From positions 62,001-126,000 of the forward strand of contig JAICSO010000005.1 of the NCBI GenBank assembly GCA_025936825.1: a stretch of 64,000 nucleotides of DNA, written 5' to 3'. The notes beneath the pieces are model-generated. The model made no database searches and was not told the DNA's origin. It saw nothing but the letters and a program-made list of their open reading frames with translations. Positions within the stretch are counted from its first letter, which is position 1, and every line of letters starts with the position of its first letter. The position numbers and the translations under genes were made by a program. This document shows positions 1 through 64,000 of the stretch, piece by piece. Source of the stretch: Terriglobales bacterium. GTDB lineage: Bacteria > Acidobacteriota > Terriglobia > Terriglobales > Acidobacteriaceae.

Positions 1-572
1 CCCAGGCAGGAATGATCGTGCCGGCCGATATCAACGGCGACCTCAACCAGGACCTCCTCCACTTCAACCAGTTCGCTGGTGGCATTTACCCGATTATTGA
101 TCCTCACGGTGGATATGAATATGTCATGGGACTCGGCAATGACATGCTGGGCACCCAGGGGAGTTTCTCCAGTAGCTGGATTAGCGCTGTCACGTTCCGC
201 GATATGGATGGCGATTCCCGCGCGGACTATGTGGTCATCGACTGGCTCACAAATCAGCTTGGCGTCGGAATTCAGACCGGCGGTTACAAAAATTGCCCTC
301 CGCCAAACTCAGCAAAGCTCGCAGCGAAGATCTGCGGCGTCTCGAATGGCGCGACGGTGAGCTCACCGCTACTGCTCAGAGCGTCAGGTAATTCGCCTGC
401 CGGAGTGAGTCAATTGCAGGTTTGGATCGACGGAAAGAAGCAGTACATCAAGTGGGGCGACCAGCTGGCAAAGAAGTTTGCGCTCACCTCCGGCAAGCAT
501 CGCATTGCGGTCGTCGCGAATGATCAGTACATCGGGAGTGCAACTACAGCGGTAAATGTGACCGTGCCGTAG
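1..572 (+). CDS. Secreted FG-GAP/VCBS repeat protein with C-terminal Ig-like domain (5' partial)
   Basis: The reading frame is open to the left edge, so the start lies outside the window and only the last ~190 codons are visible. Two Asp-rich calcium-loop motifs (DINGDLNQD and DMDGDSRAD) are typical of FG-GAP/VCBS beta-propeller repeats. They are followed by a ~85-residue Ig-like domain beginning near KICGVSNGATVSSP and ending at the stop. Such propeller-plus-Ig proteins are usually exported, and in Acidobacteriota they are common, often large, and of unknown binding specificity. The same Ig style (GATV, then a last strand of alternating T and V) recurs in the secreted protein at 16048. The in-frame ATG at 12 is internal to the propeller and is not the true start. 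Family is fairly sure; function is unknown. Confidence 0.75.
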   Translation, partial: QAGMIVPADINGDLNQDLLHFNQFAGGIYPIIDPHGGYEYVMGLGNDMLGTQGSFSSSWISAVTFRDMDGDSRADYVVIDWLTNQLGVGIQTGGYKNCPPPNSAKLAAKICGVSNGATVSSPLLLRASGNSPAGVSQLQVWIDGKKQYIKWGDQLAKKFALTSGKHRIAVVANDQYIGSATTAVNVTVP

Positions 573-656
573 GAATTCGTTCCACCCCGCCGTTGACAAA
601 CCCTTTCCGGCGTAGCAAAATTCCCGCCCGTCAAACAAGCACGATCCGGAGGTCCC

Positions 657-1487
657 ATGACAATTCGTGGAAAGTACGCTCTGATTACGGGCGGCTCGCG
701 TGGCATTGGACGCGGTATCGCCCTGAAGTTAGCCGAAAGCGGTTTAAACGTCGCCATCAACTACTATCGCAACGAGGCCGCGGCCAAAGACACTTTGGCC
801 AAAGTGCGCGCGCTCGGATCGAATGGCTTCATCGTGCAAGCGGATGTCTGCCATCCCGAGGAAATCTCCCGCATGTTCCGCCAAGTGAAAGACGAATTTG
901 GTGCGCTCGATATTTTCGTCAGTAACGCGCGCACGGAAGCCCCGACTTTCTACCAGCCAACGATGGAAATCACTCTCGACAAGTGGGACACAGCAGTCGA
1001 CTCCCAGGCGAAAGCGTTTCTGGTGGGCGTGCGCGAGGCCAGCGGGATCATGCGCGAAGGAGGGCGCGTCATAGCCATCACCTATGCGCCGGGCGGACGT
1101 TTTGGCAGTTGGCAGCCATGGGTCGCCATGGGTGCGGCGAAGTCTGCGCTGGAAGTTCTATGCCGCTATTTTGCGGTCGCCCTTGCCTCGCGAGGAATTA
1201 CGGTCAACGCCCTGAGTCCCGGATGGATCGAAGACAGCGTACTGAACAGCCTCCCGGAACCGGTCCAGAAAACCATTCATGAGTGGCATGAAGGCGGCTG
1301 GACTCCCATGGGACGGCTTGGAACACCGGCAGACATCGGCAACGCGGTTACGCTGCTGTGTTCGGAAGAGGCAGGATGGATTACGGGTCAAACCATCGCG
1401 GTGGACGGAGGCGCCTCGTTGATGGATGGTGCGTTGCCGCTGGAGATTCAGCAATCGACGCCCCAAAGAGCGAAAACGGCTGCCTAA
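657..1487 (+). CDS. SDR oxidoreductase, enoyl-ACP-reductase-like (FabI/FabL type), atypical active site
   Basis: 276-residue short-chain dehydrogenase/reductase. The N-terminal NAD(P)-binding glycine motif TGGSRGIGRG (11-20) and the C-terminal GQTIAVDGG are clear. The stretch around residues 155-166 (WVAMGAAKSALE) resembles the FabI/FabL active-site helix, where Tyr-x6-Lys is usual. Here Lys162 is kept but the Tyr position holds Trp155, and the classical YxxxK position holds Met158; Tyr143 may match the second FabI tyrosine. The NNAG motif is altered to SNAR. The ATG follows a GGAGGT Shine-Dalgarno at 647-652. If active it would reduce an enoyl or keto group with NAD(P)H, but the missing Tyr makes the reaction uncertain. 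It ends 32 bp from a convergent flavoprotein gene. Confidence 0.82.
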   Translation: MTIRGKYALITGGSRGIGRGIALKLAESGLNVAINYYRNEAAAKDTLAKVRALGSNGFIVQADVCHPEEISRMFRQVKDEFGALDIFVSNARTEAPTFYQPTMEITLDKWDTAVDSQAKAFLVGVREASGIMREGGRVIAITYAPGGRFGSWQPWVAMGAAKSALEVLCRYFAVALASRGITVNALSPGWIEDSVLNSLPEPVQKTIHEWHEGGWTPMGRLGTPADIGNAVTLLCSEEAGWITGQTIAVDGGASLMDGALPLEIQQSTPQRAKTAA

Positions 1488-1519
1488 GTTCCGGCCCCCT
1501 GTTTCGCTAATATCGCCGA

Positions 1520-2740
1520 TTACGCTGCTTGCGACAGCGGCTGCTTTGCATCACTGAGGCGACTTGCGGCCACCTTGTGTCCGGTCTTGATCCACTCCGG
1601 TGCGACGTTCCGCTCCTCGTCAGGACGGTTCATCACGAACGCAGCCACGACTCGCGAGTCTTTGAGCCACCAGGCGCTGAAACTCGAAGTGTGTGCGTCA
1701 CCTCGAATGGCGACGTCGGTTGAGCCTTCTGAATCTCCCCACAGTTCGTAGGAGAGATCGAACACGTCCGAGAAGAAGTAAGGAACGTGCACGAATGGCT
1801 GGCGATCGCCCGTTACAATGCGGGCCCAGTGCTGTCCTTGTGACACGGCGTTGTCCCAGTGCTCGACCCGGCGCCGCTTGCCGAAAATTCGGTCAGGATA
1901 ATTAGCTACATCGCCCGCGGCATAGATTCCTGCAATCTCAGTTTCCAGAAATTCATTCACAACGAATCCGTTCTCGACCCGCAAGCCGTGCTCAAACCTG
2001 TCTGTCGTGGGACTAACCCCGATTCCCGCCACGACCAGGTCACACGCGATCTCTTGTCCATTGCTCAGTTTTGCCGAGCGCACCGAACCGCTGCCGTTTA
2101 GAGCATCAACACTCACTTGCTTCATGATGTGCACACCGCGCGAAGAATAGTAGTTGTCGAAGAAAGCAGAGATCTCCGGGCTGAATACGCGGCTCCAGAC
2201 GCGGTCTTCGCGAATGACGAGTGTGGTTTCGATATTCTTCTGCGCCAAAACCGAAGCCACTTCCATTCCAATAAAGCCTCCGCCGATGACGACGGCTTTC
2301 TTTGCTCCCGATGCTTTCGATCGGATGTTTTCCGAGTCGCCCATGGAACGCAGGTAAAACACGCCGGCCAGATCTTTCCCAGGCGAATCCAGCTTGCGCG
2401 GCTGCGCCCCGGTGGCGATGAGAAGATTTTCGAATCCAATCTGCTCTCCCGAAGAAGTGCGCAGAGATCTAGAACTGGGGTCCACTTTCGCGACCAATGT
2501 TCGCAGCTTCACATCAATGCTGTGTTCTCGATACCAATCAGCCGGATTGATGAGAATGCCATCCGCAGAATCTTTCCCCGAGAGAAATCCTTTTGAGAGC
2601 GGAGGCCGCTCATACGGCAGCGCCGAGTCCGAAGAAACAATGACCAGTTCTCCAGGTTTCAGCCCACGTTCGACTAGTTCTTTGGCCGCGTAGCCAGCGA
2701 CCATCCCGCCACCGAGAATCACGTATTTTGTTCGATTCAT
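1520..2740 (-). CDS. FAD-dependent NAD(P)H:ferredoxin/rubredoxin reductase-type oxidoreductase
   Basis: About 406 residues from the ATG at 2740 (a TTG five codons upstream at 2755 is the alternative). It has two Rossmann motifs: the FAD site VILGGGMVAG close to the N-terminus and the NAD site VVIGGGFIGMEVA near residue 150. The FAD-closing motif YAAGDVANYP lies near residue 280, and the early signature LPYERPPLSKGFL is typical of the BenD/ferredoxin reductase and apoptosis-inducing-factor-like group. These enzymes pass electrons from NAD(P)H to a ferredoxin, rubredoxin or monodehydroascorbate-type acceptor. No ferredoxin or oxygenase gene is adjacent, so the partner is unknown. It is probably a cytosolic single-gene unit, convergent with the SDR gene on its 3' side. 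Confidence 0.85.
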   Translation of the reverse strand: MNRTKYVILGGGMVAGYAAKELVERGLKPGELVIVSSDSALPYERPPLSKGFLSGKDSADGILINPADWYREHSIDVKLRTLVAKVDPSSRSLRTSSGEQIGFENLLIATGAQPRKLDSPGKDLAGVFYLRSMGDSENIRSKASGAKKAVVIGGGFIGMEVASVLAQKNIETTLVIREDRVWSRVFSPEISAFFDNYYSSRGVHIMKQVSVDALNGSGSVRSAKLSNGQEIACDLVVAGIGVSPTTDRFEHGLRVENGFVVNEFLETEIAGIYAAGDVANYPDRIFGKRRRVEHWDNAVSQGQHWARIVTGDRQPFVHVPYFFSDVFDLSYELWGDSEGSTDVAIRGDAHTSSFSAWWLKDSRVVAAFVMNRPDEERNVAPEWIKTGHKVAASRLSDAKQPLSQAA

Positions 2741-3043
2741 ATGCGTCGCTCGCAATAACGTTCCGTAACAATCAGTTTCTACGACCGCTGTGCATTGGAT
2801 AGCAGCAAGAGGCGACGGGTTACACCGAACACACCCTTATTACCTGCGTAATTCTCTTCGGTAACCAGGCCTTCCAAAGGGGGATGCAAACCTCCTACTA
2901 TGAACACGATCCGCCCATCCAGCAACATATTTCCGGAACTCGCGTTTGTATATGCGAGGTTAGGTTAAATGTTCGCTGTTTCGCCACTCGATCTGAATCG
3001 CCCGGTCGTCCGCAACATGCGGCGCTGGGCCAGAGGAGAGAAC
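2741..3043. other. Divergent intergenic region, 303 bp
   Basis: This stretch separates the flavoprotein gene (minus strand) from the aromatic-repeat protein gene (plus strand) and must hold both promoters. An in-frame ATG at 2969 would extend the downstream gene but has no ribosome site. I see no convincing -35/-10 pair, repeat or small gene. Confidence 0.4.
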
Positions 3044-4030
3044 ATGCGTACTACCCGATTCATCCGCTTGGCGCTATTTGCGCTTATGCTCGTCGTCATT
3101 CCGGCGTCTTCGTTTGCCGGAGTATTTGTTTCCGTGACCGTTGCGCCGCCGGTATTGCCGGTGTACACGCAGCCGCCATGCCCCGGAGAGGGCTACATCT
3201 GGACGCCCGGATACTGGGCCTATGGTCCGGACGGCTACTACTGGGTTCCCGGAACGTGGGTGATGGCGCCTGAGCCCGGTTTGCTGTGGACGCCCGGCTA
3301 CTGGGGTTGGTCGGAGGCGCATTACATCTGGCATCCGGGATATTGGGGGCCGCACGTCGGCTTCTACGGTGGCGTGAACTACGGCTTCGGCTACTTCGGC
3401 GTTGGCTTCTCAGGGGGATACTGGCACGGCCGCGACTTCTACTACAACCGCAGCGTCACCAATGTGCACATCACCAATGTCCACATTTATAACAAGACGG
3501 TTGTAAATAACATCAGAGTCAATCGCGTCAGCTACAACGGCGGCCGGGGTGGAATCAACATGCGCCCACGTCCTGAGGAAGAGCGCGCATTTCACGAACG
3601 CCATTTCGAAGCGACGCACATGCAGATGGAGCACGAACACGGCGCCGCAGGCAACCGCGCTTTCCTGGCGTCGGTGAATCACGGGCGGCCCTCAATCGGG
3701 GCCACAGCGCGTCCGAACGAGTTCCATGGACATGACGTGAGATCTTCGCGTCCGGAACCGAAGTATCGGCCAGGCAATCGCGGCATGGACCGCGACGTTC
3801 CTCACCCGAACGCGCGTAACATGGATCGTCCGATGCCGCACCAGAATGATCGCGGCAATCGTGGTGGACAGTCTTACAACGCACCGCGACCTGAGAACCA
3901 CGGTCGTCCAGAAGTGCGCCAGAGCGACTACCATCCAGCTCCGCACGGACAAAATGCTGGACCCCGCGGTGGAACGCCCGATCATGGACGCGGTGAAGAC
4001 CGCGGCGGTAAGGACCACGGCCGCCACTAA
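3044..4030 (+). CDS. Secreted WxPGxW aromatic-repeat protein (YXWGXW/BcpO-like)
   Basis: 328 residues from the ATG at 3044, chosen because AGAGGAGAG sits just upstream (3032-3040) and it gives a clean signal peptide (residues 1-25, cleavage after SSFA). Four copies of an aromatic hexapeptide follow: WTPGYW (53-58), WVPGTW (67-72), WTPGYW (82-87) and WHPGYW (96-101), then a Gly/Tyr/Phe-rich stretch. From about residue 180 to the end the chain is His/Pro/Arg/Gly-rich and probably disordered. Repeats of this kind occur in the BcpO-related WXXGXW family of exported proteins of unknown role, probably in the periplasm or on the surface. A rho-independent terminator follows. The FecR protein at 25242 carries a similar aromatic repeat region. 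Confidence 0.72.
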   Translation: MRTTRFIRLALFALMLVVIPASSFAGVFVSVTVAPPVLPVYTQPPCPGEGYIWTPGYWAYGPDGYYWVPGTWVMAPEPGLLWTPGYWGWSEAHYIWHPGYWGPHVGFYGGVNYGFGYFGVGFSGGYWHGRDFYYNRSVTNVHITNVHIYNKTVVNNIRVNRVSYNGGRGGINMRPRPEEERAFHERHFEATHMQMEHEHGAAGNRAFLASVNHGRPSIGATARPNEFHGHDVRSSRPEPKYRPGNRGMDRDVPHPNARNMDRPMPHQNDRGNRGGQSYNAPRPENHGRPEVRQSDYHPAPHGQNAGPRGGTPDHGRGEDRGGKDHGRH

Positions 4031-4051
4031 TCGCTTACCGGTTTATCAGAC

Positions 4052-4084
4052 AAACGGCCTCACTCATGTCAGGCCGTTTCTTTG
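4052..4084 (+). terminator. Rho-independent terminator after the aromatic-repeat gene
   Basis: A perfect 9-bp inverted repeat AAACGGCCT/AGGCCGTTT has a 10-nt loop and is followed by a T-rich stretch (CTTTG). It lies 22 bp after the stop at 4030 and before the convergent permease gene, so it may serve both strands. Confidence 0.75.
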
Positions 4085-4107
4085 TACCGCAATCTTCTCC
4101 AAGACGA

Positions 4108-5364
4108 TTACTCGTACCGCAACGCTTCGATCGGATCGAGTCTGGACGCGCGGACGGCGGGAATCATGCCGCTCACCAGTCCCACGATCGCGAGGATGGT
4201 CGTTGAAACCAGCACGGTCACCGGTGAGATGATCAGACGAATGTCTCCTGCCTCGCCGTGCTGGGCCAGCGCGCTATAGAACGTCAGCTTTCCAAAACAA
4301 ACCGAGATGATGTAGGCAAGGACGATCCCAAACACCCCCCCTAGAAACGTGATGGCCAACGCCTCACCCAGGAACTGGCGCAGAATATCAAAACGGCGAG
4401 CGCCCAGCGCCTTCTCCACGCCAATCTCCCGCGTTCGCTGCGTCACGCTTACCAGCATGATATTCATCAGGCCAATTCCGCCGATACCCAACGTTAGTGC
4501 CCCGATGAACGCGAGCAGGACTTGCAGGGCGATGGTGATGACGTTGAACTCGGTCAACTGCTCCATCAGGCAGAAAATCATCAGAGCCCGCTTGTCGTCG
4601 GGACGAAAGTTGTGTTGTGCGGCCATCGCGTTGCGAACCGAGCGTTCCACCGCGCCGAAATCGTACCCAAGAAACTCGAGCCAGATCGCGTCGATGTAGT
4701 ACGTGTCGCGGAAGTCGCTCATGGTCGGAAACGGAATATGCACCACGCGATTGATGTCGTTATTCTCATTGCCTTCCTGCGGCCTGGGTTTGAGGACGCC
4801 GATGACTTCATAAGGAATTCCCGCAATGCGGACCCTCTGTCCTATGGCATAGCGGCCAGAGAACAGCTTCTGTTTGGCCTCCCACCCCAGGACGCAGACC
4901 CGCGCCCGTTGCTGCATGTCCTCCGGACCATAAAAACGGCCAGCTTCCACTTGTAGATTCTGAATATCTCGCAGCATGGGGTAGCCGCCATGAACCGTCC
5001 AGGTATAAGAACGTCCTTCGTAGCTGATCAGCGTGTTGTAGAAGGATTCCGGAGTTATTTTGAGGACGTGCGGAACATTGGCGACAATGCGGTCCATGTC
5101 ATCTTTGGTCAGGCGAACATTGACCCCCGCCTTGTTGCCTCCAGCCTGCATTGAGGTGCGGCCGCCCACGACCACCATCGCCTGCATCGCGGCATAGCTC
5201 TTGAAGATGTTGACGATGGCGGTTGAGAATCCCGTCCCGTAAGCCATTAAGAGGACGACGGTCGCAATTCCCCATGCCATACCCAGCATGGTGAGCGCGG
5301 TGCGTCGGCGGTTGAAGGTGAGCGACGCATATGCCTGTGTGAGGATATCTTTCCCTCGAACCAT
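4108..5364 (-). CDS. MacB-like ABC transporter permease (MacB_PCD/FtsX)
   Basis: 418 residues. A first membrane helix lies at about residues 20-45 (LTMLGMAWGIATVVLLMAYG), followed by a ~200-residue periplasmic MacB_PCD domain and a C-terminal FtsX domain with three helices. It includes VTQRTREIGVEKALGARR, the coupling-helix signature of this permease type, and ends with the usual ASRLDPIEALRYE. The ATG starts immediately after the stop codon of the upstream permease gene, so the two are co-transcribed. MacB-type permeases move substrates across the periplasm by mechanotransmission rather than carrying them through the inner membrane. No ATPase domain is fused and no ATPase gene is adjacent. 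The substrate is unknown. Confidence 0.9.
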   Translation of the reverse strand: MVRGKDILTQAYASLTFNRRRTALTMLGMAWGIATVVLLMAYGTGFSTAIVNIFKSYAAMQAMVVVGGRTSMQAGGNKAGVNVRLTKDDMDRIVANVPHVLKITPESFYNTLISYEGRSYTWTVHGGYPMLRDIQNLQVEAGRFYGPEDMQQRARVCVLGWEAKQKLFSGRYAIGQRVRIAGIPYEVIGVLKPRPQEGNENNDINRVVHIPFPTMSDFRDTYYIDAIWLEFLGYDFGAVERSVRNAMAAQHNFRPDDKRALMIFCLMEQLTEFNVITIALQVLLAFIGALTLGIGGIGLMNIMLVSVTQRTREIGVEKALGARRFDILRQFLGEALAITFLGGVFGIVLAYIISVCFGKLTFYSALAQHGEAGDIRLIISPVTVLVSTTILAIVGLVSGMIPAVRASRLDPIEALRYE

Positions 5365-6612
5365 TCACGACTCCTGACGAAGCGCTTCCACCGGCGCGAG
5401 CAATGCCGCACGGCGCGCGGGATAGAGTCCCGCGACGATTCCGGCGATGGTGAGACTTCCGATGGCCAGCACAGCAGACTGCAGGTAAATGTGCGGCAGT
5501 TCGAATCCATCGATCGGCGGCGCAAGTTCTAAAAGCTTGGTAACGGCAAAGGCTCCGGCAAGGCCAACCAGTCCACTCAAGAACGTCAGCATGAGGCCTT
5601 CGACAAAGAACTGAAACAAGATGGTGCGGTGCGTAGCGCCCAATGCTTTGCACAATCCGATCTCCGAAGTGCGTTCTGTCACCGTGACCAGCATGATGTT
5701 GACCACCCCCACCGCTCCCAGTCCGAGGGTTACAAGCCCGACCGCGCCGAGGAATGCGTCCATGGCGTCGGAAATCCTCCCGACCATTTCGGCGCTCGCA
5801 ATCGTGTCCCAATCGTCGAAGGCGTCGGGCGTTTCAGGATCAAAACCGTGGTTTCGAGCGACGATCGCACGCACGGCTTTCTTCGTCTGCTCGTGCTGCT
5901 CGCGTGTGACCGGTTGGTAAGCGACGTACTTCACCGCATTGGCGTTGCCTTCACCTTGCATCGGGAAATAGGTCTGCATGGTGCTGTACGGCATCACCAG
6001 TCGCATGTTCTGGTCGTTCGTGTTGCCGTGTCCAATGTTCTGGATGGTGCCGATCACCTGGAATGGCACGCCGTTGATCAAAAGCCGGCTACCAATCACA
6101 GGACGACCGGGGAATAGCAATCGCACGAATTCCGTGCCAATTACGCAGACGTTATTGCGCTGGCGTTCGTCGTTCCAGTTGGGCCAGCGTCCCTGGCTGA
6201 GCGGTTGGTATCGGATGTCATAGAACTGGGGCTCGGAGCCATCCACGTAGCCATTGCTGCTGCCAAACTCGCTCACCAGTCGGAGGTCGCCGCGGTAAAT
6301 CACGGGCGCAGCATTGCGGACGAACTGCGACGCTCGAATGTCGAGATAGTCCTGGTAGGTCAAGTAGTACTGGCGCGAAGAAAGCTGACTGCCTCCCACC
6401 GCGGGGACACGCCCGTTGAAGATCTGCATGTAGTCTTCACCGAACTTTGCGAGACTCTTCTTCGTGCCCGCACGAAAACCTTCGCCCAGCCCAACCAGAA
6501 GCAGCAGGGAACCGACTCCCCAGGCAATGCCGAACATGGTGAGGAATGAGCGCAGCTTATGCGCCCAGATTGCGTCAAAGACTTGGCGGAGGCTGTCGAG
6601 GAATCGCCTCAT
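5365..6612 (-). CDS. MacB-like ABC transporter permease (MacB_PCD/FtsX)
   Basis: 415 residues with the same build as its downstream neighbour: first helix near residues 18-40 (LTMFGIAWGVGSLLLLVG), a periplasmic domain, and three C-terminal helices with VTERTSEIGLCKALGAT and the final ARRAALLAPVEALRQES. It is paralogous to the 4108-5364 protein but clearly diverged. The stop codon abuts the start of that gene with no spacer. The pair could form a heterodimeric permease. The ATP-binding subunit and membrane-fusion protein must be encoded elsewhere; no ATPase gene lies within the bases to 6784. Tandem orphan FtsX permeases are frequent in Acidobacteriota (established knowledge). Confidence 0.9.
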   Translation of the reverse strand: MRRFLDSLRQVFDAIWAHKLRSFLTMFGIAWGVGSLLLLVGLGEGFRAGTKKSLAKFGEDYMQIFNGRVPAVGGSQLSSRQYYLTYQDYLDIRASQFVRNAAPVIYRGDLRLVSEFGSSNGYVDGSEPQFYDIRYQPLSQGRWPNWNDERQRNNVCVIGTEFVRLLFPGRPVIGSRLLINGVPFQVIGTIQNIGHGNTNDQNMRLVMPYSTMQTYFPMQGEGNANAVKYVAYQPVTREQHEQTKKAVRAIVARNHGFDPETPDAFDDWDTIASAEMVGRISDAMDAFLGAVGLVTLGLGAVGVVNIMLVTVTERTSEIGLCKALGATHRTILFQFFVEGLMLTFLSGLVGLAGAFAVTKLLELAPPIDGFELPHIYLQSAVLAIGSLTIAGIVAGLYPARRAALLAPVEALRQES

Positions 6613-6698
6613 AGGTGGATTTACGAAACTCGAAGCAACAAAGTTCCTAAATACTCAGACGTGCAGGTGCGTTTTACGTCATGACCAGGGACAAGTGC

Positions 6699-6714
6699 TG
6701 TGACTCTGATCACG
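6699..6714 (+). promoter_or_regulatory. Candidate CRP/FNR-family operator
   Basis: TGTGACTCTGATCACG matches the CRP consensus half-sites TGTGA-N6-TCACA at nine of ten defined bases. It lies about 70 bp before the ATG at 6784 and about 85 bp before the divergent permease operon, so it could control either. This is a pattern match only. Confidence 0.35.
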
Positions 6715-6783
6715 GTCCGCAGGTCTGGCGTGACGAGCAGCCCTTTGCCGCAACTTGGCTGCGCTGGTAGGGTTTAGGTGGAA

Positions 6784-7743
6784 ATGAAAGTCTTGCATTA
6801 CTTTCCCTCGGCACTGGTTGTCTGCCTGTTTCTTCCGTTGATAGCTCGGGCGCAAAAACCTAATGAGGAACTGCCGGCGGTCCCGCCGAATCAGGCCGAA
6901 GCGGCTGCGAAGGCAGCTCTCGACCTCACGCCCGACGCGAACGGCTCGCTGTCGCAGGCGAAAATGCAGGAATTGTTTCGCGCTGTGGCTGCCAAGGACC
7001 TCGAAAATGACAAGCGCCTCCGCGATTACACCTACATCGAGCGCGAGGTTCAAAACAAGATGGACTCCAGAGGAAAAGTTCAGTCCACCGAGACCAAGAC
7101 TTACGAGGTCCTGCAGATTTATGGCGAGCAGGTGCAACGGCTGACCGAAAAGGACGATAAGCCGCTGTCAAAGAAGGACGCCGACAAGGAAGAAGAGAAG
7201 ATCCAGAAGATCATCGAGAAACGCAAGAACGAATCCGACTCTGATCGAAAAAAGCGTCTTGAGCGGGAAGAGAAAGATCGCGAGCAGGGCCGTAAATTCG
7301 TCACCGAAGTCGCCGATGCCTACAATTTCAAGCTGGTCGGGACCGAGCAAGTCGGCGGTCGAGATGCTTGGGTCATCGATGGCGAGCCGCGTCCAGGGTT
7401 CGTCCCCCACATGAAAGAGTCGAAACTCCTCTCCAAATTTCACGGCCGGGTGTGGATCGACAAAGCCGACCTGCAACTTGCCAAGATGGACGTCGAATGT
7501 CTGGACACTATTTCCTTCGGGCTATTCCTCGCCCGGTTTCACAAAGGCTCGCGCCTCATGCTGGAGCAAACCCGGGTGAACGACGAGGTGTGGCTGCCGG
7601 CGCACGTGACGGCAAAGATCGATGTCCGGGTCGCGCTGGTGAAAGGATTCAATGTCGGCCTGCAGCAGACTTTTCGAGACTACAAGAAGTTCCGAGCATC
7701 CTCGAAGATTGTCAGAGTGGAAGAGACGCAAGATCAAAAATGA
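6784..7743 (+). CDS. Secreted protein of unknown function, possibly LolA-like fold
   Basis: 319 residues from the ATG at 6784, preferred over the GTG at 6778 because AGGTGG lies just upstream. The signal peptide covers residues 1-23 (cleavage after IARA). A highly charged Lys/Glu/Asp region at about 120-170 is predicted helical or coiled. The C-terminal half (DAWVIDGEPRPGFVP, WIDKADLQLAKMDVE, then DEVWLPAHVTAKIDVRV) has the alternating-strand look of outer-membrane lipoprotein-sorting proteins, where a two-part beta half-barrel binds lipid. That resemblance is by eye. It is divergent from the permease pair, sharing a promoter region with a CRP-like site, and convergent with the sulfatase-type gene 7 bp beyond. 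Function unknown. Confidence 0.6.
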   Translation: MKVLHYFPSALVVCLFLPLIARAQKPNEELPAVPPNQAEAAAKAALDLTPDANGSLSQAKMQELFRAVAAKDLENDKRLRDYTYIEREVQNKMDSRGKVQSTETKTYEVLQIYGEQVQRLTEKDDKPLSKKDADKEEEKIQKIIEKRKNESDSDRKKRLEREEKDREQGRKFVTEVADAYNFKLVGTEQVGGRDAWVIDGEPRPGFVPHMKESKLLSKFHGRVWIDKADLQLAKMDVECLDTISFGLFLARFHKGSRLMLEQTRVNDEVWLPAHVTAKIDVRVALVKGFNVGLQQTFRDYKKFRASSKIVRVEETQDQK

Positions 7744-7750
7744 CCGTGTA

Positions 7751-10303
7751 TTAGTGGGAAAGTTGCTGCTCCGAGACGTTGTAGAACTTGTCGATATTCT
7801 CGAGGTCTTGTCGGAGTACAGGTTGGTACTGCTCAACAATGTCAGCCGTGGCACGGTTTTTGAAAGCTAAGGGGTCGGCATTGAGATCGTAATAAAAATT
7901 GCGATGCAGGACAGCATCGGTCATGAACAGCTTCTTCTGATCGGACGAAAGGATCCCGAAGACAGCCTGGTAGCTGGACATCAACAGATAGTGGTCCACT
8001 GGCGCCCGTTTCTGCTCCGCGGCGGTCAACGTGAACAAAGGCCGGCCTAGCATGGGATCCGTGTTGAGAGGGCGGTGGCCGAGCAAATAGTAGAGCGTAG
8101 GCGTAATGTCACGCAGCCTCACCACGTCGTCAGCATTCCATACCAGGGTGGAGCGAAGACGCTGCGGGAGATGAATGATCAGCGGAACTCGAATCACCTC
8201 CGGCGTGACGTTGGAAACGTGTGAAACTCGCCCCATCTCCCCAAGGCTCTCGCCATGATCGGCACTGATGATGATGATGCTGTCATCGTAAAGGCCCTGT
8301 TGTTTCAAGAACGCGAGGAAGTTGCCAAAGGTCCGGTCGACACGCTCAACCGCGGAGGCGTATTTGTCATTGAAACCGGGGTGCGGTGTGACCTCGGCTT
8401 TGCCGCCGTGCCATGCCAGGAACAATGTGTGCACATTCGTGGGTTGGGCAAACACAAAGATTGGACGGCTGCGATCTTTTCGTGCCGCAATGTCTTCTTG
8501 GAGTTCGTTCGCGATCGGGGCAAAGTCCAACTGGTCGGACTGGTCTACGTTCAGGCGTGTTACTCGCGGGAAGCGCGCATACAGCGAGTGCACAATGCTG
8601 TTGAAGCTGACGTAGCAGTCATAGTTGTCTACATCCAGCATGGGCTGCAAATTGTTTTCTTGTGTGAGTGGATCGGGAAAGGTTTTGCTGATTTGTTGAA
8701 AACCCGCGAAGATCGCGGGATCCGCAAGCGCAGTGCCGGCGTAAAAAGAATAGGCGTTCCGAAATACAACACTATCCTTAGCGAACTCTTGCATATGCGG
8801 CGTAAAACTGACGCGCGGATTGTATGCAGAGACGTAGTCTTGGCGCAGCGCGTCGATAACAAAGATGAAGATGTTGGGTTTGTAGCCCCCCGTGGCTTTC
8901 AGGTCAGCGGTCAGCGGCACGGTAGGTGCCGGAATGACCCCACGAATGCTCGCATGGTCAGTTAAGAAACCGTACCAGGCGGCATATTTTTCATCCTGCA
9001 ACGCAGGCTTAAAAAGCGTGTCCATCACAAATATCGAGGGATCGTATGTCGAGTACTGCTCGATAGTTTGAGCGATGTTGGGGCGTTGGAGAGCCGTCCT
9101 AAGTCCCACCAGACTCGCAAGATCAACAACCGCAAGCAGGGTCATTACTACCGCACGCTGGCGTGAATCTGCTTTGAAGAGCAGGAAACAACACCTCAGC
9201 AGCAGCGCCCACATGAGCACAAACATCAGGCTGCCGAGTTCATGCGCCCAATCAAAAGCTGCTACCTGCTCGGAACAGATAAAACACGCCAGGGCAGGCA
9301 CCAAGGTGAGTGCAAGCGCGATCCATCTACGCGGAGCTCTGACTCCTTTATTCGCTGGATTAGATATCAATCGCCCGGATCCTATCTCCAGGATCAGCGA
9401 AGCTGCGAACAACACCACCGCCAGAGCGAAAGCAACCGCGTACCAGTCGGCGAGGTGACTCGAAAAGGCGAGAAGACCAAAGATGATCTTCCGCAGCACC
9501 AGTGCAATTACAACCCATGCGTAAAGGCAATGAAGGAGAAATTGGGCCACTCGCGGATTGGGGAAAAAATTGGAACAGACACGAACGCCGTTAGCTGCCA
9601 GGAACGCTGTGGTAAAGAGTCCCAAGTGCGCCAGAATGCTGAGCGCCAAGGTGAGCAAAGAGAACTGTTCTGCCGTTCCTCCCATGCGAATGCGCGCGAC
9701 TACCTGGTACAGAAGGCAGCTTCCTACACCGGCAATCAAGAAAGGGCTAAATTTGGTCATGCCACAGATGGTCTCGCGTGGCTGTTTGCTGAGTACCCCC
9801 GCGATATGCAAGGTGCAGAGCCAGGCAAGCGGAATGAGGCAAGCGAAGGACTCCCAAAATGCTTGAATCACGACACTGCCGGGAACGTGCTGGCGAGGTC
9901 CGAACAGCAGGGGCCATACAAAATACCCTGCAGTGCTGTGAGAGAAAAACGATAAAAAGCCCGCCAGCAACTGGGTACCCAGTAAACCGGCGACGAGCCG
10001 CTCAGACCGCTGTTTCTTCCAGTGCGTTAGTCCAAGATCGCATGCCAGAAGGGCACCCACGAAAAGAGGCAGGTAGGCTAAATGGGCAATCGCAGCGGCA
10101 GTACGGAGCCATGAGAAAAACGGGCTGGCAAGAGCACCGAAGAAATCAAAAGTGATGTAACACATCACCAGGTACAGAGACTGGATAAGCACCAGCGATC
10201 CAAAAAGGGCGTGTGCTGAAAGCTTCAGGCGGAAGCGGACATTTTCCGCAAGCGTGACCGCTTGGTAAGGGCGGAATGTGGCTTGTGCTGTTGCGGAACT
10301 CAT
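7751..10303 (-). CDS. Membrane-anchored sulfatase/alkaline-phosphatase-superfamily protein
   Basis: 850 residues. The N-terminal ~400 residues hold about nine to ten hydrophobic helices. The C-terminal ~400 residues form a sulfatase/phosphoglycerol- or phosphoethanolamine-transferase-type catalytic domain. Visible landmarks are the first metal Asp in FIFVIDALRQDYVSAY, the candidate nucleophile region FYAGTALADPAIFAG (Thr or Ser rather than the sulfatase CxPxR), and the second metal motif SADHGESLGEMG. Because CxPxR is absent, a phosphotransferase or phosphodiesterase role on a cell-surface substrate is more likely than sulfate-ester hydrolysis. It stands alone: its 3' end faces the secreted protein at 6784 and its 5' end follows a gap of ~180 bp. 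The substrate cannot be told from sequence. Confidence 0.82.
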   Translation of the reverse strand: MSSATAQATFRPYQAVTLAENVRFRLKLSAHALFGSLVLIQSLYLVMCYITFDFFGALASPFFSWLRTAAAIAHLAYLPLFVGALLACDLGLTHWKKQRSERLVAGLLGTQLLAGFLSFFSHSTAGYFVWPLLFGPRQHVPGSVVIQAFWESFACLIPLAWLCTLHIAGVLSKQPRETICGMTKFSPFLIAGVGSCLLYQVVARIRMGGTAEQFSLLTLALSILAHLGLFTTAFLAANGVRVCSNFFPNPRVAQFLLHCLYAWVVIALVLRKIIFGLLAFSSHLADWYAVAFALAVVLFAASLILEIGSGRLISNPANKGVRAPRRWIALALTLVPALACFICSEQVAAFDWAHELGSLMFVLMWALLLRCCFLLFKADSRQRAVVMTLLAVVDLASLVGLRTALQRPNIAQTIEQYSTYDPSIFVMDTLFKPALQDEKYAAWYGFLTDHASIRGVIPAPTVPLTADLKATGGYKPNIFIFVIDALRQDYVSAYNPRVSFTPHMQEFAKDSVVFRNAYSFYAGTALADPAIFAGFQQISKTFPDPLTQENNLQPMLDVDNYDCYVSFNSIVHSLYARFPRVTRLNVDQSDQLDFAPIANELQEDIAARKDRSRPIFVFAQPTNVHTLFLAWHGGKAEVTPHPGFNDKYASAVERVDRTFGNFLAFLKQQGLYDDSIIIISADHGESLGEMGRVSHVSNVTPEVIRVPLIIHLPQRLRSTLVWNADDVVRLRDITPTLYYLLGHRPLNTDPMLGRPLFTLTAAEQKRAPVDHYLLMSSYQAVFGILSSDQKKLFMTDAVLHRNFYYDLNADPLAFKNRATADIVEQYQPVLRQDLENIDKFYNVSEQQLSH

Positions 10304-10425
10304 CGGTCTGGCATGGAGGCAGAATTCGGCGGCATCTCAAGCACCGTTTCCGCTCTGTACATCCATCGTAGGGTTGCGAAGCCGAAATTTGAAGGCTCTT
10401 ACCAAAGCTCAATATTACTTAAGTT

Positions 10426-10468
10426 CTTTACCTTCAAGGCTCGTCGAAGGACCTCCCAACAGGTAAAG
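10426..10468. repeat. Intergenic inverted repeat
   Basis: CTTTACCT and AGGTAAAG form an 8-bp perfect inverted repeat. It encloses a second one (CCTTC/GAAGG). It lies just 3' of the DUF1810 gene on the minus strand and upstream of the sulfatase-type gene. No T-run follows, so terminator function is doubtful. Confidence 0.3.
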
Positions 10469-10486
10469 AGCCCTTAGTATTTGGCT

Positions 10487-10924
10487 TTAGGCCTGATTTA
10501 CGTAGTTGATCGTCAGGCGATCGCCTTCGCCGGCGAAATATTTTTCAAGCGCCCGCGAGAAAGTGCGTTGCTTCGGATCCGCGGCTGCGAACAACGTCAT
10601 GCAAGAGCGGAACTTCATCGCGTCGATTTCGCCGAAAATTTCCTCTACATTGCTACCCTGAATCGCGATCACCAGTTCTGTGCATTGGAGCAGCCGTGGA
10701 CCGAGAACCGGGTGCTGCATATACGCCTTTGCCTCATCCAGTGACGAGATTCCGTAGAACTCCGAGGTGGGACTTAGCCCAAGACCTTTCAGTTGCGGGA
10801 AGATGAACCAGATCCAGTGTCCGTACTTGCGGCCGTGCTTCAGCTCGGTGAGCACGTTGTCGAACACCTGTTCCTGCGCATCAACGAATCTCGCCAGATG
10901 GTAGCGATCTGCGGGGGAAGGCAT
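10487..10924 (-). CDS. DUF1810 family protein
   Basis: 145 residues, the normal length for the family. It shows the DUF1810 pattern almost throughout: LARFVDAQ near the N-terminus, the core WIWFIFPQLKGLG (about 38-50), the segment FYGISSLDEAKAYMQHP (about 57-73), and the C-terminal KFRSCMTLFAA and FSRALEKYFAGEGDRLT. The family is small and cytosolic, with no settled biochemical role; some members have been linked to ADP-ribose-related chemistry, but nothing here decides that. It starts at the ATG at 10924, 36 bp after the upstream coiled-coil protein gene in the same direction, so the two may share a transcript. Confidence 0.9.
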   Translation of the reverse strand: MPSPADRYHLARFVDAQEQVFDNVLTELKHGRKYGHWIWFIFPQLKGLGLSPTSEFYGISSLDEAKAYMQHPVLGPRLLQCTELVIAIQGSNVEEIFGEIDAMKFRSCMTLFAAADPKQRTFSRALEKYFAGEGDRLTINYVNQA

Positions 10925-10960
10925 CGCAATGCAATGCTACTCCCCATCATCGTTTCTAGT

Positions 10961-11803
10961 TCAGCGGCCACCAGCCGATGGAACAGGGAGCACCTGGCGC
11001 ACCGGCGAGGGCTTCCCTTCAGACGTGGTCTGATCGGAGCCGCTCGCTCCCGAATTCGCCATAGCCTGCAAATCCTCGTTCCGGTACCTCGGCGCACTGA
11101 CATATCCATGAATATGGTTCTTCGTGATGTTATTGATCACAATTTCAGCAGGCGCTTTTTCGTCGTTTGGATAGAACATCACCGGCTCATACACATTCAC
11201 ATGCTTTTTCGAAACCTTGGAGTCATCGACCAGCAGTTCCAGATCGGCGTAGTCATGCTTGGTGTTGGCCTTCCGCAGTCGGATGCTGATAGGCCCCTGT
11301 CGCTGGAATTGGTTCGCCTTGTCGAGATCAAATTCGAAGTAGTTGCGCTCGCCTTTTTTCTGCAACAAAACTAGGTCGTCATGGGTCTTGGCAATTGAAC
11401 CCTGCAACTCGGTGCGCGTGCTGGCGAGGTACCGGCGCGTGGACTCAATTTGCTGTCCTTGTTCGTCCAATTGGCCCTGCATCTTCTTCCAGCGGGGATC
11501 ATCCACCCGATGGTGGCGGGCCACTGCCGCCGTCAATGGCTTGCGATAAATGACTGCAGCTGGTTTCGTCGCCGCAGCGGGCGAAGCCTCCAGGGCATTC
11601 ACCTTCGTACTTAGCGCATTCAGTTGATCGCGGGTGGCGTTAAGGGCGGCGTACACAGCAGTGTTATCCGTCGCGAGCTTGTTCGCTCGGCTGCGCTCAT
11701 GAATCGAGTACGCTACAGCCCCGGCAACCAGGAGTACGAGCAACACCGGTAAGAATCGCAATGTAATGGTGTGATCCGGACGCGCGGGTAATTCCTCAGA
11801 CAT
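10961..11803 (-). CDS. Membrane-anchored coiled-coil protein of unknown function
   Basis: 280 residues from the ATG at 11803, chosen because AGGAGG precedes it with nine bases of spacing; an upstream ATG at 11824 lacks a site. One membrane helix lies at about residues 17-37 (FLPVLLVLLVAGAVAYS). Two heptad-like regions follow (about 45-70 and 105-145), then a compact beta-rich domain (about 150-235) starting at NYFEFDLDKANQFQ. The tail is Pro/Ser/Gly-rich and disordered. The layout suggests an inner-membrane protein with the coiled coil and C-terminal domain in the periplasm. I do not recognise the family. It is probably co-transcribed with the DUF1810 gene. Confidence 0.65.
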   Translation of the reverse strand: MSEELPARPDHTITLRFLPVLLVLLVAGAVAYSIHERSRANKLATDNTAVYAALNATRDQLNALSTKVNALEASPAAATKPAAVIYRKPLTAAVARHHRVDDPRWKKMQGQLDEQGQQIESTRRYLASTRTELQGSIAKTHDDLVLLQKKGERNYFEFDLDKANQFQRQGPISIRLRKANTKHDYADLELLVDDSKVSKKHVNVYEPVMFYPNDEKAPAEIVINNITKNHIHGYVSAPRYRNEDLQAMANSGASGSDQTTSEGKPSPVRQVLPVPSAGGR

Positions 11804-12070
11804 TGGGAGAGTCCTCCTGGCCATGCTCTAGCAAGCTACTTACCACCAAAGCTTTGGCCGTAAGTTGCTGAAGCACAGAGTTATTCCTTGAGCACCGCGG
11901 ATGTACCGCCAGATGGTGAGCCAGAAATATTTTCCAGCAGCAGAACTGTTTACAGGCTTGGCGTGTGCCTACAGTTCGCTACCGAACGGATTGGGTGATC
12001 TTCCTGATTGTCCGCAAAATACGGAATTATCATCTCTATAACCTCTGGCCGGGAACGAGGTAAACCGATC

Positions 12071-12400
12071 ATGGTCATAATGCCGATGACCCTTCGCCTC
12101 GAAGCTGCTGACGACTCGGGCGTGGAGGAATATCGAGTCTACGAAGACTCCGTCGAGGTCCGCAGGCTGCGCTGCGGTGAGGAACAGGACGATCTGGAAC
12201 TCGCCCGGGAACAGGTTTCCGATGAGTGGCGGCGCCTTTCTCACGAGGACCTCACGGCTCACGTAAAGAAGAACACAGTCGTTGCCCAGTGGCTAAAACA
12301 CAGGCTCGGCTGGCGGCGCCTGTTGCGGGCCTGCACCGATCCTCAGACTTTGCAGGAGTTCGGAATTCCGGACAACAGCCTCGATCGCTACGCCGCGTAG
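12071..12400 (+). CDS. Small conserved-looking hypothetical protein
   Basis: 109 residues from the ATG at 12071, preceded by CGAGGT; upstream in-frame starts have no site. The protein is charged and mostly helical, with an early beta hairpin (RLEAADDSGVEEYRVYED) and a helical C-terminal half rich in Arg and Trp (AQWLKHRLGWRRLLRACTD). There is no signal peptide or membrane helix. Codon use looks like that of its neighbours, which supports a real gene, but I do not recognise a family and no operon partner is evident. The next gene starts 48 bp downstream. Confidence 0.5.
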   Translation: MVIMPMTLRLEAADDSGVEEYRVYEDSVEVRRLRCGEEQDDLELAREQVSDEWRRLSHEDLTAHVKKNTVVAQWLKHRLGWRRLLRACTDPQTLQEFGIPDNSLDRYAA

Positions 12401-12448
12401 AAAGGTTTCGTCACAATTAGCGTGGAGTGGCACAGCTAACGTAGACGT

Positions 12449-12766
12449 GTGTTCCTCAAATCCTTTTCCACTTACAATTCCGTTTTGTGCCCCCCCGGAA
12501 TAAAATCCTTGTACGAGATCCTTAAAATTGTCGCTCCTTCAGCGGAGATTCGCGCGTCCTATCTGAAGCTGGCGCGTGAGTATCCCGATCGTGTGCCGGA
12601 ATATTTGACTAAGTTGCGCGCCGATGCCGAAGACGAGATCAAGGACATCAATTATGCCCTTGGCAAATGGCAGCCGGAATGGCGGTTCCCTCGCTTCGAC
12701 CTGCATTGGCTTTTACGTACTCATAGCCACTCAGTGCCATTGCAATTTCGTCCTACTGTGCAATAA
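12449..12766 (+). CDS. Truncated J-domain-like protein lacking the HPD histidine
   Basis: Up to 105 residues (GTG start at 12449; a TTG at 12509 would start right at the domain). Residues 21-70 read as a J-domain: LYEILKIVAPSAEIRASY, then KLAREYPDRVPEYL, and the final helix EDEIKDINYAL. In active J-domains helix II ends KYHPDR; here it reads EYPDR, so the His of HPD is missing as if one codon were deleted. Without it a J-protein is not expected to stimulate DnaK ATPase. After the domain only ~35 residues of no clear fold follow. It may be a decaying gene or a J-like adaptor. Confidence 0.5.
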   Translation: MFLKSFSTYNSVLCPPGIKSLYEILKIVAPSAEIRASYLKLAREYPDRVPEYLTKLRADAEDEIKDINYALGKWQPEWRFPRFDLHWLLRTHSHSVPLQFRPTVQ

Positions 12767-12800
12767 TTCGTTCCTTCCCTTCGTCTACCTGGGGACTCGC

Positions 12801-13817
12801 ATGTGGTGCCGCCTTATCATTCTGCTTTGGCTGCTGACCGGCCTCACCTTCGCCGAAGATCCGCTTCACGTCTACTACTACAGCGGCGAAACTATTGAGC
12901 AGCTTACCGTTCGAGGCGTAACGGTAACCATCTCTTTGAATGACACCGGCAAGTTGAATCAGTTGGCTGTTTTTGTGAGCAACTCGTCGTCGGAAGCAGT
13001 GAACGTCTTGCCGTCAAGCTTCGCATTGAAACAGACCAGCCCAAAAGACATCGATCTCGCGCTGAAATCAGAGCCGGAGATTCAGCGCATAGCAGGTAAA
13101 CACGCCCTGTGGACACACGTCGCATCGGGGGTCACCTCCAGCGTAACGTACATGAAAGACAAGATGTCCGGCGAGGATGGCCAGAGCACGGAAGCCGCAG
13201 TGCAGGACTATGACGCGCAAGCTCGCTGGTTGGCACATGTCGATGAACTCGGGAAGCGCGGGCAGACCGGCACCCTCGCGCGTTCGTATTTGCGAAGTAC
13301 AACTGTTTTCCCAGGTTCGAAGCTCTCGGGCATCCTATGGTTTGATCGAGCCGGCGTCTTCGATGCGGGCATTGTGAAAGCGACCCTGGGCTCGCGAGTG
13401 TACTCATTTCCGCTGCCCCCGCCCACGTGGGCGACGACTCCCTCGAATCCCGGCAAAATCGAGAAAGCTTCTCTCCGTGCCGCGATGCCAGTGGATGCGA
13501 CTGGTTCCACTGAGAGTACTCAGCCGGATCCAAAGGCTGGAGTCCTCGGCGTCTACGGTGAAAACTGGTCGCAGGATTCTTTTGGTGGGGTTCGAATCGT
13601 GGAAATTGCTGAGAACAGCGCGGCTGAATTGGCTGGCTTGCGTGTCGGTTATGTGATCACAGAAATCGACGGCAAACGTATTCTAACCACCAACGATCTT
13701 TCTGCAGAACTCGCGAAGCGCAGTCCGGGAACGAGACTCACCATCGTATATCTCGTCCACACCAACCTGGGCTGGATGCCGCAAAAGGCTTCGGCCATCC
13801 TTGCGATCGGAGAGTAG
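12801..13817 (+). CDS. Secreted PDZ-domain protein of unknown function
   Basis: 338 residues from the ATG at 12801 (GGGGA just upstream); the frame is open further upstream but starts there have no ribosome site. A signal peptide covers residues 1-18 (cleavage after LTFA). The middle is a beta-rich domain beginning at YYSGETIEQLTVRGV, and the C-terminal ~85 residues form a PDZ domain with the loop and strands GGVRIVEIAENSAAELAGL, GYVITEIDGKRI and TRLTIVYL. The carboxylate-loop equivalent is GVLGVYG. PDZ domains bind C-terminal tails or target substrates; no protease triad is visible here. The carboxypeptidase-regulatory gene follows after 38 bp on the same strand, so they may be co-expressed. 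Confidence 0.72.
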   Translation: MWCRLIILLWLLTGLTFAEDPLHVYYYSGETIEQLTVRGVTVTISLNDTGKLNQLAVFVSNSSSEAVNVLPSSFALKQTSPKDIDLALKSEPEIQRIAGKHALWTHVASGVTSSVTYMKDKMSGEDGQSTEAAVQDYDAQARWLAHVDELGKRGQTGTLARSYLRSTTVFPGSKLSGILWFDRAGVFDAGIVKATLGSRVYSFPLPPPTWATTPSNPGKIEKASLRAAMPVDATGSTESTQPDPKAGVLGVYGENWSQDSFGGVRIVEIAENSAAELAGLRVGYVITEIDGKRILTTNDLSAELAKRSPGTRLTIVYLVHTNLGWMPQKASAILAIGE

Positions 13818-13855
13818 CAGGGAACCATTCTGCTTCTACTTGCGTCAAAGCTTGT

Positions 13856-15478
13856 ATGCGCCGCGCCTTATTGCTGTGGCTGGTTGCGGGGTCCTTGTTG
13901 TCAGCACAACAGGCCTCGACGCCGTCAGCCACCGTTTCAGGGCAGGTCGTGCAGGAGCCCGGCGGCACACCGATCGCAAAGGTTACAGTTTTGTTGGCTC
14001 CGACGAATGGGGAGATTGCACCTGGCTCCAGGTTTGTGGAGAGGCTGGGCAAAACTGCAGTTACTGATTCCGAGGGACGCTTTCACTTTACTTCGGTGCC
14101 GGCCGGTGAGTTCCGCGTCTTTCTGCAGAAAAATGGGTTCCTCTCCGCTGGTCGTAAGTCGCAACAGGACTCTCCGACGTACGTTACGGTCAGCGCAGGG
14201 CAGAGCGTGGATGGGTTGCTTTTCCGTGTCTTACCTGCAGGTGTGATCAGAGGCAAGATCGTCGACGAAGATGGCAGTGCCCTCCCCGGTGTCCAAGTTT
14301 CTGCTTTGCCGGCATCCGGTCACGGGGTTGCTGGCACCGGCGTTACGAACGATGTCGGCGAATACCGCATTCCGGCACTAACAGCTGGTAGTTATGTGAT
14401 TGTGGCTCGCGACGACCGTGCGGTCTCAGATCAGCACGATGCGGAAGATCCCTCCTCGGCCCTATACGCGCCTACGTTCTTTCCCGGAACCATGGATCGC
14501 GGTCAGGCAGCCACAGTCGAGGTAAAGGCCGGCGAGGAAATGGATGCGGGCTTCGCCTTGTCGACCTCACGGACATTCACTGTGCACGGTCAAGTCTCGA
14601 CAATAGCGACATCCCCTCGCACCGGGGTCCCCGAAACTTTGTGGTTACAACGTACGGATGGTGCTCCTGGCAGAGTGCTGGAAACCGCCCTGCAGCCCGA
14701 CGGAAGTTTTGCTTTCGACGGCGTTTTACCCGGCCCCTACCGGATAGAAGGTCGTACCGAAAATGGTGAATGGTGGAAACCGGTGAGCGGCACCGATGTG
14801 GTGGAAGTCAGCTCCGACGTGGAGGGGCTGCGACTTGCCCCTCAACCCGCAGGCGAGGTTCAGGGTCAATTTCGCATGGATAATGACAAACCCTTCAGAT
14901 GGTCTCAACTTACGGTTGCCCTCGAGGGGGAGGACGTGCAACTCGGAGGCGCGCTAAGCGCCCAAGTGAACCGCGATGGTTCCTTCAGAATTCAAAATGT
15001 TCCCGCAGGCAACTATCACGTTGTGGTGACTGCCGACTCCAACAATTTGCGCGATTACATCATGAAAGAAATCAATATGAACGGAAAAGATGTTGGCGAT
15101 TCGGGCTTTGCGGTTGGCCCGGGTGTCTCAACCATCGACATCGTTGCCAGCGCGAATGGAAGTGCGATTTTAGGAACGCTTGTGGACCACGAAAATAAAA
15201 CTGTTACCGACATGCAGGTGGTTTGCATTCCCGACGAGGCTCGCCGGAAACGCCACGATGTCTATCAGCAGGAGCGCACAAATTCGCGGGGGCAGTTCAG
15301 TTTCCTGGGATTGAACCCCGGCGAATACCTGATCTTTGCGCTCAATGGGGAAGATCCCGCTGAGATTACCGATCCCGATTTCATCCGTCAACATGAAGCG
15401 ACGGCGCAGAAAATCCACCTCGACGAAGGAGAGCGCAAAACGGTTACACTCGATTTTTCCTGGAACGCCGAACCGTGA
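13856..15478 (+). CDS. Secreted carboxypeptidase-regulatory-like (Cna-B fold) repeat protein
   Basis: 540 residues with a signal peptide at 1-17 (MRRALLLWLVAGSLLSA). Several prealbumin-like/CarboxypepD_reg domains follow. Repeating landmarks are VSGQVVQEPGGTPIAKVTV, then GVIRGKIVDEDGSALPGVQV, LGTLVDHENKTVTDMQVV, and the closing strand pattern F-x-G-L-x-P-G-E-Y or V-x-A-G-x-Y (for example GRFHFTSVPAGEFRVFLQ). There is no TonB-dependent barrel, so this is a free multi-domain exported protein rather than a TonB receptor. Such proteins are abundant in Acidobacteriota and probably act in surface adhesion or carbohydrate contact. It follows the PDZ gene closely and precedes the DUF2277 gene. Confidence 0.78.
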   Translation: MRRALLLWLVAGSLLSAQQASTPSATVSGQVVQEPGGTPIAKVTVLLAPTNGEIAPGSRFVERLGKTAVTDSEGRFHFTSVPAGEFRVFLQKNGFLSAGRKSQQDSPTYVTVSAGQSVDGLLFRVLPAGVIRGKIVDEDGSALPGVQVSALPASGHGVAGTGVTNDVGEYRIPALTAGSYVIVARDDRAVSDQHDAEDPSSALYAPTFFPGTMDRGQAATVEVKAGEEMDAGFALSTSRTFTVHGQVSTIATSPRTGVPETLWLQRTDGAPGRVLETALQPDGSFAFDGVLPGPYRIEGRTENGEWWKPVSGTDVVEVSSDVEGLRLAPQPAGEVQGQFRMDNDKPFRWSQLTVALEGEDVQLGGALSAQVNRDGSFRIQNVPAGNYHVVVTADSNNLRDYIMKEINMNGKDVGDSGFAVGPGVSTIDIVASANGSAILGTLVDHENKTVTDMQVVCIPDEARRKRHDVYQQERTNSRGQFSFLGLNPGEYLIFALNGEDPAEITDPDFIRQHEATAQKIHLDEGERKTVTLDFSWNAEP

Positions 15479-15545
15479 TCGAAATCCCCGCCCTTTGGCA
15501 GCAAGACCGGGATTCACGAGTTACGATAGGGGCGGGTGAAATTTC

Positions 15546-15815
15546 ATGTGCCGAAATATCAAAACGCTTTTTAATTTTGAGCCTCCCGTAACCGAAGATG
15601 AGATTCGCGCTGCGTCGCTGCAATTTGTGCGAAAGATCAGCGGGTTTACCAAGCCATCCAAATCGAATGAGGACGCGTTTGAGACTGCCGTCGAGCAAGT
15701 AGCCGCAGCAGCTGCTCGACTGCTGAGTTCGCTTGAAACTACCGCTTCGCCAAAGAACCGCGAGGAAGAAGCGGTAAAAGCGCGCGCCCGCGCCGCGGAA
15801 CGGTTCGGCACTTAG
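15546..15815 (+). CDS. DUF2277 family protein
   Basis: 89 residues, full length for DUF2277. The N-terminus MCRNIKTLFNFEPPVTEDEI is the family signature, followed by the helix AASLQFVRKISGFTKPS and the C-terminal helical segment ending ARARAAERFGT. The family is small, cytosolic and of unknown role; the fixed MCRNIK start is suggestive of a metal- or cofactor-binding Cys but this is inference. It stands alone between two secreted-protein genes. Confidence 0.9.
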   Translation: MCRNIKTLFNFEPPVTEDEIRAASLQFVRKISGFTKPSKSNEDAFETAVEQVAAAAARLLSSLETTASPKNREEEAVKARARAAERFGT

Positions 15816-16047
15816 CGCGTCGCCGAAATGCGATGAATTCCATGCCGGTAGCGGACTTCAGCCAACCGGTGCCACTCAAGCCAGGAGCTGGATCTCAGGT
15901 TTGCTAAGCTTTTCGCCTTACCGCGTACATGTACCTCTGATTCCTTCCTACAGTCTTTTTCGTTGAGTGTAAGTAGTAGCCTTCCTAGAATCCCTTCAAC
16001 CTCTGCTGCGCAACTTGCAGCCAATTGATAAAGCTGGAGATAGTTCG

Positions 16048-17103
16048 ATGAAGCTGGGAAAGCTACTCGTCTGCCTGTGCACTTTCGTGCTGCCTGCCAT
16101 GGCAGGTGTAACCGTAAACAGTCCAAGTAATGGCGCAAGCGTGGGCTCGCCCGTCCACTTTGTGGCGAGTGCCGCTTCACCTGCTTGTTCTAAGGGAGTC
16201 TCCGCAATCGGCATTTATACTTCGCCAGGAGTTCTGGCGTATGTTGTCAACGGCACGAAGCTCGACACCTATGTTTCCATGAGCTCGGGTACGCAGTATC
16301 CGGTTGTTCAGGAGTGGGATAACTGCGGCTGGTCGGCAAAAACTCAACTGACAGTGACGGTTGGTAGTTCGGCAAGCAACAACAGCTCGGGCGGCGGCAA
16401 GACCTTCTACAACTTGCAGCGCGACGGCGGCTGGAACGGCTACGCCTTGCTGCCTCCGAATTTCCCGATCTGCTCGACCTGCACTTCGACTGGCTCGAAC
16501 GTGTCCTGGTCATGGGTACAGAACGTCGCCTCACCCTCCATGGATGGTATGACGACCAAGTCGAGCTACAACGGTGGTACCACTCAATGGGCTGACATCC
16601 TCTGGAACAATCACCTGATCGGCGACTTCTCCTCGCAAGGCTTGCCTGACTTCAGCAAGACCTTGGTTCCGTCGCTCCACAATTTCACTTATGACGTGTA
16701 TTTCTGGATCGGAAACACCAGCAACTCGCAAGCGCTGGAATTCGATATCAACCAGTTCGTCGGTGGGAAGTCCTACATCTGGGGCCACGAGTGCCGCATC
16801 GACGGTGGCCATGAGTGGGATACCTGGAGCAACGGCGGCCAACATTGGGTGGCCAGTGGGATCCCCTGCAATCCTAAGAGCAACGCATGGAACCATCTCA
16901 CGATCCAGGTACAGCGTACCTCCGATGGTCACTTGCTGTTTAAATCCATTACTTTGAATGGCTATACGGCAACCCTGAACCGGTATGACACGCCAACCAA
17001 CACCGGTTGGTACGGAGTGACGGTCAACTACCAGATCGATAGCGACTACTACAAGACGCCTTACTCTGTGTACCTCGACAAGTTCACATTCTCGGCATGG
17101 TAG
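16048..17103 (+). CDS. Secreted Ig-like plus concanavalin-like (LamG-type) domain protein
   Basis: 351 residues from the ATG at 16048 (GGAGAT upstream; a TTG at 16015 in frame is less likely). The signal peptide covers residues 1-21 (cleavage after LPAMA). Residues ~22-110 form an Ig-like domain (VTVNSPSNGASVGSPVHFVA), then a Ser/Gly linker. From ~125 to the end is a beta-sandwich domain with paired cysteines (PICSTCT and later HECRI...IPCNP), plus aromatic motifs WSWVQNVASPSMDGM and YDVYFWIGNTSNSQALEFD. The domain looks like a lectin or a glycan-binding module. No catalytic acid pair could be identified, so binding rather than hydrolysis is assumed. It ends with a strong terminator. A relative of its Ig domain closes the protein at the window start. 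Confidence 0.68.
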   Translation: MKLGKLLVCLCTFVLPAMAGVTVNSPSNGASVGSPVHFVASAASPACSKGVSAIGIYTSPGVLAYVVNGTKLDTYVSMSSGTQYPVVQEWDNCGWSAKTQLTVTVGSSASNNSSGGGKTFYNLQRDGGWNGYALLPPNFPICSTCTSTGSNVSWSWVQNVASPSMDGMTTKSSYNGGTTQWADILWNNHLIGDFSSQGLPDFSKTLVPSLHNFTYDVYFWIGNTSNSQALEFDINQFVGGKSYIWGHECRIDGGHEWDTWSNGGQHWVASGIPCNPKSNAWNHLTIQVQRTSDGHLLFKSITLNGYTATLNRYDTPTNTGWYGVTVNYQIDSDYYKTPYSVYLDKFTFSAW

Positions 17104-17120
17104 CTTCAGGTGGAAAGACA

Positions 17121-17156
17121 AAAGGCACGTCATATCCGGCGTGCCTTTTGCTTTTT
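17121..17156 (+). terminator. Rho-independent terminator
   Basis: AAAGGCACG and CGTGCCTTT form a perfect 9-bp stem with an 11-nt loop. It is followed by TGCTTTTT, 17 bp after the stop of the Ig/LamG-type gene. It separates that gene from the next one at 17223. Confidence 0.85.
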
Positions 17157-17222
17157 ACAAGCCCTAGACAGCTTCACGCAGCTGCTTTCCATCCCAAGGA
17201 CTATAATCAGCTGGGGTGCTGT

Positions 17223-18221
17223 ATGAGGCTGCGCTTCGTGGTTTCGTTCGTTTTCCTATTGATCGTTGTCTCCCTGTGTGCAGCCAAAGATGAGCAGCCG
17301 ACTTCGGCCATGACCGAGCAGCACAAGGTCGACATCATCCGCACCTTCAACTCGGAGCTGGTCTATATCCGCACCCAATTTCCCATGGGCAAGACTGGTC
17401 TGACCATTAAAGACGGAAAAGTCTCACCGAGCGGAGAGCAGTTAGAAAAGTTGCTCACTCTCTGGGGGCCCTCGGTGAAACCCGGCGACCGTGCCATGAT
17501 CACGAAGTTTGAGATCAAAGGCGATCACATGCGTTTTGAGATAAACGGCGGCCCGGTGAGAAAGCAGAAATGGTACCAGCACATCCAGGTGGGCATGAAC
17601 AATACTATGACGACCCCCGGTGGCGGCGATCAGACTGGCCCATTCAATAATCCTCGCGGTTCGTACGTTGATTTGGTATTCGATCACCACATTCCCGACC
17701 TCACAGTGGAACAACTCAAACAGTTGCTGTGGCCGGTGTTTGACTTCGACTCCAAGTCACCTGTCGATGCCTATGTCGCGACTGTTCCGCCCAAAGTGAG
17801 AGATGCCATCAAGAACCATCAGGTGTTGGTCGGAATGAATCGCGAGATGGTGATTTACTCCAAGGGGCGTCCCGACAAAAAGATTCGCGAGAAGGATGAT
17901 AAGGGCACCGAATACGAGGATTGGGTGTACGGGGAACCTCCTAAGGACGTCGATTTCGTCCGTGTCGTCGGCGATGAAGTGATTCGCGTCGAGACCATGA
18001 AGGTTGATGGCGAAAAAGTCGTCAAAACAGAAAAAGAAATTGATACCGGTGGACCTCAGGTCGCGGTTGCTGCGCAGAACGAACAGAAGCAACAGACAAA
18101 AGCGCCGACTTTAAGGCGACCCGGCGAAGAAGCACCGCAGCAGCGCGGACCCGGCGCACCTATGCCCTTGCCTCCCAACAGCGGTTCTACGCCTCCACAG
18201 CCCGGTGGTCCAGGCCAGTGA
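17223..18221 (+). CDS. Secreted hypothetical protein with Pro/Gln-rich tail
   Basis: 332 residues from the ATG at 17223. The signal peptide is residues 1-20 (LLIVVSLCAA). The body (~25-240) has several recognisable short runs (VDIIRTFNSELVYIRTQFP, GDRAMITKFEIKGDHMRFEI, YVDLVFDHHIPDLTVEQLKQ) but no known catalytic motif. The middle segment NREMVIYSKGRPDKKIREKD contains the SmpA/OmlA-like idea of a MxxxVxxxxGxPD motif, as seen in proteins of the outer-membrane assembly lipoprotein fold, but no lipobox Cys is present. The last ~60 residues are Gln/Pro/Gly-rich and disordered. It lies 39 bp before the NAD+ synthetase gene. Function unknown. Confidence 0.6.
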   Translation: MRLRFVVSFVFLLIVVSLCAAKDEQPTSAMTEQHKVDIIRTFNSELVYIRTQFPMGKTGLTIKDGKVSPSGEQLEKLLTLWGPSVKPGDRAMITKFEIKGDHMRFEINGGPVRKQKWYQHIQVGMNNTMTTPGGGDQTGPFNNPRGSYVDLVFDHHIPDLTVEQLKQLLWPVFDFDSKSPVDAYVATVPPKVRDAIKNHQVLVGMNREMVIYSKGRPDKKIREKDDKGTEYEDWVYGEPPKDVDFVRVVGDEVIRVETMKVDGEKVVKTEKEIDTGGPQVAVAAQNEQKQQTKAPTLRRPGEEAPQQRGPGAPMPLPPNSGSTPPQPGGPGQ

Positions 18222-18259
18222 TCCTTGGCGTGCTGTCCCTCTCCCGTTAGACTGGAAGT

Positions 18260-19900
18260 GTGAAGCTCGCGCTGGGACAGATTAATCCTACAGTTGGCGA
18301 CTTCGCTGGAAACGCGGCGAAGATCATTGAGTACTCCACTCGCGCCCGCGCTCAGGGCGCAGGGTTGATCCTTTTCCCCGAACTTTCCGTGTGCGGATAT
18401 CCACCACGCGATCTCGTGGAGCGCGCCTCCTTTGTGACTCATAACCGCGAAGCGGCGGAGCACATTGCATCGGAAACTCGCGGCATCGCTGTTATCTGCG
18501 GGCTGGTGACACCTGCGCAAGCCGACACCGGCAAGTCCGTCATGAATTCCGCTGCGCTCCTGATGGACGGCGAAATTAACTTCATCCAATCGAAAATGCT
18601 TCTGCCCACCTACGACGTGTTTGACGAAATGCGCAACTTCGCGCCTGCACGTCATCAGGAACTGCTTCCGTTTTGCGGCAAGCAAATGGCGGTCACCATC
18701 TGCGAGGACGCCTGGAACGACAAGGATTTCTGGCCGCGTCAACTCTACAACGTCGATCCGGTCGAAGCGCTAGTGAAAGCCGGCGGCAACTTTGTTCTTA
18801 ATATTTCCGCATCGCCCTTCTGGGCAGGGAAGCGCGAGCTGCGCCAGGAGATGCTGGCTACGATCGCACGCACGGACCACGTACCTGTCGCTTTCGTGAA
18901 CCAGGTTGGTGGCAACGACAGCCTGGTGTTTGATGGATCGAGCCTTGTCTTTGATCGCCAGGGCAATGTCGTTGCAACAGGGAAGTCCTTTGAAGAAGAC
19001 TTGATCTTCTTCGATTCCGACTCACTTGCGGGCGACCTGCACGATCAGATACCCGGCGAAGAAGCCAGCGTCTACTCGGCGCTTGTTCTGGGCACGCGCG
19101 ACTACATTTCCAAGTGCGGGTTCAAGAAGGCAATCGTCGGGTTGAGCGGCGGCATTGATTCCGCGCTTACTGCCGCGATTGCGGTCGACGCGATTGGCGC
19201 CGAGAGTGTGATCGGCGTTGGCATGCCTTCCGAATACTCATCAGAAGGATCCATTACTGATGCTCGCGAGCTTTCCTGCAATTTGGGAATTCACTTTGAG
19301 ATCTTGCCAATCGGCGACATCTTTCATGAATTCAAGGGAACTCTGAGGAAGGTGTTCGAGGGCAAGAAGGAAGACGTGACTGAGGAAAACATTCAGTCGC
19401 GCATTCGCGGCTCACTGCTGATGGCGATGTCGAACAAGTTCGGCGCGCTGGTCCTCAGCACCGGCAACAAGAGTGAATTGGGAGTTGGGTATTGCACCCT
19501 CTACGGCGACATGGCGGGCGGACTGGCCGTTATCGCTGACGTGCCGAAAACCCTGGTCTATCGCCTAAGTCGCTACGTGAATTCGCGCAAGCCGGTGATC
19601 CCGCAATCCACTTTAGAAAAGGCGCCGTCTGCCGAATTACGTCCCGATCAGAAGGACACCGACTCGCTGCCTCCCTACGAAGTTCTGGATGCTATTCTGG
19701 AAGACTATGTCGAGCAGTCGCACTCGGCGGAAGACATTGCGCGCGAGCACGGCTTTGACCTTGCCTTGGTGAAGAGCGTGATTCGCATGGTGGAACGCAA
19801 CGAATACAAGCGTCAGCAGGCCGCCCCAGGAATTAAGATTTCGCCGAAAGCGTTCGGCTATGGGCGCCGTTTTCCGATCGCGGCCAAAGCCGATATTTGA
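18260..19900 (+). CDS. nadE: Glutamine-dependent NAD+ synthetase
   Basis: 546 residues with the two-domain build of the glutamine-using enzyme. Residues 1-250 are a nitrilase-type amidase (CN_hydrolase) that releases ammonia from glutamine, with the Glu in LFPELSVCGYPPRD, the Lys in FIQSKMLLPTYDVF and the nucleophile Cys in VTICEDAWND. Residues ~280-546 are the synthetase, with the ATP pyrophosphatase P-loop VGLSGGIDSALTA and the later STGNKSELGVGYCTLYGDMA and PSAELRPDQKDTDSLPPYE. It converts deamido-NAD plus ATP to NAD+, the last step of NAD biosynthesis. The start is GTG at 18260. Length and motifs fit the long bacterial form. It is a single gene with no other NAD-pathway genes near. Confidence 0.97.
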   Translation: MKLALGQINPTVGDFAGNAAKIIEYSTRARAQGAGLILFPELSVCGYPPRDLVERASFVTHNREAAEHIASETRGIAVICGLVTPAQADTGKSVMNSAALLMDGEINFIQSKMLLPTYDVFDEMRNFAPARHQELLPFCGKQMAVTICEDAWNDKDFWPRQLYNVDPVEALVKAGGNFVLNISASPFWAGKRELRQEMLATIARTDHVPVAFVNQVGGNDSLVFDGSSLVFDRQGNVVATGKSFEEDLIFFDSDSLAGDLHDQIPGEEASVYSALVLGTRDYISKCGFKKAIVGLSGGIDSALTAAIAVDAIGAESVIGVGMPSEYSSEGSITDARELSCNLGIHFEILPIGDIFHEFKGTLRKVFEGKKEDVTEENIQSRIRGSLLMAMSNKFGALVLSTGNKSELGVGYCTLYGDMAGGLAVIADVPKTLVYRLSRYVNSRKPVIPQSTLEKAPSAELRPDQKDTDSLPPYEVLDAILEDYVEQSHSAEDIAREHGFDLALVKSVIRMVERNEYKRQQAAPGIKISPKAFGYGRRFPIAAKADI

Positions 19901-19965
19901 GTGTTGGCTGAGTTTGCCTCTGTTGCCTGCGCGGTCAGTTCTTCATTCTCGAAGAATCAAAAACC

Positions 19966-20139
19966 GACCTCAGAGGACACAGAGGTGCACGGAGGAACGC
20001 CGCAGGGGAACACCAGCCAGGAATGGCGCTGAGAGTAGAAGTTAGGAACAACCGGCGCCAAGGATGAAAACCAGGAAATGCGCGAAAGCCTCTGTGCTTG
20101 CCTTTGTGTAACTCTGCGTCCTCTGTGGTGAAGGTTTTG
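19966..20139. repeat. Long-armed imperfect palindrome
   Basis: The left arm begins GACCTCAGAGGACACAGAGG (from 19966) and continues with GTGCACGGAGG. The right arm near 20091-20139 contains CTCTGTGCTTGCCTTTGTG and GCGTCCTCTGTGGTGAAGG, its imperfect complement. About 95 bp separate the arms. Palindromes with this wording (cctccgtg...ctctgtgtcc) recur across many acidobacterial genomes (recollection, not searched). It fills most of the gap between nadE and the thioredoxin-fold gene. Confidence 0.6.
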
Positions 20140-20187
20140 ATGTTTCACGTGAAATGAATTTCGGTCTTGAGGTTGTCAAGGATCCAC

Positions 20188-21084
20188 ATGCGCAAATTCG
20201 CAATTTCAGTTTTGCTTTCCGTGACGGTGCTGGCGGCCGCTCAACAAAAACATACGACGGCGACTCACCCGCCTACGTCAGCGAAATCATCCGATAACGC
20301 TACCAATCTTCCGAGCGAAGATGAGATCAACGGGTTCCTGCACGAAACCTTCGGCTACAATCCACAGCTCACGTGGAAGATTGTCGACGTCAAGCCCGCG
20401 GAGGCCAAAGGCCTCACGCAGGTCGATGTGCAGATCAGCAGCCCCGAAGGCCAGGGGGGACAAAGATTCTTCGTCACCGAAGACGGCAAACACGCCGTGG
20501 TTGGCGACATCATCCCTTTCGGAAAACACCCTTTCCAAGCTGCACGGCTAACACTGCAAAAAAAAGCCAGCGGACCCGCTCGAGGCCCGGCCAGCGCCCC
20601 AGTCATGATCGTTGAGTTCAGCGACTTGCAGTGCCCGCACTGCAAAGAGGCGAATCCGACCATTGAGCGTCTTCTGAAGGAGGACCCCAACGTGCGCTTC
20701 GTCTCGCAGAACTTTCCGCTTCCGTCGCACAACTGGGCAGAGAAAGCTGCGGAATATGCCGATTGTGTCGGCCGCGCCTCAAATGATGCCTACTGGAAAT
20801 TCGTCGACAGTGTGTTTGCCGCTCAAGAGCAGATCACCGCCGACAACGCCGACGACAAGCTGAAGGGAATTGCTGACAGCTCCGGCGTCAATGGCTCTGA
20901 TATTGCGGCCTGCGCCGCTAAACCGGAGACCCAGGCACGAGTCGAAGCGTCCATTCAACTCGGGAAGGATTTAGGAGTGAACAGCACTCCGACCCTATTC
21001 GTGAACGGCAGGCCGGTCGGGGTCGCGAGCAACAATTATGACGCGCTAAAGCAACTAGTGGATTTCGCCGCGACCGACAAGTAA
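20188..21084 (+). CDS. Exported DsbA/DsbG-like thiol oxidoreductase
   Basis: 298 residues from the ATG at 20188 (AAGGATC upstream). A signal peptide covers residues 1-18. Residues ~45-125 form a small beta-rich domain similar in layout to the N-terminal dimerisation domain of DsbC/DsbG-like proteins. From ~135 to the end is a thioredoxin_4/DsbA fold with the active site FSDLQCPHCKEANP (Cys149 and Cys152) and the cis-Pro region STPTLFVNGRP near residue 270. It would oxidise or isomerise disulfides in the periplasm. The redox partner (DsbB/DsbD type) is not in the window. It follows a palindromic repeat rather than a promoter-like gap. Family is confident; oxidase versus isomerase is open. Confidence 0.85.
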   Translation: MRKFAISVLLSVTVLAAAQQKHTTATHPPTSAKSSDNATNLPSEDEINGFLHETFGYNPQLTWKIVDVKPAEAKGLTQVDVQISSPEGQGGQRFFVTEDGKHAVVGDIIPFGKHPFQAARLTLQKKASGPARGPASAPVMIVEFSDLQCPHCKEANPTIERLLKEDPNVRFVSQNFPLPSHNWAEKAAEYADCVGRASNDAYWKFVDSVFAAQEQITADNADDKLKGIADSSGVNGSDIAACAAKPETQARVEASIQLGKDLGVNSTPTLFVNGRPVGVASNNYDALKQLVDFAATDK

Positions 21085-21166
21085 GGAGCCGGAGACGCGG
21101 GCCAGAAAATCTGAATCCCTGACCGGGTATTTCCATCTACTTACAGGTGGCGCCTGGACGGTCAGC

Positions 21167-21556
21167 TTGAGTGTAAATGTCTCAATCGATGCCAATCAGC
21201 AGGTGGTTTTAGTTGCACTTGCTGGCGAGATCAAAGACGCCGACCTGATTGAAATCGCTGCTGTCACGAAGGCGCATCCTCTCTTCGAGCCAAGCTTTTC
21301 AGAAATTGTAGATTTCAGCGCCGTCACCGGCGGCAAAGTTTCGACTTTCGCTGTGCAAACGTTGGCTCAGCGAGCAAGCATCTACAACCGCACCTCAAAA
21401 CACGTCGTAATAGCTCCCCAGGCGCATGGCTCCGGGCTCACCCGGATGTACCAGGCGTACGCACACGAAACCAGGCCGAACATGGAAGTTGTGCATACGA
21501 TGGAGGAGGCCTACAAATCTCTTGGCCTGGAATGTCGGACCGAAGACTTACGATAG
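21167..21556 (+). CDS. STAS/SpoIIAA-like small protein
   Basis: 129 residues from a TTG at 21167; no better start is visible in the frame, so the start is uncertain. The pattern VVLVALAGEIKDADLIEIAA, then FSEIVDFSAVTGGKVSTFAV and KHVVIAPQAHGSGLTRMYQAY, alternates strands and helices as in STAS/SpoIIAA-like proteins. There is no signal peptide or membrane helix. A Ser at the usual phospho-site cannot be assigned by eye. Neighbours are the DsbA-like gene (same strand, 82 bp upstream) and a convergent secretin gene, neither of which suggests a partner. Family call is tentative. Confidence 0.5.
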   Translation: MSVNVSIDANQQVVLVALAGEIKDADLIEIAAVTKAHPLFEPSFSEIVDFSAVTGGKVSTFAVQTLAQRASIYNRTSKHVVIAPQAHGSGLTRMYQAYAHETRPNMEVVHTMEEAYKSLGLECRTEDLR

Positions 21557-21593
21557 ACATTCAGGTGTGGAGTGACCCAACGCGCCACTTCAG

Positions 21594-23438
21594 CTATTTT
21601 GGCAGGTAGACTTCCGAACTTTCGTTCGCGCTGCGCGACACAATGTGCGGTGTGATTACCACCAGCAGTTCGTCTTCATCGATCTCTTTGCTGTTTTCCG
21701 TAGTGATTTTATTCAACCCCGGTACGAATCCGAGCCCGGGAATTCCACTCATGGCCAGCGCTTCGGTTCGGGTCACTTCTCCGGCCACGACCGCTGGTTC
21801 GCCGTCGGCCAGGGTAATGCTGGCGTTGTACTCGCGATTTCCAATCACAGGAACGCCGTTGAAGGACTGTCCAGCCAGTGCCCGCAGTTGAAGTTGGAGT
21901 TTCAAACTCACGTTATTCGTCGCGCTAATGGTTGGTTTGGCTTTGATTGTCAGCCCAAGGTCTTCGTAGTTGAATGAGGGGAAGGCCGCCTGGAACGAGT
22001 TGTTCTGGATCACCTGCGAGATCGCGGCGGTGTTGAAGATGGGCGCGAAGGTTGCATTCAGAATGGGATACCGGCTTCCCATTCGGAAGCTGGCGTCGGT
22101 ACCTTGCGATGCCCGCAACGATGCATGATCCAGCGTTTTCATCCAGCTCTCGTTCAACTGCAATTGTGCGCTGAGATGATCGAGGGTCACTCCGGTCAGG
22201 GTTTTGCCGCCGCCGAACGTCGCCAACGGCTGACTGAAGATTGAATTCTGCCCTTGCTGAGACTGCAATTGCGCCAGCAAGGCCGACAGCGCCGTATTAT
22301 TCGCCTGATTGATTCCACCACTGGCGATCAGTTGATTGATGAGGTCCTGGATGTTCTGGCCACCGAGTGCCGCAAGCGCTCCCGCTGGAATATTGAACAA
22401 AGTGAAATTATTGGGAATATGCACGCCCAAGTTGCGCATGAAGGTGTGGTTGATCTGATAAACCTTCACGTCCAGCATCACTTGCGGGCGCGCGTCGTCC
22501 AAGCTCTCGAGAAAATGGGTCGCTGCGTCCAACGCGTTCTGCGGCGCGCGGACTACCAGCGTAGCGGCTGAGGCGTTCGGCACGACGAAGCGGATCTCAA
22601 AAAGGTTCCGCAGCAGGTTCATTACGTCGTTCAATGCCGTCGGAGTCGTCGCCGCGGAGGGGATGTAGAACTTGCGCATCGCCATGCGCTCGTACTGCCG
22701 CCGATTGTCCGGCGTGTCGGCGACCACCAGCATGTGCTTCTCGTCGAGCGGGCTCCAGAAACTTTTGGTGAGCGTGCTTGCCAGCAGCATCGCTTTGTAG
22801 AAATCGATGTTGTCGATGTCAAACGTGACCCGCCGCGACTGGACCGAATCTTCCACTTGCGCCGAGACCCCGTAAACCTGCGCGATCTGTGTCAGCAGTT
22901 CGCGGCTGTCTCCCCGAAAGTGAAAGCTGGCGAGATTGAGGCTCGGTTGCAGGTGCAGTTCGGTGGATTGTTCAATCACCTGCGGGGCGGTGTCCATTTT
23001 GGGCGCCGAGTCACCGAGTGCATCGCGCAGTCGCTCTTGCGCAAACTGATTTGCAGGATCCAGATGCAACGCACTGCGAAAATCGGCGAGCGCCTCGATC
23101 TGTTTTCCTGCTTCGAGTTGGGTGTTTCCGCGCTCGATGTCGCGCGTGACCAGGCGCTGGAGTGCGATTTCTCGGGCGGTGACGTAGGTCAGATTGCGGG
23201 GCACCAGGTCCGCAGCGCGCGAGAATTGCTCGTAGGCCTGATCGAGGTCTTTTTCCTGGAGTCTTACTGCGCGCGAGTATGCCGCCTTCGCTTCCTTCTC
23301 ATCGCCCTTCGATGGATTGCACGCGGAATGACTCGCACCGGGAGGGCAAGGAAGCAAAGGATCGGGCTGTTCCTGCTTCGCGAGCGACGGCACGCTGAAG
23401 CAAGCGACGAGAAACGCCAAACAAAGTACACGGCGCAT
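21594..23438 (-). CDS. TPR-containing secretin (GspD/PilQ-like)
   Basis: 614 residues with a signal peptide (1-20). Residues ~40-130 hold tetratricopeptide-like helices (EKDLDQAYEQFSRAADLVPR, then IEALADFRSALHLDPANQFA). Residues ~165-320 form secretin N-domains (STN/N1 type: FDIDNIDFYKAMLLA, then LNDVMNLLRNLFEI and the pairing AATLVVRAPQNAL). The C-terminal ~250 residues are the secretin barrel, with TIKAKPTISATNNVSLKL, then GEPAVVAGEVTRTEALAMSG and DELLVVITPHIV. It should form an outer-membrane pore. No pseudopilin or ATPase gene is adjacent, in contrast with the related protein at 29596. The 3' end abuts the convergent STAS-like gene. Confidence 0.85.
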   Translation of the reverse strand: MRRVLCLAFLVACFSVPSLAKQEQPDPLLPCPPGASHSACNPSKGDEKEAKAAYSRAVRLQEKDLDQAYEQFSRAADLVPRNLTYVTAREIALQRLVTRDIERGNTQLEAGKQIEALADFRSALHLDPANQFAQERLRDALGDSAPKMDTAPQVIEQSTELHLQPSLNLASFHFRGDSRELLTQIAQVYGVSAQVEDSVQSRRVTFDIDNIDFYKAMLLASTLTKSFWSPLDEKHMLVVADTPDNRRQYERMAMRKFYIPSAATTPTALNDVMNLLRNLFEIRFVVPNASAATLVVRAPQNALDAATHFLESLDDARPQVMLDVKVYQINHTFMRNLGVHIPNNFTLFNIPAGALAALGGQNIQDLINQLIASGGINQANNTALSALLAQLQSQQGQNSIFSQPLATFGGGKTLTGVTLDHLSAQLQLNESWMKTLDHASLRASQGTDASFRMGSRYPILNATFAPIFNTAAISQVIQNNSFQAAFPSFNYEDLGLTIKAKPTISATNNVSLKLQLQLRALAGQSFNGVPVIGNREYNASITLADGEPAVVAGEVTRTEALAMSGIPGLGFVPGLNKITTENSKEIDEDELLVVITPHIVSRSANESSEVYLPK

Positions 23439-23513
23439 GGCTCATTCTAACCTGAAGCCGCCGCGAAGCCTCTCATCTCTGAGGGACGTGTATTATCGAA
23501 GTAACAAACCTCC

Positions 23514-23870
23514 ATGATGATCAAACTGATGAAATCCAAGGTCCACCGGGCCACTGTGACCGGCGCCGACCTGAATTACGAGGGGAGTATTGCGCTCGAT
23601 GAGGCGCTCGTCGAGGCAGCGGGGTTCCTGGTCGGGGAAGCCGTGCATATCTGGAACCTGAGTAACGGTGAGCGGTTCGAAACCTATGTTATTTCCGCTC
23701 CGCGCGGATCGGGCGAGGTCTGCCTGAATGGCGCGGCCGCCCGCCTGGTGCATTCGGGCGACCTGATCATCGTGGTCGCATTCTGCTGGCTGGACTCTGC
23801 CGAAGCTAAAAATCACGCATCTAAGGTAGTGTTCGTGGATGAAAAAAATCGATGCATGCAGACCAAGTAG
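23514..23870 (+). CDS. panD: Aspartate 1-decarboxylase (pyruvoyl enzyme)
   Basis: 118 residues, normal for PanD. The N-terminus KSKVHRATVTGADLNYEGS carries the Gly-Ser self-cleavage site (YEGSIALDEAL) that generates the pyruvoyl group on the alpha chain. It also has RFETYVISAPRGSG and the conserved CLNGAAARLVHSGDL. It decarboxylates L-aspartate to beta-alanine for pantothenate and coenzyme A. Three in-frame ATGs lie at 23514, 23517 and 23526; the first is taken here but none has a strong ribosome site. No panB or panC is nearby. It is divergent from the secretin gene. The C-terminal extension after residue 100 is a little longer than in the E. coli enzyme. Confidence 0.95.
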   Translation: MMIKLMKSKVHRATVTGADLNYEGSIALDEALVEAAGFLVGEAVHIWNLSNGERFETYVISAPRGSGEVCLNGAAARLVHSGDLIIVVAFCWLDSAEAKNHASKVVFVDEKNRCMQTK

Positions 23871-23942
23871 TCCAGCGTCGTCGAACCCGCGTTTTGCGCG
23901 GGTACACGCGCCGCAGCGTGATTTGAGCCGATCAGCTTCGGT

Positions 23943-23972
23943 TTGGAAACTTTAAGGTTTTTGGCGTATAAA
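23943..23972 (+). promoter_or_regulatory. Candidate sigma-70 promoter for citrate synthase
   Basis: TTGGAA (23943-23948) and TATAAA (23967-23972) are spaced by 18 bp, about 68 bp before the GTG at 24040. It is the best -35/-10 pair in this gap. Inference from consensus only. Confidence 0.45.
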
Positions 23973-24039
23973 AGTTAGTTGCGGCTGCACGACCAAGCTT
24001 GCCGTGTGCCTCAACTATTCCCGATTAGCGAGGAATCTA

Positions 24040-25179
24040 GTGGGCCTTACGATGACACACGCTCCCAAGGGGCTGGAGGGCGTGGTCGCCACGACATCCA
24101 AGATTTGTTACATCGACGGCGACAACGGTGTTCTCGCCTACGGCGGCATCGATATCCATGAGCTCGCCGAAAAGTCCAACTTCGAAGAGACCTGCTTCCT
24201 GCTGTGGCACGGGCGACTCCCGAATTCCGAGGAACTGAAGGACCTTCGCCAGCGTCTCGGTTCTGAGCGCAAACTGGATCCCTCAGTCGTCGATTTTCTG
24301 CGCAGCGTTCCCAAGAACGCGCTGCCCATGGATGTTCTTCGCACAGCGGTTTCAGCCCTGGGTCTTTATGATCGCGATCGAAGTGCCAATGATCACGATG
24401 CCAATGTCAGCAAGGCTATTCGTCTCACGTCGCAGATTGCGATGATCGTGGCTGCATTTGACCGGATTCGAAAAGGGAAGAATGTTGTTGAGCCGGACCC
24501 CTCGCTTTCGCACGCAGCGAATTTCCTTCTTTTGTTAAACGGGGAGAAGCCTTCCGAAACTGCAGAACGCGCGCTGGATATCGCACTCATTCTCCATGCG
24601 GACCACGAACTGAACGCATCTACCTTCGCCGCCCGCGTCACCGCAGCAACCCTTTCTGACATGCACTCCGCAGTTACTTCGGCCATTGGTGCTCTCAAAG
24701 GACCATTACATGGCGGAGCGAACGAGGCGGTATTTCACATCCTGGAAAAAATTGATGCCGCAGGTGCTGATCCGGTCGAGTATGTCCGCGATATGCTGGC
24801 GAAAAAGCAGAAAATCTCCGGCTTCGGCCATCGCGTTTATCGCACCGAAGATCCGCGTGCCACGCACCTCCGCAAGATGTCAGAGGACCTCTGCCGTGCG
24901 CACAACGAGACTAAGTGGTTCGAGATGTCGCACGCCATTGAGAAATTCGTGAAGGCCGAGAAGAAGCTGAACGCCAACGTGGACTTCTATTCCGCTTCCA
25001 CCTATCACGTGCTTGGAATCGACGTCGATCTGTTCACCCCGATCTTCGCGGTGTCGCGCATCAGCGGCTGGACGGCGCACGTCATCGAACAGCTCGATGA
25101 CAATCGTTTGATCCGTCCTCGAGCGGATTACATCGGACCCGCATATCCGCAGCACTGGATTCCTGTCGGCCAGCGCTAA
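24040..25179 (+). CDS. gltA: Citrate synthase
   Basis: About 379 residues from the GTG at 24040, chosen because GAGGAA lies just upstream; an ATG at 24052 is possible. It starts with the short MTHAPKGLEGVVATTSKICY leader typical of the type I/short enzymes, followed by YGGIDIHELAEKSNFEET. Active-site landmarks are the His in ALILHADHELNASTF (numbered near 190-200), GFGHRVYRTEDPRA, and the Asp segment NVDFYSASTYHVLGI. It condenses oxaloacetate with acetyl-CoA (or methylcitrate with propionyl-CoA, which sequence alone cannot exclude). A hairpin terminator follows. It is a single-gene unit with no other TCA gene near. Confidence 0.93.
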   Translation: MGLTMTHAPKGLEGVVATTSKICYIDGDNGVLAYGGIDIHELAEKSNFEETCFLLWHGRLPNSEELKDLRQRLGSERKLDPSVVDFLRSVPKNALPMDVLRTAVSALGLYDRDRSANDHDANVSKAIRLTSQIAMIVAAFDRIRKGKNVVEPDPSLSHAANFLLLLNGEKPSETAERALDIALILHADHELNASTFAARVTAATLSDMHSAVTSAIGALKGPLHGGANEAVFHILEKIDAAGADPVEYVRDMLAKKQKISGFGHRVYRTEDPRATHLRKMSEDLCRAHNETKWFEMSHAIEKFVKAEKKLNANVDFYSASTYHVLGIDVDLFTPIFAVSRISGWTAHVIEQLDDNRLIRPRADYIGPAYPQHWIPVGQR

Positions 25180-25196
25180 GACGCTCTTCACAAACA

Positions 25197-25226
25197 AAAC
25201 CCGCGGATCGCTCCGCGGGTTTGCTG
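25197..25226. terminator. Bidirectional hairpin terminator
   Basis: AACCCGCGGA and TCCGCGGGTT form a near-perfect 10-bp stem with a 4-nt loop, starting 18 bp after the citrate synthase stop. It is preceded by A-rich and followed by T-rich DNA, and it also lies downstream of the convergent FecR gene. Confidence 0.85.
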
Positions 25227-25241
25227 TTTCTACCTACCAGC

Positions 25242-26600
25242 TCATTTGCGTGGTCCTGAGGACGGAGGCGGAGGCGCGGGCATGCTCATCCGCGGAGGCG
25301 GTGGTGGCGGAGAGCTCATCCGCGGCGGCGCTGCAGGCCTTGTCTGGCCTTCCCCGCGCTGCATTCCCGGCCGCATGCCCGGTTGCATCATCGAGCGCGG
25401 CGGCGTTATTGACTGGTTTGGTGAAGGAACTCGCTGTGTCACCATCCCCTTGGTCTGCACCTGCTGCGAGACCTTGGCGATGTTGGAAAGCCCGCGCGGA
25501 ACGCCCAGTCCCGCCGAATTGTTCTGGATCATGATCTTGCTGCCTGAACGATTGGCAAAGGTCGTGACCGGTCCACGGTTCACCGCCAGGATCGTAGTTC
25601 CTTTCACGGGTGCGGCTGGAGGCTGCGGCCGTTTAAATCCGCCGGGCGTATTCAACAAAACAGGCGTTGAGTAGTACGGCATCCACGCGCCGCCGGGTTG
25701 CCATGCCCATCCGTACCCGGGCAGGAAGACCCACGTGCCATAGTGATAGGGCACCCAGCCCCATGGATACGACGAAACCCAGCCATATCCGAAGCCCGGC
25801 GAGAAAGCCCAGGCGCCGTTCATGAACGGGTCCCATCCGGCACCGATGAAGTACGGTTGCCAAAGCATGCCGTAGCCTGGCGCGCTGAAGAAGTTGCCGT
25901 AATAGGCCAGATCGCTGGTGCCGTAAGCGTAAGGCGAGTAGTTCGTATACGAATTGCTCGCGTATACCTGGTGATACTCAGACTGTTTTTTGTCCCATCC
26001 GTCGAGCGGTTCGGGCTCGATGTTTTTGGCGACAACTGCTTTGGCATTTTCTCCAGCTTCAAAGCTGACTGTCTGATTCTTCTTCACCTGGACCGTACCC
26101 GATGCACCCTCAACCTGAACATCGCCCTTGAACACTGCAAGAGCTGTGCCTTCTTCGTTGGCGTCGATTCGCAGATGAGCAGCCTGCGTCAGAGTTGTTT
26201 TCGCGTTGCCAAACAGCAACGTGAGTTCATCGTGCTTGGCCGCTGCAAAGTCAACGTACACGGTGCCATTCTGCACATCGGCTACCGAAAGCTTGCCACC
26301 GGAGTCACGCAACGACAGCTTCGTGAACTGCACGTTGGTGTTCGGGGCCAGACGCATGGTGCTACCGTCTTCAAATTCAACCTCGGCGCGTCCGTCTGCA
26401 GTGCGCAGTTTCGTCCCTTCGGTGACAGGCAAGTTCACAATCGCCTTCTCGAACTGCCCGGTGTTGCGATCGATCGTCACACCGCCTTCGATGTAGCTGA
26501 GGCGAACAATCCTGACGTGAGATTCAGCGAAAACCGGAAACGAAAGAAGCAGGGTGAATGCAGCTGCGAAAGCAAGGCGGAGAAGGGCTTTGCTGGACAT
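25242..26600 (-). CDS. Secreted FecR-domain protein with aromatic repeats (DUF6600-like) and Pro-rich tail
   Basis: 452 residues from the ATG at 26600 with GGAGG just upstream. Signal peptide 1-25. Residues ~30-190 form a FecR domain (VTIDRNTGQFEKAIVNLP, then EVEFEDGSTMRLAPNT and VQFTKLSLRD), the fold that in FecR-like regulators senses surface signals. Residues ~235-310 are packed with aromatic repeats such as YGMLWQPYFIGAG, FGYGWVSSYPWGWVPYHYG and LPGYGWAWQPGG. The tail is Pro/Met-rich (PPPPPRMSMPAPPPPSSG). There is no membrane helix or sigma-factor partner in the neighbourhood, so it is unlikely to act as a classical FecR regulator. Comparable aromatic repeats occur in the protein at 3044. 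Confidence 0.8.
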   Translation of the reverse strand: MSSKALLRLAFAAAFTLLLSFPVFAESHVRIVRLSYIEGGVTIDRNTGQFEKAIVNLPVTEGTKLRTADGRAEVEFEDGSTMRLAPNTNVQFTKLSLRDSGGKLSVADVQNGTVYVDFAAAKHDELTLLFGNAKTTLTQAAHLRIDANEEGTALAVFKGDVQVEGASGTVQVKKNQTVSFEAGENAKAVVAKNIEPEPLDGWDKKQSEYHQVYASNSYTNYSPYAYGTSDLAYYGNFFSAPGYGMLWQPYFIGAGWDPFMNGAWAFSPGFGYGWVSSYPWGWVPYHYGTWVFLPGYGWAWQPGGAWMPYYSTPVLLNTPGGFKRPQPPAAPVKGTTILAVNRGPVTTFANRSGSKIMIQNNSAGLGVPRGLSNIAKVSQQVQTKGMVTQRVPSPNQSITPPRSMMQPGMRPGMQRGEGQTRPAAPPRMSSPPPPPPRMSMPAPPPPSSGPRK

Positions 26601-26927
26601 AGGGGCACCTCCGAGGGAACAACTCTCTACCTCATTAGAGCACGTTTACGGAACGTTTGTTGTCTTTATGCTGTAAAAGCATGCCGTACTTGTGCTGGCT
26701 CATCCCGAACGCCCGTGCTTTCACCAGCGGGCGAAGGGATCTGGCGCGGAGTGACCTAGGATTCAAAGCATATTCGACATCCCAGAATGCGTGTTTCGAC
26801 ACCCACGTCGTGTTCCACCAACCACGCAGCCAGGTTCGTCAAGAAAGACTAACTGCCGCCGAATCAATGTCATTCATTTTGGCCGCGATCTTGCCATTCC
26901 TCTCAACGAAGTCCCACGGAGGGGAAC
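26601..26927. other. Intergenic region, 327 bp, with a dispersed repeat copy
   Basis: This gap lies between the divergent FecR-type gene and the membrane protein gene at 26928. It holds copy A of a roughly 55-bp dispersed repeat (26700-26756). No further gene is supported; short frames here are mostly repeat-derived. Confidence 0.5.
26700..26756 (+). repeat. Dispersed ~55-bp repeat, copy A
   Basis: This copy runs from TCATCC to GTGACC and contains TTTCACCAGCGGGCGAAGGG followed by ATCTGGCGCGGAGTGAC. It matches copies at 33028-33082 and 35043-35098 with scattered substitutions. The TCAC and GTGA ends of the core could fold back on each other. Confidence 0.6.
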
Positions 26928-27902
26928 ATGACAACGATCAATCCAAACTCGGTAAGCGGTAACAAGAATTTCAAGCAAGATGACGGCGGCTGGAGCAGCA
27001 TGTACCTGCCAGCGATATGTGCGGCGGTCCTGATGGCGGGAGTGCTGTTCTTCGCGATCAACTGGTCGAAGAAGCCTCAGACCACGGCGAAGATCAATCC
27101 GCCGATTCAGCAACAGGCTTCAGCAACGGTTCCAAGCACGCCCGCAGCTTCGGTTCCAGAGAAGCCGAAAAAGGCTCTCAAGAAGCATCATCGTCCAGCC
27201 ACTGCGAAGTACGTGAATAGTGACTACGGCGTTTCGTTCAAGTATCCGGTCAAGTACAGCCTGCAATCAGGCGACAAGCTAGCTTCACTGCCAGTCACAT
27301 ACTTGAAGGAAGGCGCGGTAGCAGTGGCGGCAGTTGATATGCCCGGAGACTCCTATCCCGAAACGGATTTCACGGCTGCGCTGCTCAGTGTGAGTGTCAG
27401 CAATGACATGAGTTCGGACGGGTGCATGCAGTTCAACCAGTCGTCGAAAGAAGCCGGCGACGTAAAGCCGACGATTGTGAAGCTTGGCGCCAACGAGTAC
27501 AGCGTGTTTGAGCAGATCAACGGAGAAGGCGACAACAAGTCTGACCTGAAGTACTTCCACTTGTTCAAGAACAACGCTTGCTACGAATTCGCGCTGGCAG
27601 TCGATACGACCGATCAAGAAGATATGGCCCAGGTCGATCACGGAAAAGTCTTCCAGCAGTTGGAAAAGATTCTGACGACTGCGCGGATTAAGGACCTGCA
27701 GCCCACGGAAGTCCAGGATGCCGACAGAACGTCGTCAACGGGACTGCCGATTGCGGATACACAAACTGCGGACAGCAAGTCTGGGGACGCAGCGTCTGTC
27801 GAATCGAAAGCTGCCGACACCAAGGCAGCCGACGCGAAATCAAGTGACAAGACCGAAAACGCCCAGGTAGTCACGCCTGAGCCAAAGCCGGAACAGAAGT
27901 AA
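26928..27902 (+). CDS. Single-pass membrane protein of unknown function
   Basis: 324 residues from the ATG at 26928, with ACGGAGGGG just upstream. A membrane helix lies at ~28-47 (AICAAVLMAGVLFFAINW), then a Pro/Lys-rich linker (~50-85). A globular domain (~90-250) carries KYVNSDYGVSFKYPVKYSL, GAVAVAAVDMPGDSYPETDF and NACYEFALAVDTTDQEDMAQ. The last ~60 residues are a low-complexity tail of alternating Ala/Asp/Ser/Lys (for example SKAADTKAADAKSSDK). The domain recalls the extracytoplasmic beta domains of PsbP/LpqN-type proteins that start with a DYGVSFKYP strand, but this is only a resemblance. A REP-type hairpin with a T-run follows immediately and may end transcription. Confidence 0.65.
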   Translation: MTTINPNSVSGNKNFKQDDGGWSSMYLPAICAAVLMAGVLFFAINWSKKPQTTAKINPPIQQQASATVPSTPAASVPEKPKKALKKHHRPATAKYVNSDYGVSFKYPVKYSLQSGDKLASLPVTYLKEGAVAVAAVDMPGDSYPETDFTAALLSVSVSNDMSSDGCMQFNQSSKEAGDVKPTIVKLGANEYSVFEQINGEGDNKSDLKYFHLFKNNACYEFALAVDTTDQEDMAQVDHGKVFQQLEKILTTARIKDLQPTEVQDADRTSSTGLPIADTQTADSKSGDAASVESKAADTKAADAKSSDKTENAQVVTPEPKPEQK

Positions 27903-27918
27903 TAACCAAAGTTGTTGA

Positions 27919-28044
27919 GGGGTGCCCCACCCTTGTCGCGTTCTTGGCGACAGGGTGGGGTTTTTGACTTTGCGTGAATGTAGCTCTCAAGATCAAAATC
28001 CCCGTCCTGCCTCGCAAAATACGCGAGACAAGGACGGGGCACCC
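27919..28044 (+). repeat. REP-like double-hairpin repeat, left copy
   Basis: About 126 bp starting GGGGTGCCCCACCC and ending GGGGCACCC. The first hairpin (CCCCACCC...GGGTGGGG) is followed by TTTTT. The second (CCCCGTCC...GGACGGGG) closes the unit. Between them lies GTAG at 27980. The unit repeats at 28657-28778 in the same orientation. Unit ends GGGTGCCCC/GGGGCACCC are inverted. It is also in terminator position for the gene ending at 27902. Confidence 0.85.
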
Positions 28045-28047
28045 GAA

Positions 28048-28584
28048 TTACGATCGATCCCGAACAACGACCTTTGGAAAAATTCCCTGGCGTTCTCGCT
28101 TCCGCGCCGTCCATTGCGACTCAATCTCAACCACTCCCTCAGTTCCAGTCGCGTAGTGCACGAAACTACTCCACTTCCAGTCTTCCGGGCGCTTGACGAG
28201 TCCCCTGACCACCGGATTCCGATGCATGTAACGTAATTTCTCCACGCGCTTCGATTCTCCCCAAACATTGAAGTCATAGTATCGAGGCAGCCAGAATGGG
28301 CTGCCTTCGGGCAAGCGCAGTTCGCGCGCAACATTTTGCTTCAGCATCTGTAGTACGGTCGAGAGGCGTGAGCGCTCAGGTTCGCTAATCAGCAGATGGA
28401 CATGCTCTGGCATAACCACATATCCGCACACGTAGAAGCCATACCATTGCCGAGTCTGTTCGAGTGTTCTTACGAACACATCACGAGCGTATGGTGTCCC
28501 TAGTAACGGCTCACGATTGTGACAACTGAAAGTGACGAAGTGTAAACAGCGCGCTTGCTGGAAGTGCTTCAACCCCCAGGGCAT
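28048..28584 (-). CDS. REP-associated tyrosine transposase (RAYT, Y1_Tnp/HUH)
   Basis: 178 residues of the IS200/IS605-type HUH endonuclease fold. The histidine pair is in VVMPEHVHLLISEPE (about residues 58-65, H-x-H form). The catalytic Tyr is in RVEKLRYMHRNPVVRGLV (near residue 118), followed by KRPEDWKWSSFVHY, the diagnostic RAYT motif. The C-terminal ESQWTARKRERQG is also usual for acidobacterial members. It would cut and rejoin single-stranded DNA at REP hairpins. It looks intact, with no frameshift. The N-terminus MPWGLKHFQQARCLHFVTFS is normal for the family. Two similar hairpin repeats flank it. The start codon at 28584 is followed upstream by ~70 bp before the right repeat. Confidence 0.93.
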   Translation of the reverse strand: MPWGLKHFQQARCLHFVTFSCHNREPLLGTPYARDVFVRTLEQTRQWYGFYVCGYVVMPEHVHLLISEPERSRLSTVLQMLKQNVARELRLPEGSPFWLPRYYDFNVWGESKRVEKLRYMHRNPVVRGLVKRPEDWKWSSFVHYATGTEGVVEIESQWTARKRERQGIFPKVVVRDRS

Positions 28585-28656
28585 GCTCCGAAGCTAAACG
28601 AGCGTCACAATTCTGTCTGTGACGGATGAACATTAGGGGTGGCCCAGCCTTGTCAC

Positions 28657-28778
28657 GGGTGCCCCTTGTCGCGTTCTTGGCGACAGGGTGGGGTTTTTGA
28701 CTTTGCGTGAATGTAGACTCTCAAGATCAAACTCCCCGCCCTGTCTCGCAAAATACGCGAGACAAGGACGGGGCACCC
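28657..28778 (+). repeat. REP-like double-hairpin repeat, right copy
   Basis: Same unit as 27919-28044, differing by a few bases and one small indel, in the same orientation. It ends GGGGCACCC one base from the smpB stop codon (28780-28782), so on the minus strand it can act as the smpB terminator. A partial sequence resembling the repeat end (GGGGTGGCCC...GGGTGCCCC) lies just left at 28635-28664. Confidence 0.85.
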
Positions 28779-28779
28779 T

Positions 28780-29307
28780 CTAGTTCTTTCTCGATCTCGC
28801 GATCGCCTCTCTGGCTTCCTTATCCGCCGTGCGGCGGCGCTCGGTTTGTCGCTTATCCCAGAGTTGTTTACCCTTCGCAAGTGCAAGTTCTACTTTCACT
28901 CGTCCGTTCTTGAAGTACATGCGTGTAGGAATCAGCGTGAGGCCCTTTTGCTGGGTCTTGCCAATTAGTTTGCGGATCTCTTCCTTGTGGACGAGAAGCT
29001 TCCGCGTCCGGAGGGGAGCGTGATTGTAGATGTTCCCGTGCTCGTACTCGCCGATGTGACAGTTCAGCAGCCAGAGTTCGCCGTCTTTGACGATCCCATA
29101 CGAGTCGCGTAGCCCAACTTTTCCGCCCCGGACCGACTTCACCTCGGTACCTGTTAAGGCAATGCCGGTCTCGTATTTTTCCAGCAAGAAATAGTTATGT
29201 GAGGCGATCCTATTGACAGCGGCATCCCTCTGCCCGGCCGCGGTGGGATCGCGCCGCGGATTCTTCTCCGGGTTCGCCTTGGTCTGATGGGTCGCTTGCC
29301 GGGCCAT
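28780..29307 (-). CDS. smpB: SsrA-binding protein SmpB
   Basis: 175 residues with the OB-fold SmpB core: ASHNYFLLEKYETGIALTGT, then EVKSVRGGKVGLRDSYG, the LNCHIGEYEHGN motif, LLVHKEEIRKLIGK and the closing KVELALAKGKQLWDKR. The basic C-terminal tail (TERRRTADKEAREAIARSRK) would enter the mRNA channel as in other SmpB. It binds tmRNA and rescues stalled ribosomes. A ~30-residue N-terminal extension (HQTKANPEKNPRRDPTAAG) is longer than in the E. coli protein. The stop codon is next to the right REP repeat. No ssrA gene was recognised in the window. Confidence 0.96.
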   Translation of the reverse strand: MARQATHQTKANPEKNPRRDPTAAGQRDAAVNRIASHNYFLLEKYETGIALTGTEVKSVRGGKVGLRDSYGIVKDGELWLLNCHIGEYEHGNIYNHAPLRTRKLLVHKEEIRKLIGKTQQKGLTLIPTRMYFKNGRVKVELALAKGKQLWDKRQTERRRTADKEAREAIARSRKN

Positions 29308-29321
29308 TAAGGATAGAGTAG

Positions 29322-29394
29322 CAGTTTCAAGTTTCGAGTTTCGAGTTCCAAGTCGCTGCGCCTCAGTTCCTGAAACTGGAAACTTGAAATTCGA
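29322..29394. repeat. Intergenic palindrome with TTTCAAGTTTCGAG-type arms
   Basis: The left arm carries TTTCAAGTTTCGAG, repeated once more as TTTCGAGTTCCAAG. The right arm, near 29371-29394, is CTGAAACTGGAAACTTGAAA, its imperfect complement. It fills the gap between smpB and the secretin gene. Confidence 0.6.
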
Positions 29395-29511
29395 AGCCGG
29401 CTAATCAACCAGCACGGGTCCAATCAGCTAGCAGCTAGAAGCTGATGCGTTGGTACGAGTACTTTGGTGTAAATGTATGACGAACAGTAACATCGGCGTG
29501 GTTACCCCCGA

Positions 29512-29520
29512 TGCTATAAT
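29512..29520 (+). promoter_or_regulatory. Candidate extended -10 promoter for the secretin/pseudopilin group
   Basis: TGCTATAAT is an exact extended -10 (TGn plus TATAAT), about 75 bp before the ATG at 29596. No good -35 stands at the usual spacing, which an extended -10 promoter can do without. Confidence 0.5.
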
Positions 29521-29595
29521 CGCGCTTTCCTACAGAAAAAATGCATGGTTCAGCCCTCTGAAGCATGCGAACGAACGTCTTTTGAGGTGTCATTG

Positions 29596-31914
29596 ATGAA
29601 ACGCGCAATCCGCCCGGCGCTGATCGTTTTCCTGGTTTTTCTAGCCATCATCTCAGCTGTGGCCGAGAGCGCTCGCTCCCTTTACAAGAAGGGCAAAGAT
29701 GCCGAAGCACGCCAGAACTACGAGCAGGCTTACGACTTCTACAAGCAAGCCTACGATCAGAGCCCCCGGGATCTTTCCTACCGGACCGCGTACGAGCGTT
29801 TGCGATTCCTGGCTGGCGCATCGCATGTCCATCGGGGACAGCTGCTTCGGGAAGCCGGACGCCTGCAGGAAGCACTAGCCGAGTTCCAGAAAGCCGCTGA
29901 GATCGATCCTTCCAGCGCCATTGCTAAACAAGAAATAGCGGTCACCAATCGGATGATCCAGCAGGGCCAGGGTGCTGCGCCGCAAACCCAGCGAGAGCCC
30001 AGCGTGCTGGAACAACGTTTGCAGAATGCGAGTGGGCCGGTCGAACTCGCCGCCATCCCCAACGTCCCGATGACGATGAAGCAGACCGCCGACAGCAAGA
30101 TCATTTACGAGACCATCGGCAAGCTGGCTGGCATTAACGTTCTCTTCGATCCTGATTACACGTCGCGGGCTATCAAGGTAGATCTGAACTCAGTTTCTCT
30201 GGAAGAAGCGCTGCAGATCGTTGCTATGGAGTCAAAGACTTTCTGGCGCCCTGTTACGCCGAACACGATTTTCGTTGCTGCCGACAATCCCGCCAAGCGC
30301 AAGGAGCTTGAGCAGAGCGTCATCAAGACTTTCTACCTTTCGAACCTTTCTCAGCCAACCGAGCTCCAGGATGTTGTGAACGCGCTTCGCCAGATTCTCG
30401 AAATCCAGCGCATTCAACCGCTGCCTTCGGAAGGTGCCATCGTGGTGCGCGGAAACCCCGACCAGATCGCGCTGGCGCAGAAGTTGGTCAGCGATCTCGA
30501 CCGCTCCAAACCCGAAGTGGTGGTGGATATCGCGGTCATGCAGATCAATCGCGACAAGAACCGCACCTTGGGAATCAATCCGCCAACCAGTGCGTCGATC
30601 CAGCTGCAACCCAATGTCACTACGACAACGACGAACAACAATAACAACAACAACAACAATGGATTGGGCGGCATCACGACTCCGACTACCAACAACGGCT
30701 CGATCAATCTGAATTCCCTAGCTAACCTCAACGCCACCGACTTCCAAGTCACGATTTCGCAGGCGACCGTCTCAGCCCTCTTTTCAGACACAAATACCAA
30801 GCTGATTCAGAACCCGCAGATTCGCTCGGTCGATGGGCAGAAGGCGACACTGAAAATAGGCGACCGCATTCCGATCGCAACCGGATCATTTCAGCCCGGC
30901 ATTGGCGGCGTTGGCATCAACCCGCTGGTCAACACCCAGTTTCAGTACCAGGACGTCGGCGTAAACATTGAAGTCACGCCGCGGGTGCACTCCAACGGCG
31001 ATGTGACGCTGAAGATCGCGATGGACATTTCGTCCGTCACCGGCCAGTCGAATATCGGTGGTATTACCCAGCCCATCATTGGCCAGCGCAAAGTTGATCA
31101 TGAGGTCCGCCTGCGCGAGGGCGAAGCCAACCTGCTCGGCGGTATGTTGGAAGACTTGAACAGCAAGAGCCTGACGGGAATCCCGGGACTGTCGCAAATT
31201 CCCTTGTTGAAGTATCTCTTCGGCCAAACCCAGACGGAACATCGTGAGACTGAAACGGTATTCGTGCTGATCCCGCACGTGGTACGCCGCCAGGTATTGA
31301 CGCAGTTGAACGAAGAAGCGATTGATGTAGGTACCGCTAGCGCCATCAGCTTGCGCAACGTGAGCCGTTCGAACTCGCAGCCCAGCGGGGGCGGTATGAA
31401 CCCGTCCTCAGGCGCGGGCTCGGTGAACGTTCCGCAGCCTGCTGCGCCGGCTCAGCCGACCGCTTCGCCGGAGCCGCAATTGGTGCCGCGGTCAGCAACG
31501 ACGGCGAGCTTCGCGTTTGATCCGCCACAATTGACGCAGAAGCCGGGATCAACCTTCACCGTGAATGTGTTGTTGAATGGCGCACAGAATGTGTATTCGG
31601 TCCCGCTGCAACTGACCTACGATCCCAACTTGCTGCAGGTGGTGAACGTTTCGAACGGGACCTTGCTTTCGCAGGATGGGCAGATTGTCACCGTTACTCA
31701 CCGCGAAGATGACAGCACCGGAACCATGCAGGTTACGGCCAGCCGTCCGCCAGGTGCTGCGGGCGTCAACGGCCAGGGCGCGGTCGTCACCCTGACCTTC
31801 ATGGCGAAAGCTGCGGGACAATCCAGCCTGACCATTGCTCGTGGGGGCGCGCAAGATCCAGCCCACCAGGCCATGCCTGTGAACGGAGCCACGGCGGCGG
31901 TTACAATTCAGTAG
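29596..31914 (+). CDS. TPR-secretin with C-terminal cohesin-like domain (GspD/PilQ type)
   Basis: 772 residues from the ATG at 29596 (GAGGTG upstream; an ATG at 29545 in frame is less likely). Signal peptide ~1-22. Residues ~27-105 hold TPR-like helices (EARQNYEQAYDFYKQAYD). N-domains follow at ~155-330 (INVLFDPDYTSRAIKVDL, LQDVVNALRQILEIQ, GAIVVRGNPDQIALAQKL). A stretch of five Thr then nine Asn (342-355) interrupts the next section. The secretin barrel covers ~390-590 (KIGDRIPIATGSFQPGIG, VGVNIEVTPRVHSNGDV, ETVFVLIPHVVRR). A Pro-rich linker leads to a C-terminal ~135-residue cohesin-type domain (VYSVPLQLTYDPNLLQVVNV). It should be an outer-membrane pore with an added binding domain. Two pseudopilin genes follow. 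Confidence 0.88.
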   Translation: MKRAIRPALIVFLVFLAIISAVAESARSLYKKGKDAEARQNYEQAYDFYKQAYDQSPRDLSYRTAYERLRFLAGASHVHRGQLLREAGRLQEALAEFQKAAEIDPSSAIAKQEIAVTNRMIQQGQGAAPQTQREPSVLEQRLQNASGPVELAAIPNVPMTMKQTADSKIIYETIGKLAGINVLFDPDYTSRAIKVDLNSVSLEEALQIVAMESKTFWRPVTPNTIFVAADNPAKRKELEQSVIKTFYLSNLSQPTELQDVVNALRQILEIQRIQPLPSEGAIVVRGNPDQIALAQKLVSDLDRSKPEVVVDIAVMQINRDKNRTLGINPPTSASIQLQPNVTTTTTNNNNNNNNNGLGGITTPTTNNGSINLNSLANLNATDFQVTISQATVSALFSDTNTKLIQNPQIRSVDGQKATLKIGDRIPIATGSFQPGIGGVGINPLVNTQFQYQDVGVNIEVTPRVHSNGDVTLKIAMDISSVTGQSNIGGITQPIIGQRKVDHEVRLREGEANLLGGMLEDLNSKSLTGIPGLSQIPLLKYLFGQTQTEHRETETVFVLIPHVVRRQVLTQLNEEAIDVGTASAISLRNVSRSNSQPSGGGMNPSSGAGSVNVPQPAAPAQPTASPEPQLVPRSATTASFAFDPPQLTQKPGSTFTVNVLLNGAQNVYSVPLQLTYDPNLLQVVNVSNGTLLSQDGQIVTVTHREDDSTGTMQVTASRPPGAAGVNGQGAVVTLTFMAKAAGQSSLTIARGGAQDPAHQAMPVNGATAAVTIQ

Positions 31915-31924
31915 AGCGCAAAGG

Positions 31925-32011
31925 GTTGTGGGTTATTGGTTGTTCGTTGTTCGCGGTTTCGTGGGACTCATAGCCAGACGGCCCAAGAGCCAACAACCAA
32001 TAGCCCACAAC
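31925..32011. repeat. Intergenic palindrome with 20-bp arms
   Basis: The left arm GTTGTGGGTTATTGGTTGTT (31925-31944) and the complement of the right arm at 31992-32011 differ at one of 20 bases. A ~47-bp spacer separates them. It begins 11 bp after the secretin stop and ends 8 bp before the first ATG in the pseudopilin frame, so read-through RNA would fold here. Confidence 0.75.
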
Positions 32012-32054
32012 TGATTTCATGCAAGTTTCGCCGCCTAACTCGTTCCCAGTGAAG

Positions 32055-32510
32055 ATGTACGTCCGCAAAGAACAATCCGGCTTTACATTGATTGAGCTTG
32101 TCGTGGCCACGACGATCCTGATCATTCTTTCCGGCTTGATCATTCCCGTCGCTCGGGTGCAGATTAAGCGTGAGAAAGAACGCCAGCTTCGGGCTGCGTT
32201 GTGGGAAATTCGCGACGCCATCGATCGCTACAAAGACGCCGCCGACCGCAACGCCTTCCGCACCAAGGTGAATTCTTTCGGTTATCCCCCTGATCTCGAT
32301 ACTCTCGTGAATGGTGAAGACGTTGGCGGAAAGAAGTTACGCTTTCTGCGACACATCCCGGTTGATCCGATGACAGGCAACACCGACTGGGGCCTTCGCT
32401 CCATGCAGGACGATCCGGACTCCGACACCTTTAACGGCGATAGCGTGTTCGATGTGCACACCAAATCTCAGGGCATCGCGCTCGATGGCACCAAGTACAG
32501 GGATTGGTAA
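32055..32510 (+). CDS. GspG-like pseudopilin
   Basis: 151 residues from the ATG at 32055, which gives a nine-residue leader (MYVRKEQSG) before the prepilin peptidase site GFTLIELVVATTILI; the ATG at 32019 would give a 21-residue leader. The hydrophobic helix covers residues ~10-30. Downstream are the GspG-like motifs EIRDAIDRYKDAADRN, GYPPDLDTLVNGEDVGGK, and FLRHIPVDPMTGNTDWGLR, with a C-terminal Asp-rich calcium-site-like end (DDPDSDTFNGDSVFD). It would be a major pseudopilin of a type II-like secretion or pilus-type system. Its stop is directly followed by the next pseudopilin start. Confidence 0.85.
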   Translation: MYVRKEQSGFTLIELVVATTILIILSGLIIPVARVQIKREKERQLRAALWEIRDAIDRYKDAADRNAFRTKVNSFGYPPDLDTLVNGEDVGGKKLRFLRHIPVDPMTGNTDWGLRSMQDDPDSDTFNGDSVFDVHTKSQGIALDGTKYRDW

Positions 32511-32975
32511 ATGAAATTCCGCAAACCAATCCAGAAGGTCCTCCAGCGTCGTCACACTTGTCGCAATCGGGTGGAGTATTACGCCCGCGAGGCGGGATTC
32601 ACCCTCATTGAGCTGATGATCGTCATCAGCATCCTTCTGATCCTGATCTCCATCGCGATTCCCCAGTATCGAGAGTCCGTCCGCCGCGCGCGAGAGTCGG
32701 TGCTGAAGCAGGACCTTTACGACATGCGCAAGCTGATCTCGGAGTACACGCTCGATAAGCAGAAAGCGCCACAGTCCATAGAAGATCTCGTCTCGGCGCA
32801 TTACCTCGGTTCGGTACCGAAAGACCCAATCACCGGCCAGCAGGATTGGCAGGCCGAGCAATGCGACGACAGCACCATCTCCACACCCGAGGAGCAGGAC
32901 ACCGGCGGCATGTGCGACGTGCATAGCTCGTCGACTCAAATCGCTTCCGACGGCACCGCGTACAACACCTGGTAA
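32511..32975 (+). CDS. GspG-like pseudopilin
   Basis: 154 residues starting at the ATG right after the previous stop, so the two are translationally coupled. An unusually long basic leader of 28 residues (KFRKPIQKVLQRRHTCRNRV) precedes the cleavage motif AGFTLIELMIVISILLIL. The hydrophobic helix extends to about residue 50. The body has RESVRRARESVLKQDLYDMR, DKQKAPQSIEDLVSAHYLG and VPKDPITGQQDWQAE, then an acidic C-terminal loop with two Cys (EQCDDSTIS and GGMCDVHSS) that could form a disulfide. It is a second pseudopilin paralog beside the one at 32055. The ATPase, inner-membrane platform and prepilin peptidase are not in the window. Confidence 0.85.
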   Translation: MKFRKPIQKVLQRRHTCRNRVEYYAREAGFTLIELMIVISILLILISIAIPQYRESVRRARESVLKQDLYDMRKLISEYTLDKQKAPQSIEDLVSAHYLGSVPKDPITGQQDWQAEQCDDSTISTPEEQDTGGMCDVHSSSTQIASDGTAYNTW

Positions 32976-33027
32976 GAAGCACTCAGCATTCAGCAATCCG
33001 CATTCAGCCGGAATAAGCAGTTGCGTC

Positions 33028-33082
33028 GTACCGAACGCGCGCGTTCTCACCAGCGCGCGGAGGGATCTTGCGTGCAGTGACT
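33028..33082 (+). repeat. Dispersed ~55-bp repeat, copy B
   Basis: It contains ACCGAACGCGCGCGTTCTCA and then CCAGCGCGCGGAGGGATCTT and GCGTGCAGTGACT. It matches copy A (26700) and copy C (35043). It lies in the gap 32976-33223 between the pseudopilins and hutU, which otherwise holds only a small direct-repeat stretch (CATTCAGC repeated at 32986-33007). Confidence 0.6.
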
Positions 33083-33223
33083 CGTGCCCACGGCGAGCAG
33101 GTCGGACATGCGCCTCTGTTGTGATCCCCGCCAGATTCCCCGTCGGCTGAAGAACGCGCCGTTCGGGATGACGCCATTTGCCGGAGTTTGAATCTCCACC
33201 GTTCCCGGCACTACCATCTACCC

Positions 33224-34891
33224 ATGCCTGTCCAAGTGGAAGCACCCGCCTACAGTCCCGTTCGCGCCCCCCGCGGCACCACGGTCACTTGCAAAGGATG
33301 GCCGCAGGAAGCCGCCATGCGCATGCTGATGAACAACCTCGACGAGGAGGTCGGCGAGCGCCCGCGCGATCTCGTTGTCTACGGGGGCACGGGCAAAGCT
33401 GCGCGCAATTGGGACTGCTACCATGCGATCATCCGTTGTCTGAAAGAACTCGGCAATGACGAAACCCTGCTGGTGCAATCCGGCAAGCCGGTCGGCGTCT
33501 TCAAAACGCATGAACATTCGCCGCGTGTCCTGATCGCCAATTCGAATCTTGTCGGACACTGGTCGAACTGGGAGAAATTCAACGAACTCGAGCGCGCGGG
33601 GCTCATGATGTACGGCCAAATGACCGCCGGTTCCTGGATCTACATTGGCTCGCAGGGAATCGTGCAGGGGACATTCGAGACTTTCTCGGCAGCAGGCGAA
33701 AAGCATTTCGGCGGCGATCTCGCCGGCAAGCTGATCGTCAGCGGCGGCATGGGCGGCATGGGTGGCGCTCAGCCTCTCGCGGCGACCATGACCGGCGCGG
33801 CCTTTCTTGGTATTGACGTCGATCCCGAGCGCATTAAGAAACGCCTGAAGACTGGCTACTGCGACTTCATGGTCAACACGCTCGACGAGGCGCTTCGCAT
33901 CCTGAAGAACGCCGTCCGCAAAAAAGAAAATGTCTCTGTTGGCCTCGTCGGCAATTGCGCCGATATCATTCCCGAGCTTGCCGAGCGCGGCGTGGTGCCC
34001 GACATCCTTACCGACCAGACCTCAGCGCATGACCCGCTAAACGGATACGTGCCGAACGGCATGTCGCTGGCCGAGGCGCTCGAACTTCGCAAACGCGATC
34101 CCAAGGCCTATGAAGAAAAGTCGCTCGAGTCCATTGCCCGCCACGTGGAAGGCATGTTGCGCCTGCAAAAGATGGGATCGGTCACCTTCGACTACGGCAA
34201 CAACATCCGCACGTTTGCATTTCAGCGCGGCGTGAAGAATGCCTACGATTTTCCCGGATTCGTGCCCGCCTATATTCGTCCGCTGTTCTGCGAAGGTCGC
34301 GGCCCGTTCCGCTGGGTGGCGCTCTCCGGCGAGCCCTCGGACATTCACGCCACTGACGATCTTGTCCTCGAACTCTTTCCCGACAACCGCATCCTGCGTC
34401 GCTGGATCGACCTCGCCCGCAAGCGGATCAAGTTTCAGGGACTGCCCGCGCGCATCTGCTGGCTGGGCTACGGCGAGCGCGCGCAATTCGGCCTCGCCAT
34501 GAATGATATGGTGAAGAAGGGAAGACTGAAGGCTCCCATCGTGATGGGACGCGATCATCTCGACTGCGGCTCCGTCGCCTCTCCCTTCCGCGAAACCGAG
34601 AGCATGAAGGACGGCAGCGACGCGGTGGCCGACTGGCCCCTGCTGAATGCTTTGCTCAACACCGCGGCTGGCGCCTCCTGGGTTTCGATCCATAACGGCG
34701 GAGGCGTTGGCATCGGCTACTCGCTGCACGCCGGACAGGTTACCGTCGCCGACGGTACCGAAGCCATGGCCAAGCGCATTGAGCGTGTGCTGACAACGGA
34801 CCCCGGCATGGGCATCATCCGCCACGCTGATGCCGGCTACGAGGAAGCAAAGCAGTTCGCAAATGAAAAGGGCGTGAAGGTGCCAATGTGA
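33224..34891 (+). CDS. hutU: Urocanate hydratase
   Basis: 555 residues from the ATG at 33224 (the frame opens with a TTG 36 bp upstream, not used). The family landmarks are present in order: [20 protein letters not shown], then [37 protein letters not shown], the NAD-binding [35 protein letters not shown], the active-site region [20 protein letters not shown], and [16 protein letters not shown]. It hydrates urocanate to imidazolone propionate in histidine breakdown, with NAD+ as the tightly bound cofactor. Neither hutH, hutI nor hutG is adjacent, so it is an isolated hut gene. Confidence 0.97.
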
Positions 34892-35191
34892 AGCACTGAT
34901 GCCCGTGAAGAACTGATAATTGTTTGGGGATGGGCGCCGTCGCGAGCCTGCGTGGAATGAAGTCGAGGGCTTCAGTCCGAGCACAACTCGGCAGATATGT
35001 GAAACAGGCACCCAGCTTTCGCCAAACCACAACCCGATCCGGTCATCCGGAAGTCCGCGTTTTTCACCAGCGGGACGAGGGATCTCGCGTGGACCACTAC
35101 ATGCCATGTGCAGGCACGGCGTCCGCGCACGTACGGTCGATCGAGTCTCGACCTAAGATTGAGGTCGGTTTGTGTTAGCTTTATTTTCTGC
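34892..35191. other. Intergenic region between hutU and tRNA-Arg, 300 bp
   Basis: This holds copy C of the dispersed repeat (35043-35098) and otherwise no recognisable gene or terminator. A short run TTGAGG...TATTTT near 35159-35187 is too close to the tRNA for a usual promoter. Confidence 0.4.
35043..35098 (+). repeat. Dispersed ~55-bp repeat, copy C
   Basis: It starts TCATCCGGAAGTCCGCG, then TTTTTCACCAGCGGGACGAG and GGATCTCGCGTGGACCACT. The core TTCACCAGCGGG and GGGATCT are shared with copy A. Confidence 0.6.
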
Positions 35192-35268
35192 GGCCCCGTA
35201 GCTCAACTGGATAGAGCATTGGTCTTCGGAACCAAGGGTTGGGGGTTCAAATCCCTCCGGGGTCGCCA
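35192..35268 (+). tRNA. tRNA-Arg (anticodon UCG)
   Basis: A 77-nt cloverleaf including an encoded CCA. The acceptor stem GGCCCCG pairs with CGGGGTC (one G-T pair), the D-arm contains TAGCTCAACTGGATAGAGC, and the anticodon stem TTGGT/ACCAA closes a seven-base loop CTTCGGA, so the anticodon is UCG (reads CGA arginine codons). The T-arm has GGGGG, the loop TTCAAAT and CCCTC. Discriminator base G. Confidence 0.92.
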
Positions 35269-35278
35269 GACCTCCCAT

Positions 35279-35962
35279 TTATTGCTTGACGGTTGCTGCC
35301 GAGATCTTTAAATTGGCAAACTCGCCGCCGGAGCCGTTGCCGACCCATAGTCCCACCCATCCGTTCTTGTGATCGCTCAATTCGTCGATGACCAAACACG
35401 GCTCCGAGGCGTTATTGACGTACAGGCTAACCTTCGGATAAGCCACCACAATGCGTGCATGCAGCCAGCTATTCGGATCGGGAGCGGGCGTGATGGCTTT
35501 CTCGTACTGTCCCGGATGCTCACTGCGCAGTTTGGCCCAACTGTGGGTGGGTTCGAAAACATATTGGACGGAATGCGACTGGCGGTCCGGATCGCGGGCG
35601 CGGAAGTTGAATGGCCGGAAGTAAACAGCTTCATACGCGTCACCCACTCCGTGGAACGCCACCCCGACGAAGCTCTGCTGAAGAACGTCCTTGCCTCGAA
35701 CATCGAATTCAATGGTTCCATCCGAGAATTGCACGTCAGGCCACATAACTAGACCGACGCCAGGGCGTTCGTCAAAACGCAGCGCGGGTTTGCCGTTCAT
35801 GTCAGAAGCGGAGACGGCGCGGTTCACAATCGTGACGTCTTTCGCCGTCGCAACATTTGCGAGGTCAGGCTCAAACGGCTTCGCTTGTGCAGCGAATGTC
35901 GGAGGCAACGCCAAAGAGATGATAGATAACACAATCGAAGAAAAGACTCCTATTCTAACCAA
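35279..35962 (-). CDS. Secreted laminin-G-like (DUF1080-type) domain protein
   Basis: 227 residues from a TTG at 35962, chosen because GGAGGAGG stands four bases upstream and the frame then gives a signal peptide (1-24, cleavage after FAAQA). The single domain has VGLVMWPDVQFSDGTIEFDV, SFVGVAFHGVGDAYEAVYFR, PNSWLHARIVVAYPKVSLYV and GWVGLWVGNGSGGEFANLKI, the pattern of 3-keto-disaccharide hydrolase/LamG-like beta sandwiches. The catalytic residues of that family could not be assigned, so glycan binding is as likely as hydrolysis. The stop codon lies 10 bp past the tRNA-Arg gene on the other strand. Confidence 0.68.
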   Translation of the reverse strand: MVRIGVFSSIVLSIISLALPPTFAAQAKPFEPDLANVATAKDVTIVNRAVSASDMNGKPALRFDERPGVGLVMWPDVQFSDGTIEFDVRGKDVLQQSFVGVAFHGVGDAYEAVYFRPFNFRARDPDRQSHSVQYVFEPTHSWAKLRSEHPGQYEKAITPAPDPNSWLHARIVVAYPKVSLYVNNASEPCLVIDELSDHKNGWVGLWVGNGSGGEFANLKISAATVKQ

Positions 35963-36001
35963 TCGCCTCCTCCAGATTTGCTAAGTCAATTTTCGGACAG
36001 C

Positions 36002-36730
36002 CTATTCGATCGCAAACACCGCGTAAACAGTCGCGTCAGACCTCACTTTCTTGGGATAAAGAACTAGGCGAGGCGGAGGTGGAGGCGGTGGTGCCGGCAC
36101 CGTCATAGCCTCCGCAGTATCGAAAGCTCCGGCGAAGACCGGGGCTGGTGCCCGATTGCTTGCATAAACAAGGTCACCGAGCTTTGCGTTTAGCCCCTTG
36201 GCCATCTGCTCGGCAATAGCCTTGGCTTTCGCCAATGCGGCAGCCCCCGCTTTTGCCTGAAGGGCTCGCGGATCGGAGACATTCCAGTCCAAGCCTTCTA
36301 GCACGTTTGCACCTGCGTGAAGCGCTACATCCACAACCGCCTGCCCGCGACTTGCCGCTACCGTGATGGTCCACGACTGACTGGCTTGATATTGCTTGGC
36401 CTTTCTTTCCTCGGCCGTCCACTTTTCGTTTGGTTCTACACGCTCCAACTTCACGCTTTCGGTTTCTATCGCGGACTTGGAAACACCTCCATTAAGCAGA
36501 GCTTTAATTACCTCATTAGAAACCCGTATGTTCTCTTCGTATGCTGCTTCCTTAGTAGGCGCGTAATCGTAATATCCCACGGTTATCGTCGCAACTTCGG
36601 GATCCACACTGACGGTGTCATCTGCCGTTATCGCGATAGTTTTGTTTTGACGATTGACTGTAATCTGTTGACCAAAAGCAGGGAGAAGTCCCAACGCACA
36701 CCACAAGACAACCGGAAGAGATCTGCGCAT
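36002..36730 (-). CDS. SIMPL-domain (DUF541) exported protein
   Basis: 242 residues, signal peptide 1-20 (LWCALGLLPAFG). The mature part fits the SIMPL/DUF541 family: ITADDTVSVDPEVATITVGY at the start, EENIRVSNEVIKALLNGGVS, QASQSWTITVAASRGQAVVD, and the C-terminal helical half (AKAGAAALAKAKAIAEQMAK) with a strand-ending VYAVFAIE. These proteins form periplasmic or envelope assemblies of mostly unknown task. A Pro-rich stretch (APPPPPPPRLVLYPKK) precedes the last strand. It is divergent from the GH74 gene. Confidence 0.82.
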   Translation of the reverse strand: MRRSLPVVLWCALGLLPAFGQQITVNRQNKTIAITADDTVSVDPEVATITVGYYDYAPTKEAAYEENIRVSNEVIKALLNGGVSKSAIETESVKLERVEPNEKWTAEERKAKQYQASQSWTITVAASRGQAVVDVALHAGANVLEGLDWNVSDPRALQAKAGAAALAKAKAIAEQMAKGLNAKLGDLVYASNRAPAPVFAGAFDTAEAMTVPAPPPPPPPRLVLYPKKVRSDATVYAVFAIE

Positions 36731-36865
36731 GATGTGCGAAATTCTAGGTCAAGGTGTGGTAGTTGTCGATATATCTTCGCTAAGTGTGTGTCCTTCATCA
36801 CAATGTTTCCACGCCAAATGCATTATCATGTCACGCTGTTTTCATACGCCTGGAGATACTTATCC

Positions 36866-39157
36866 ATGTTTATTCGACCGTTTAAGTCAGCCGTTCTAGC
36901 GCTGATGCTATTTTGCGTTTGTTCCTTCGCAAGCGCACAGTCGCAACACAAGCTGACTTCACACCCCTACACCTGGCGCAACGTCCAGATTGTTGGCGGC
37001 GGGTTTGTGGATGGCATCATCTTTCATCCCAAGGAAAAAGGCCTGCGCTACGCTCGCACAGATATTGGCGGTGCATACCGATGGAATGACCTCAGCAACC
37101 ACTGGGAGCCGCTGCTCGACTGGGTTTCCTATCCCGACTTGAACCTGATGGGCGTCGAGAGCATTGCTCTCGATCCGTCCGATCCCGACCGCGTGTATTT
37201 TGCCTGCGGCACTTACACCAACCCGCACACGCCAAATGGCGCGATCCTTCGCTCGCGCGATCGTGGTCGCACGTTCCAGCGCACCAACGTACCATTTAAA
37301 TTTGGGGGCAACGAGACTGGGCGCGGCAATGGCGAGCGCCTCGCCGTCGATCCCAACGACGGCAACATTCTTTATCTCGGGACGCGCCACGATGGTTTGT
37401 GGAAGAGCGCAGACGCTGGCGCGACTTGGAATCGCGTGATCAGCTTTCCCGATGTCACCGAGCCGCCAACTGCGCCCAAGCCCGGCGAGAATCCCTGGGT
37501 GGCCGCTCAGACCCGCGGTGCAGGAATCGTGTTCGTGGTCTTCGATCCCAGCAGCGGAGCGAAGGCGAAGCCGAGTTCGACGATTTACGCCGGAGTTTCT
37601 CTGCTTGGTCGCGATAATCTTTTCCGCAGCACCGACGCAGGAAAAACCTGGACGCCAATTCCGCACGAACCGACGCAATATCGTCCGCACCGTGCCGCGC
37701 TGGCTTCCGATGGCAATCTGTACATCGCATACGGGACCTTGCCCGGTCCATGGCGTATGCCGGACGGCGCAGTATGGAAGTTCAATACCAAGTCCGGCGA
37801 GTGGGCCGACGTCACGCCCGAAAAGCCCAACGCCGAAGGCTTCGGATGGGCCGCCGTTTCCGTCGATGCTCGTAATCCTCAAGTGCTGATCGCCAGCTCG
37901 TTTGATCGACACGTCGGCGGCAAAGGTGATCACGACGACATTTATCGCTCGACGGATGGCGGTGGGACGTGGAAGCCGGTTTTGAGCAGTGGCGCTACCT
38001 TTGACGCGTCCCTCGCTCCTTATGTGTCCGACACGCCGATTCACTGGATGTTCGACATCGAAATCGATCCATTCGACTCCGACCATGCGATGTTCACCAC
38101 CGGTTACGGCGGATGGGAGACGTTCGATCTCAGCGACGTTGACCGCGGGAAGCCGACCACCTGGAGTGTGATGAGTACCGGCATCGAAGAGACGGTCGCA
38201 CTTGATCTGTTGAGTCCGCCGCAGGGCGCGCACCTGATCTCCGCCATCGGCGACTACGGCGGCTTCGTACATTGGGATCTCGACAAGCCTTCTCCGGCAC
38301 ACAGTTCCCAACCACCGCTGTTCGGCAACACCACCAGCGTCGCTTGCGCGGAGAGTAAGCCGGAGGTTGTCGTGCGCGTAGGCCGCGCTTCGGGGCATCA
38401 CCCCGGCTTGAATATCGGCTACTCGGTCGACGGCGGCAAAACCTGGCAACCACCCGCGTCTATGCCTCAACCCGACAGCGCTTTGGGAAATATTGCCGTC
38501 TCATCTGACGCTTCCACCTGGGTCTGGACTCCTGAACGCAGCCCCGTCTATTTGACTCGCGATCGGGGTGCGACGTGGACCGAGTCCAAAGGCGTTCCCG
38601 CAGATAGCCGGATCATTGCCGACCGCGTGAATCCGCAGAAGTTCTACGGCCTGGATTTATTCGGTGGGAAGCTGTTCCTCAGCACTGACGGGGCAGCGAC
38701 GTTCTTGGCGCAGCCGCTGCGATTGCCTAACGGCCTTCCGAAAAAAGCTACTGAAACGCATCCTCGCGGGGACGACCGCGGCGGCCAGGACCGCATCTAC
38801 GCAACCCCGGGACGAGAAGGCGATCTTTGGCTGGCAGCTTTTGACGGACTCTATCACTCCGCCGACGCGGGCAAGACCTTCACGCGTTTTCCGAACGTGC
38901 AGGAAATCCACGCTTTTGGTTTCGGCAAGGCCGCACCCAATCAGACCTCACCGGCGCTTTATCTCGTAGGAATTGTGCGAGGCACGCGCGGAATCTTCCG
39001 TTCCGATAATTCTGCCCGGACCTGGGTGCGGATCAATGACGACCAGCACCAGTGGGGATTGATCCTGCACATCACCGGCGATCCAAAGGATTATGGCAGA
39101 GTCTATGTCGGCACCCACGGGCGCGGAATCGTCTACGGCGACCCAGCAACTCGATAA
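36866..39157 (+). CDS. Secreted glycoside hydrolase family 74 (xyloglucanase-type)
   Basis: 763 residues from the ATG at 36866 (TGGAGAT upstream); the frame is open 550 bp further upstream but overlaps the SIMPL gene and lacks other support. Signal peptide 1-24. The chain forms two seven-bladed propellers made of BNR/Asp-box repeats, seen as GGTWKP, SADAGATWN, STDAGKTWTP and SADAGKTF. The candidate catalytic Asp66 is in YARTDIGGAYRW and Asp463 in ISAIGDYGGFVHWD, the two sites conserved in GH74. It should cleave xyloglucan in plant matter outside the cell. There is no carbohydrate-binding module or dockerin. No other GH gene is adjacent. Confidence 0.9.
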   Translation: MFIRPFKSAVLALMLFCVCSFASAQSQHKLTSHPYTWRNVQIVGGGFVDGIIFHPKEKGLRYARTDIGGAYRWNDLSNHWEPLLDWVSYPDLNLMGVESIALDPSDPDRVYFACGTYTNPHTPNGAILRSRDRGRTFQRTNVPFKFGGNETGRGNGERLAVDPNDGNILYLGTRHDGLWKSADAGATWNRVISFPDVTEPPTAPKPGENPWVAAQTRGAGIVFVVFDPSSGAKAKPSSTIYAGVSLLGRDNLFRSTDAGKTWTPIPHEPTQYRPHRAALASDGNLYIAYGTLPGPWRMPDGAVWKFNTKSGEWADVTPEKPNAEGFGWAAVSVDARNPQVLIASSFDRHVGGKGDHDDIYRSTDGGGTWKPVLSSGATFDASLAPYVSDTPIHWMFDIEIDPFDSDHAMFTTGYGGWETFDLSDVDRGKPTTWSVMSTGIEETVALDLLSPPQGAHLISAIGDYGGFVHWDLDKPSPAHSSQPPLFGNTTSVACAESKPEVVVRVGRASGHHPGLNIGYSVDGGKTWQPPASMPQPDSALGNIAVSSDASTWVWTPERSPVYLTRDRGATWTESKGVPADSRIIADRVNPQKFYGLDLFGGKLFLSTDGAATFLAQPLRLPNGLPKKATETHPRGDDRGGQDRIYATPGREGDLWLAAFDGLYHSADAGKTFTRFPNVQEIHAFGFGKAAPNQTSPALYLVGIVRGTRGIFRSDNSARTWVRINDDQHQWGLILHITGDPKDYGRVYVGTHGRGIVYGDPATR

Positions 39158-39482
39158 AGTTGCTTTGGAGTCACGTGCATGAAGTCGAGTTCGAACTGGG
39201 CGGCGGGGACGGAGGTGTTTTCCACAGTTTGCGGCAGAGCGCCTGCTCACTTTTCGGCCGTGCCAGTAATTCTTTCCAAGTCTCTGGCAAATCCTACCGG
39301 GAAGGTTCCAGCTCGGCCCTTGTATTTTCAATAAGTTGACGTTGGCATGCAGGGTGCTACTACCTGTACCAGACGAAGTGGCGCGCAACGGGGCGCACTG
39401 AAATAAAACTTCGGCCAGAGGTTAATTTCAGGCGCCCCTTGCAATTTCTTCTCGGGACAAACGCTGGCGGCCCTCCCCCTTA
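39158..39482. other. Intergenic region, 325 bp, with an inverted repeat
   Basis: GCAAC/GTTGC at 39143-39161 overlaps the end of the GH74 gene and could be a weak terminator. A longer inverted repeat at 39390-39438 has arms GGGGCGC-x3-GAAAT and ATTTCA-GGCGCCCC around CTTCGGCCAGAGG. It is close to the 3' end of the small minus-strand gene at 39483. No gene is supported in the stretch. Confidence 0.45.
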
Positions 39483-39710
39483 TCAAGCTAGAACGAGCTT
39501 GTCCCCGATCGCTAGGCCGGTGTTCCGCAGCAGCTTCGCCACCACCGGTTCGTTTAGCCTCGAAGCGTCATACTCCACGCGAACAATCTGTTCCTTCTCA
39601 TTGAAACTGACGCGCCTGATGCCATACACCTCGCGCATGTTGTCGATGGCCGCCATCATGCGCTCGTCGGGGCGGTTGACGTAGCGGAAGGAAACATCCA
39701 TCTGGGTCAT
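39483..39710 (-). CDS. Small HMA-fold-like protein without CxxC
   Basis: 75 residues from the ATG at 39710 (GGAGAG upstream). The pattern VSFRYVNRPDERMMAAIDNM, REVYGIRRVSFNEKEQIVRV and EYDASRLNEPVVAKLLRNTG follows the strand-helix-strand order of heavy-metal-associated domains such as CopZ or the MerP fold. The CxxC metal site is absent; the region that would hold it reads VNRPDERM. Its divergent neighbour is the copper P-type ATPase, so it may regulate, sense or scaffold that pump, or be a decayed chaperone. Function inferred from context only. Confidence 0.6.
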   Translation of the reverse strand: MTQMDVSFRYVNRPDERMMAAIDNMREVYGIRRVSFNEKEQIVRVEYDASRLNEPVVAKLLRNTGLAIGDKLVLA

Positions 39711-39840
39711 TCATTCTCTCCTGTAAGTTGCTCAATTTAAGATAACACTAGCTTAGGCGTGGAATCGTAGCGTGTGCCTGGTCGAAGGGTGCGAATCCGA
39801 CACGCGTCGGACGGAATCTAGCCAAGAGCAAAGAAATCCG

Positions 39841-42504
39841 ATGAATCCCGAAACCAACACGGCGGTGGCCATCGATCCTGTCTGCGGCATGACCGTGAAC
39901 CCTGCTTCCGCCAAGGCGAAGGTGGATCACGCAGGGAAGACGTACTACTTCTGCTGCACCGGTTGCGCAACCAAATTTCAAGCTGCGCCCGACCAATATC
40001 TGAAGCCAAAACCGTCCGGACTTGTAACGCTGGGCATGGCGGGACAACACTCGCATGCTGTACCTTCTGCCGGTCTCGTTGGAATCGGTTCCGCAAAGCC
40101 GACTGAAGCTGTCCGCGATCCTGTGTGCGGGATGAACGTGAATCCCGCGACCGCAAAATTTAAAACCGATCACGCCGGGAAGACTTATTACTTTTGCAGC
40201 GCCTCGTGCCTCCAGAAGTTGACCGCGAATCCAATCGCCTATGTGGGAGAACAAGCACCGGCGGCAAAACCGACGCAGAGTCCCGCATCGGCAGGTACGG
40301 TCTACGTATGTCCCATGTGCCCGGAGGTCCGCGAGACCAAGCCAGCTCCGTGTCCAAATTGCGGGATGGCTCTGGAACCGGAGAACCCGCTGCTGCTCAC
40401 CAAAACCGAGTACACCTGCCCAATGCATCCTGAGATCGTGCGCCAGGAGCCCGGCAATTGCCCGATCTGCGGAATGGCACTGGAGCCGCGAACGGTCACG
40501 GCAGAACAAGAGGAGAATCCCGAACTTCGCGACATGACGCGCCGTTTCTGGGTTGGCGTGGCGCTCACGGTTCCGCTGCTCGCGATTGCGATGATCGACA
40601 TGCTCCCCGGAATGCCGGTGCAGCATGCTTTGCCAGCAGGCTGGCTGCCTTGGATTGAGCTCCTCCTCGCTACCCCGGTTGTGCTCTGGGGCGGCGCGCC
40701 GTTTTTCCAGCGCGGCTGGGCTTCCATCGTGAACCGTTCGACCAACATGTTCACGCTGATCGCGATGGGTACCGGCGTCGCGTACGTATATAGCCTCATA
40801 GCAACTGTCGCGCCGGGCATTTTTCCAGCTTCCTTTCGGGACATGAGCGGAAGCCCGGCTGTGTACTTCGAGGCTGCGGCCGCGATTGTGACGCTTGTGC
40901 TGCTCGGCCAAGTTTTGGAGCTTCGTGCACGCAGCCGCACCGGCGCTGCAATCCGCGCTTTGCTGGACCTTTCGCCGAAAACCGCACGGGTGATCCGGGA
41001 GGGAAACGAAACTGATATTCCCCTTGACCAGGTTCACGTGGGAGATCGGTTGCGAGTCCGACCGGGAGAGAAGGTCCCGGTGGATGGCGTGGTCCTCGAA
41101 GGCCACAGCTCAATTGACGAGTCGATGGTTACGGGTGAATCGGTTCCCGTGGAAAAAAATGTCGGCGATCGCGTGATCGGCGCCACCGTGAACGCATCGG
41201 GCTCGTTTATCATGCGGGCCGAGCGCGTGGGCGGCGAGACCTTGCTCTCGCAAATCGTGCAGATGGTCAGCCAGGCCCAGCGAAGCCGCGCGCCTATTCA
41301 ACGCCTCGCCGACAAAGTGGCCGGATGGTTTGTTCCCGCGGTGATCGCAATTGCCGTGCTGACATTTATCGCCTGGGCGACGATCGGCCCTGAACCTCGC
41401 TTCGCCCACGCTATCGTAAACGCCGTCGCCGTACTAATTATTGCGTGCCCATGCGCTTTGGGCTTGGCGACCCCGATGGCAATCATGGTTGGTACCGGCC
41501 GCGGAGCGCATGCCGGGGTGCTGATCAAGAACGCCGAGGCACTCGAGACGTTGGAGAAAGTCGACACGCTGATTCTCGACAAAACCGGCACAATCACGGA
41601 AGGGAAGCCGCGGGTGACGGCAGTCACTCCGACATCAGCGATGCCGCCCGAAGAACTCTTGCGACAAGCCGCAAGCCTCGAGCTCGCCAGCGAGCACCCG
41701 TTGGCTGATGCCGTCGTCACTGCGGCCCAGGATCGTGGATTGAAACTTGCTGAGGTTCGTGGCTTCCAAGCTCACGTGGGAAAAGGGATCAGCGGCAAAG
41801 TCGAAGGCCACGATGTCGCCATTGGCACATTTGCTCTGCTTCGTGAACATGGAGTCGAGGACACCAGTATTTCAGTGCTGCATCCTTCTGGCGCCACTCT
41901 GATTTTTATAGGCATTGATCGGAGGTACGCTGGCTCCATTGCACTCTCCGATCCCGTGAAAGCATCCGCTGCTGCTGCCGTAGGTGAACTTAAGAACAGC
42001 GGCTTGCGTTTGGTCATGCTTACCGGCGACAACAAATCTGCTGCCGAATCTGTTTGCAAGCAACTCGGAATCGACGAATACGGGGCAGACGTCCTGCCGC
42101 AAGACAAGTCGCAGGTTGTGAAGGAACTTCAGTCCCAGGGTCGCACCGTTGCCATGGCGGGCGATGGCATCAACGACGCTCCCGCCCTCGCCCAAGCGAA
42201 TGTTGGAATCGCCATGGGAACAGGAACCGATGTAGCCATCGAAAGCGCGGGAATCACGCTCGTCAAAGGCGATCTCGCCGGAATCCTTCGCGCGCGCAGA
42301 CTCAGCCGCGCGGTGATGAAGAATATTCGCCAAAACCTATTCTTCGCGTTTATCTACAACTCGATCGGAGTCCCGATCGCTGCAGGCGTGCTCTACCCGT
42401 TTTTCGGCCTGCTGCTAAGCCCAATTCTGGCCGCCGCGGCCATGAGCTTTAGTTCGGTGTCAGTGATTACCAATTCACTGCGTCTCCGGAACATCAAGCT
42501 GTGA
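39841..42504 (+). CDS. Copper-translocating P-type ATPase with two YHS and two heavy-metal-binding N-terminal modules
   Basis: 887 residues from the ATG at 39841. The N-terminus has two YHS domains ([10 protein letters not shown] at 11-20 with [12 protein letters not shown], and [10 protein letters not shown] at 91-100 with YYFCSASC), then two short Cys/His modules, [20 protein letters not shown] (155-174) and [20 protein letters not shown] (191-210). Next is a standard P1B ATPase: actuator TGES (near 440), the membrane CPC motif at 536-538, phosphorylated DKTGT at 580-584, the SEHPLAD motif that marks heavy-metal pumps, and the hinge GDGINDAP. It would export or detoxify copper (or silver). 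It has no ordinary HMA domain, so the YHS and Cys/His modules replace it. A divergent mini-HMA gene is its neighbour. Confidence 0.92.
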
Positions 42505-42540
42505 CTCGCCCACGTTCCTAAGTAGTTTCTTTTCGGCGAA

Positions 42541-42566
42541 GTGGCTCCTGAATATGCTGGAGCCAC
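42541..42566 (+). promoter_or_regulatory. Start-adjacent hairpin hiding the Shine-Dalgarno of the DUF421 gene
   Basis: GTGGCTCC and GGAGCCAC form a perfect 8-bp stem with a 10-nt loop (TGAATATGCT) that ends directly at the ATG at 42567. The GGAG at 42559-42562 is the likely ribosome site and lies in the stem, so a folded leader would block initiation. This fits a thermometer-type or otherwise melted switch (inference). Confidence 0.55.
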
Positions 42567-43091
42567 ATGTTTCCTGGCACTCACGTTCTGCTCGTAATCA
42601 TCTTGCGCACGGCGATCATTTACGTCGTCGTCCTGCTCGGAGTGCGCCTGAGCGGCAAGCGCGAGGTCGGCCAGATGACGCCATTCGATCTGGTTCTGCT
42701 CCTGCTCATCAGCAACTCCGTGCAGAATGCCATGACTGGGCCAGATAACACGGTAGTTGGCGGGATTGCTGCTGCCATCACTCTGCTGGTGATGAACTAC
42801 GTGATCGCGGATGTGTCTGGGGCAAATCGACGCTTTCGCAAGCTCATCCAGGGACAACCCAGCTTGCTGATTCACAACGGCCAAGTTATTGCCACTCATA
42901 TGGCCAAAGAGCACGTGAGCATGGACGAACTCGAACGCGCTCTCCGGGAGCATGGAATCAATAGCTATCGCGACGTTGCGTTGGGAGTCTTAGAAGTCGA
43001 TGGCTCGATCAGTTTGTTGAAGTATGACGAGTTAAGCCCAGCCTCGCAGAATCATCTCGTCCGTCATAAATACATTCAGAAACACCAATAA
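42567..43091 (+). CDS. DUF421 membrane protein (YetF-like)
   Basis: 174 residues. The N-terminal ~90 residues carry three hydrophobic segments (LVIILRTAIIYVVVLLGVRL, LVLLLLISNSVQNA and AAITLLVMNYVIAD). The C-terminal domain is the DUF421 alpha/beta part (GQPSLLIHNGQVIATHMAKE, then MDELERALREHGINSYRDVA and LGVLEVDGSISLLKYDE). The conserved RLSGKREVGQMTPFDLV also fits YetF-type proteins of unknown function. It starts at the ATG at 42567, whose ribosome site is inside a hairpin. It comes 62 bp after the copper ATPase and faces a convergent gene 1 bp from its stop. Confidence 0.88.
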   Translation: MFPGTHVLLVIILRTAIIYVVVLLGVRLSGKREVGQMTPFDLVLLLLISNSVQNAMTGPDNTVVGGIAAAITLLVMNYVIADVSGANRRFRKLIQGQPSLLIHNGQVIATHMAKEHVSMDELERALREHGINSYRDVALGVLEVDGSISLLKYDELSPASQNHLVRHKYIQKHQ

Positions 43092-43092
43092 C

Positions 43093-43674
43093 TTACTTCG
43101 TCATCACGATGGGCAGTTCGTCGTAGGGGTTCACACTCACCGTGACGGACTTGCGCGCAGCAAAGGCGTCGGCGCCGACAGAGAATGTTCCCAGCACAGT
43201 TCCCGCAATCTTCTCACCGGGATTAATCTGCATCTCTGGTGCCAACAACTGCAAGGCGTGCGTTTTCAGGTCCGGCAGAGTTTCGATGTATCTCTTAGCA
43301 TCTACGGCAGGAATTGCATCGTCCGATAATTTCTCGCCGTTGACCTCAGCGCCAACCTGGATGCTCTTAATCCAGAGCGGCTTCTTTTCGTTATTCTGCA
43401 GCGACACATTGATCGCAACCATGACCATGTTCTGGCCCGGAACTGCCGTGGTCACCACGTCGTCAATGGTTCCAGTCGAATGTTGCTTCACGCGGTTGGT
43501 GAGCGAGTAAACTGCCACAATCGCGATAACCACAACCACGCAGATGGCAACAATTCCCGCCGGAGGCAGATTTTTTTTGGCTGTTCCGTATTCTTCGCCG
43601 ATGTCGAATTTTTCTTGAGACTCAGGAGTGGGCGCTGGGGGCGGGGAAGAGGGAGCGAGCGGCGGATTCGACAT
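43093..43674 (-). CDS. Membrane-anchored protein of unknown function
   Basis: 193 residues. A Pro-rich cytosolic N-terminus (~1-35) leads to one membrane helix (~38-60, AIVAICVVVVIAIVAVYSLT). The rest is a beta-rich domain with TIDDVVTTAVPGQNMVMVAI, KPLWIKSIQVGAEVNGEKLS and GEKIAGTVLGTFSVGADAFA, similar in style to DUF2393-type proteins but not clearly assigned. It would lie in the periplasm after the single helix. Upstream on the minus strand is a palindromic gap and then DNA polymerase X, so co-transcription is doubtful. Confidence 0.6.
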   Translation of the reverse strand: MSNPPLAPSSPPPAPTPESQEKFDIGEEYGTAKKNLPPAGIVAICVVVVIAIVAVYSLTNRVKQHSTGTIDDVVTTAVPGQNMVMVAINVSLQNNEKKPLWIKSIQVGAEVNGEKLSDDAIPAVDAKRYIETLPDLKTHALQLLAPEMQINPGEKIAGTVLGTFSVGADAFAARKSVTVSVNPYDELPIVMTK

Positions 43675-43712
43675 GACGGCCTCCTACCGCTGAGATTCTA
43701 CTCTCCTAGTAG

Positions 43713-43762
43713 CTAGTTGCCAGTTGCAAGTTGCCATACGCGCGGTACCAACTGACAACTAG
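43713..43762. repeat. Intergenic palindrome with CTAGTTGCCAGTTG arms
   Basis: The left arm CTAGTTGCCAGTTG (43713-43726) and the complement of the right arm at 43749-43762 differ at one of 14 bases. It lies in the gap between the membrane protein and polX and is similar in build to the palindrome at 31925. Confidence 0.6.
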
Positions 43763-43781
43763 CAAATGGGAACTGTGTTTT

Positions 43782-45533
43782 TCAGGCGTTCGGCCAATTG
43801 TGCTTCATCGCCTTGGCAAACTGATCGGCCGGCAGGGTGTTCAGAACATCAGTTGCGGTGAGCCATGCCCGTCGCGCCTGCAACACTCCATATCGGATCT
43901 TTTCCATGTGCGACGTGTGGTGTGAATCGGTGTTGATAATAATCTTCACCCCTGCCTGCTTAGCCTGGCGAAGGTGGCGATCGCAGAGATCCAGCCGATC
44001 GGGATAGGCATTCAACTCCATCGCAACCTTGTTGCGCGCAGCCGCCTGCAACACGGCGTCCATGTCATAGGCGTAAGCATCACGGCGGAGAAGAATCCTT
44101 CCCGTGGGATGTCCGATCAGCGAGACGTTCGGATTACTTATTGCCTTTAGCAATCGTGACGTCATTTCCCCGGCTGACTGGTTGAAGTGCGAGTGCACGC
44201 TTGCAATCACGATGTCCATCTGCGCAAGGACTTCATCGGAAAGGTCGAGAGCCCCGTCTTCCAGAATGTCGACTTCAATGCCGGCGAAAATATGGATGTT
44301 CGGAATGGCCTCATTGGCGGCACGGATTTTCGCGATATGCTTGATCGCCCGTTCGTCATCGAGTCCGTTGGCGAATGCCAGGTTCTTCGAGTGATCGGTG
44401 ATCGCCATGTACTTGTAGCCGCGCTCGCGGGCTGCGGCAGCCATTTCTTCGATGGTATTCCGGCCATCCGTCTCGACGGTGTGCATGTGCACGTCGCCCT
44501 GAAGATCTTCCTGCGTTAGAAGCCTGGGTAACGCATACTTCTCGGCAGCGTCGATCTCGCCGGCATTTTCGCGAATTTCGGGCGGAATGTAGTCCAGCTT
44601 CAGTGCAGCATAGATGTCCTGCTCGCTCTTTGAAGCAACGACCTCCTGATTGTCCAGACGCGCGAGGCTGTATTCGTTGAGCGTGTAGCCCATCTTGAGG
44701 GCGCGCTGACGCAGTGAAACGTTGTGCGCCTTCGATCCCGTGAAATACTGCATGGCGGCGCCAAATGACTCCGGGGCCAGTGTCCGCACATCAACCTGCA
44801 TTCCACCGCGCAGGCGAAAGCTGATTTTGTTTTCCCCGCGGGCAATAATTTCCATCAGGCCTGGAAGCTTGATGATGTGGTCAATCAACTTCTCCCGTTC
44901 CGCATCCTCGCAACACGCCGGCCCTGTGACAAGAATATCGAGGTCGCCCACGGTCTCCCGCCCGCGGCGCAGTGATCCAGCAGGAGTCGCCTTCTCTACT
45001 CCGGGGTATGCCCGCAAATGCTCGATAATCTTGTCGGCCTGGATCTGCGCGGTTTCGATCAGAAACCGACCTGCGATTCGGCGATAATCCTCGATTGCCT
45101 TGAGAAGTTTCGTCTCATGCTTCTCGCCCATGCGCGGCAGAATGCGAATCTTGCCTTCGCGCGCGAGTTGTTCGACTCCTTCCAGATCGCAGACCTGATA
45201 GGCGCTCCAGATCAGAGCAATGGTTTTCGGCCCCAGTCCCTGAACCTTCAGCAACTGAAGCATTGATGGCCGGTACTTCTGCAGTAGGTCGGCATGCAGC
45301 GTGAGCTTGCCGTCCGTCAGCATCTCCTTCAGGTTGACCAGCATGCCTTTGCCGATGCCCGGGATCGCTAACACGGATTTCTCATTCGCAATCATGTCGG
45401 AAATCTGCTGCGGCCAGCCCTCGATCGCCTCAGCGGCATTGCGATACGAACGAATACGAAACGAGTCGGCGGCATCTACTTCCAGCAAGTCGGCCGTCTC
45501 GTAAAGAATTCCGGCAATGGATTTATTGTCCAC
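43782..45533 (-). CDS. polX: DNA polymerase X family (PolX) with PHP domain
   Basis: 583 residues. The N-terminal helix-hairpin-helix region has GILYETADLLEVDAADSFRI, KGMLVNLKEMLTDGKL, and KVQGLGPKTIALIWSAYQV. The Pol X palm motif GSLRRGRETVGDLDILVTG has the paired Asp residues, and later lie the nucleotide-binding RLRGGMQVDVRTLAPESFGA and the NVSLRQRALKMGYTLNEY motif. The C-terminal ~220 residues are a PHP phosphoesterase domain (GDVHMHTVETDGRNTIEEM, AITDHSKNL and HPTGRILLRRDAYAY) that carries 3'-5' exonuclease activity in bacterial PolX. It serves short-patch repair. Length and layout are normal for the bacterial type. Confidence 0.93.
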   Translation of the reverse strand: MDNKSIAGILYETADLLEVDAADSFRIRSYRNAAEAIEGWPQQISDMIANEKSVLAIPGIGKGMLVNLKEMLTDGKLTLHADLLQKYRPSMLQLLKVQGLGPKTIALIWSAYQVCDLEGVEQLAREGKIRILPRMGEKHETKLLKAIEDYRRIAGRFLIETAQIQADKIIEHLRAYPGVEKATPAGSLRRGRETVGDLDILVTGPACCEDAEREKLIDHIIKLPGLMEIIARGENKISFRLRGGMQVDVRTLAPESFGAAMQYFTGSKAHNVSLRQRALKMGYTLNEYSLARLDNQEVVASKSEQDIYAALKLDYIPPEIRENAGEIDAAEKYALPRLLTQEDLQGDVHMHTVETDGRNTIEEMAAAARERGYKYMAITDHSKNLAFANGLDDERAIKHIAKIRAANEAIPNIHIFAGIEVDILEDGALDLSDEVLAQMDIVIASVHSHFNQSAGEMTSRLLKAISNPNVSLIGHPTGRILLRRDAYAYDMDAVLQAAARNKVAMELNAYPDRLDLCDRHLRQAKQAGVKIIINTDSHHTSHMEKIRYGVLQARRAWLTATDVLNTLPADQFAKAMKHNWPNA

Positions 45534-45576
45534 CGGAAAAGCTTAGCAAAACTCACCAGTGCCTTATACTCGCCCT

Positions 45577-46395
45577 ATGCGTGTCCTGCGTGCGGCTTCC
45601 GTGGCCGCGGTTCTGATAACCCTTTGCTCCGCACAAGCTGGAGAGTTCGCTCCTCTGGAACAGTGGCATTTGGCAATTCTGCGGGGAGACACTCCCGAGA
45701 TTTCCTCCCTCTACAGCATTTCGCCACCTGTACAGATCAAGACCGGCTCCGGCGCCGTGGACCTTAACGCAGAGTCCGCGTTCTGGACTGGTCTGAAAGC
45801 AACGAGCATGAATCTCAGCATTGTGAAGTCCCAGACTCTGCAGCCCGGCATTCATGGCGTACTGTTCCAGGCGAGTCTCAAAAGCCGCGGTAAGACGTTG
45901 TACATCACCGCCGAGCAGATCTGGCAACAACAGGGAAACATCTGGCGAATCGTCGCGGAGGAAAGGGATATCGCCAAGCTCGAACAACCGCTCTCGACGA
46001 ATGACCACATTTATCCCGAAGGCGATGCCCATGCCGAGATTCGTGAGGCCCTGAGCAAGGCTGCCAAGACACACAAACGCGTGCTGGTGGTTTTTGGCGC
46101 GGACTGGTGCTACGACTGCCACGTCCTCGACAAGGCGTTTCAGCGCAAAGATATTGCCGCCGTCCTTAACCCGAGCTATGAGGTCGTTCACATCGATGTC
46201 GGGCGCGGTGAGAAGAACCAGGACCTCATGAATGAGTACGGAGTTCCCATGAAGCGCGGAATTCCCGCCATTGCCATTCTCGCCCCCACGGGAAAGCTGC
46301 TTTACAGCCAAAAGAACGGCGAGTGGGAGCGCGCTCGGGCGCTTGGCCCCGAAGACCTGATTGCATTGCTGAGGAAATGGAAATCGCAGGGGTGA
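45577..46395 (+). CDS. Thioredoxin-family protein with SnoaL-like N-terminal domain
   Basis: 272 residues from the ATG at 45577. The signal peptide is residues 1-22. The N-terminal ~115 residues have a SnoaL/ketosteroid-isomerase-like pattern (LEQWHLAILRGDTPEISSLY, then VQIKTGSGAVDLNAESAFW and EQIWQQQGNIWRIVAEERD). From ~140 a thioredoxin fold follows, with the active site FGADWCYDCHVLDKAF (CYDC) and cis-Pro motif KRGIPAIAILAPTGKLLYS. The CYDC form is unusual for a thioredoxin and suits a reductase or a periplasmic DsbD-like role. The fusion of the two folds is not common. It is divergent from polX and convergent with the REC-PilZ gene. Confidence 0.75.
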   Translation: MRVLRAASVAAVLITLCSAQAGEFAPLEQWHLAILRGDTPEISSLYSISPPVQIKTGSGAVDLNAESAFWTGLKATSMNLSIVKSQTLQPGIHGVLFQASLKSRGKTLYITAEQIWQQQGNIWRIVAEERDIAKLEQPLSTNDHIYPEGDAHAEIREALSKAAKTHKRVLVVFGADWCYDCHVLDKAFQRKDIAAVLNPSYEVVHIDVGRGEKNQDLMNEYGVPMKRGIPAIAILAPTGKLLYSQKNGEWERARALGPEDLIALLRKWKSQG

Positions 46396-46491
46396 GGAGC
46401 ACTCACCTTTGAGCCGGAGACCGTGCTTGTTTCACAATTACAGAGAGGCTTGCATCTGAGAACCGGAACTTGAGAGCCAAGAGCCTGGTGC

Positions 46492-47631
46492 CTACGACTC
46501 CACCACGTCCGGGCTTCTTTGGCTCTTCAGCGCTTCCAGGAACATCTCTTCGCTGAAGGACTCGTGGTTTCGTAGCAGATCGAGCAGCGGGTCTTCGATT
46601 TCTGATTCGAAGCCCTCGTTGCCGAACACATCTTCTTCGCCCATGCGGGGTTGAGGCGCAACCCGCAATTCAGGCTGTACTCCTGGGCGGCTCGTGAGAA
46701 AGCTGATGAAGTCTTCGGTTTGCTTCCGCTGCTCGGCAGTGCGCATAGCAAACTCCACGCCCATTCCGCGTCCAGGATGCATCACGCGAACCAAACCCTG
46801 TGCTCGGAACTCAATCTCATCGGCGGAGAGAATCAACACAACTCGCGTGCGCTCCGGAAAAGGCGAAGCAGTTTCCACGTAGCACGCACCCAGGCTTAGG
46901 TCGGTCAATCGGCAATCTGCCACCGCCTCGGGCTCAACTGAGGCGCCCGGTTTGGAATTCTGCGCCAGCCACCACTGCAGTGCGCCGTGAACGCTCTCTG
47001 GCGTGTCGCAAAACCTCACCCCGGACTCGCCGTTCGGATTGGCCCACGCGACCTCACCCGCTAACTCAAATTCCGCAGGCGCATTCGGCAGCAGGAACGT
47101 GGCTTTCAGCCGCGCTGAAGGATACAGAGGTTGCGAGGCGAGCACGTCCATTCCGGTTTCGCTCAGGTCGAGAAGGATGCCTTCGACTTCAGTTGCACCC
47201 TCATCTCTGCTGGCCAGTTGCAGCTTGACCGCAACCTGGATCGGAACGCGAAATGCCGTGCGTCGCTCGCGCTTGAGCAGCGCTGTTGCCGCTCGCAAGG
47301 TTGTCACTGCCTGCATTTGCTCGACAGGTTTATAAAGAACGAAATTTGCCCCCGCCCCAAAAACGTTCCGGACTTTGTTTTTGTCGCTAAGTAGGGCGAC
47401 AGTTACGGAGTTGGTCTGAAAGGGAGTAGTGGCGAGGTTCTGCAACACGAGCGCGGCGCTGTGCGGATCGTCATAATCCACCAGCACTGCCTGAAATTTC
47501 TGTTCGGTGACGAGGCAAACGGCGTCAGAGTATCCGCAGCACTGGGCGCTCAGGCCGAAATTCGAGAGGACAGGGGTCAGCGTCTCAGCGGCCTGGTCGT
47601 CTTTCGTAACCAGTAGTGCCCGGAATGACAT
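46492..47631 (-). CDS. REC-PilZ-PilZ protein (c-di-GMP-linked regulator)
   Basis: 379 residues. The N-terminal ~120 residues are a receiver-like domain (LLVTKDDQAAETLTPVLSNF, with VLVDYDDPH as the phospho-acceptor region and LYKP with the Lys). Two PilZ domains follow. The first has the RxxxR motif RRTAFRVPIQVAVKLQL and DLSETGMDVLA. The second reads CRLTDLSLGACYVETASPFP and lacks RxxxR. The C-terminus is acidic (EEDVFGNEGFESEIEDPLLD). It probably binds c-di-GMP through the first PilZ and couples it to a protein partner. A small coiled-coil gene precedes it by 15 bp on the same strand. No kinase is near. Confidence 0.85.
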   Translation of the reverse strand: MSFRALLVTKDDQAAETLTPVLSNFGLSAQCCGYSDAVCLVTEQKFQAVLVDYDDPHSAALVLQNLATTPFQTNSVTVALLSDKNKVRNVFGAGANFVLYKPVEQMQAVTTLRAATALLKRERRTAFRVPIQVAVKLQLASRDEGATEVEGILLDLSETGMDVLASQPLYPSARLKATFLLPNAPAEFELAGEVAWANPNGESGVRFCDTPESVHGALQWWLAQNSKPGASVEPEAVADCRLTDLSLGACYVETASPFPERTRVVLILSADEIEFRAQGLVRVMHPGRGMGVEFAMRTAEQRKQTEDFISFLTSRPGVQPELRVAPQPRMGEEDVFGNEGFESEIEDPLLDLLRNHESFSEEMFLEALKSQRSPDVVES

Positions 47632-47646
47632 GATTGGAACTCGAGT

Positions 47647-47904
47647 TTACGGCCAACGCGGCGCAACCGTGCGTACAACCGGCTTCGCTGACGTGGACTG
47701 GCCCTGTGCCGTCGCAGCTTTCGCGGCCGGCGCGGTAGGCTCGTCCATATCGCTCAGAATGGCGGCGTCGTCCTCGTCGTTATCGGTCAATAGAGGCGCG
47801 ACTTCGCGAAGCTTCTCCGCTGCTTGCTGCAGCATCTCGATCTGTTTGCCGAGTTGAGCGTACTTGGCCTGCTTACGGCGCAGAACCTCGTGGATGTCCT
47901 TCAT
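47647..47904 (-). CDS. Small coiled-coil protein upstream of the REC-PilZ gene
   Basis: 85 residues from the ATG at 47904, preceded by GGGGG; the ATG at 47949 in frame has no site. The N-terminal ~45 residues are a helical coiled coil (DIHEVLRRKQAKYAQLGKQI), then an acidic segment (TDNDEDDAAILSDMDE) and an Ala/Pro/Thr-rich tail ending VVRTVAPRWP. It is encoded 15 bp before the REC-PilZ gene, in the same direction, so it likely serves the same pathway. I do not recognise a family. Confidence 0.6.
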   Translation of the reverse strand: MKDIHEVLRRKQAKYAQLGKQIEMLQQAAEKLREVAPLLTDNDEDDAAILSDMDEPTAPAAKAATAQGQSTSAKPVVRTVAPRWP

Positions 47905-48306
47905 AGAACCCCCATTGCAGACTGTAAGGATTGCATCGTATGGGGTCAACGATCTTGCCCGGTTACCCGGTTACCGCAGTAATCCTGGGAGCCACTCGCA
48001 GGGTAGCTTTGAGGCCGAATAGTGCCGTTTTAGGAAATGGCTGGGCAGAACTCAATCGAAAATCGTTGCGATGGCGTGGCCAAGGCTGACGTCGTTGGAC
48101 TTCACCCTGGCCCATGCGAGGAAACGACAAAAACCCGCGCCGCCACCGTCAGTAGCTTTAGATGTGCCTTGCGCTGATCTGGTTTAGGCTTCAAAAAAAA
48201 TAGAGGAATGTTCGCCATCCGGTTGAAATGAAAGCTGATCTGAGGCTATTCTCTAAAATTCGCTTTGGAGCTTATTTCATAAGTCACTGATTTTTGAGGA
48301 GGAAAG
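47905..48306. other. Intergenic region, 402 bp, divergent promoters
   Basis: This is the gap between the coiled-coil gene (minus) and the pseudo-receiver gene (plus). It holds a candidate promoter at 48223-48252. I looked for a c-di-GMP riboswitch because of the PilZ neighbour but could not match the conserved core. An in-frame 54-codon frame from the ATG near 47939 has no supporting signal. Confidence 0.4.
48223..48252 (+). promoter_or_regulatory. Candidate sigma-70 promoter for the pseudo-receiver gene
   Basis: TTGAAA (48223-48228) and TATTCT (48247-48252) are separated by 18 bp, ~55 bp before the TTG start at 48307. Consensus match only. Confidence 0.4.
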
Positions 48307-48801
48307 TTGGCAACCAGCTCCCCGCTCATTGTTCCTGGAATTCTAGGCGACTATCCGTCCCGTCTTAGAATTGTTTTAGGGGAAAATCATCCAAAGCAGC
48401 CTGCGAGCCGCAAGAACAAGGGGAATACGGAGAGCTCGAACAAATCGACCGAGCGCAACCGTGTCTTGATGCTTGGGAGCATCAGGGAACTGGCACTCTA
48501 TCGTGCGGAAGTACTGCATCAACACGGATTCCATGTGCAGATTGCCACGAACCGCGATCAAGGCATGGATCTCATCCACGCCGGCAATTATGACGTTGTG
48601 GTGGTCAGCTATACTCTGCCCGACAGCGTGGTCCGCGAGTTTGCCGACCAGATGCGCGAGTATTGTCCCGAGTGCCCGGTGATCGCGATCTCGAATGCAC
48701 AGCGCCCGGATCCCATCATCCGGCCGGACGAAATGATTCTCGCCGATGAAGGTCCCGCGGCACTGCTGAGCGCTTTGCGCCACGTTCTGCGCCGCCACTG
48801 A
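48307..48801 (+). CDS. Pseudo-receiver (degenerate response-regulator) protein with long disordered N-terminus
   Basis: 164 residues from a TTG at 48307. The TTG is accepted because GAGGAGG stands six bases upstream and no ATG is nearby. The first ~50 residues are basic and polar (NHPKQPASRKNKGNTESSNK). The rest is a receiver fold (RVLMLGSIRELALYRAEVLH, GMDLIHAGNYDVVVVSYTLP, AISNAQRPDPIIRPDEMIL). The acidic pair at the N-terminus of the receiver is replaced by GS, and the phospho-accepting Asp position reads Ser (VVVVSYTLPD), so it cannot be phosphorylated in the ordinary way. It may bind or sense something directly. It is divergent from the PilZ pair and convergent with the next gene. Confidence 0.72.
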   Translation: MATSSPLIVPGILGDYPSRLRIVLGENHPKQPASRKNKGNTESSNKSTERNRVLMLGSIRELALYRAEVLHQHGFHVQIATNRDQGMDLIHAGNYDVVVVSYTLPDSVVREFADQMREYCPECPVIAISNAQRPDPIIRPDEMILADEGPAALLSALRHVLRRH

Positions 48802-48809
48802 CTGGAACA

Positions 48810-49286
48810 TCAATGCAACTTATATAGTGCCGCCAGGATCGCTCCGAAAGCGGCGTGTGATAAGAACACTGAGATCGGGGTCTGATACCCGTAATTGAGT
48901 GCCATGAACCCCGGCGGCTCCAGTTGCCGTTTGGCTGTCGGACCATGTCGCTCGGTGGCCATACGGGGATGCAAAGTGGGCAAAAGCATCGTCCCGATCG
49001 TCAAAACAAACAACGCGTGTACGAGTCCGATGACCAGTCCAAACCACCAGCTTGCATTCCGAGTGGTCTCGAAGATCAAGACATAAATGATGGAGAACGC
49101 CCAGCCGTTGATCACGTGGGCCATGAAGCCATACAGCCTTGCTCTATCGCGATCGTGAGTAAGCACGGCGCCGATGAGATAGGGCAGATTCATACGCGTG
49201 AATCCCAGCCCCTGGCTGGTGGCAAGAGCCGCCGAAAGTACGACCGTCGCGACGAAACCGCTGAGTATCCAACTGCTCCAGTTCAT
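48810..49286 (-). CDS. Small multi-pass membrane protein of unknown function
   Basis: 158 residues from the ATG at 49286. Four hydrophobic segments are visible (ILSGFVATVVLSAALAT, INGWAFSIIYVLIF, FGLVIGLVHALFVLTIGTML and VFLSHAAFGAILAALYKL). Between the last two is a soluble loop with LHPRMATERHGPTAKRQ. It lies 7 bp after the glucoamylase-type gene on the same strand and is probably co-transcribed. I do not recognise the family. Confidence 0.65.
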   Translation of the reverse strand: MNWSSWILSGFVATVVLSAALATSQGLGFTRMNLPYLIGAVLTHDRDRARLYGFMAHVINGWAFSIIYVLIFETTRNASWWFGLVIGLVHALFVLTIGTMLLPTLHPRMATERHGPTAKRQLEPPGFMALNYGYQTPISVFLSHAAFGAILAALYKLH

Positions 49287-49293
49287 ATTTGAC

Positions 49294-51180
49294 TCATGCG
49301 ACCTTACTCTGATGCTCCTCGTCCATCGCGCTCTCCGGACGATGTCCAAGCTGCTGCTCACCCTTCACTCGCTGGTCGAGAGACAGTGCCGCGCCAATCA
49401 GCCCAATGTGTGTGAAGGCTTGCGGAAAATTGCCCAGGGCGTCACCCGTTTGGGCGTCGATCTCTTCACCGTAAAGTCCAATGTCGTTCTGGTATTTGAA
49501 CAGCGACTTCATCAACTTTCTGCATTCGTCGCTTTTGCCCGCGCCAAGTGCGAGATACTCGGCCTCCCAGAAACTACAGATCGCAAAAGTTCCTTCGGGT
49601 GGATTCACATGATATCGGTACAGCAGTCCGTCGCGCGTGCCGAGCTGCCTACGAATCGCCTCATAGGTGGCCTGCATCCTTGGTGAATCCGGTTTCTCAA
49701 ATCCGTACCATGACAACAGGAGCAAACTTGCATCCAGATCTTCACCATCGAGCACGCTCACGTAACTCTTCAAGTTTTCATTCCAAGCACGAGTGCAAAT
49801 TTGCTGCTGGATTGCGTCACGGTTTCGCTTATATTCCTCAACCTTTACACGTTTTAATTTGCCTTGTTCTGCGAGTGACACCAGCCGATCCAGGGCTGTC
49901 CAGCACATCAGGCGCGAATGGGTGTGATTCTGGCGCCCATTGCGCGGTTCCCAGAGTCCTTCGTCCGGTTCATCCCAATGCTTCACGACATAATTGCCGA
50001 ATCCGACCAGCACTTTCTGCATTTCATGATCGAGGTTTCCGCCATGAAAAACGTACTGTGATGCCGCGTCGATTACTTCACCATAAACGTCGAGCTGCAA
50101 TTGATCGCGTGCCGCATTCCCGATTCGCACCGGCGCCGAGTTTTCGTAACCGCGCAGTGTTTTCGATTCCCACTCTTTAGGCGCCGAATTTCCAAAGACG
50201 GTGTAGAGAATTCGCAGCTGCGGCTGCGTCAATCGCGTTGCGTGCAGCATCCAGTCTAGGAATTGCGCGGCCTCATCGAGATAACCAAGTTCCAGCATGG
50301 CGCGGATGGTGAGCGACGCGTCGCGCAACCAGCAGTAGCGGTAATCCCAATTCAGCGATCCGCCGATCCGTTCGGGAAGGGAAGTGGTGGGCGCCGCAAC
50401 CACTGCGCCCGAGAGCACGTACGTGAGCAGTTTCAACGTCAATGCGCTTCGAACAACTTCATCCCGAAACTCGCCTTCGTAGCGCATGGCCCCGACCCAT
50501 TGGCGCCACCAATCTGCACACACGGACATACGATGCCGGATTTGACTGATGTCCGGCAGAATCGCCGGCGCATTTTCGGTATAGCTGAGCGAGAAGAGAA
50601 GAGACTCACCGGATTTCAACTGATGTCTCAAAATTGCGGAATGCTCATTCACCCCGAGAGACTCGCTCCCGCGCAGCCAGTACACGCCGCGACCATGGCA
50701 AAAGCGCAGGCCTAGGCGGCCTCGCTGTTCCAACTTGGGCGTAGCGTCTCCATAGTTCCCTCGCGGTGACAGCAGAACTTCAATCTCTAGCTCACCGGAC
50801 GTGCACTCGATCTGGCGGATAATTTCGTGGTCCGGCACAAGCGAGCCATTTTCGCGGACGGGCATTAGGTCGGTGAGAACAGCCGTGCCTGATTCAGTTG
50901 TGAATTCTGTTTGCAGGATGTTCGTATCCGGCAAGTAATGCCGCTTGATGGAGTACTTGGAAATTGGAGAAATCTTCCATAGGCCTCCTCGCTCACGATC
51001 AAGCAGGGCAGCGAAAATAGAGGGTGAATCGAACCGAGGCCAGCACAGCCAATCGATAGACCCGTCTTTCGAAACCAGCGCGGCGGACCGACAATCGCCG
51101 ATTACGGCATAATCACAAATTCGCGGGAATTTGCCCTGCGGAAAGGTGTGATTAGGATTCACTATTGGTTGCGCGCTCAT
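49294..51180 (-). CDS. Glycoside hydrolase family 15 (glucoamylase/trehalase-type)
   Basis: 628 residues without a signal peptide. The N-terminal region has the family start (ICDYAVIGDCRSAALVSKDG, SIDWLCWPRFDSPSIFAALL). The (alpha/alpha)6-barrel follows, with LNWDYRYCWLRDASLTIRAM, then DEPDEGLWEPRNGRQNHTHS (containing the candidate catalytic Glu) and CSFWEAEYLALGAGK with the second. This kind of cytosolic GH15 cleaves alpha-1,4-glucans or trehalose. It starts at the ATG at 51180. It heads a two-gene unit with a small membrane protein. Its immediate neighbours on the 5' side (DUF72, DUF6496) suggest a stress-related setting, but this is inference. Confidence 0.92.
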   Translation of the reverse strand: MSAQPIVNPNHTFPQGKFPRICDYAVIGDCRSAALVSKDGSIDWLCWPRFDSPSIFAALLDRERGGLWKISPISKYSIKRHYLPDTNILQTEFTTESGTAVLTDLMPVRENGSLVPDHEIIRQIECTSGELEIEVLLSPRGNYGDATPKLEQRGRLGLRFCHGRGVYWLRGSESLGVNEHSAILRHQLKSGESLLFSLSYTENAPAILPDISQIRHRMSVCADWWRQWVGAMRYEGEFRDEVVRSALTLKLLTYVLSGAVVAAPTTSLPERIGGSLNWDYRYCWLRDASLTIRAMLELGYLDEAAQFLDWMLHATRLTQPQLRILYTVFGNSAPKEWESKTLRGYENSAPVRIGNAARDQLQLDVYGEVIDAASQYVFHGGNLDHEMQKVLVGFGNYVVKHWDEPDEGLWEPRNGRQNHTHSRLMCWTALDRLVSLAEQGKLKRVKVEEYKRNRDAIQQQICTRAWNENLKSYVSVLDGEDLDASLLLLSWYGFEKPDSPRMQATYEAIRRQLGTRDGLLYRYHVNPPEGTFAICSFWEAEYLALGAGKSDECRKLMKSLFKYQNDIGLYGEEIDAQTGDALGNFPQAFTHIGLIGAALSLDQRVKGEQQLGHRPESAMDEEHQSKVA

Positions 51181-51337
51181 TTTCCCCTGTAAGTTGATGC
51201 AAACAGAGGAGAAAGGTTTGTCCCGGGCGCAAATCCGTGGAAAACAGCCTCACCTGAAAAATACAGTATCACCCTGATAGCCGAGCCCTCTGTCACTCAA
51301 TTACAAAAGATTCAGCCCCAACGCGAAGGAGACGGAA

Positions 51338-51378
51338 GGCAGGCGTTGGTTGTACCTCCCCTTTATCCGGCGCCTGCC
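51338..51378. repeat. Intergenic inverted repeat
   Basis: GGCAGGCG (51338-51345) and CGCCTGCC (51371-51378) form a perfect 8-bp stem with a 25-nt loop. It lies in the gap (51181-51467) between the GH15 gene start and the DUF72 stop and could end transcription of the DUF72 unit, although no T-run follows on the minus strand. Confidence 0.45.
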
Positions 51379-51467
51379 GCCTCCCTAAACGCGCCCCTTG
51401 GTTGTAAATTTCCAGACTTCCTACCCGTCGATGTTCTGCCTATTTCCTTTTGATCTAAGGATTGCGG

Positions 51468-52229
51468 TCAAGCAGCCTTGTGGTCGTGCCTCTGGCTCGA
51501 TCCCATCAATTCTCTCAACGTCCGCGAATTGCGGATTGCATGGCCGCCGATGTCATTGTTGAAGTAGAGATAGGCGGCAGAGAGTTGCGATTTCCAGGCA
51601 AGCAGGCGATCGGCCCATTGGCGGAGATGAGCCCCGGGATAGTCGCCGCCATATCGCGTCCCGCTGCCGTGAAAACGAACATAGGTGAAATCGGCAGTGA
51701 GCTGCTGCGGCCAGAGCATTTCCCGCCAATCGTGAATGCAATATGCAACGTTGTGGCGCGTCAGCAGATTGTAAACCTGCGGTACGCACCAGCTTTCATC
51801 GCGGAACTCGATGGAGTACCGGTGACTGCGCGGCAAAATACTTAAGAAGTCTGCCAGACGCTCCAGATTCAGCTTCCATCGTGGTGGAAGCTGGAACAAT
51901 ACAGGACCAAGCATTGGCCCTAGGGGCTTCGCGCGAGAAAAGAATAGGTCAATTGAATCTTCGGCGTCCTTCAGACGCTTAATATGCGTGATGAACCGAC
52001 TGGCTTTCACCGCGAAGATAAAGCCCGGCGGCGCCAGTTCCCTCCAGTGCTGAAAGGTTTTCTCTTCGGGGAGGCGGTAAAAGCTGTTGTTGATCTCAAC
52101 CGTATCGAATTCGCGCGCATACCAAGGGAACATTTTGGCAGGAGGGAACCTCTCCGGGTAGAAATCTCCCAGCCAGTGCTTATAATGCCAGCCCGACGTG
52201 CCGATGTGGATCACGCATTCGGCGAGCAT
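51468..52229 (-). CDS. DUF72 family protein
   Basis: 253 residues, the full DUF72 length. Signatures in order: CVIHIGTSGWHYKHWLGDFY at the start, EFDTVEINNSFYRLPEEKTF (about 42-61), GFIFAVKASRFITHIKRLKD, SIEFRDESWCVPQVYNLL and the closing TADFTYVRFHGSGTRYGGDY and YLYFNNDIGGHAIRN. The family has a TIM-barrel-like fold and is of unknown reaction, though the conserved Glu, His and Tyr line one pocket. The start is the ATG at 52229. It comes 2 bp after the stop of the DUF6496-type gene, so the pair is co-transcribed. Confidence 0.93.
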   Translation of the reverse strand: MLAECVIHIGTSGWHYKHWLGDFYPERFPPAKMFPWYAREFDTVEINNSFYRLPEEKTFQHWRELAPPGFIFAVKASRFITHIKRLKDAEDSIDLFFSRAKPLGPMLGPVLFQLPPRWKLNLERLADFLSILPRSHRYSIEFRDESWCVPQVYNLLTRHNVAYCIHDWREMLWPQQLTADFTYVRFHGSGTRYGGDYPGAHLRQWADRLLAWKSQLSAAYLYFNNDIGGHAIRNSRTLRELMGSSQRHDHKAA

Positions 52230-52231
52230 AT

Positions 52232-52669
52232 TTATCGGGAGCGGCTGGAGCGGGTGCGTGCTGCTTTACGCGCAGCCCGTGAACGGCTGGAGGAAGAACG
52301 GCGCCGCGCCGCGGACTTGGCTTGATTTGAAAGCGCGCGATGCGATGCTCCCGAGCGTCCCTCACGCTTCAAGGCGCGGGTGCGAGCCCGTGAGCGTTTT
52401 GCCGATGGACGGCTCCTGCGAGTGGAACGATGCCTTCTACTCTCTTTTTGAGACGACGCGGTACCCTTCGGTGGCGCGGGCAGCTTGACCCCAGCCTTCC
52501 GGGCTTTGGAAAGTCCAATTGCAATCGCTTGCTTGGCGTTCTTTACGCCATGCTTTCCTTCGCGCACATGGTGGATCTCCTCGCGGACGAATTCCCCGGC
52601 CTGTGTGCTAGGCGCCTTACCTTCGCGAGCATCCTCGCGGGCGCGTTCGATAGTTCGTTTTTCGGGCAT
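52232..52669 (-). CDS. DUF6496-type histone-H1-like basic protein
   Basis: 145 residues. The N-terminal ~65 residues match the DUF6496 pattern (STQAGEFVREEIHHVREGKH, GVKNAKQAIAIGLSKARKAG). The rest is a Lys/Arg/Ser/Ala-rich tail (RSRPSAKRSRARTRALKREG) like the C-terminal domain of histone H1 or of H1-like bacterial proteins. It should bind DNA or RNA non-specifically. It precedes the DUF72 gene by 2 bp. Codon and base use are very G+C rich because of the Arg/Ala/Ser composition. Confidence 0.82.
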   Translation of the reverse strand: MPEKRTIERAREDAREGKAPSTQAGEFVREEIHHVREGKHGVKNAKQAIAIGLSKARKAGVKLPAPPKGTASSQKESRRHRSTRRSRPSAKRSRARTRALKREGRSGASHRALSNQAKSAARRRSSSSRSRAARKAARTRSSRSR

Positions 52670-53057
52670 AAATATCCTCCTCGGAAGTTCCCCCCTTGAT
52701 CGCAGTCTATTGATCGCGCTGGACGTAACCTATCCGTAAAACGATGTAAAACCGTCAAAATCTTTAGGCCGAACAACTTAGACGTTCTACTTGCAATTGT
52801 CCGGCGGAGCGATTCCCGCGAGAGGCTCTCACCAACCTGCCTCAAGAACGCGCCATCTAAGTCTTCACTAGGTGCGGTGGAACCGTCCCCGGACCCAACG
52901 ATAGTGCCCGAATCTATCGTCATGCTCCGGGGACGGCACTTAGTTGACGACACTGACTCGCCTGAATTGCTCCAGCCCTCATTCGCCTTTTTTGCCTTTA
53001 CGACACATCTTCGCGAACAAGAAACAACCTCCTGCGCCGCTCGTCTTTCCAAACAAC
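52670..53057. other. Intergenic region, 388 bp, with a strong cruciform
   Basis: This is the divergent gap between the H1-like gene (minus) and the SDR gene (plus). It holds the inverted repeat at 52883-52936. The rest shows no gene. Confidence 0.45.
52883..52936. repeat. Two-tier cruciform
   Basis: The outer arms CCGTCCCCGGA (52883-52893) and TCCGGGGACGG (52926-52936) are perfectly complementary over 11 bp. The inner arms ACGATAG (52898-52904) and CTATCGT (52914-52920) pair over 7 bp, with a 9-nt loop. It is like REP-type hairpins in composition (CCGTCCCCGG) but differs from the RAYT-flanking copies. It lies 122 bp before the SDR start. Confidence 0.75.
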
Positions 53058-54092
53058 ATGAAGAAAAATGAGGTTGTTGTGATTACGGGAGCGTCCGCAG
53101 GTGTGGGGCGCGCCACGGCTCGCGAGTTCGGGAAGCATGGAGCCTCGGTCGGTTTGATCGCTCGAAATCAGGAGAGGCTCGAAAAAGCCAAGCGAGAAAT
53201 CGAAGAAGCAGGCGGGCGCGCGCTGGTTCTGCCGCTCGATGTCGCTGACGCGCAAGCAATCGAGAACGCCACAGAGCGAGTGGAGAAGGAACTTGGGCCA
53301 ATTGACATCTGGGTGAATGATGCGATGACCTCGGTGTTCTCGCCGATCGAGCAAATGACCGCAGAAGAGTTCAAACGCGTCACGGAGGTGACGTATCTGG
53401 GATTCGTGTATGGAACGCTTTCAGCGCTGAAGCGCATGCGCCCGCGGGATCGCGGAACCATAGTGCAAGTCGGATCGGCGCTGGCGTATCGCAGCATTCC
53501 TCTGCAATCCGCCTACTGCGCGGCAAAGCATGCGATCGCCGGTTTCACGGATTCGCTGCGCTGCGAACTGGTGCACCAGAAATCAAACATCCACGTCACC
53601 ATGGTGCAAATGCCGGCGCTCAACACGCCACAGTTCGGCTGGGTGAAGAGCCGTTTGCCACACAAGGCGCAGCCGGTGCCGCCAATCTTCGAGCCCGAAG
53701 TGGCGGCGCGCGCAATCTATTTTGCAGCGCACGCCAAGCGTCGGGAACTCTGGGTTGGCGGTTCAACCGTGGCCGCTATCGTCGGCCAAAAGTTTATTCC
53801 GGGACTTCTGGATCTGTATTTGGGGAAAACGGGATATGCTTCGCAGCAACACGACGGCCCTGAAGATCCAAACCGTCCCAATAATCTCTTTGAGTCGGTG
53901 CCTGGAGATTATGCTGCTCACGGCAGCTTCGATAAATGCGCCAGCCGAACGTCAACAGAGCTTTGGGTGGACAGGCAGCGGCCCTGGCTACTGCTTGGAG
54001 CCGCTGCGTTTGCGGGGGGTGCGATTTACGAAATGGTCAAGACGCGAAAGAGCAGAAGGCCATCTCTTGCCAAACTAATGCGAATTGCCTAA
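53058..54092 (+). CDS. SDR oxidoreductase with C-terminal extension and hydrophobic segment
   Basis: 344 residues from the ATG at 53058. The first ~190 residues are a classical SDR: VVVITGASAGVGRATAREFG, DVADAQAIENATERVEKELG, ELGPIDIWVNDAMTS (NNAG reads NDAM), GTIVQVGSALAYRSIPLQ and the YxxxK site SAYCAAKHAIAGFTDSLR. It is followed by TMVQMPALNTPQFGWVKSRL. An extra ~130 residues end in a hydrophobic segment (PWLLLGAAAFAGGAIYEMVK) before a basic tail, so it is probably membrane-attached. Substrate unknown. Its stop overlaps the stop of the next gene on the other strand. Confidence 0.85.
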   Translation: MKKNEVVVITGASAGVGRATAREFGKHGASVGLIARNQERLEKAKREIEEAGGRALVLPLDVADAQAIENATERVEKELGPIDIWVNDAMTSVFSPIEQMTAEEFKRVTEVTYLGFVYGTLSALKRMRPRDRGTIVQVGSALAYRSIPLQSAYCAAKHAIAGFTDSLRCELVHQKSNIHVTMVQMPALNTPQFGWVKSRLPHKAQPVPPIFEPEVAARAIYFAAHAKRRELWVGGSTVAAIVGQKFIPGLLDLYLGKTGYASQQHDGPEDPNRPNNLFESVPGDYAAHGSFDKCASRTSTELWVDRQRPWLLLGAAAFAGGAIYEMVKTRKSRRPSLAKLMRIA

Positions 54093-54469
54093 GCGACACG
54101 GCTGAGCTTTTCCCATCTCTTGTGGTTCTCGGGCTCCAGATCTCCGAGCGCGAGATCCACAATTGCGTTTTTCACTGAGTGCGCAAATATCGAGGAGAAA
54201 ATCAGCATTTTCTCTGCCGTGTTTGGGTCCATAGTCTCTTCCTCGGCGTGACGCCAGAACTCCATACCGCTCGCGACTCCTGCCCAGAAGACCACCTCTT
54301 CCATGCTCATGCTCTGGCCGGGATTGGGAGGGAGTTCACAAAACTTCTGAACTGCGTCTTGAATCTCATCAGGCGAGCGGTCTTCCATCTCATCAACAAA
54401 GCTGAGGACCTCAAGGATCCGCGTGAACCCTTGCCAGTCTCTGCGGTCACTTCTTTCCAGTTTCATCAT
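54089..54469 (-). CDS. Small helical hypothetical protein
   Basis: 126 residues from the ATG at 54469 (a second ATG at 54466 and a GTG at 54478 are also possible). All-helical, acidic (DEMEDRSPDEIQDAVQKFCE, VVFWAGVASGMEFWRHAEEE). No signal peptide or membrane helix, no known family. Its stop codon overlaps the last bases of the convergent SDR gene. Confidence 0.55.
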   Translation of the reverse strand: MMKLERSDRRDWQGFTRILEVLSFVDEMEDRSPDEIQDAVQKFCELPPNPGQSMSMEEVVFWAGVASGMEFWRHAEEETMDPNTAEKMLIFSSIFAHSVKNAIVDLALGDLEPENHKRWEKLSRVA

Positions 54470-54646
54470 GGCAATCACCAGTGCAGCAGTTGTGGATTAA
54501 CGTTCTGTCTCAAAGGACTGTATCGGGTCACGGAGCAGAGAGATATCCCCTTCATCAGTTAACTACCGCGAAAGCATCCTGTAAGGATGTGTACCTAAAA
54601 GATATGGCTCAAGCATGTTCAGGGTTTTTCTGTAGGCGGCAGGGAG

Positions 54647-55687
54647 CTATGCTGCAATTGAGACTAGCTGCTTTGAAAGCCGCTGGCGAGGAAGTTCGAT
54701 GCGGTACGTCGGCTCGCCCTGCGGACGCCAATGCAGCTTGTAGCCTTCTTCTCCGCGTAAGAAATCGAAGCGCCGCATACCAAGTTTCACAGCGTCTGCA
54801 ATCACTGCAAACATCAGCTGCGTGCCGGGGCTGAGATGCGCAAATTGCGGATCAAAGCCTTGCAAGTAGCAGAACACTGTTTCTCGATGGAAGAACGCGT
54901 AAATCGCAGCGATCGTGCGCTCATTCAAACGCATGCGATATAAGCGCAAAAGGCCATCTTTCAGGAGGGCTGGGGCGACGCCGCGGTGGAAATCCAGAAG
55001 CCTGGAATCGTTGAGCACTCCATTCTGATCGAGTTCATTCCAGCGAATTGTGTGCAGGCGAACCAGGTCGTCAAGGAATTCTGATACATTCGCTGCGCTC
55101 GCGCGCTCGATGCTGGGCTCGCCCTCGCGTTGCGTTCTGGAGCGGGCATTGCGGAGGTTCGACCATTGCCGCTTCGTGAGTGACTCAACTAAGTGTTCGA
55201 TAGATTGCGGAAGAGACAATACGTAGCAAACGTCATGTTTCTCCGTGTGCTCGCGGCCGAGAGTTGAGCGCAGGAATGCAGAATTGCCGGAAAGGTCGGT
55301 GAGGTCGAGGACCGTCCAGTTCGGGATGCTCAGTACTGCGTGAAGAACTCTTTCTACGACCAGTTGCTCGCTTCCTGGTTCAGCCAGGAGAGTCAGGTAA
55401 TCCGAAACGCCACCACCGGCAAAGGCCAGCACACGCTCGCCGTCCCGAGGGTAGATGAGCAGAGGAGCAAAGCCAAGCAGACGTAGACCTTCTCGAACTT
55501 CAATGCCAATGAGATCGCGAGGTTGAAACGCTTCGATCCAACACAGCAACCATGACGGATGCTGGAAGGGAGTGGCGTCCGGAGAGCGAAGAAAAATATT
55601 TTTCCATTCCGCGTTGATGGCCTGAAATTCAGCGGCAGAGCGCAGGAACTTGGTCGTGATGCGCGGGACCGAAAGCGGAGACGTCAT
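54647..55687 (-). CDS. GNAT N-acyltransferase, BioF2/CelD (Acetyltransf_6) type
   Basis: 346 residues from the ATG at 55687, which overlaps the upstream stop as ATGA. The N-terminal half has PFQHPSWLLCWIEAFQPRDL and LRLLGFAPLLIYP, the C-terminal half RLYRMRLNERTIAAIYAFFH, FCYLQGFDPQFAHLSPGTQL and RFDFLRGEEGYKLHWRPQGE, the diagnostic end of the BioF2/CelD GNAT family. These enzymes pass an acyl or aminoacyl group to an amine, often on polysaccharide or lipid intermediates. It is the last gene of the five-gene operon and would acylate an amine freed by the PIG-L deacetylase (inference). Confidence 0.85.
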   Translation of the reverse strand: MTSPLSVPRITTKFLRSAAEFQAINAEWKNIFLRSPDATPFQHPSWLLCWIEAFQPRDLIGIEVREGLRLLGFAPLLIYPRDGERVLAFAGGGVSDYLTLLAEPGSEQLVVERVLHAVLSIPNWTVLDLTDLSGNSAFLRSTLGREHTEKHDVCYVLSLPQSIEHLVESLTKRQWSNLRNARSRTQREGEPSIERASAANVSEFLDDLVRLHTIRWNELDQNGVLNDSRLLDFHRGVAPALLKDGLLRLYRMRLNERTIAAIYAFFHRETVFCYLQGFDPQFAHLSPGTQLMFAVIADAVKLGMRRFDFLRGEEGYKLHWRPQGEPTYRIELPRQRLSKQLVSIAA

Positions 55688-56745
55688 GCCGCCTGCATCT
55701 CCACTGTGGCATCGCTCATCGTGAGATCGCTGTAAAGATCCAGATACGAAGAAATCATCCGCGCGGATGAGAACTTTCGTTCGGCTTCGCCACGGCAAGC
55801 TGCACTACTTAGGCCGGAAACATGCCCGATTGCACTCGCCATTTCTTCGACCGACGAAGCTATGAATCCAGTACTGCCCTCGCAGATTATTTCGGGCAGT
55901 GCACCGCTGCGCCAGGCAATGACCGGAGTGCCTGAGGCCATAGATTCCATCGCAATCAGCGAACTGGTTTCGCGTGCCTGGCTGGGGATGAGCAGGCACT
56001 TCGCTCCAGCGAGCAGATGAGCTTTTCTCCTTCCCCCGACTGCCCGGATAAGAACCGCATTACGACCAAGGCGAGGACGAATCATGGTTTCGAAATACTC
56101 GCGGTGCTCGGGATAATCGAAAACCGTTCCGGCAATTAACAGTTTGACACTGGCCTGTTCTGCTGCATCGATCGCGAGGTGTACGCCCTTCTCCGCACAA
56201 ATCCGACCCATGTAGAGAACGTAGTCGCCTTTTCGGCGTGGCAGCTGAAAACCTTCGAGATCGACTCCGTTCGGGATTACGCGGCTGATTTCTACTCCCC
56301 GCGTAGCGGTGCGCGCCTGCGAATGCGAAACGCAGACGAGAGATACATTCTGCGAGACGCTCGTCAGTGCTCGGCGCTCATACCAACTCAGCGGAAGATG
56401 CAGTGAGACGACGATTGGCAGATTGCAATTCGGGAGGTACTCGTGAAAATCGATTCCGTGCATGTGAACGACGTCAACGGAATGCCGCTCAAGAACATGT
56501 GCGAGCGCCACGCGAAATTGCTGGCGCGCCTCTTGCTTTGCTTGCTGATCAAGATTTCCCGACGGAATCTCAACGGGAAGCAGCAAGCCGTGACATCGCG
56601 ATCCTGCAGCGGCAAGCACGAGAGAGCGATGGCCCTGTTGCACTAACCCGCGATCGAGCGTCAGCAAGACCTGCTCGGCTCCGCCGGCTGTGGCCTCCGA
56701 TACGGGCGCCAGGGGATAGGCGACATTCAAGACGGTCAATGACAT
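55684..56745 (-). CDS. Glycosyltransferase family 4
   Basis: 353 residues from the ATG at 56745, which overlaps the upstream deacetylase gene by 10 bp. GT-B fold: N-terminal SEATAGGAEQVLLTLDRGLV and VDVVHMHGIDFHEYL, C-terminal KGDYVLYMGRICAEKGVHLA, the family motif PSQARETSSLIAMESMASGT with the E-x7-E pair, and PVIAWRSGALPEIICEGSTG. No membrane helix. It transfers a sugar from an NDP-donor to an unknown acceptor. Third-from-last position in a coupled operon with deacetylase, nucleotidyltransferase and GNAT. Confidence 0.92.
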   Translation of the reverse strand: MSLTVLNVAYPLAPVSEATAGGAEQVLLTLDRGLVQQGHRSLVLAAAGSRCHGLLLPVEIPSGNLDQQAKQEARQQFRVALAHVLERHSVDVVHMHGIDFHEYLPNCNLPIVVSLHLPLSWYERRALTSVSQNVSLVCVSHSQARTATRGVEISRVIPNGVDLEGFQLPRRKGDYVLYMGRICAEKGVHLAIDAAEQASVKLLIAGTVFDYPEHREYFETMIRPRLGRNAVLIRAVGGRRKAHLLAGAKCLLIPSQARETSSLIAMESMASGTPVIAWRSGALPEIICEGSTGFIASSVEEMASAIGHVSGLSSAACRGEAERKFSSARMISSYLDLYSDLTMSDATVEMQAA

Positions 56746-57572
56746 GCGTACTCCCGTCGCGCCCTGCATTCTGCCGCGAGCGCGCGCCATTGATCGCCGG
56801 TCATCGGCCAGCCCATGCACTCATACCAGAGCTTGCCCTCGTGAGGAGGTCGCGAGAAGTCGTAGTCCGGCGCTCTGCGAAAGCGCTCACGATCCGAACC
56901 GAAAGAACTTAGAACCAGTTTTTGCGAAGCATAAGCGGCGAACATGTTCCGTTTTCGCTCGCGCTCTGCAGGAGAAAGATCTATGAATGCTTCCACGCAC
57001 TCTGCGTCGAGGGCAAGAAATTCTCCAGTTATGCATTGGCAATCCCGCGCATGATAAGAAGTCATCTCGACCAGCGAGGGCGTTTGCTCCTGATCAAGTT
57101 GCAAAGTCGCCAGACGCGCAATCAGCGCCGCACTATCGTGGTCGGGATGACCACCTTCGTAAGGATGAGTGATAAGTACATCGGGCTGAAGCGTTGCGAG
57201 TACCTCAGTCAGGCTTCCTGCCAGGTCTCCTGCATTGAATATCGCTTCCTGATCTACGGCGCCCAGCCAGTGAATCTGGTGCGGAGATACTCCCACTATG
57301 CTGAGAGCTCGCTCGGCTTCAACACGCCGCAGCGATGCGTACTGCTCGCGAGTCCCGCGAAAGTCTGGCGACCACAACTTGCTATTGCGAGGAGCTCCAT
57401 CGGTTAGATAGATCACTACGGCAGAAGGGAAGCGAGCCAGCAGGGAAGACGCGCCGATAGTTTCGTCATCCGGATGCGCAGCCAAAATAGCAATCCGCAG
57501 TGATGCATCCTGCGGATTCCCGAGCAGAGTTTGAGAGATTTCCTGCCAGCTTCGGTCAGCGCGAGATCTCAT
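56736..57572 (-). CDS. PIG-L/LmbE-family N-acetylglucosamine-type deacetylase
   Basis: 278 residues from the ATG at 57572 (overlapping the preceding gene by 17 bp). The zinc-site motif AILAAHPDDETIGASSLLAR (HPDDE at 33-37) and the second metal motif HPYEGGHPDHDSAA (H142 and H145) are clear. Also typical are YLTDGAPRNSKLWSPDFRG and EQYASLRRVEAERALSIVG. This family deacetylates N-acetylglucosaminyl compounds (PIG-L, MshB, BshB) or peptidyl antibiotics. Its setting between a nucleotidyltransferase and a GT4 fits a role on an amino-sugar intermediate. Confidence 0.94.
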   Translation of the reverse strand: MRSRADRSWQEISQTLLGNPQDASLRIAILAAHPDDETIGASSLLARFPSAVVIYLTDGAPRNSKLWSPDFRGTREQYASLRRVEAERALSIVGVSPHQIHWLGAVDQEAIFNAGDLAGSLTEVLATLQPDVLITHPYEGGHPDHDSAALIARLATLQLDQEQTPSLVEMTSYHARDCQCITGEFLALDAECVEAFIDLSPAERERKRNMFAAYASQKLVLSSFGSDRERFRRAPDYDFSRPPHEGKLWYECMGWPMTGDQWRALAAECRARREYACH

Positions 57573-58311
57573 GCAGGGTAGCCTGATTGGAGAGCACGCG
57601 CACGGCCTCGCGATATCCGTGCAGCGTGCCCACATCTACATAGACGTCACCACGCTTGATTCCGTAAGCGCGTCCGCCATTTGCGAGGTAGGCGTTCACA
57701 AGAGTTCCAAAATATTCGTCCGAACGGGAACGATCGAGCCAGAGACGATGAAGGGCAGCAAAGCATCGTCCCGGCATTTTGAATGCGCCCCAAATCCACT
57801 CGGAGGCGGCATTTGGCTGCTTCACCTGAATTTCTTCCACTCGTCCGTCGTGATTGGTTACAACTGAGTCGAACAGCTCCGGTCGTTCGACCGGAAAGAG
57901 AAGAAATGACAGTTGTCCGTCGGGCAAAAGTTCGTAACCTTCGACCGGGAACCAAACCGTGTCGGGGAGCCCTATGTAAACCTCATCTTCGTCTGCAATG
58001 AAGGGCACGGCGCTGAACAGCGCGTCGCACAAGCCGCTGGGGTTCTGCTGAACCACGTAGCAGATCGGCGCGGAACCGATCTTTCCGCCAAAGTAGCTGA
58101 CAATGTCAGTCTTCGCCGGAGAGATTACGAAGCAAACTCGATCCACGCCGCCCGCCAGCATGCGTTCCAGCAGGTATTCGGAAACGGCGCGAGGACGCTC
58201 AATGCTGCCGTCGTGCCGCGTGCCGACCGGCAGCAGTTCTTTCGAGAATGCCAGTGGCTGGATTCGAGTTCCGAGACCGGCGGCGGGAATAATTCCCCAG
58301 CGATGGCTCAT
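57556..58311 (-). CDS. Sugar-1-phosphate nucleotidyltransferase (RmlA/GalU type)
   Basis: 251 residues. The NTP-transferase signature GIIPAAGLGTRIQPLAFSKE starts near residue 6, followed by RVCFVISPAKTDIVSYFGGK, PICYVVQQNPSGLCDALFSA, and IGLPDTVWFPVEGYELLPD with the metal-binding Asp. WIWGAFKMPGRCF and RGDVYVDVGTLHGYREAV close the domain. It makes an NDP-sugar from sugar-1-phosphate and NTP. The sugar is not fixed by these motifs. Its ATG overlaps the CgeB-type gene stop as ATGA, so translation is coupled. Confidence 0.9.
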   Translation of the reverse strand: MSHRWGIIPAAGLGTRIQPLAFSKELLPVGTRHDGSIERPRAVSEYLLERMLAGGVDRVCFVISPAKTDIVSYFGGKIGSAPICYVVQQNPSGLCDALFSAVPFIADEDEVYIGLPDTVWFPVEGYELLPDGQLSFLLFPVERPELFDSVVTNHDGRVEEIQVKQPNAASEWIWGAFKMPGRCFAALHRLWLDRSRSDEYFGTLVNAYLANGGRAYGIKRGDVYVDVGTLHGYREAVRVLSNQATLHEISR

Positions 58312-59369
58312 GCGGCAGCCTCCAGGGCAGAAATCAGTTCGCGGCTGCGATGCTCGGCTGTGTGGCAGGCCAGCACACGTTCTCGTGCAGCTTTCCCGAC
58401 ACGATGAAGTTCTTCAGGGCTTCGCGAGAGTGCGCCAACTACATCATCGTCCGATTCGGCAATCAGCAACTCGCGATCGGGCTCAAAGAAGGTGTCGAGC
58501 CCTTCCCACGAATCGCTAACGATGGGCGTCTCGCATGCGGCAGCCTCGAATAGGCGTCCGGACGGGCAATATCCAACGTTCGCCATCGCCGCCCGAGTGA
58601 CGTTCAGTGTTGCGCGCGATGAGCAGTAGAACGCCGGATGATCACCCGGTGGAACGTGCCGCACGAACCAAACATTCTCGTTCCAGGGAAAGTCGGCAGG
58701 GTACTGCGCGCCGCCCAGCAGAAACTTCTTTCTTGGCAGGCGATGGGCAGGCTTAAGGAACAGTTTTTCTAGCACCTGCTGGCGATCGGCCGCGTATGTT
58801 CCCAAATATGAGAGGTCGGACTCATAGCGGTCAGCTTTGGGCACAGGCTGGTGCAGTTCGGGATCCACGCTGCCATAGAGCGGCGCAACGCGCCGAGCAC
58901 CCAGCAAGCGCCTTAACTCATCCAGCGCACGACCACCCACGTAGCTGAGAACCAGATCAAATCCGGACAGGCCTTCGCGAGGGATGTAATCCACGTGCGC
59001 GTTCGCTTTGAAATGTTCCAGAGTCACAGCAGTGTCGAGGTCGTAGTAAACCTTCACGACAGGAGAAGAAAGAACCACGTTGGACGCATTCTGCGCGTCC
59101 GGACAATAGGACGTCACAACCGCAGCATCTGAGCTCCGCACCTGCTCTGAGGCGCAAGCATGAATTTCATCCCAGTCGGAGTAAAGGCGAAGAGTGTAGT
59201 TCTCCGGATTCACCAGGTCGCGGTGGCTGGCGTAGTACGGAACATCCTTTTCGAAAAACGTGACCTCATGGCCCTGGCGGGCCAGCCACTTGCAGAGTCC
59301 GCGCCATAACGTGGCATGGCCATTGCCCCATGAGGAGCTGACCGTCAAACCGAATATCACCAGCTTCAT
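58308..59369 (-). CDS. CgeB-like glycosyltransferase (GT-B type)
   Basis: 353 residues from the ATG at 59369 (AAGGAAA upstream). The N-terminal segment LVIFGLTVSSSWGNGHATLW, RGLCKWLARQGHEVTFFEKD and the C-terminal half YCPSGRLFEAAACETPIVSD, ELLIAESDDDVVGALSRSP fit the DUF3880/CgeB and GT1-like families. CgeB-type proteins glycosylate surface or spore components in other bacteria. It is the first gene of the operon and would use NDP-sugar from the next gene (inference). Confidence 0.85.
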   Translation of the reverse strand: MKLVIFGLTVSSSWGNGHATLWRGLCKWLARQGHEVTFFEKDVPYYASHRDLVNPENYTLRLYSDWDEIHACASEQVRSSDAAVVTSYCPDAQNASNVVLSSPVVKVYYDLDTAVTLEHFKANAHVDYIPREGLSGFDLVLSYVGGRALDELRRLLGARRVAPLYGSVDPELHQPVPKADRYESDLSYLGTYAADRQQVLEKLFLKPAHRLPRKKFLLGGAQYPADFPWNENVWFVRHVPPGDHPAFYCSSRATLNVTRAAMANVGYCPSGRLFEAAACETPIVSDSWEGLDTFFEPDRELLIAESDDDVVGALSRSPEELHRVGKAARERVLACHTAEHRSRELISALEAAA

Positions 59370-59382
59370 CTGGTTTCCTTGC

Positions 59383-59401
59383 CTTCCGCACTGAGCGGAA
59401 G
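59383..59401. promoter_or_regulatory. Leader hairpin before the CgeB operon
   Basis: CTTCCGC and GCGGAAG form a perfect 7-bp stem with a 5-nt loop, in the 5' leader of the operon a few bases before the AAGGAAA ribosome site. It may affect translation of the first gene. Confidence 0.4.
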
Positions 59402-59664
59402 CCAGCCGGAGCACACGTTCTCTGGTTTCGAAACTTCGATGCGAAGGCTTTCGATAGCGATGTATTCACGGTTGGCAATTCTGGATACAAGTTGCTGTAT
59501 TCACAAACTTTTAGGCAGGACATCTTGGGTTTTCAGGGGCGCATCAGAGGTTCGTTGCCGGTCCACCGCGGGCAGGAGTTCTCATGCCTGCTGAGTCTCG
59601 CTTTCTGCCTTTTCCGTAGCGCGGATCGTAGCTGCGAACCGGCGGTCCGGTCAGAGCCACTGCG

Positions 59665-62619
59665 ATGCGTCTGCTCAACCTCACACTGCTGTCGATGGTC
59701 CTCTCGGCCACGCTTTGGGCCCAGACAAAATCCAGCGTGGAGAAGCAGCCTTCCTATCAGGGGCAAAAGGTAGGTTCGATCGAGCTGAGTGCCAATCCCA
59801 AAATCAACGTGGAACAGTACCGCTCGCTGGTTGTGCAGAAAGCGGGTGAGCCTTACTCCGACAAAGCTATTCAGGACAGTATCCAGGCGCTGCAGGCGAG
59901 CAACGCATTCGCTAAAGTAGACCTCAAGGTGGTTCCGGACCCAGCCGGCCTGAAACTCACTTTCATCCTGCAGCCTGCCTACTACATCGGGCTGATCCAA
60001 TTCCCCGGCGCAGTAAAGCGATTCACCTACGCGCGACTTTTGCAGGCGGTGGACCTGCCCGACCAAAACGTGTATCAGCAATCGCAGATGCCTAAAGCGG
60101 AGGTCGCTCTGCACAAATTGTTCGAGAGCTACGGATATTTCCAGGCGAAAGTGCAGACAGAAGTACAGAACGACGACGTCAACCAGTTAGCAAATATTGT
60201 GTTTCACGTTCAGTTGGGGAAGCACGCCGGCATTGGGAAAGTCGACATCACCGGGCCTCCAGCTTCGGAGGACCGAAAGTTGGAACACACAGTGCGCTCG
60301 TTGCGTGCACGGTTCACTGGCGGACTACTCAAGCCCGGGAAGGGTTACACCCCGACACGATTGAAATCGGCGGTCGCGCTGATCAAGCGCGAACTGGGGA
60401 AAGAGCATCACCCCGCAAGCACGGTGAAGGTGAACCCGCCGACGTATCACGCGGACACGAATCGTGCGGACATCTCGATCTCTGTCGATACCGGGCCGGT
60501 CGTTGACATCAAGGTTGTCGGCGCACGGCTCTCGTGGATTCCATTCCTATCGAGCCGCCGCCAGAAGCAGTTGATCCCAATTTATGAGGAAAACTCGATT
60601 GACCCGGACCTGGTCGCAGAAGGTCAACGCAGCCTGGCGAATTACTTCCAGCAGAAAGGCTACTTCGACGTAAAGGTCCACACCAACTTCCAGCAACAGA
60701 ACGGCAAGGTGCTCCTCGTATACACGATCGACAAGGGCAAAAAGCACTACGTCGCAGATATTTCGTTTCGCGGGAACCACCACATTGATAGCAGCGATTT
60801 GAAAGCTATGGCGGCGGTGAGGCAGAAAACCACCTGGATGCTGATGTTTTCGCACGGGAAATTCAGCCAGAAATTACTTCGCGACAGCGTGAAAGGGATT
60901 GAAGGTCTTTACAAAGAGCACGGGTTTGAAGACGTGAAAGTCACGCCCGACGTGGTGGACCGCGAGCCGAAGATTTACGTCACCTTCAATGTTGCCGAGG
61001 GAGATCGAACCATCGTGAGCTCGCTCAAGGTCAGCGGCAACCAGGCGCTTTCGACTAACCAACTCCGTCCCAAAACAGGGTTCGAATTGGAGGAAGGTAA
61101 GCCGTTCTCGCCCAAGAGCATGTCGGATGATCGCAACAATATTGCCGCGAAATATCTGGATCGCGGTTATCTGAATTCAGACGTGAAGACGATCGTTTCG
61201 CGGCATCCGGACGACCCGCACCAGGTGGATGTCACCTATCAGATTACCGAGGACCAGCAGGTGCGCATCAGCAAAGTGCTTTACATGGGACAAAAGCACA
61301 CCAAGCTCGACTTGATTAACATGAGCACCAACATGGGTCCTGAGCAGCCGCTCAGTGAAGGGAAACTGCTGCAGGCGGAAAGCGAACTTTACAACCTCGG
61401 CATATTCGACTGGGCTAGCGTCGGTCCGCGGCGGCAGATCACAACCCAGCCCCAGGAAGAAACTCTGGTAAAGGTGCACGAGTCGAAGCGCAATACTATC
61501 ACCTACGGCTTTGGCATGGAGATTTCGCGACGCGGTGGAAATATCCCCGCCGGAACGGTTGCAGTTCCCGGCCTGCCAACTGTCAATACGAAGGGAGTCA
61601 ATCTTTTCCCGAGTGAAAAAACCTTCGTGAGCCCTCGTGGATCGATTGAATTCACGCGGCGTAACATGCGCGGCGAAGGAGAGACGGCTGCAGTATCGCT
61701 TCTCGTAGCCCGTCTGGATCAGCGATTCCTGTTCACCTACACCGATCCCCATTTCCGGCGCTCCAGTTGGCAGGCGCTCACAAGCCTTTCAGGAGAGCGG
61801 AACAGTGAGAACCCGCTTTTCATTGCTGAACTGGAGGACGCCTCGCTGGAATTTCAGCGCTACTTGGATCGCTTAAAGACGCTGCAATTTCAAGTGAGAT
61901 ACGACTTTAATCACACGCTGCTGAGCCAGGTGCTCGTGCCGCAGTTGGTGCTGCCGTCTGACCGCAATGTGAAGCTGTCGTACGTTTCAGGAACGATCAT
62001 TCGCGACACACGCGACAAGCCGCTCGATGCGCATCACGGTATTTTCCAAACCGTCGATCTGCGGATCGTCCCGACTGCTTTCGGGTCAAGCGCGAACTTT
62101 ACGCGCCTGCTCACACAAAATGCGTACTACAAGCCTCTGCCTGCGGGTATTGTTTTCGCGAACAGCATTCGCCTCGGGTTGGCAGCTCCGTTCTCGAACA
62201 GCAATGTTCCTACCAGTGAGAGATTCTTTGCCGGCGGCGGGACCACTCTGCGCGGGTTCCCCATCAACGAGGCCGGCCCCATCCGGCAAGTCCCGTTCTG
62301 TCCTCCTGGACAGAGTACGGGTTGTCCCTTGGTTCCCGTTCCCGTGGGAGGAAATCAGCTGTTTATTTTCAACTCAGAGTTGCGCTATCCCATTCCCATC
62401 ATGAACAACCTGGGAGGCGTGGTTTTTTACGATGGTGGAAACGTTTACCGCCGCATCAACTTCGCAGACTTCATGCGCAACTACAGCAACACGGTGGGAA
62501 TCGGGCTGAGGTATTCCACGCCCATCGGCCCGATACGTATTGACATCGGGCGGAACCTGAATCCTCCCCCTGGCATCAGCGCAACTCAATTCTTCATCAC
62601 ACTTGGGCAAGCATTCTAG
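59665..62619 (+). CDS. Omp85-family outer-membrane protein (BamA/TamA type)
   Basis: 984 residues from the ATG at 59665. Signal peptide 1-19 (LTLLSMVLSATLWA). Residues ~35-560 form a series of POTRA-like domains (KAIQDSIQALQASNAFAKVD, FDVKVHTNFQQQNGKVLLVY, HYVADISFRGNHHIDSSDL, TIVSSLKVSGNQALSTNQLR, VRISKVLYMGQKHTKLDLIN). The C-terminal ~400 residues are the beta barrel, with RFFAGGGTTLRGFPI near residue 860 (the Omp85 RGF motif), GPIRIDIGRNLN and a final Phe. It inserts or assembles proteins in the outer membrane. The TamB/AsmA-like gene follows, so a TamA-like role is as likely as BamA. Confidence 0.93.
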   Translation: MRLLNLTLLSMVLSATLWAQTKSSVEKQPSYQGQKVGSIELSANPKINVEQYRSLVVQKAGEPYSDKAIQDSIQALQASNAFAKVDLKVVPDPAGLKLTFILQPAYYIGLIQFPGAVKRFTYARLLQAVDLPDQNVYQQSQMPKAEVALHKLFESYGYFQAKVQTEVQNDDVNQLANIVFHVQLGKHAGIGKVDITGPPASEDRKLEHTVRSLRARFTGGLLKPGKGYTPTRLKSAVALIKRELGKEHHPASTVKVNPPTYHADTNRADISISVDTGPVVDIKVVGARLSWIPFLSSRRQKQLIPIYEENSIDPDLVAEGQRSLANYFQQKGYFDVKVHTNFQQQNGKVLLVYTIDKGKKHYVADISFRGNHHIDSSDLKAMAAVRQKTTWMLMFSHGKFSQKLLRDSVKGIEGLYKEHGFEDVKVTPDVVDREPKIYVTFNVAEGDRTIVSSLKVSGNQALSTNQLRPKTGFELEEGKPFSPKSMSDDRNNIAAKYLDRGYLNSDVKTIVSRHPDDPHQVDVTYQITEDQQVRISKVLYMGQKHTKLDLINMSTNMGPEQPLSEGKLLQAESELYNLGIFDWASVGPRRQITTQPQEETLVKVHESKRNTITYGFGMEISRRGGNIPAGTVAVPGLPTVNTKGVNLFPSEKTFVSPRGSIEFTRRNMRGEGETAAVSLLVARLDQRFLFTYTDPHFRRSSWQALTSLSGERNSENPLFIAELEDASLEFQRYLDRLKTLQFQVRYDFNHTLLSQVLVPQLVLPSDRNVKLSYVSGTIIRDTRDKPLDAHHGIFQTVDLRIVPTAFGSSANFTRLLTQNAYYKPLPAGIVFANSIRLGLAAPFSNSNVPTSERFFAGGGTTLRGFPINEAGPIRQVPFCPPGQSTGCPLVPVPVGGNQLFIFNSELRYPIPIMNNLGGVVFYDGGNVYRRINFADFMRNYSNTVGIGLRYSTPIGPIRIDIGRNLNPPPGISATQFFITLGQAF

Positions 62620-62635
62620 GTGTGAGCAGGTCACT

Positions 62636-64000
62636 ATGGCGCAGTGGAGAAAAATCGTCGGCTGGACGGCAATTGGGATCGGCGCGCTGGTTCTATTCCT
62701 CATCGTCGGGGGAATTCTGCTGCTGAAAAGCGGCTCATTTCACCGGTACCTCCTCGCCAAAATTGTCGAACAGGCCAGCAAGAGCACAGGTGCCAGAGTC
62801 GAGCTGCAGAATTTTGACTTCCATATTCGAAGCCTCACCGCGGACATTTATGGGTTAACGATCCACGGCAAAGAGGCTGCCGACGAGAGGCCCCTGCTCA
62901 CCATTGAGAAGGCGAAGGCCAGTGTGCGGATTATTTCCTTGCTGCACATGAAGGTGAACCTGAGCGACTTGGTCATCGAGCGGCCCGTGGTCAATCTGAC
63001 TGTTAACAAGCAGGGGGAGTCGAACCTGCCACAGCCGCCACCGTCGAACAAGAAATCAAATACGAACATTTTCGATTTGGCTGTCGGGCACGTGTTGCTC
63101 ACGAACGGCGAGATTTACGCGCGGGACCGCAAGATTCCCGTGGACGCAAACTTATTCGGTTTGCAGACTGAGGTCTCCTTTTCACAAATCGAACAAAAGT
63201 ACAGCGGCACTCTCAGCTACAAAAATGGGACGATCTACTACGCGGGGCTCAAACCGCTGCCACACTCGCTCAATGCGAAATTTGATATCAGTCCTACCGA
63301 AGCTAATTTGAATCCGCTGGTGCTGCGCCTTGGCGGGTCGAAGGTGACGTTGTCGACCAATGTCCGGGATTACAGCAGCACGCCCGTGGCTAGTGGGAAG
63401 TACGACGTCGTGCTGCATACGGACGACTTCGCAGGTCTTTCGTCTGCGAGCACTTCTGGCGACGTGCGACTGGCAGGAACGCTGAACTATCGCGATGTGG
63501 CGAATCAGCCAATGCTGCGCAATGCCAAGTTGAATGGCAGTCTCGACAGCAATGGGCTGGCGGTGCTCACACAACAGGCTGTTGTGAAAATCCAGAAGCT
63601 TTCCGGTCGATATCAACTGGCAAACGGGAACTTCCAGGCCGAAGGCTTCGCCTTCAACATGCTGAACGGCACGGTGAAGGCGGATGGAGAAGTGTTGCAC
63701 CTCGACGCAACGCCTGAATCGAAGTTCCACATTGGGGTATCCGACGTTTCTCTGCAGGCACTCAAGGCATCGCTGCGCGGATACTCGAACCAGCAGGTAC
63801 CGGTGACGGGGAACCTGAGCGCGCAAGCGGATGCCCAGTGGAAAGGCAGCATAGCAAACTTGCGGGCGTCGTCGAACATCCAGATGCGCGGTGCAGTAAT
63901 CGCCGCGAATAAAGAGCGCACAGACCGATTCCCGTTGAATGCTGACGTGAGGGTGAATTACGACGGACCGCGAAATCTGATCACGGTACCGACTGCCAAC
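62636..64000 (+). CDS. TamB/AsmA-like protein, N-terminal part (3' partial)
   Basis: The frame opens at the ATG at 62636 and stays open to the window end (455 codons seen). One membrane helix lies at ~9-31 (WTAIGIGALVLFLIVGGILL). It is followed by LLAKIVEQASKSTGARVELQ, FDFHIRSLTADIYGLTIHGK and MKVNLSDLVIERPVVNLTVN, the AsmA/TamB N-terminal pattern (SALTADIYGLTIHG-like strands repeated), then long beta-rich repeats (TLSYKNGTIYYAG, LNYRDVANQPMLRNAKLNGS). It would be an inner-membrane-anchored periplasmic bridge. With the Omp85 gene 16 bp upstream it forms a TamA/TamB-type unit. C-terminus not visible. Confidence 0.82.
   Translation, partial: MAQWRKIVGWTAIGIGALVLFLIVGGILLLKSGSFHRYLLAKIVEQASKSTGARVELQNFDFHIRSLTADIYGLTIHGKEAADERPLLTIEKAKASVRIISLLHMKVNLSDLVIERPVVNLTVNKQGESNLPQPPPSNKKSNTNIFDLAVGHVLLTNGEIYARDRKIPVDANLFGLQTEVSFSQIEQKYSGTLSYKNGTIYYAGLKPLPHSLNAKFDISPTEANLNPLVLRLGGSKVTLSTNVRDYSSTPVASGKYDVVLHTDDFAGLSSASTSGDVRLAGTLNYRDVANQPMLRNAKLNGSLDSNGLAVLTQQAVVKIQKLSGRYQLANGNFQAEGFAFNMLNGTVKADGEVLHLDATPESKFHIGVSDVSLQALKASLRGYSNQQVPVTGNLSAQADAQWKGSIANLRASSNIQMRGAVIAANKERTDRFPLNADVRVNYDGPRNLITVPTAN

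Follow-up and report, generated by a model that had tools for sequence, protein, structure and literature searches.

What is a gene for a tyrosine transposase doing between two copies of a hairpin repeat in an acidobacterial genome, and do the enzyme and the repeats belong together? The locus lies in a stretch of 64,000 nucleotides (the window), which belongs to contig C65 of a genome of 6.54 Mb (G000). Genes for REP-associated tyrosine transposases (RAYTs) flanked by REPs are described as REPtrons (PMC3733652, PMC6006769, PMC2817692), and we consider it very probable that the locus is a REPtron of an acidobacterium, made up of a RAYT gene and of hairpin repeats that are its probable substrates. 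An earlier note on this DNA had proposed a RAYT with a REP/BIME system, a proposal borne out by a profile match above the cut-off, by the dispersal of the repeats and by the association of REPs with RAYTs. REPtrons as a kind are already known, and the GGGTG foot of these repeats makes this one a non-canonical variant; what is new lies in the detail, namely the comparison of the smpB site between species, the apparent change of place of the RAYT and a BIME found in frame. The features are collected in Table 1.

Table 1. Features of the RAYT locus, in coordinates of the window.
Feature	Position	Strand	Basis
324-aa host gene on one side, no Pfam match	26928..27902	+	Homologues beside smpB
BIME/REPIN copy 1, two inverted REP hairpins	27920..28044	.	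Repeat comparison, folding
REP hairpin, ACCC type, foot GGGTG	27920..27967	+	REP alignment, covariance search
REP hairpin, GTCC type, foot GGGTG	27993..28044	-	REP alignment, covariance search
RAYT (TnpA_REP), 178 aa	28048..28584	-	NF047646, Pfam Y1_Tnp, fold match 4er8
Predicted catalytic Tyr119 codon (RYxHRNPV motif)	28228..28230	-	Alignment, 36 sequences
HUH motif codons H61-V62-H63	28396..28404	-	Alignment, 36 sequences
Leader motif TTCATCCGTCACAGAC, 46 nt before the RAYT start codon	28615..28630	-	RAYT upstream comparison
Truncated REP half (foot and left arm)	28637..28656	+	Read from the sequence
BIME/REPIN copy 2, direct repeat of copy 1	28657..28778	.	Repeat comparison, folding
REP hairpin of copy 2, left arm four bases shorter	28657..28700	+	Sequence, covariance search
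REP hairpin of copy 2, GTCC type	28727..28778	-	REP alignment, covariance search
smpB, host gene on the other side	28780..29307	-	Pfam SmpB, 195 bits

The earlier note had seen in the gene an apparently intact tyrosine transposase with an H-x-H motif and a catalytic Tyr, and had named a stop or a frameshift as what would speak against it. The frame of 178 amino acids is open and contains neither. In profile searches the protein scored 97.6 bits against the NCBIfam model NF047646, 'REP-associated tyrosine transposase' (cut-off 80), and 36.9 bits against Pfam Y1_Tnp (cut-off 23); a Pfam search of the 178 residues returned no other domain, and in particular no HTH domain. H63 and N123-P124-V125 are invariant, and H61 and Y119 are each kept in at least 90%, in an alignment (A2) of 36 sequences, four of them distant (L096, L099, L104 and L107), from which L075, L080, L089, L092 and most partial matches were left out. 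The AlphaFold model (pLDDT 87) has as its top fold match in the PDB the E. coli RAYT-REP complex 4er8 (E 8e-10, 24% identity), which was also the top solved match by sequence search. The gene is present in its own genome in one copy at 100%, the next match being 65% identical; it is a low-copy gene with no IS-like set of identical copies, as expected of the RAYT family.

Compared with its closest relative, the RAYT of the congener G007 (83% identity), the gene has pN 0.10 and pS 0.77, and smpB in the same comparison has pN 0.06 and pS 0.71; we give pN and pS alone because dS between the two RAYTs is saturated. To judge from these values, the RAYT is old and constrained, under strong purifying selection. 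Such selection, along with differences in presence and absence between species, points to a system that is functional or was so at least in the past.

The RAYT is placed between two direct copies of a unit of about 120 bp, one on each side, each with inverted ends GGGTGCCCC/GGGGCACCC, just as had been claimed, and the copies agree fully over 54 nt and to 95% over 61 nt. Two hairpins had been claimed for each copy, and both are indeed present, with the qualification that the left hairpin of copy 2 is shortened and is preceded by the truncated REP half. This half is 20 nt long, matches the first REP at 17 of 20 bases and stops where the GGGTG foot of copy 2 starts. Folded as single-stranded DNA, both copies on both strands gave z-scores of -6.0 to -7.1 against shuffles, and in each of the four foldings none of 200 shuffles folded as well. 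An Rfam search of positions 27400-29400 at permissive thresholds gave four sub-threshold miRNA-like matches, which we took as chance.

The hairpin covaries. When 26 hairpins from three genomes were aligned, 95.3% of the cells were paired, and 28 cells had double-sided changes, where shuffles gave 8.5 and slid versions no more than 9, the structure having been drawn from the aligned sequences themselves, which favours it over the slid versions. Since the aligned rows are related, the shuffle figures do not amount to a probability, and two of the five covariation measures showed no excess over shuffles: pairs changed on both sides (5 against 4.5) and further pair types (9 against 9.0). The left arm carries one unpaired (bulged) T, conserved in at least 90%, and GG[G/T]TG stands directly before the hairpin, usually as GGGTG and rarely as GGTTG.

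The internal GTAG that the earlier note had connected with RAYT-recognised REPs is present, at 27980 and 28713, where it forms part of the linker between the hairpins and does not stand directly 5' of a hairpin. It is missing from the linkers of the genome's two other well-matched BIMEs (L011 and L016), and we rejected GTAG as the recognition tag; the conserved tag is GGGTG.

The same foot recurs beside other RAYTs. We scanned the flanks of 35 loci, chosen for near-full RAYT matches, with a pattern that required G[GAT][GTA]T and hence was selective; it returned 69 REPs in 31 loci, 67 of them with GGGT(G), and an inverted arrangement (forward REP upstream, reverse REP downstream) at 19 of the 35 loci, the window included. 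Because of this selectivity, a second scan dropped the requirement for a foot and considered, in each of the 70 flanks, the strongest hairpin up to 300 bp from the RAYT. GG[GT]TG[CG]CC, on either strand, lay on the strongest hairpin in 56 of the 70 flanks and at 34 of the 35 loci. GT[AG]G was found just before the outermost pair in none of the 70 flanks, a weak control as the outermost pair often lies beyond the foot, and within the first 14 nt in five. The REPs of the RAYT neighbourhoods do not, then, carry the canonical GT[AG]G as their hairpin foot. Four of the 69 scanned REPs have the foot GGGTGG, in which the canonical GTGG is embedded; the tag of the acidobacterial repeats may accordingly derive from GT[AG]G by drift and not be unrelated to it. 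In the part of the literature covered, we found no description of REPs with a GGGTG foot, and among acidobacterial systems nothing beyond the TIRYTs (PMC3733652).

The earlier note had proposed counting the repeats in the genome and comparing relatives with and without a RAYT. A covariance model was searched in each genome, with up to 150 candidates per genome scored in the genus and up to 49, under stricter filters, in the family, so that all REP counts are lower bounds. In the host genome the repeats are dispersed, with at least 45 matches at E ≤ 0.01, of which 10 are found 1.5 kb or less from a RAYT match and 28 stand alone in the surrounding 250 bp. Five inverted doublets have their feet outward and gaps of 17-53 bp, two of them being the window's own. 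This copy number is modest compared with the more than 100 per genome described as usual for REPs (PMC2817692).

Among relatives the presence of repeats follows that of the RAYT, with exceptions. The eight genomes of the genus have, in REP matches and RAYT matches, at least 45 and 6 (G000), at least 61 and 5 (G001), at least 29 and 0 (G002), at least 42 and 9 (G003), at least 27 and 5 (G004), 0 and 0 (G005 and G006) and at least 91 and 13 (G007), the RAYT numbers being rows of matches that include distant relatives. Presence of the two agrees in seven of the eight: G005 and G006 (96% and 78% complete), neither with a RAYT match, have no REP at E ≤ 0.01, and the exception, G002, is 65% complete. 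Across 120 genomes of the family, a set that includes G000, G005 and G007 and many incomplete genomes, REPs (E ≤ 0.001) were found in 85 of 93 with a RAYT match (1e-10) and in 15 of 27 without (Fisher p 7e-5, a figure that, like the following, ignores shared ancestry; seven of the 27 are classed as RAYT-free by absence among the matches listed). At REP thresholds of 1e-6 and 1e-9 the association gives p 0.003 and 0.004, and the median number of REPs is at least 12 with and at least 2 without a RAYT match. Eight of the 93 genomes with a RAYT match have no REP match, and two of the 15 genomes with REPs but no RAYT match have 20 or more REP matches. G058 (70% complete) and G040 (99% complete) have at least 23 and at least 25 REP matches and no RAYT match at 1e-10; these are possible orphan REP populations.

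Not only the presence but also the type of the repeats follows the RAYT. We assigned REP class labels by hand from the pattern scan and leader sequences, the latter for class III because the pattern scan had no REP at L085, L087 and L090. Class I stems have TTGTC or TTCCC with the bulged T, class II stems CAAGC..GCTTG and one GAGCC..GCTCG, and the class III stem TTCGC; class IV is that of the host genome's own C108 RAYT. On a tree of 34 proteins, two of them outgroups, built without partial matches and without L075, L080, L089 and L092, whose frames were broken or split in tblastn, the stem classes of all groups together can be explained by four changes, the lowest number possible, where shuffles need 15.2. 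Each of classes II and III occupies one side of a branch, and class I needs three changes. The stem classes have thus co-diversified with the RAYT clades. We count against the REPtron reading that the GGGTG foot is common to several RAYT classes. At one locus (L067, 1193-2661), about 430 bp separate two tandem RAYT genes of different classes, and downstream of each is a REP of its own type.

How might the enzyme act on these repeats? As a single-strand HUH enzyme, the RAYT would bind the folded REP hairpin in single-stranded DNA through the GGGTG foot and the stem, would cut beside the hairpin using Tyr119 and would rejoin the hairpin elsewhere, by which inverted REP pairs (BIMEs or REPINs) would reach new sites as copies or by relocation. 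We take binding, cleavage and strand transfer by analogy from the E. coli, Stenotrophomonas and Marinomonas enzymes, which are reported to cut single-stranded GTAG REPs at CT or CA, REP recognition having been measured for these GTAG-tagged systems (PMC8266576). For the two direct BIMEs, the most likely origin would be entry of the RAYT into a site that already bore a BIME, as the smpB site of G002 does, with duplication of that BIME.

The neighbourhood of smpB in the genus bears on this history. The 324-aa gene is convergent with smpB, and its homologue adjoins smpB in all six congeners having the locus (G003 gave no smpB match); none of the six has a RAYT there. The smpB site of G002 contains one lone BIME, in the same orientation as the window's copies. 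The closest RAYT, that of G007, sits between REPs and adjoins a gene that we take, from its sequence, to be exonuclease-like. Beside the homologue of this gene in G000 lies a RAYT of another lineage, which the window RAYT matches at 47%. Of the repeats themselves, one complete BIME (L011, 1501-1621; G000:C22:77849-77969) lies in frame within an open frame of 931 amino acids, presumably with FG-GAP-like repeats. At this position G000 has 42 residues and the homologues of G004 and G005 have 15-16, too few for a BIME; those of G001, G003 and G007 have other extra residues, and the linker that holds the BIME does not align among the homologues. The RAYT-free sites of the congeners, the lone BIME of G002, the location of the closest RAYT and the in-frame BIME together suggest that the repeats have moved, and over longer times the RAYT gene has perhaps moved as well. 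A single REP is also in frame at L143 (about 1501-1551; G000:C91:185714-185764); it lies in a linker that joins the two GTPase domains of a protein presumed to be Der/EngA-like and that varies strongly across the genus.

We weighed whether the RAYT gene is itself the mobile unit, a REP/BIME-RAYT-BIME segment passing from one REP-bearing site to another through transposition or through BIME-BIME recombination, and not a fixed gene whose repeats alone move. We regard this as possible, though rather unlikely. The distribution of RAYTs around smpB and the exonuclease-like gene fits it, as do RAYTs 92% identical in different contexts within one MAG (L066 and L070), a pair of acidobacteria in which one and the same gene interval holds oppositely oriented RAYTs of different lineages (L036 and L083), and the contrast between an old, constrained RAYT and the two nearly identical BIMEs that flank it. 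On the other hand, RAYT and flanks stay together in L063, L066 and L075, direct BIMEs on both sides were found in the window alone among the 35 loci scanned, and genome rearrangement over dS-saturated distances could also swap neighbours. Exchange between BIMEs by recombination would give the same picture as transposition. We hold it unlikely that Acidobacteriota possess a RAYT-REP lineage of their own that reads GGGTG in place of GT[AG]G and whose RAYT gene is mobile into BIME-bearing intergenic sites, leaving a BIME on each side and placing different RAYT lineages at the same sites in related species. If true, this would go against the idea that REPtrons are not mobile as whole units. The smpB site, which is empty, bears a lone BIME or bears BIME-RAYT-BIME depending on the species, offers a comparison for how RAYT genes relocate. 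At L006 (1946-2296), the C108 RAYT and its REP are followed by a second version of the gene's 3' end and the REP (101 nt, 81% identical), which looks like local copying of a RAYT-REP segment.

Quite improbable, in our estimate, is a decaying or domesticated remnant, in which a host function preserves the RAYT and the repeats are immobile relics. The modest number of repeats and the many that stand alone would agree with it, single hairpins being read as immobile remnants in Pseudomonas (PMC3116915), and purifying selection on the protein is equally compatible with it. The near-identity of the two BIMEs speaks against it, as do the BIME lying in frame where the linker of two orthologues is short and the abundance of REP matches in G007, the congener with the 83% identical RAYT. 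It is very improbable that the hairpins serve smpB and the convergent 324-aa gene as transcription terminators and resemble one another by convergence: they are G+C-rich, lie downstream of both genes and are followed by T-rich tracts, but foot, stem and tail are near-identical at dispersed sites, some inside open frames, and the repeats are associated with the presence of a RAYT. The repeats may still act secondarily as terminators. An ordinary IS200/IS605 insertion sequence with palindromic ends, which the Y1_Tnp domain and the IS200-like fold might suggest, is hardly credible and was rejected, as the protein scores 30.6 bits against the NCBIfam IS200 model NF033573 (cut-off 55), the genome holds no second copy near identity, and most of the dispersed hairpins adjoin no transposase gene.

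Returning to the REPtron reading, the locus resembles several known systems. With the E. coli REPtron (TnpA_REP/YafM, with Y/Z2 REPs) it has in common the HUH fold and the Tyr, BIMEs on both sides of the gene (PMC2817692) and an irregularity in the REP stem (PMC8266576). It differs by the low identity in the fold alignment, by its GGGTG foot in place of GTAG, and by a one-base bulged T where E. coli has a two-base mismatch bulge. The REPINs described for P. fluorescens SBW25 (PMC3116915) are likewise inverted REP doublets with a short linker, adjoining a RAYT and dispersed, whereas the matches in our host genome are mostly single hairpins with another tag and stem and are fewer. With IS608 and ISDra2 of the IS200/IS605 group, the window RAYT shares fold, HUH motif and Tyr, and the unpaired T of the REPs recalls that of the IS608 hairpin (T17) (PMC8266576); unlike these elements, it scores below the IS200 cut-off and is no multi-copy element.

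The tyrosine transposases listed in 2013 as TIRYTs include acidobacterial ones with inverted repeats that are not of the GTAG kind (PMC3733652), in K. versatilis, T. saanensis, A. capsulatum and G. mallensis, and the window RAYT is like this TIRYT/TIRtron group in its host phylum and in its flanking inverted repeats without GTAG. Twenty of 26 TIRYTs are assigned to subclass 2.1, with an HTH domain (PMC6006769). The window RAYT, 178 residues long, has no C-terminal HTH match, its repeats are self-complementary hairpins, and their GGGGCACC does not fit the TIRYT motif GGGGWSAS; the locus thus lacks the marks of subclass 2.1. With a well-kept foot other than GTAG and several stem classes, the lineage lends itself to asking which enzyme residues recognise the tag and how the tag determines where the enzyme cuts.

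Upstream of the RAYT stands the leader motif, which we sought within 130 nt upstream of the RAYTs. A motif like TGTTCAnnnGTCACAGAC, with at most four mismatches, recurs 46 to 48 nt ahead of the start codon at 14 of the 34 other RAYT loci, and one more match lies at -100 in L090. It may be a promoter or operator that RAYT lineages have in common. By eye, the motif is also seen before the divergent RAYT of L006.
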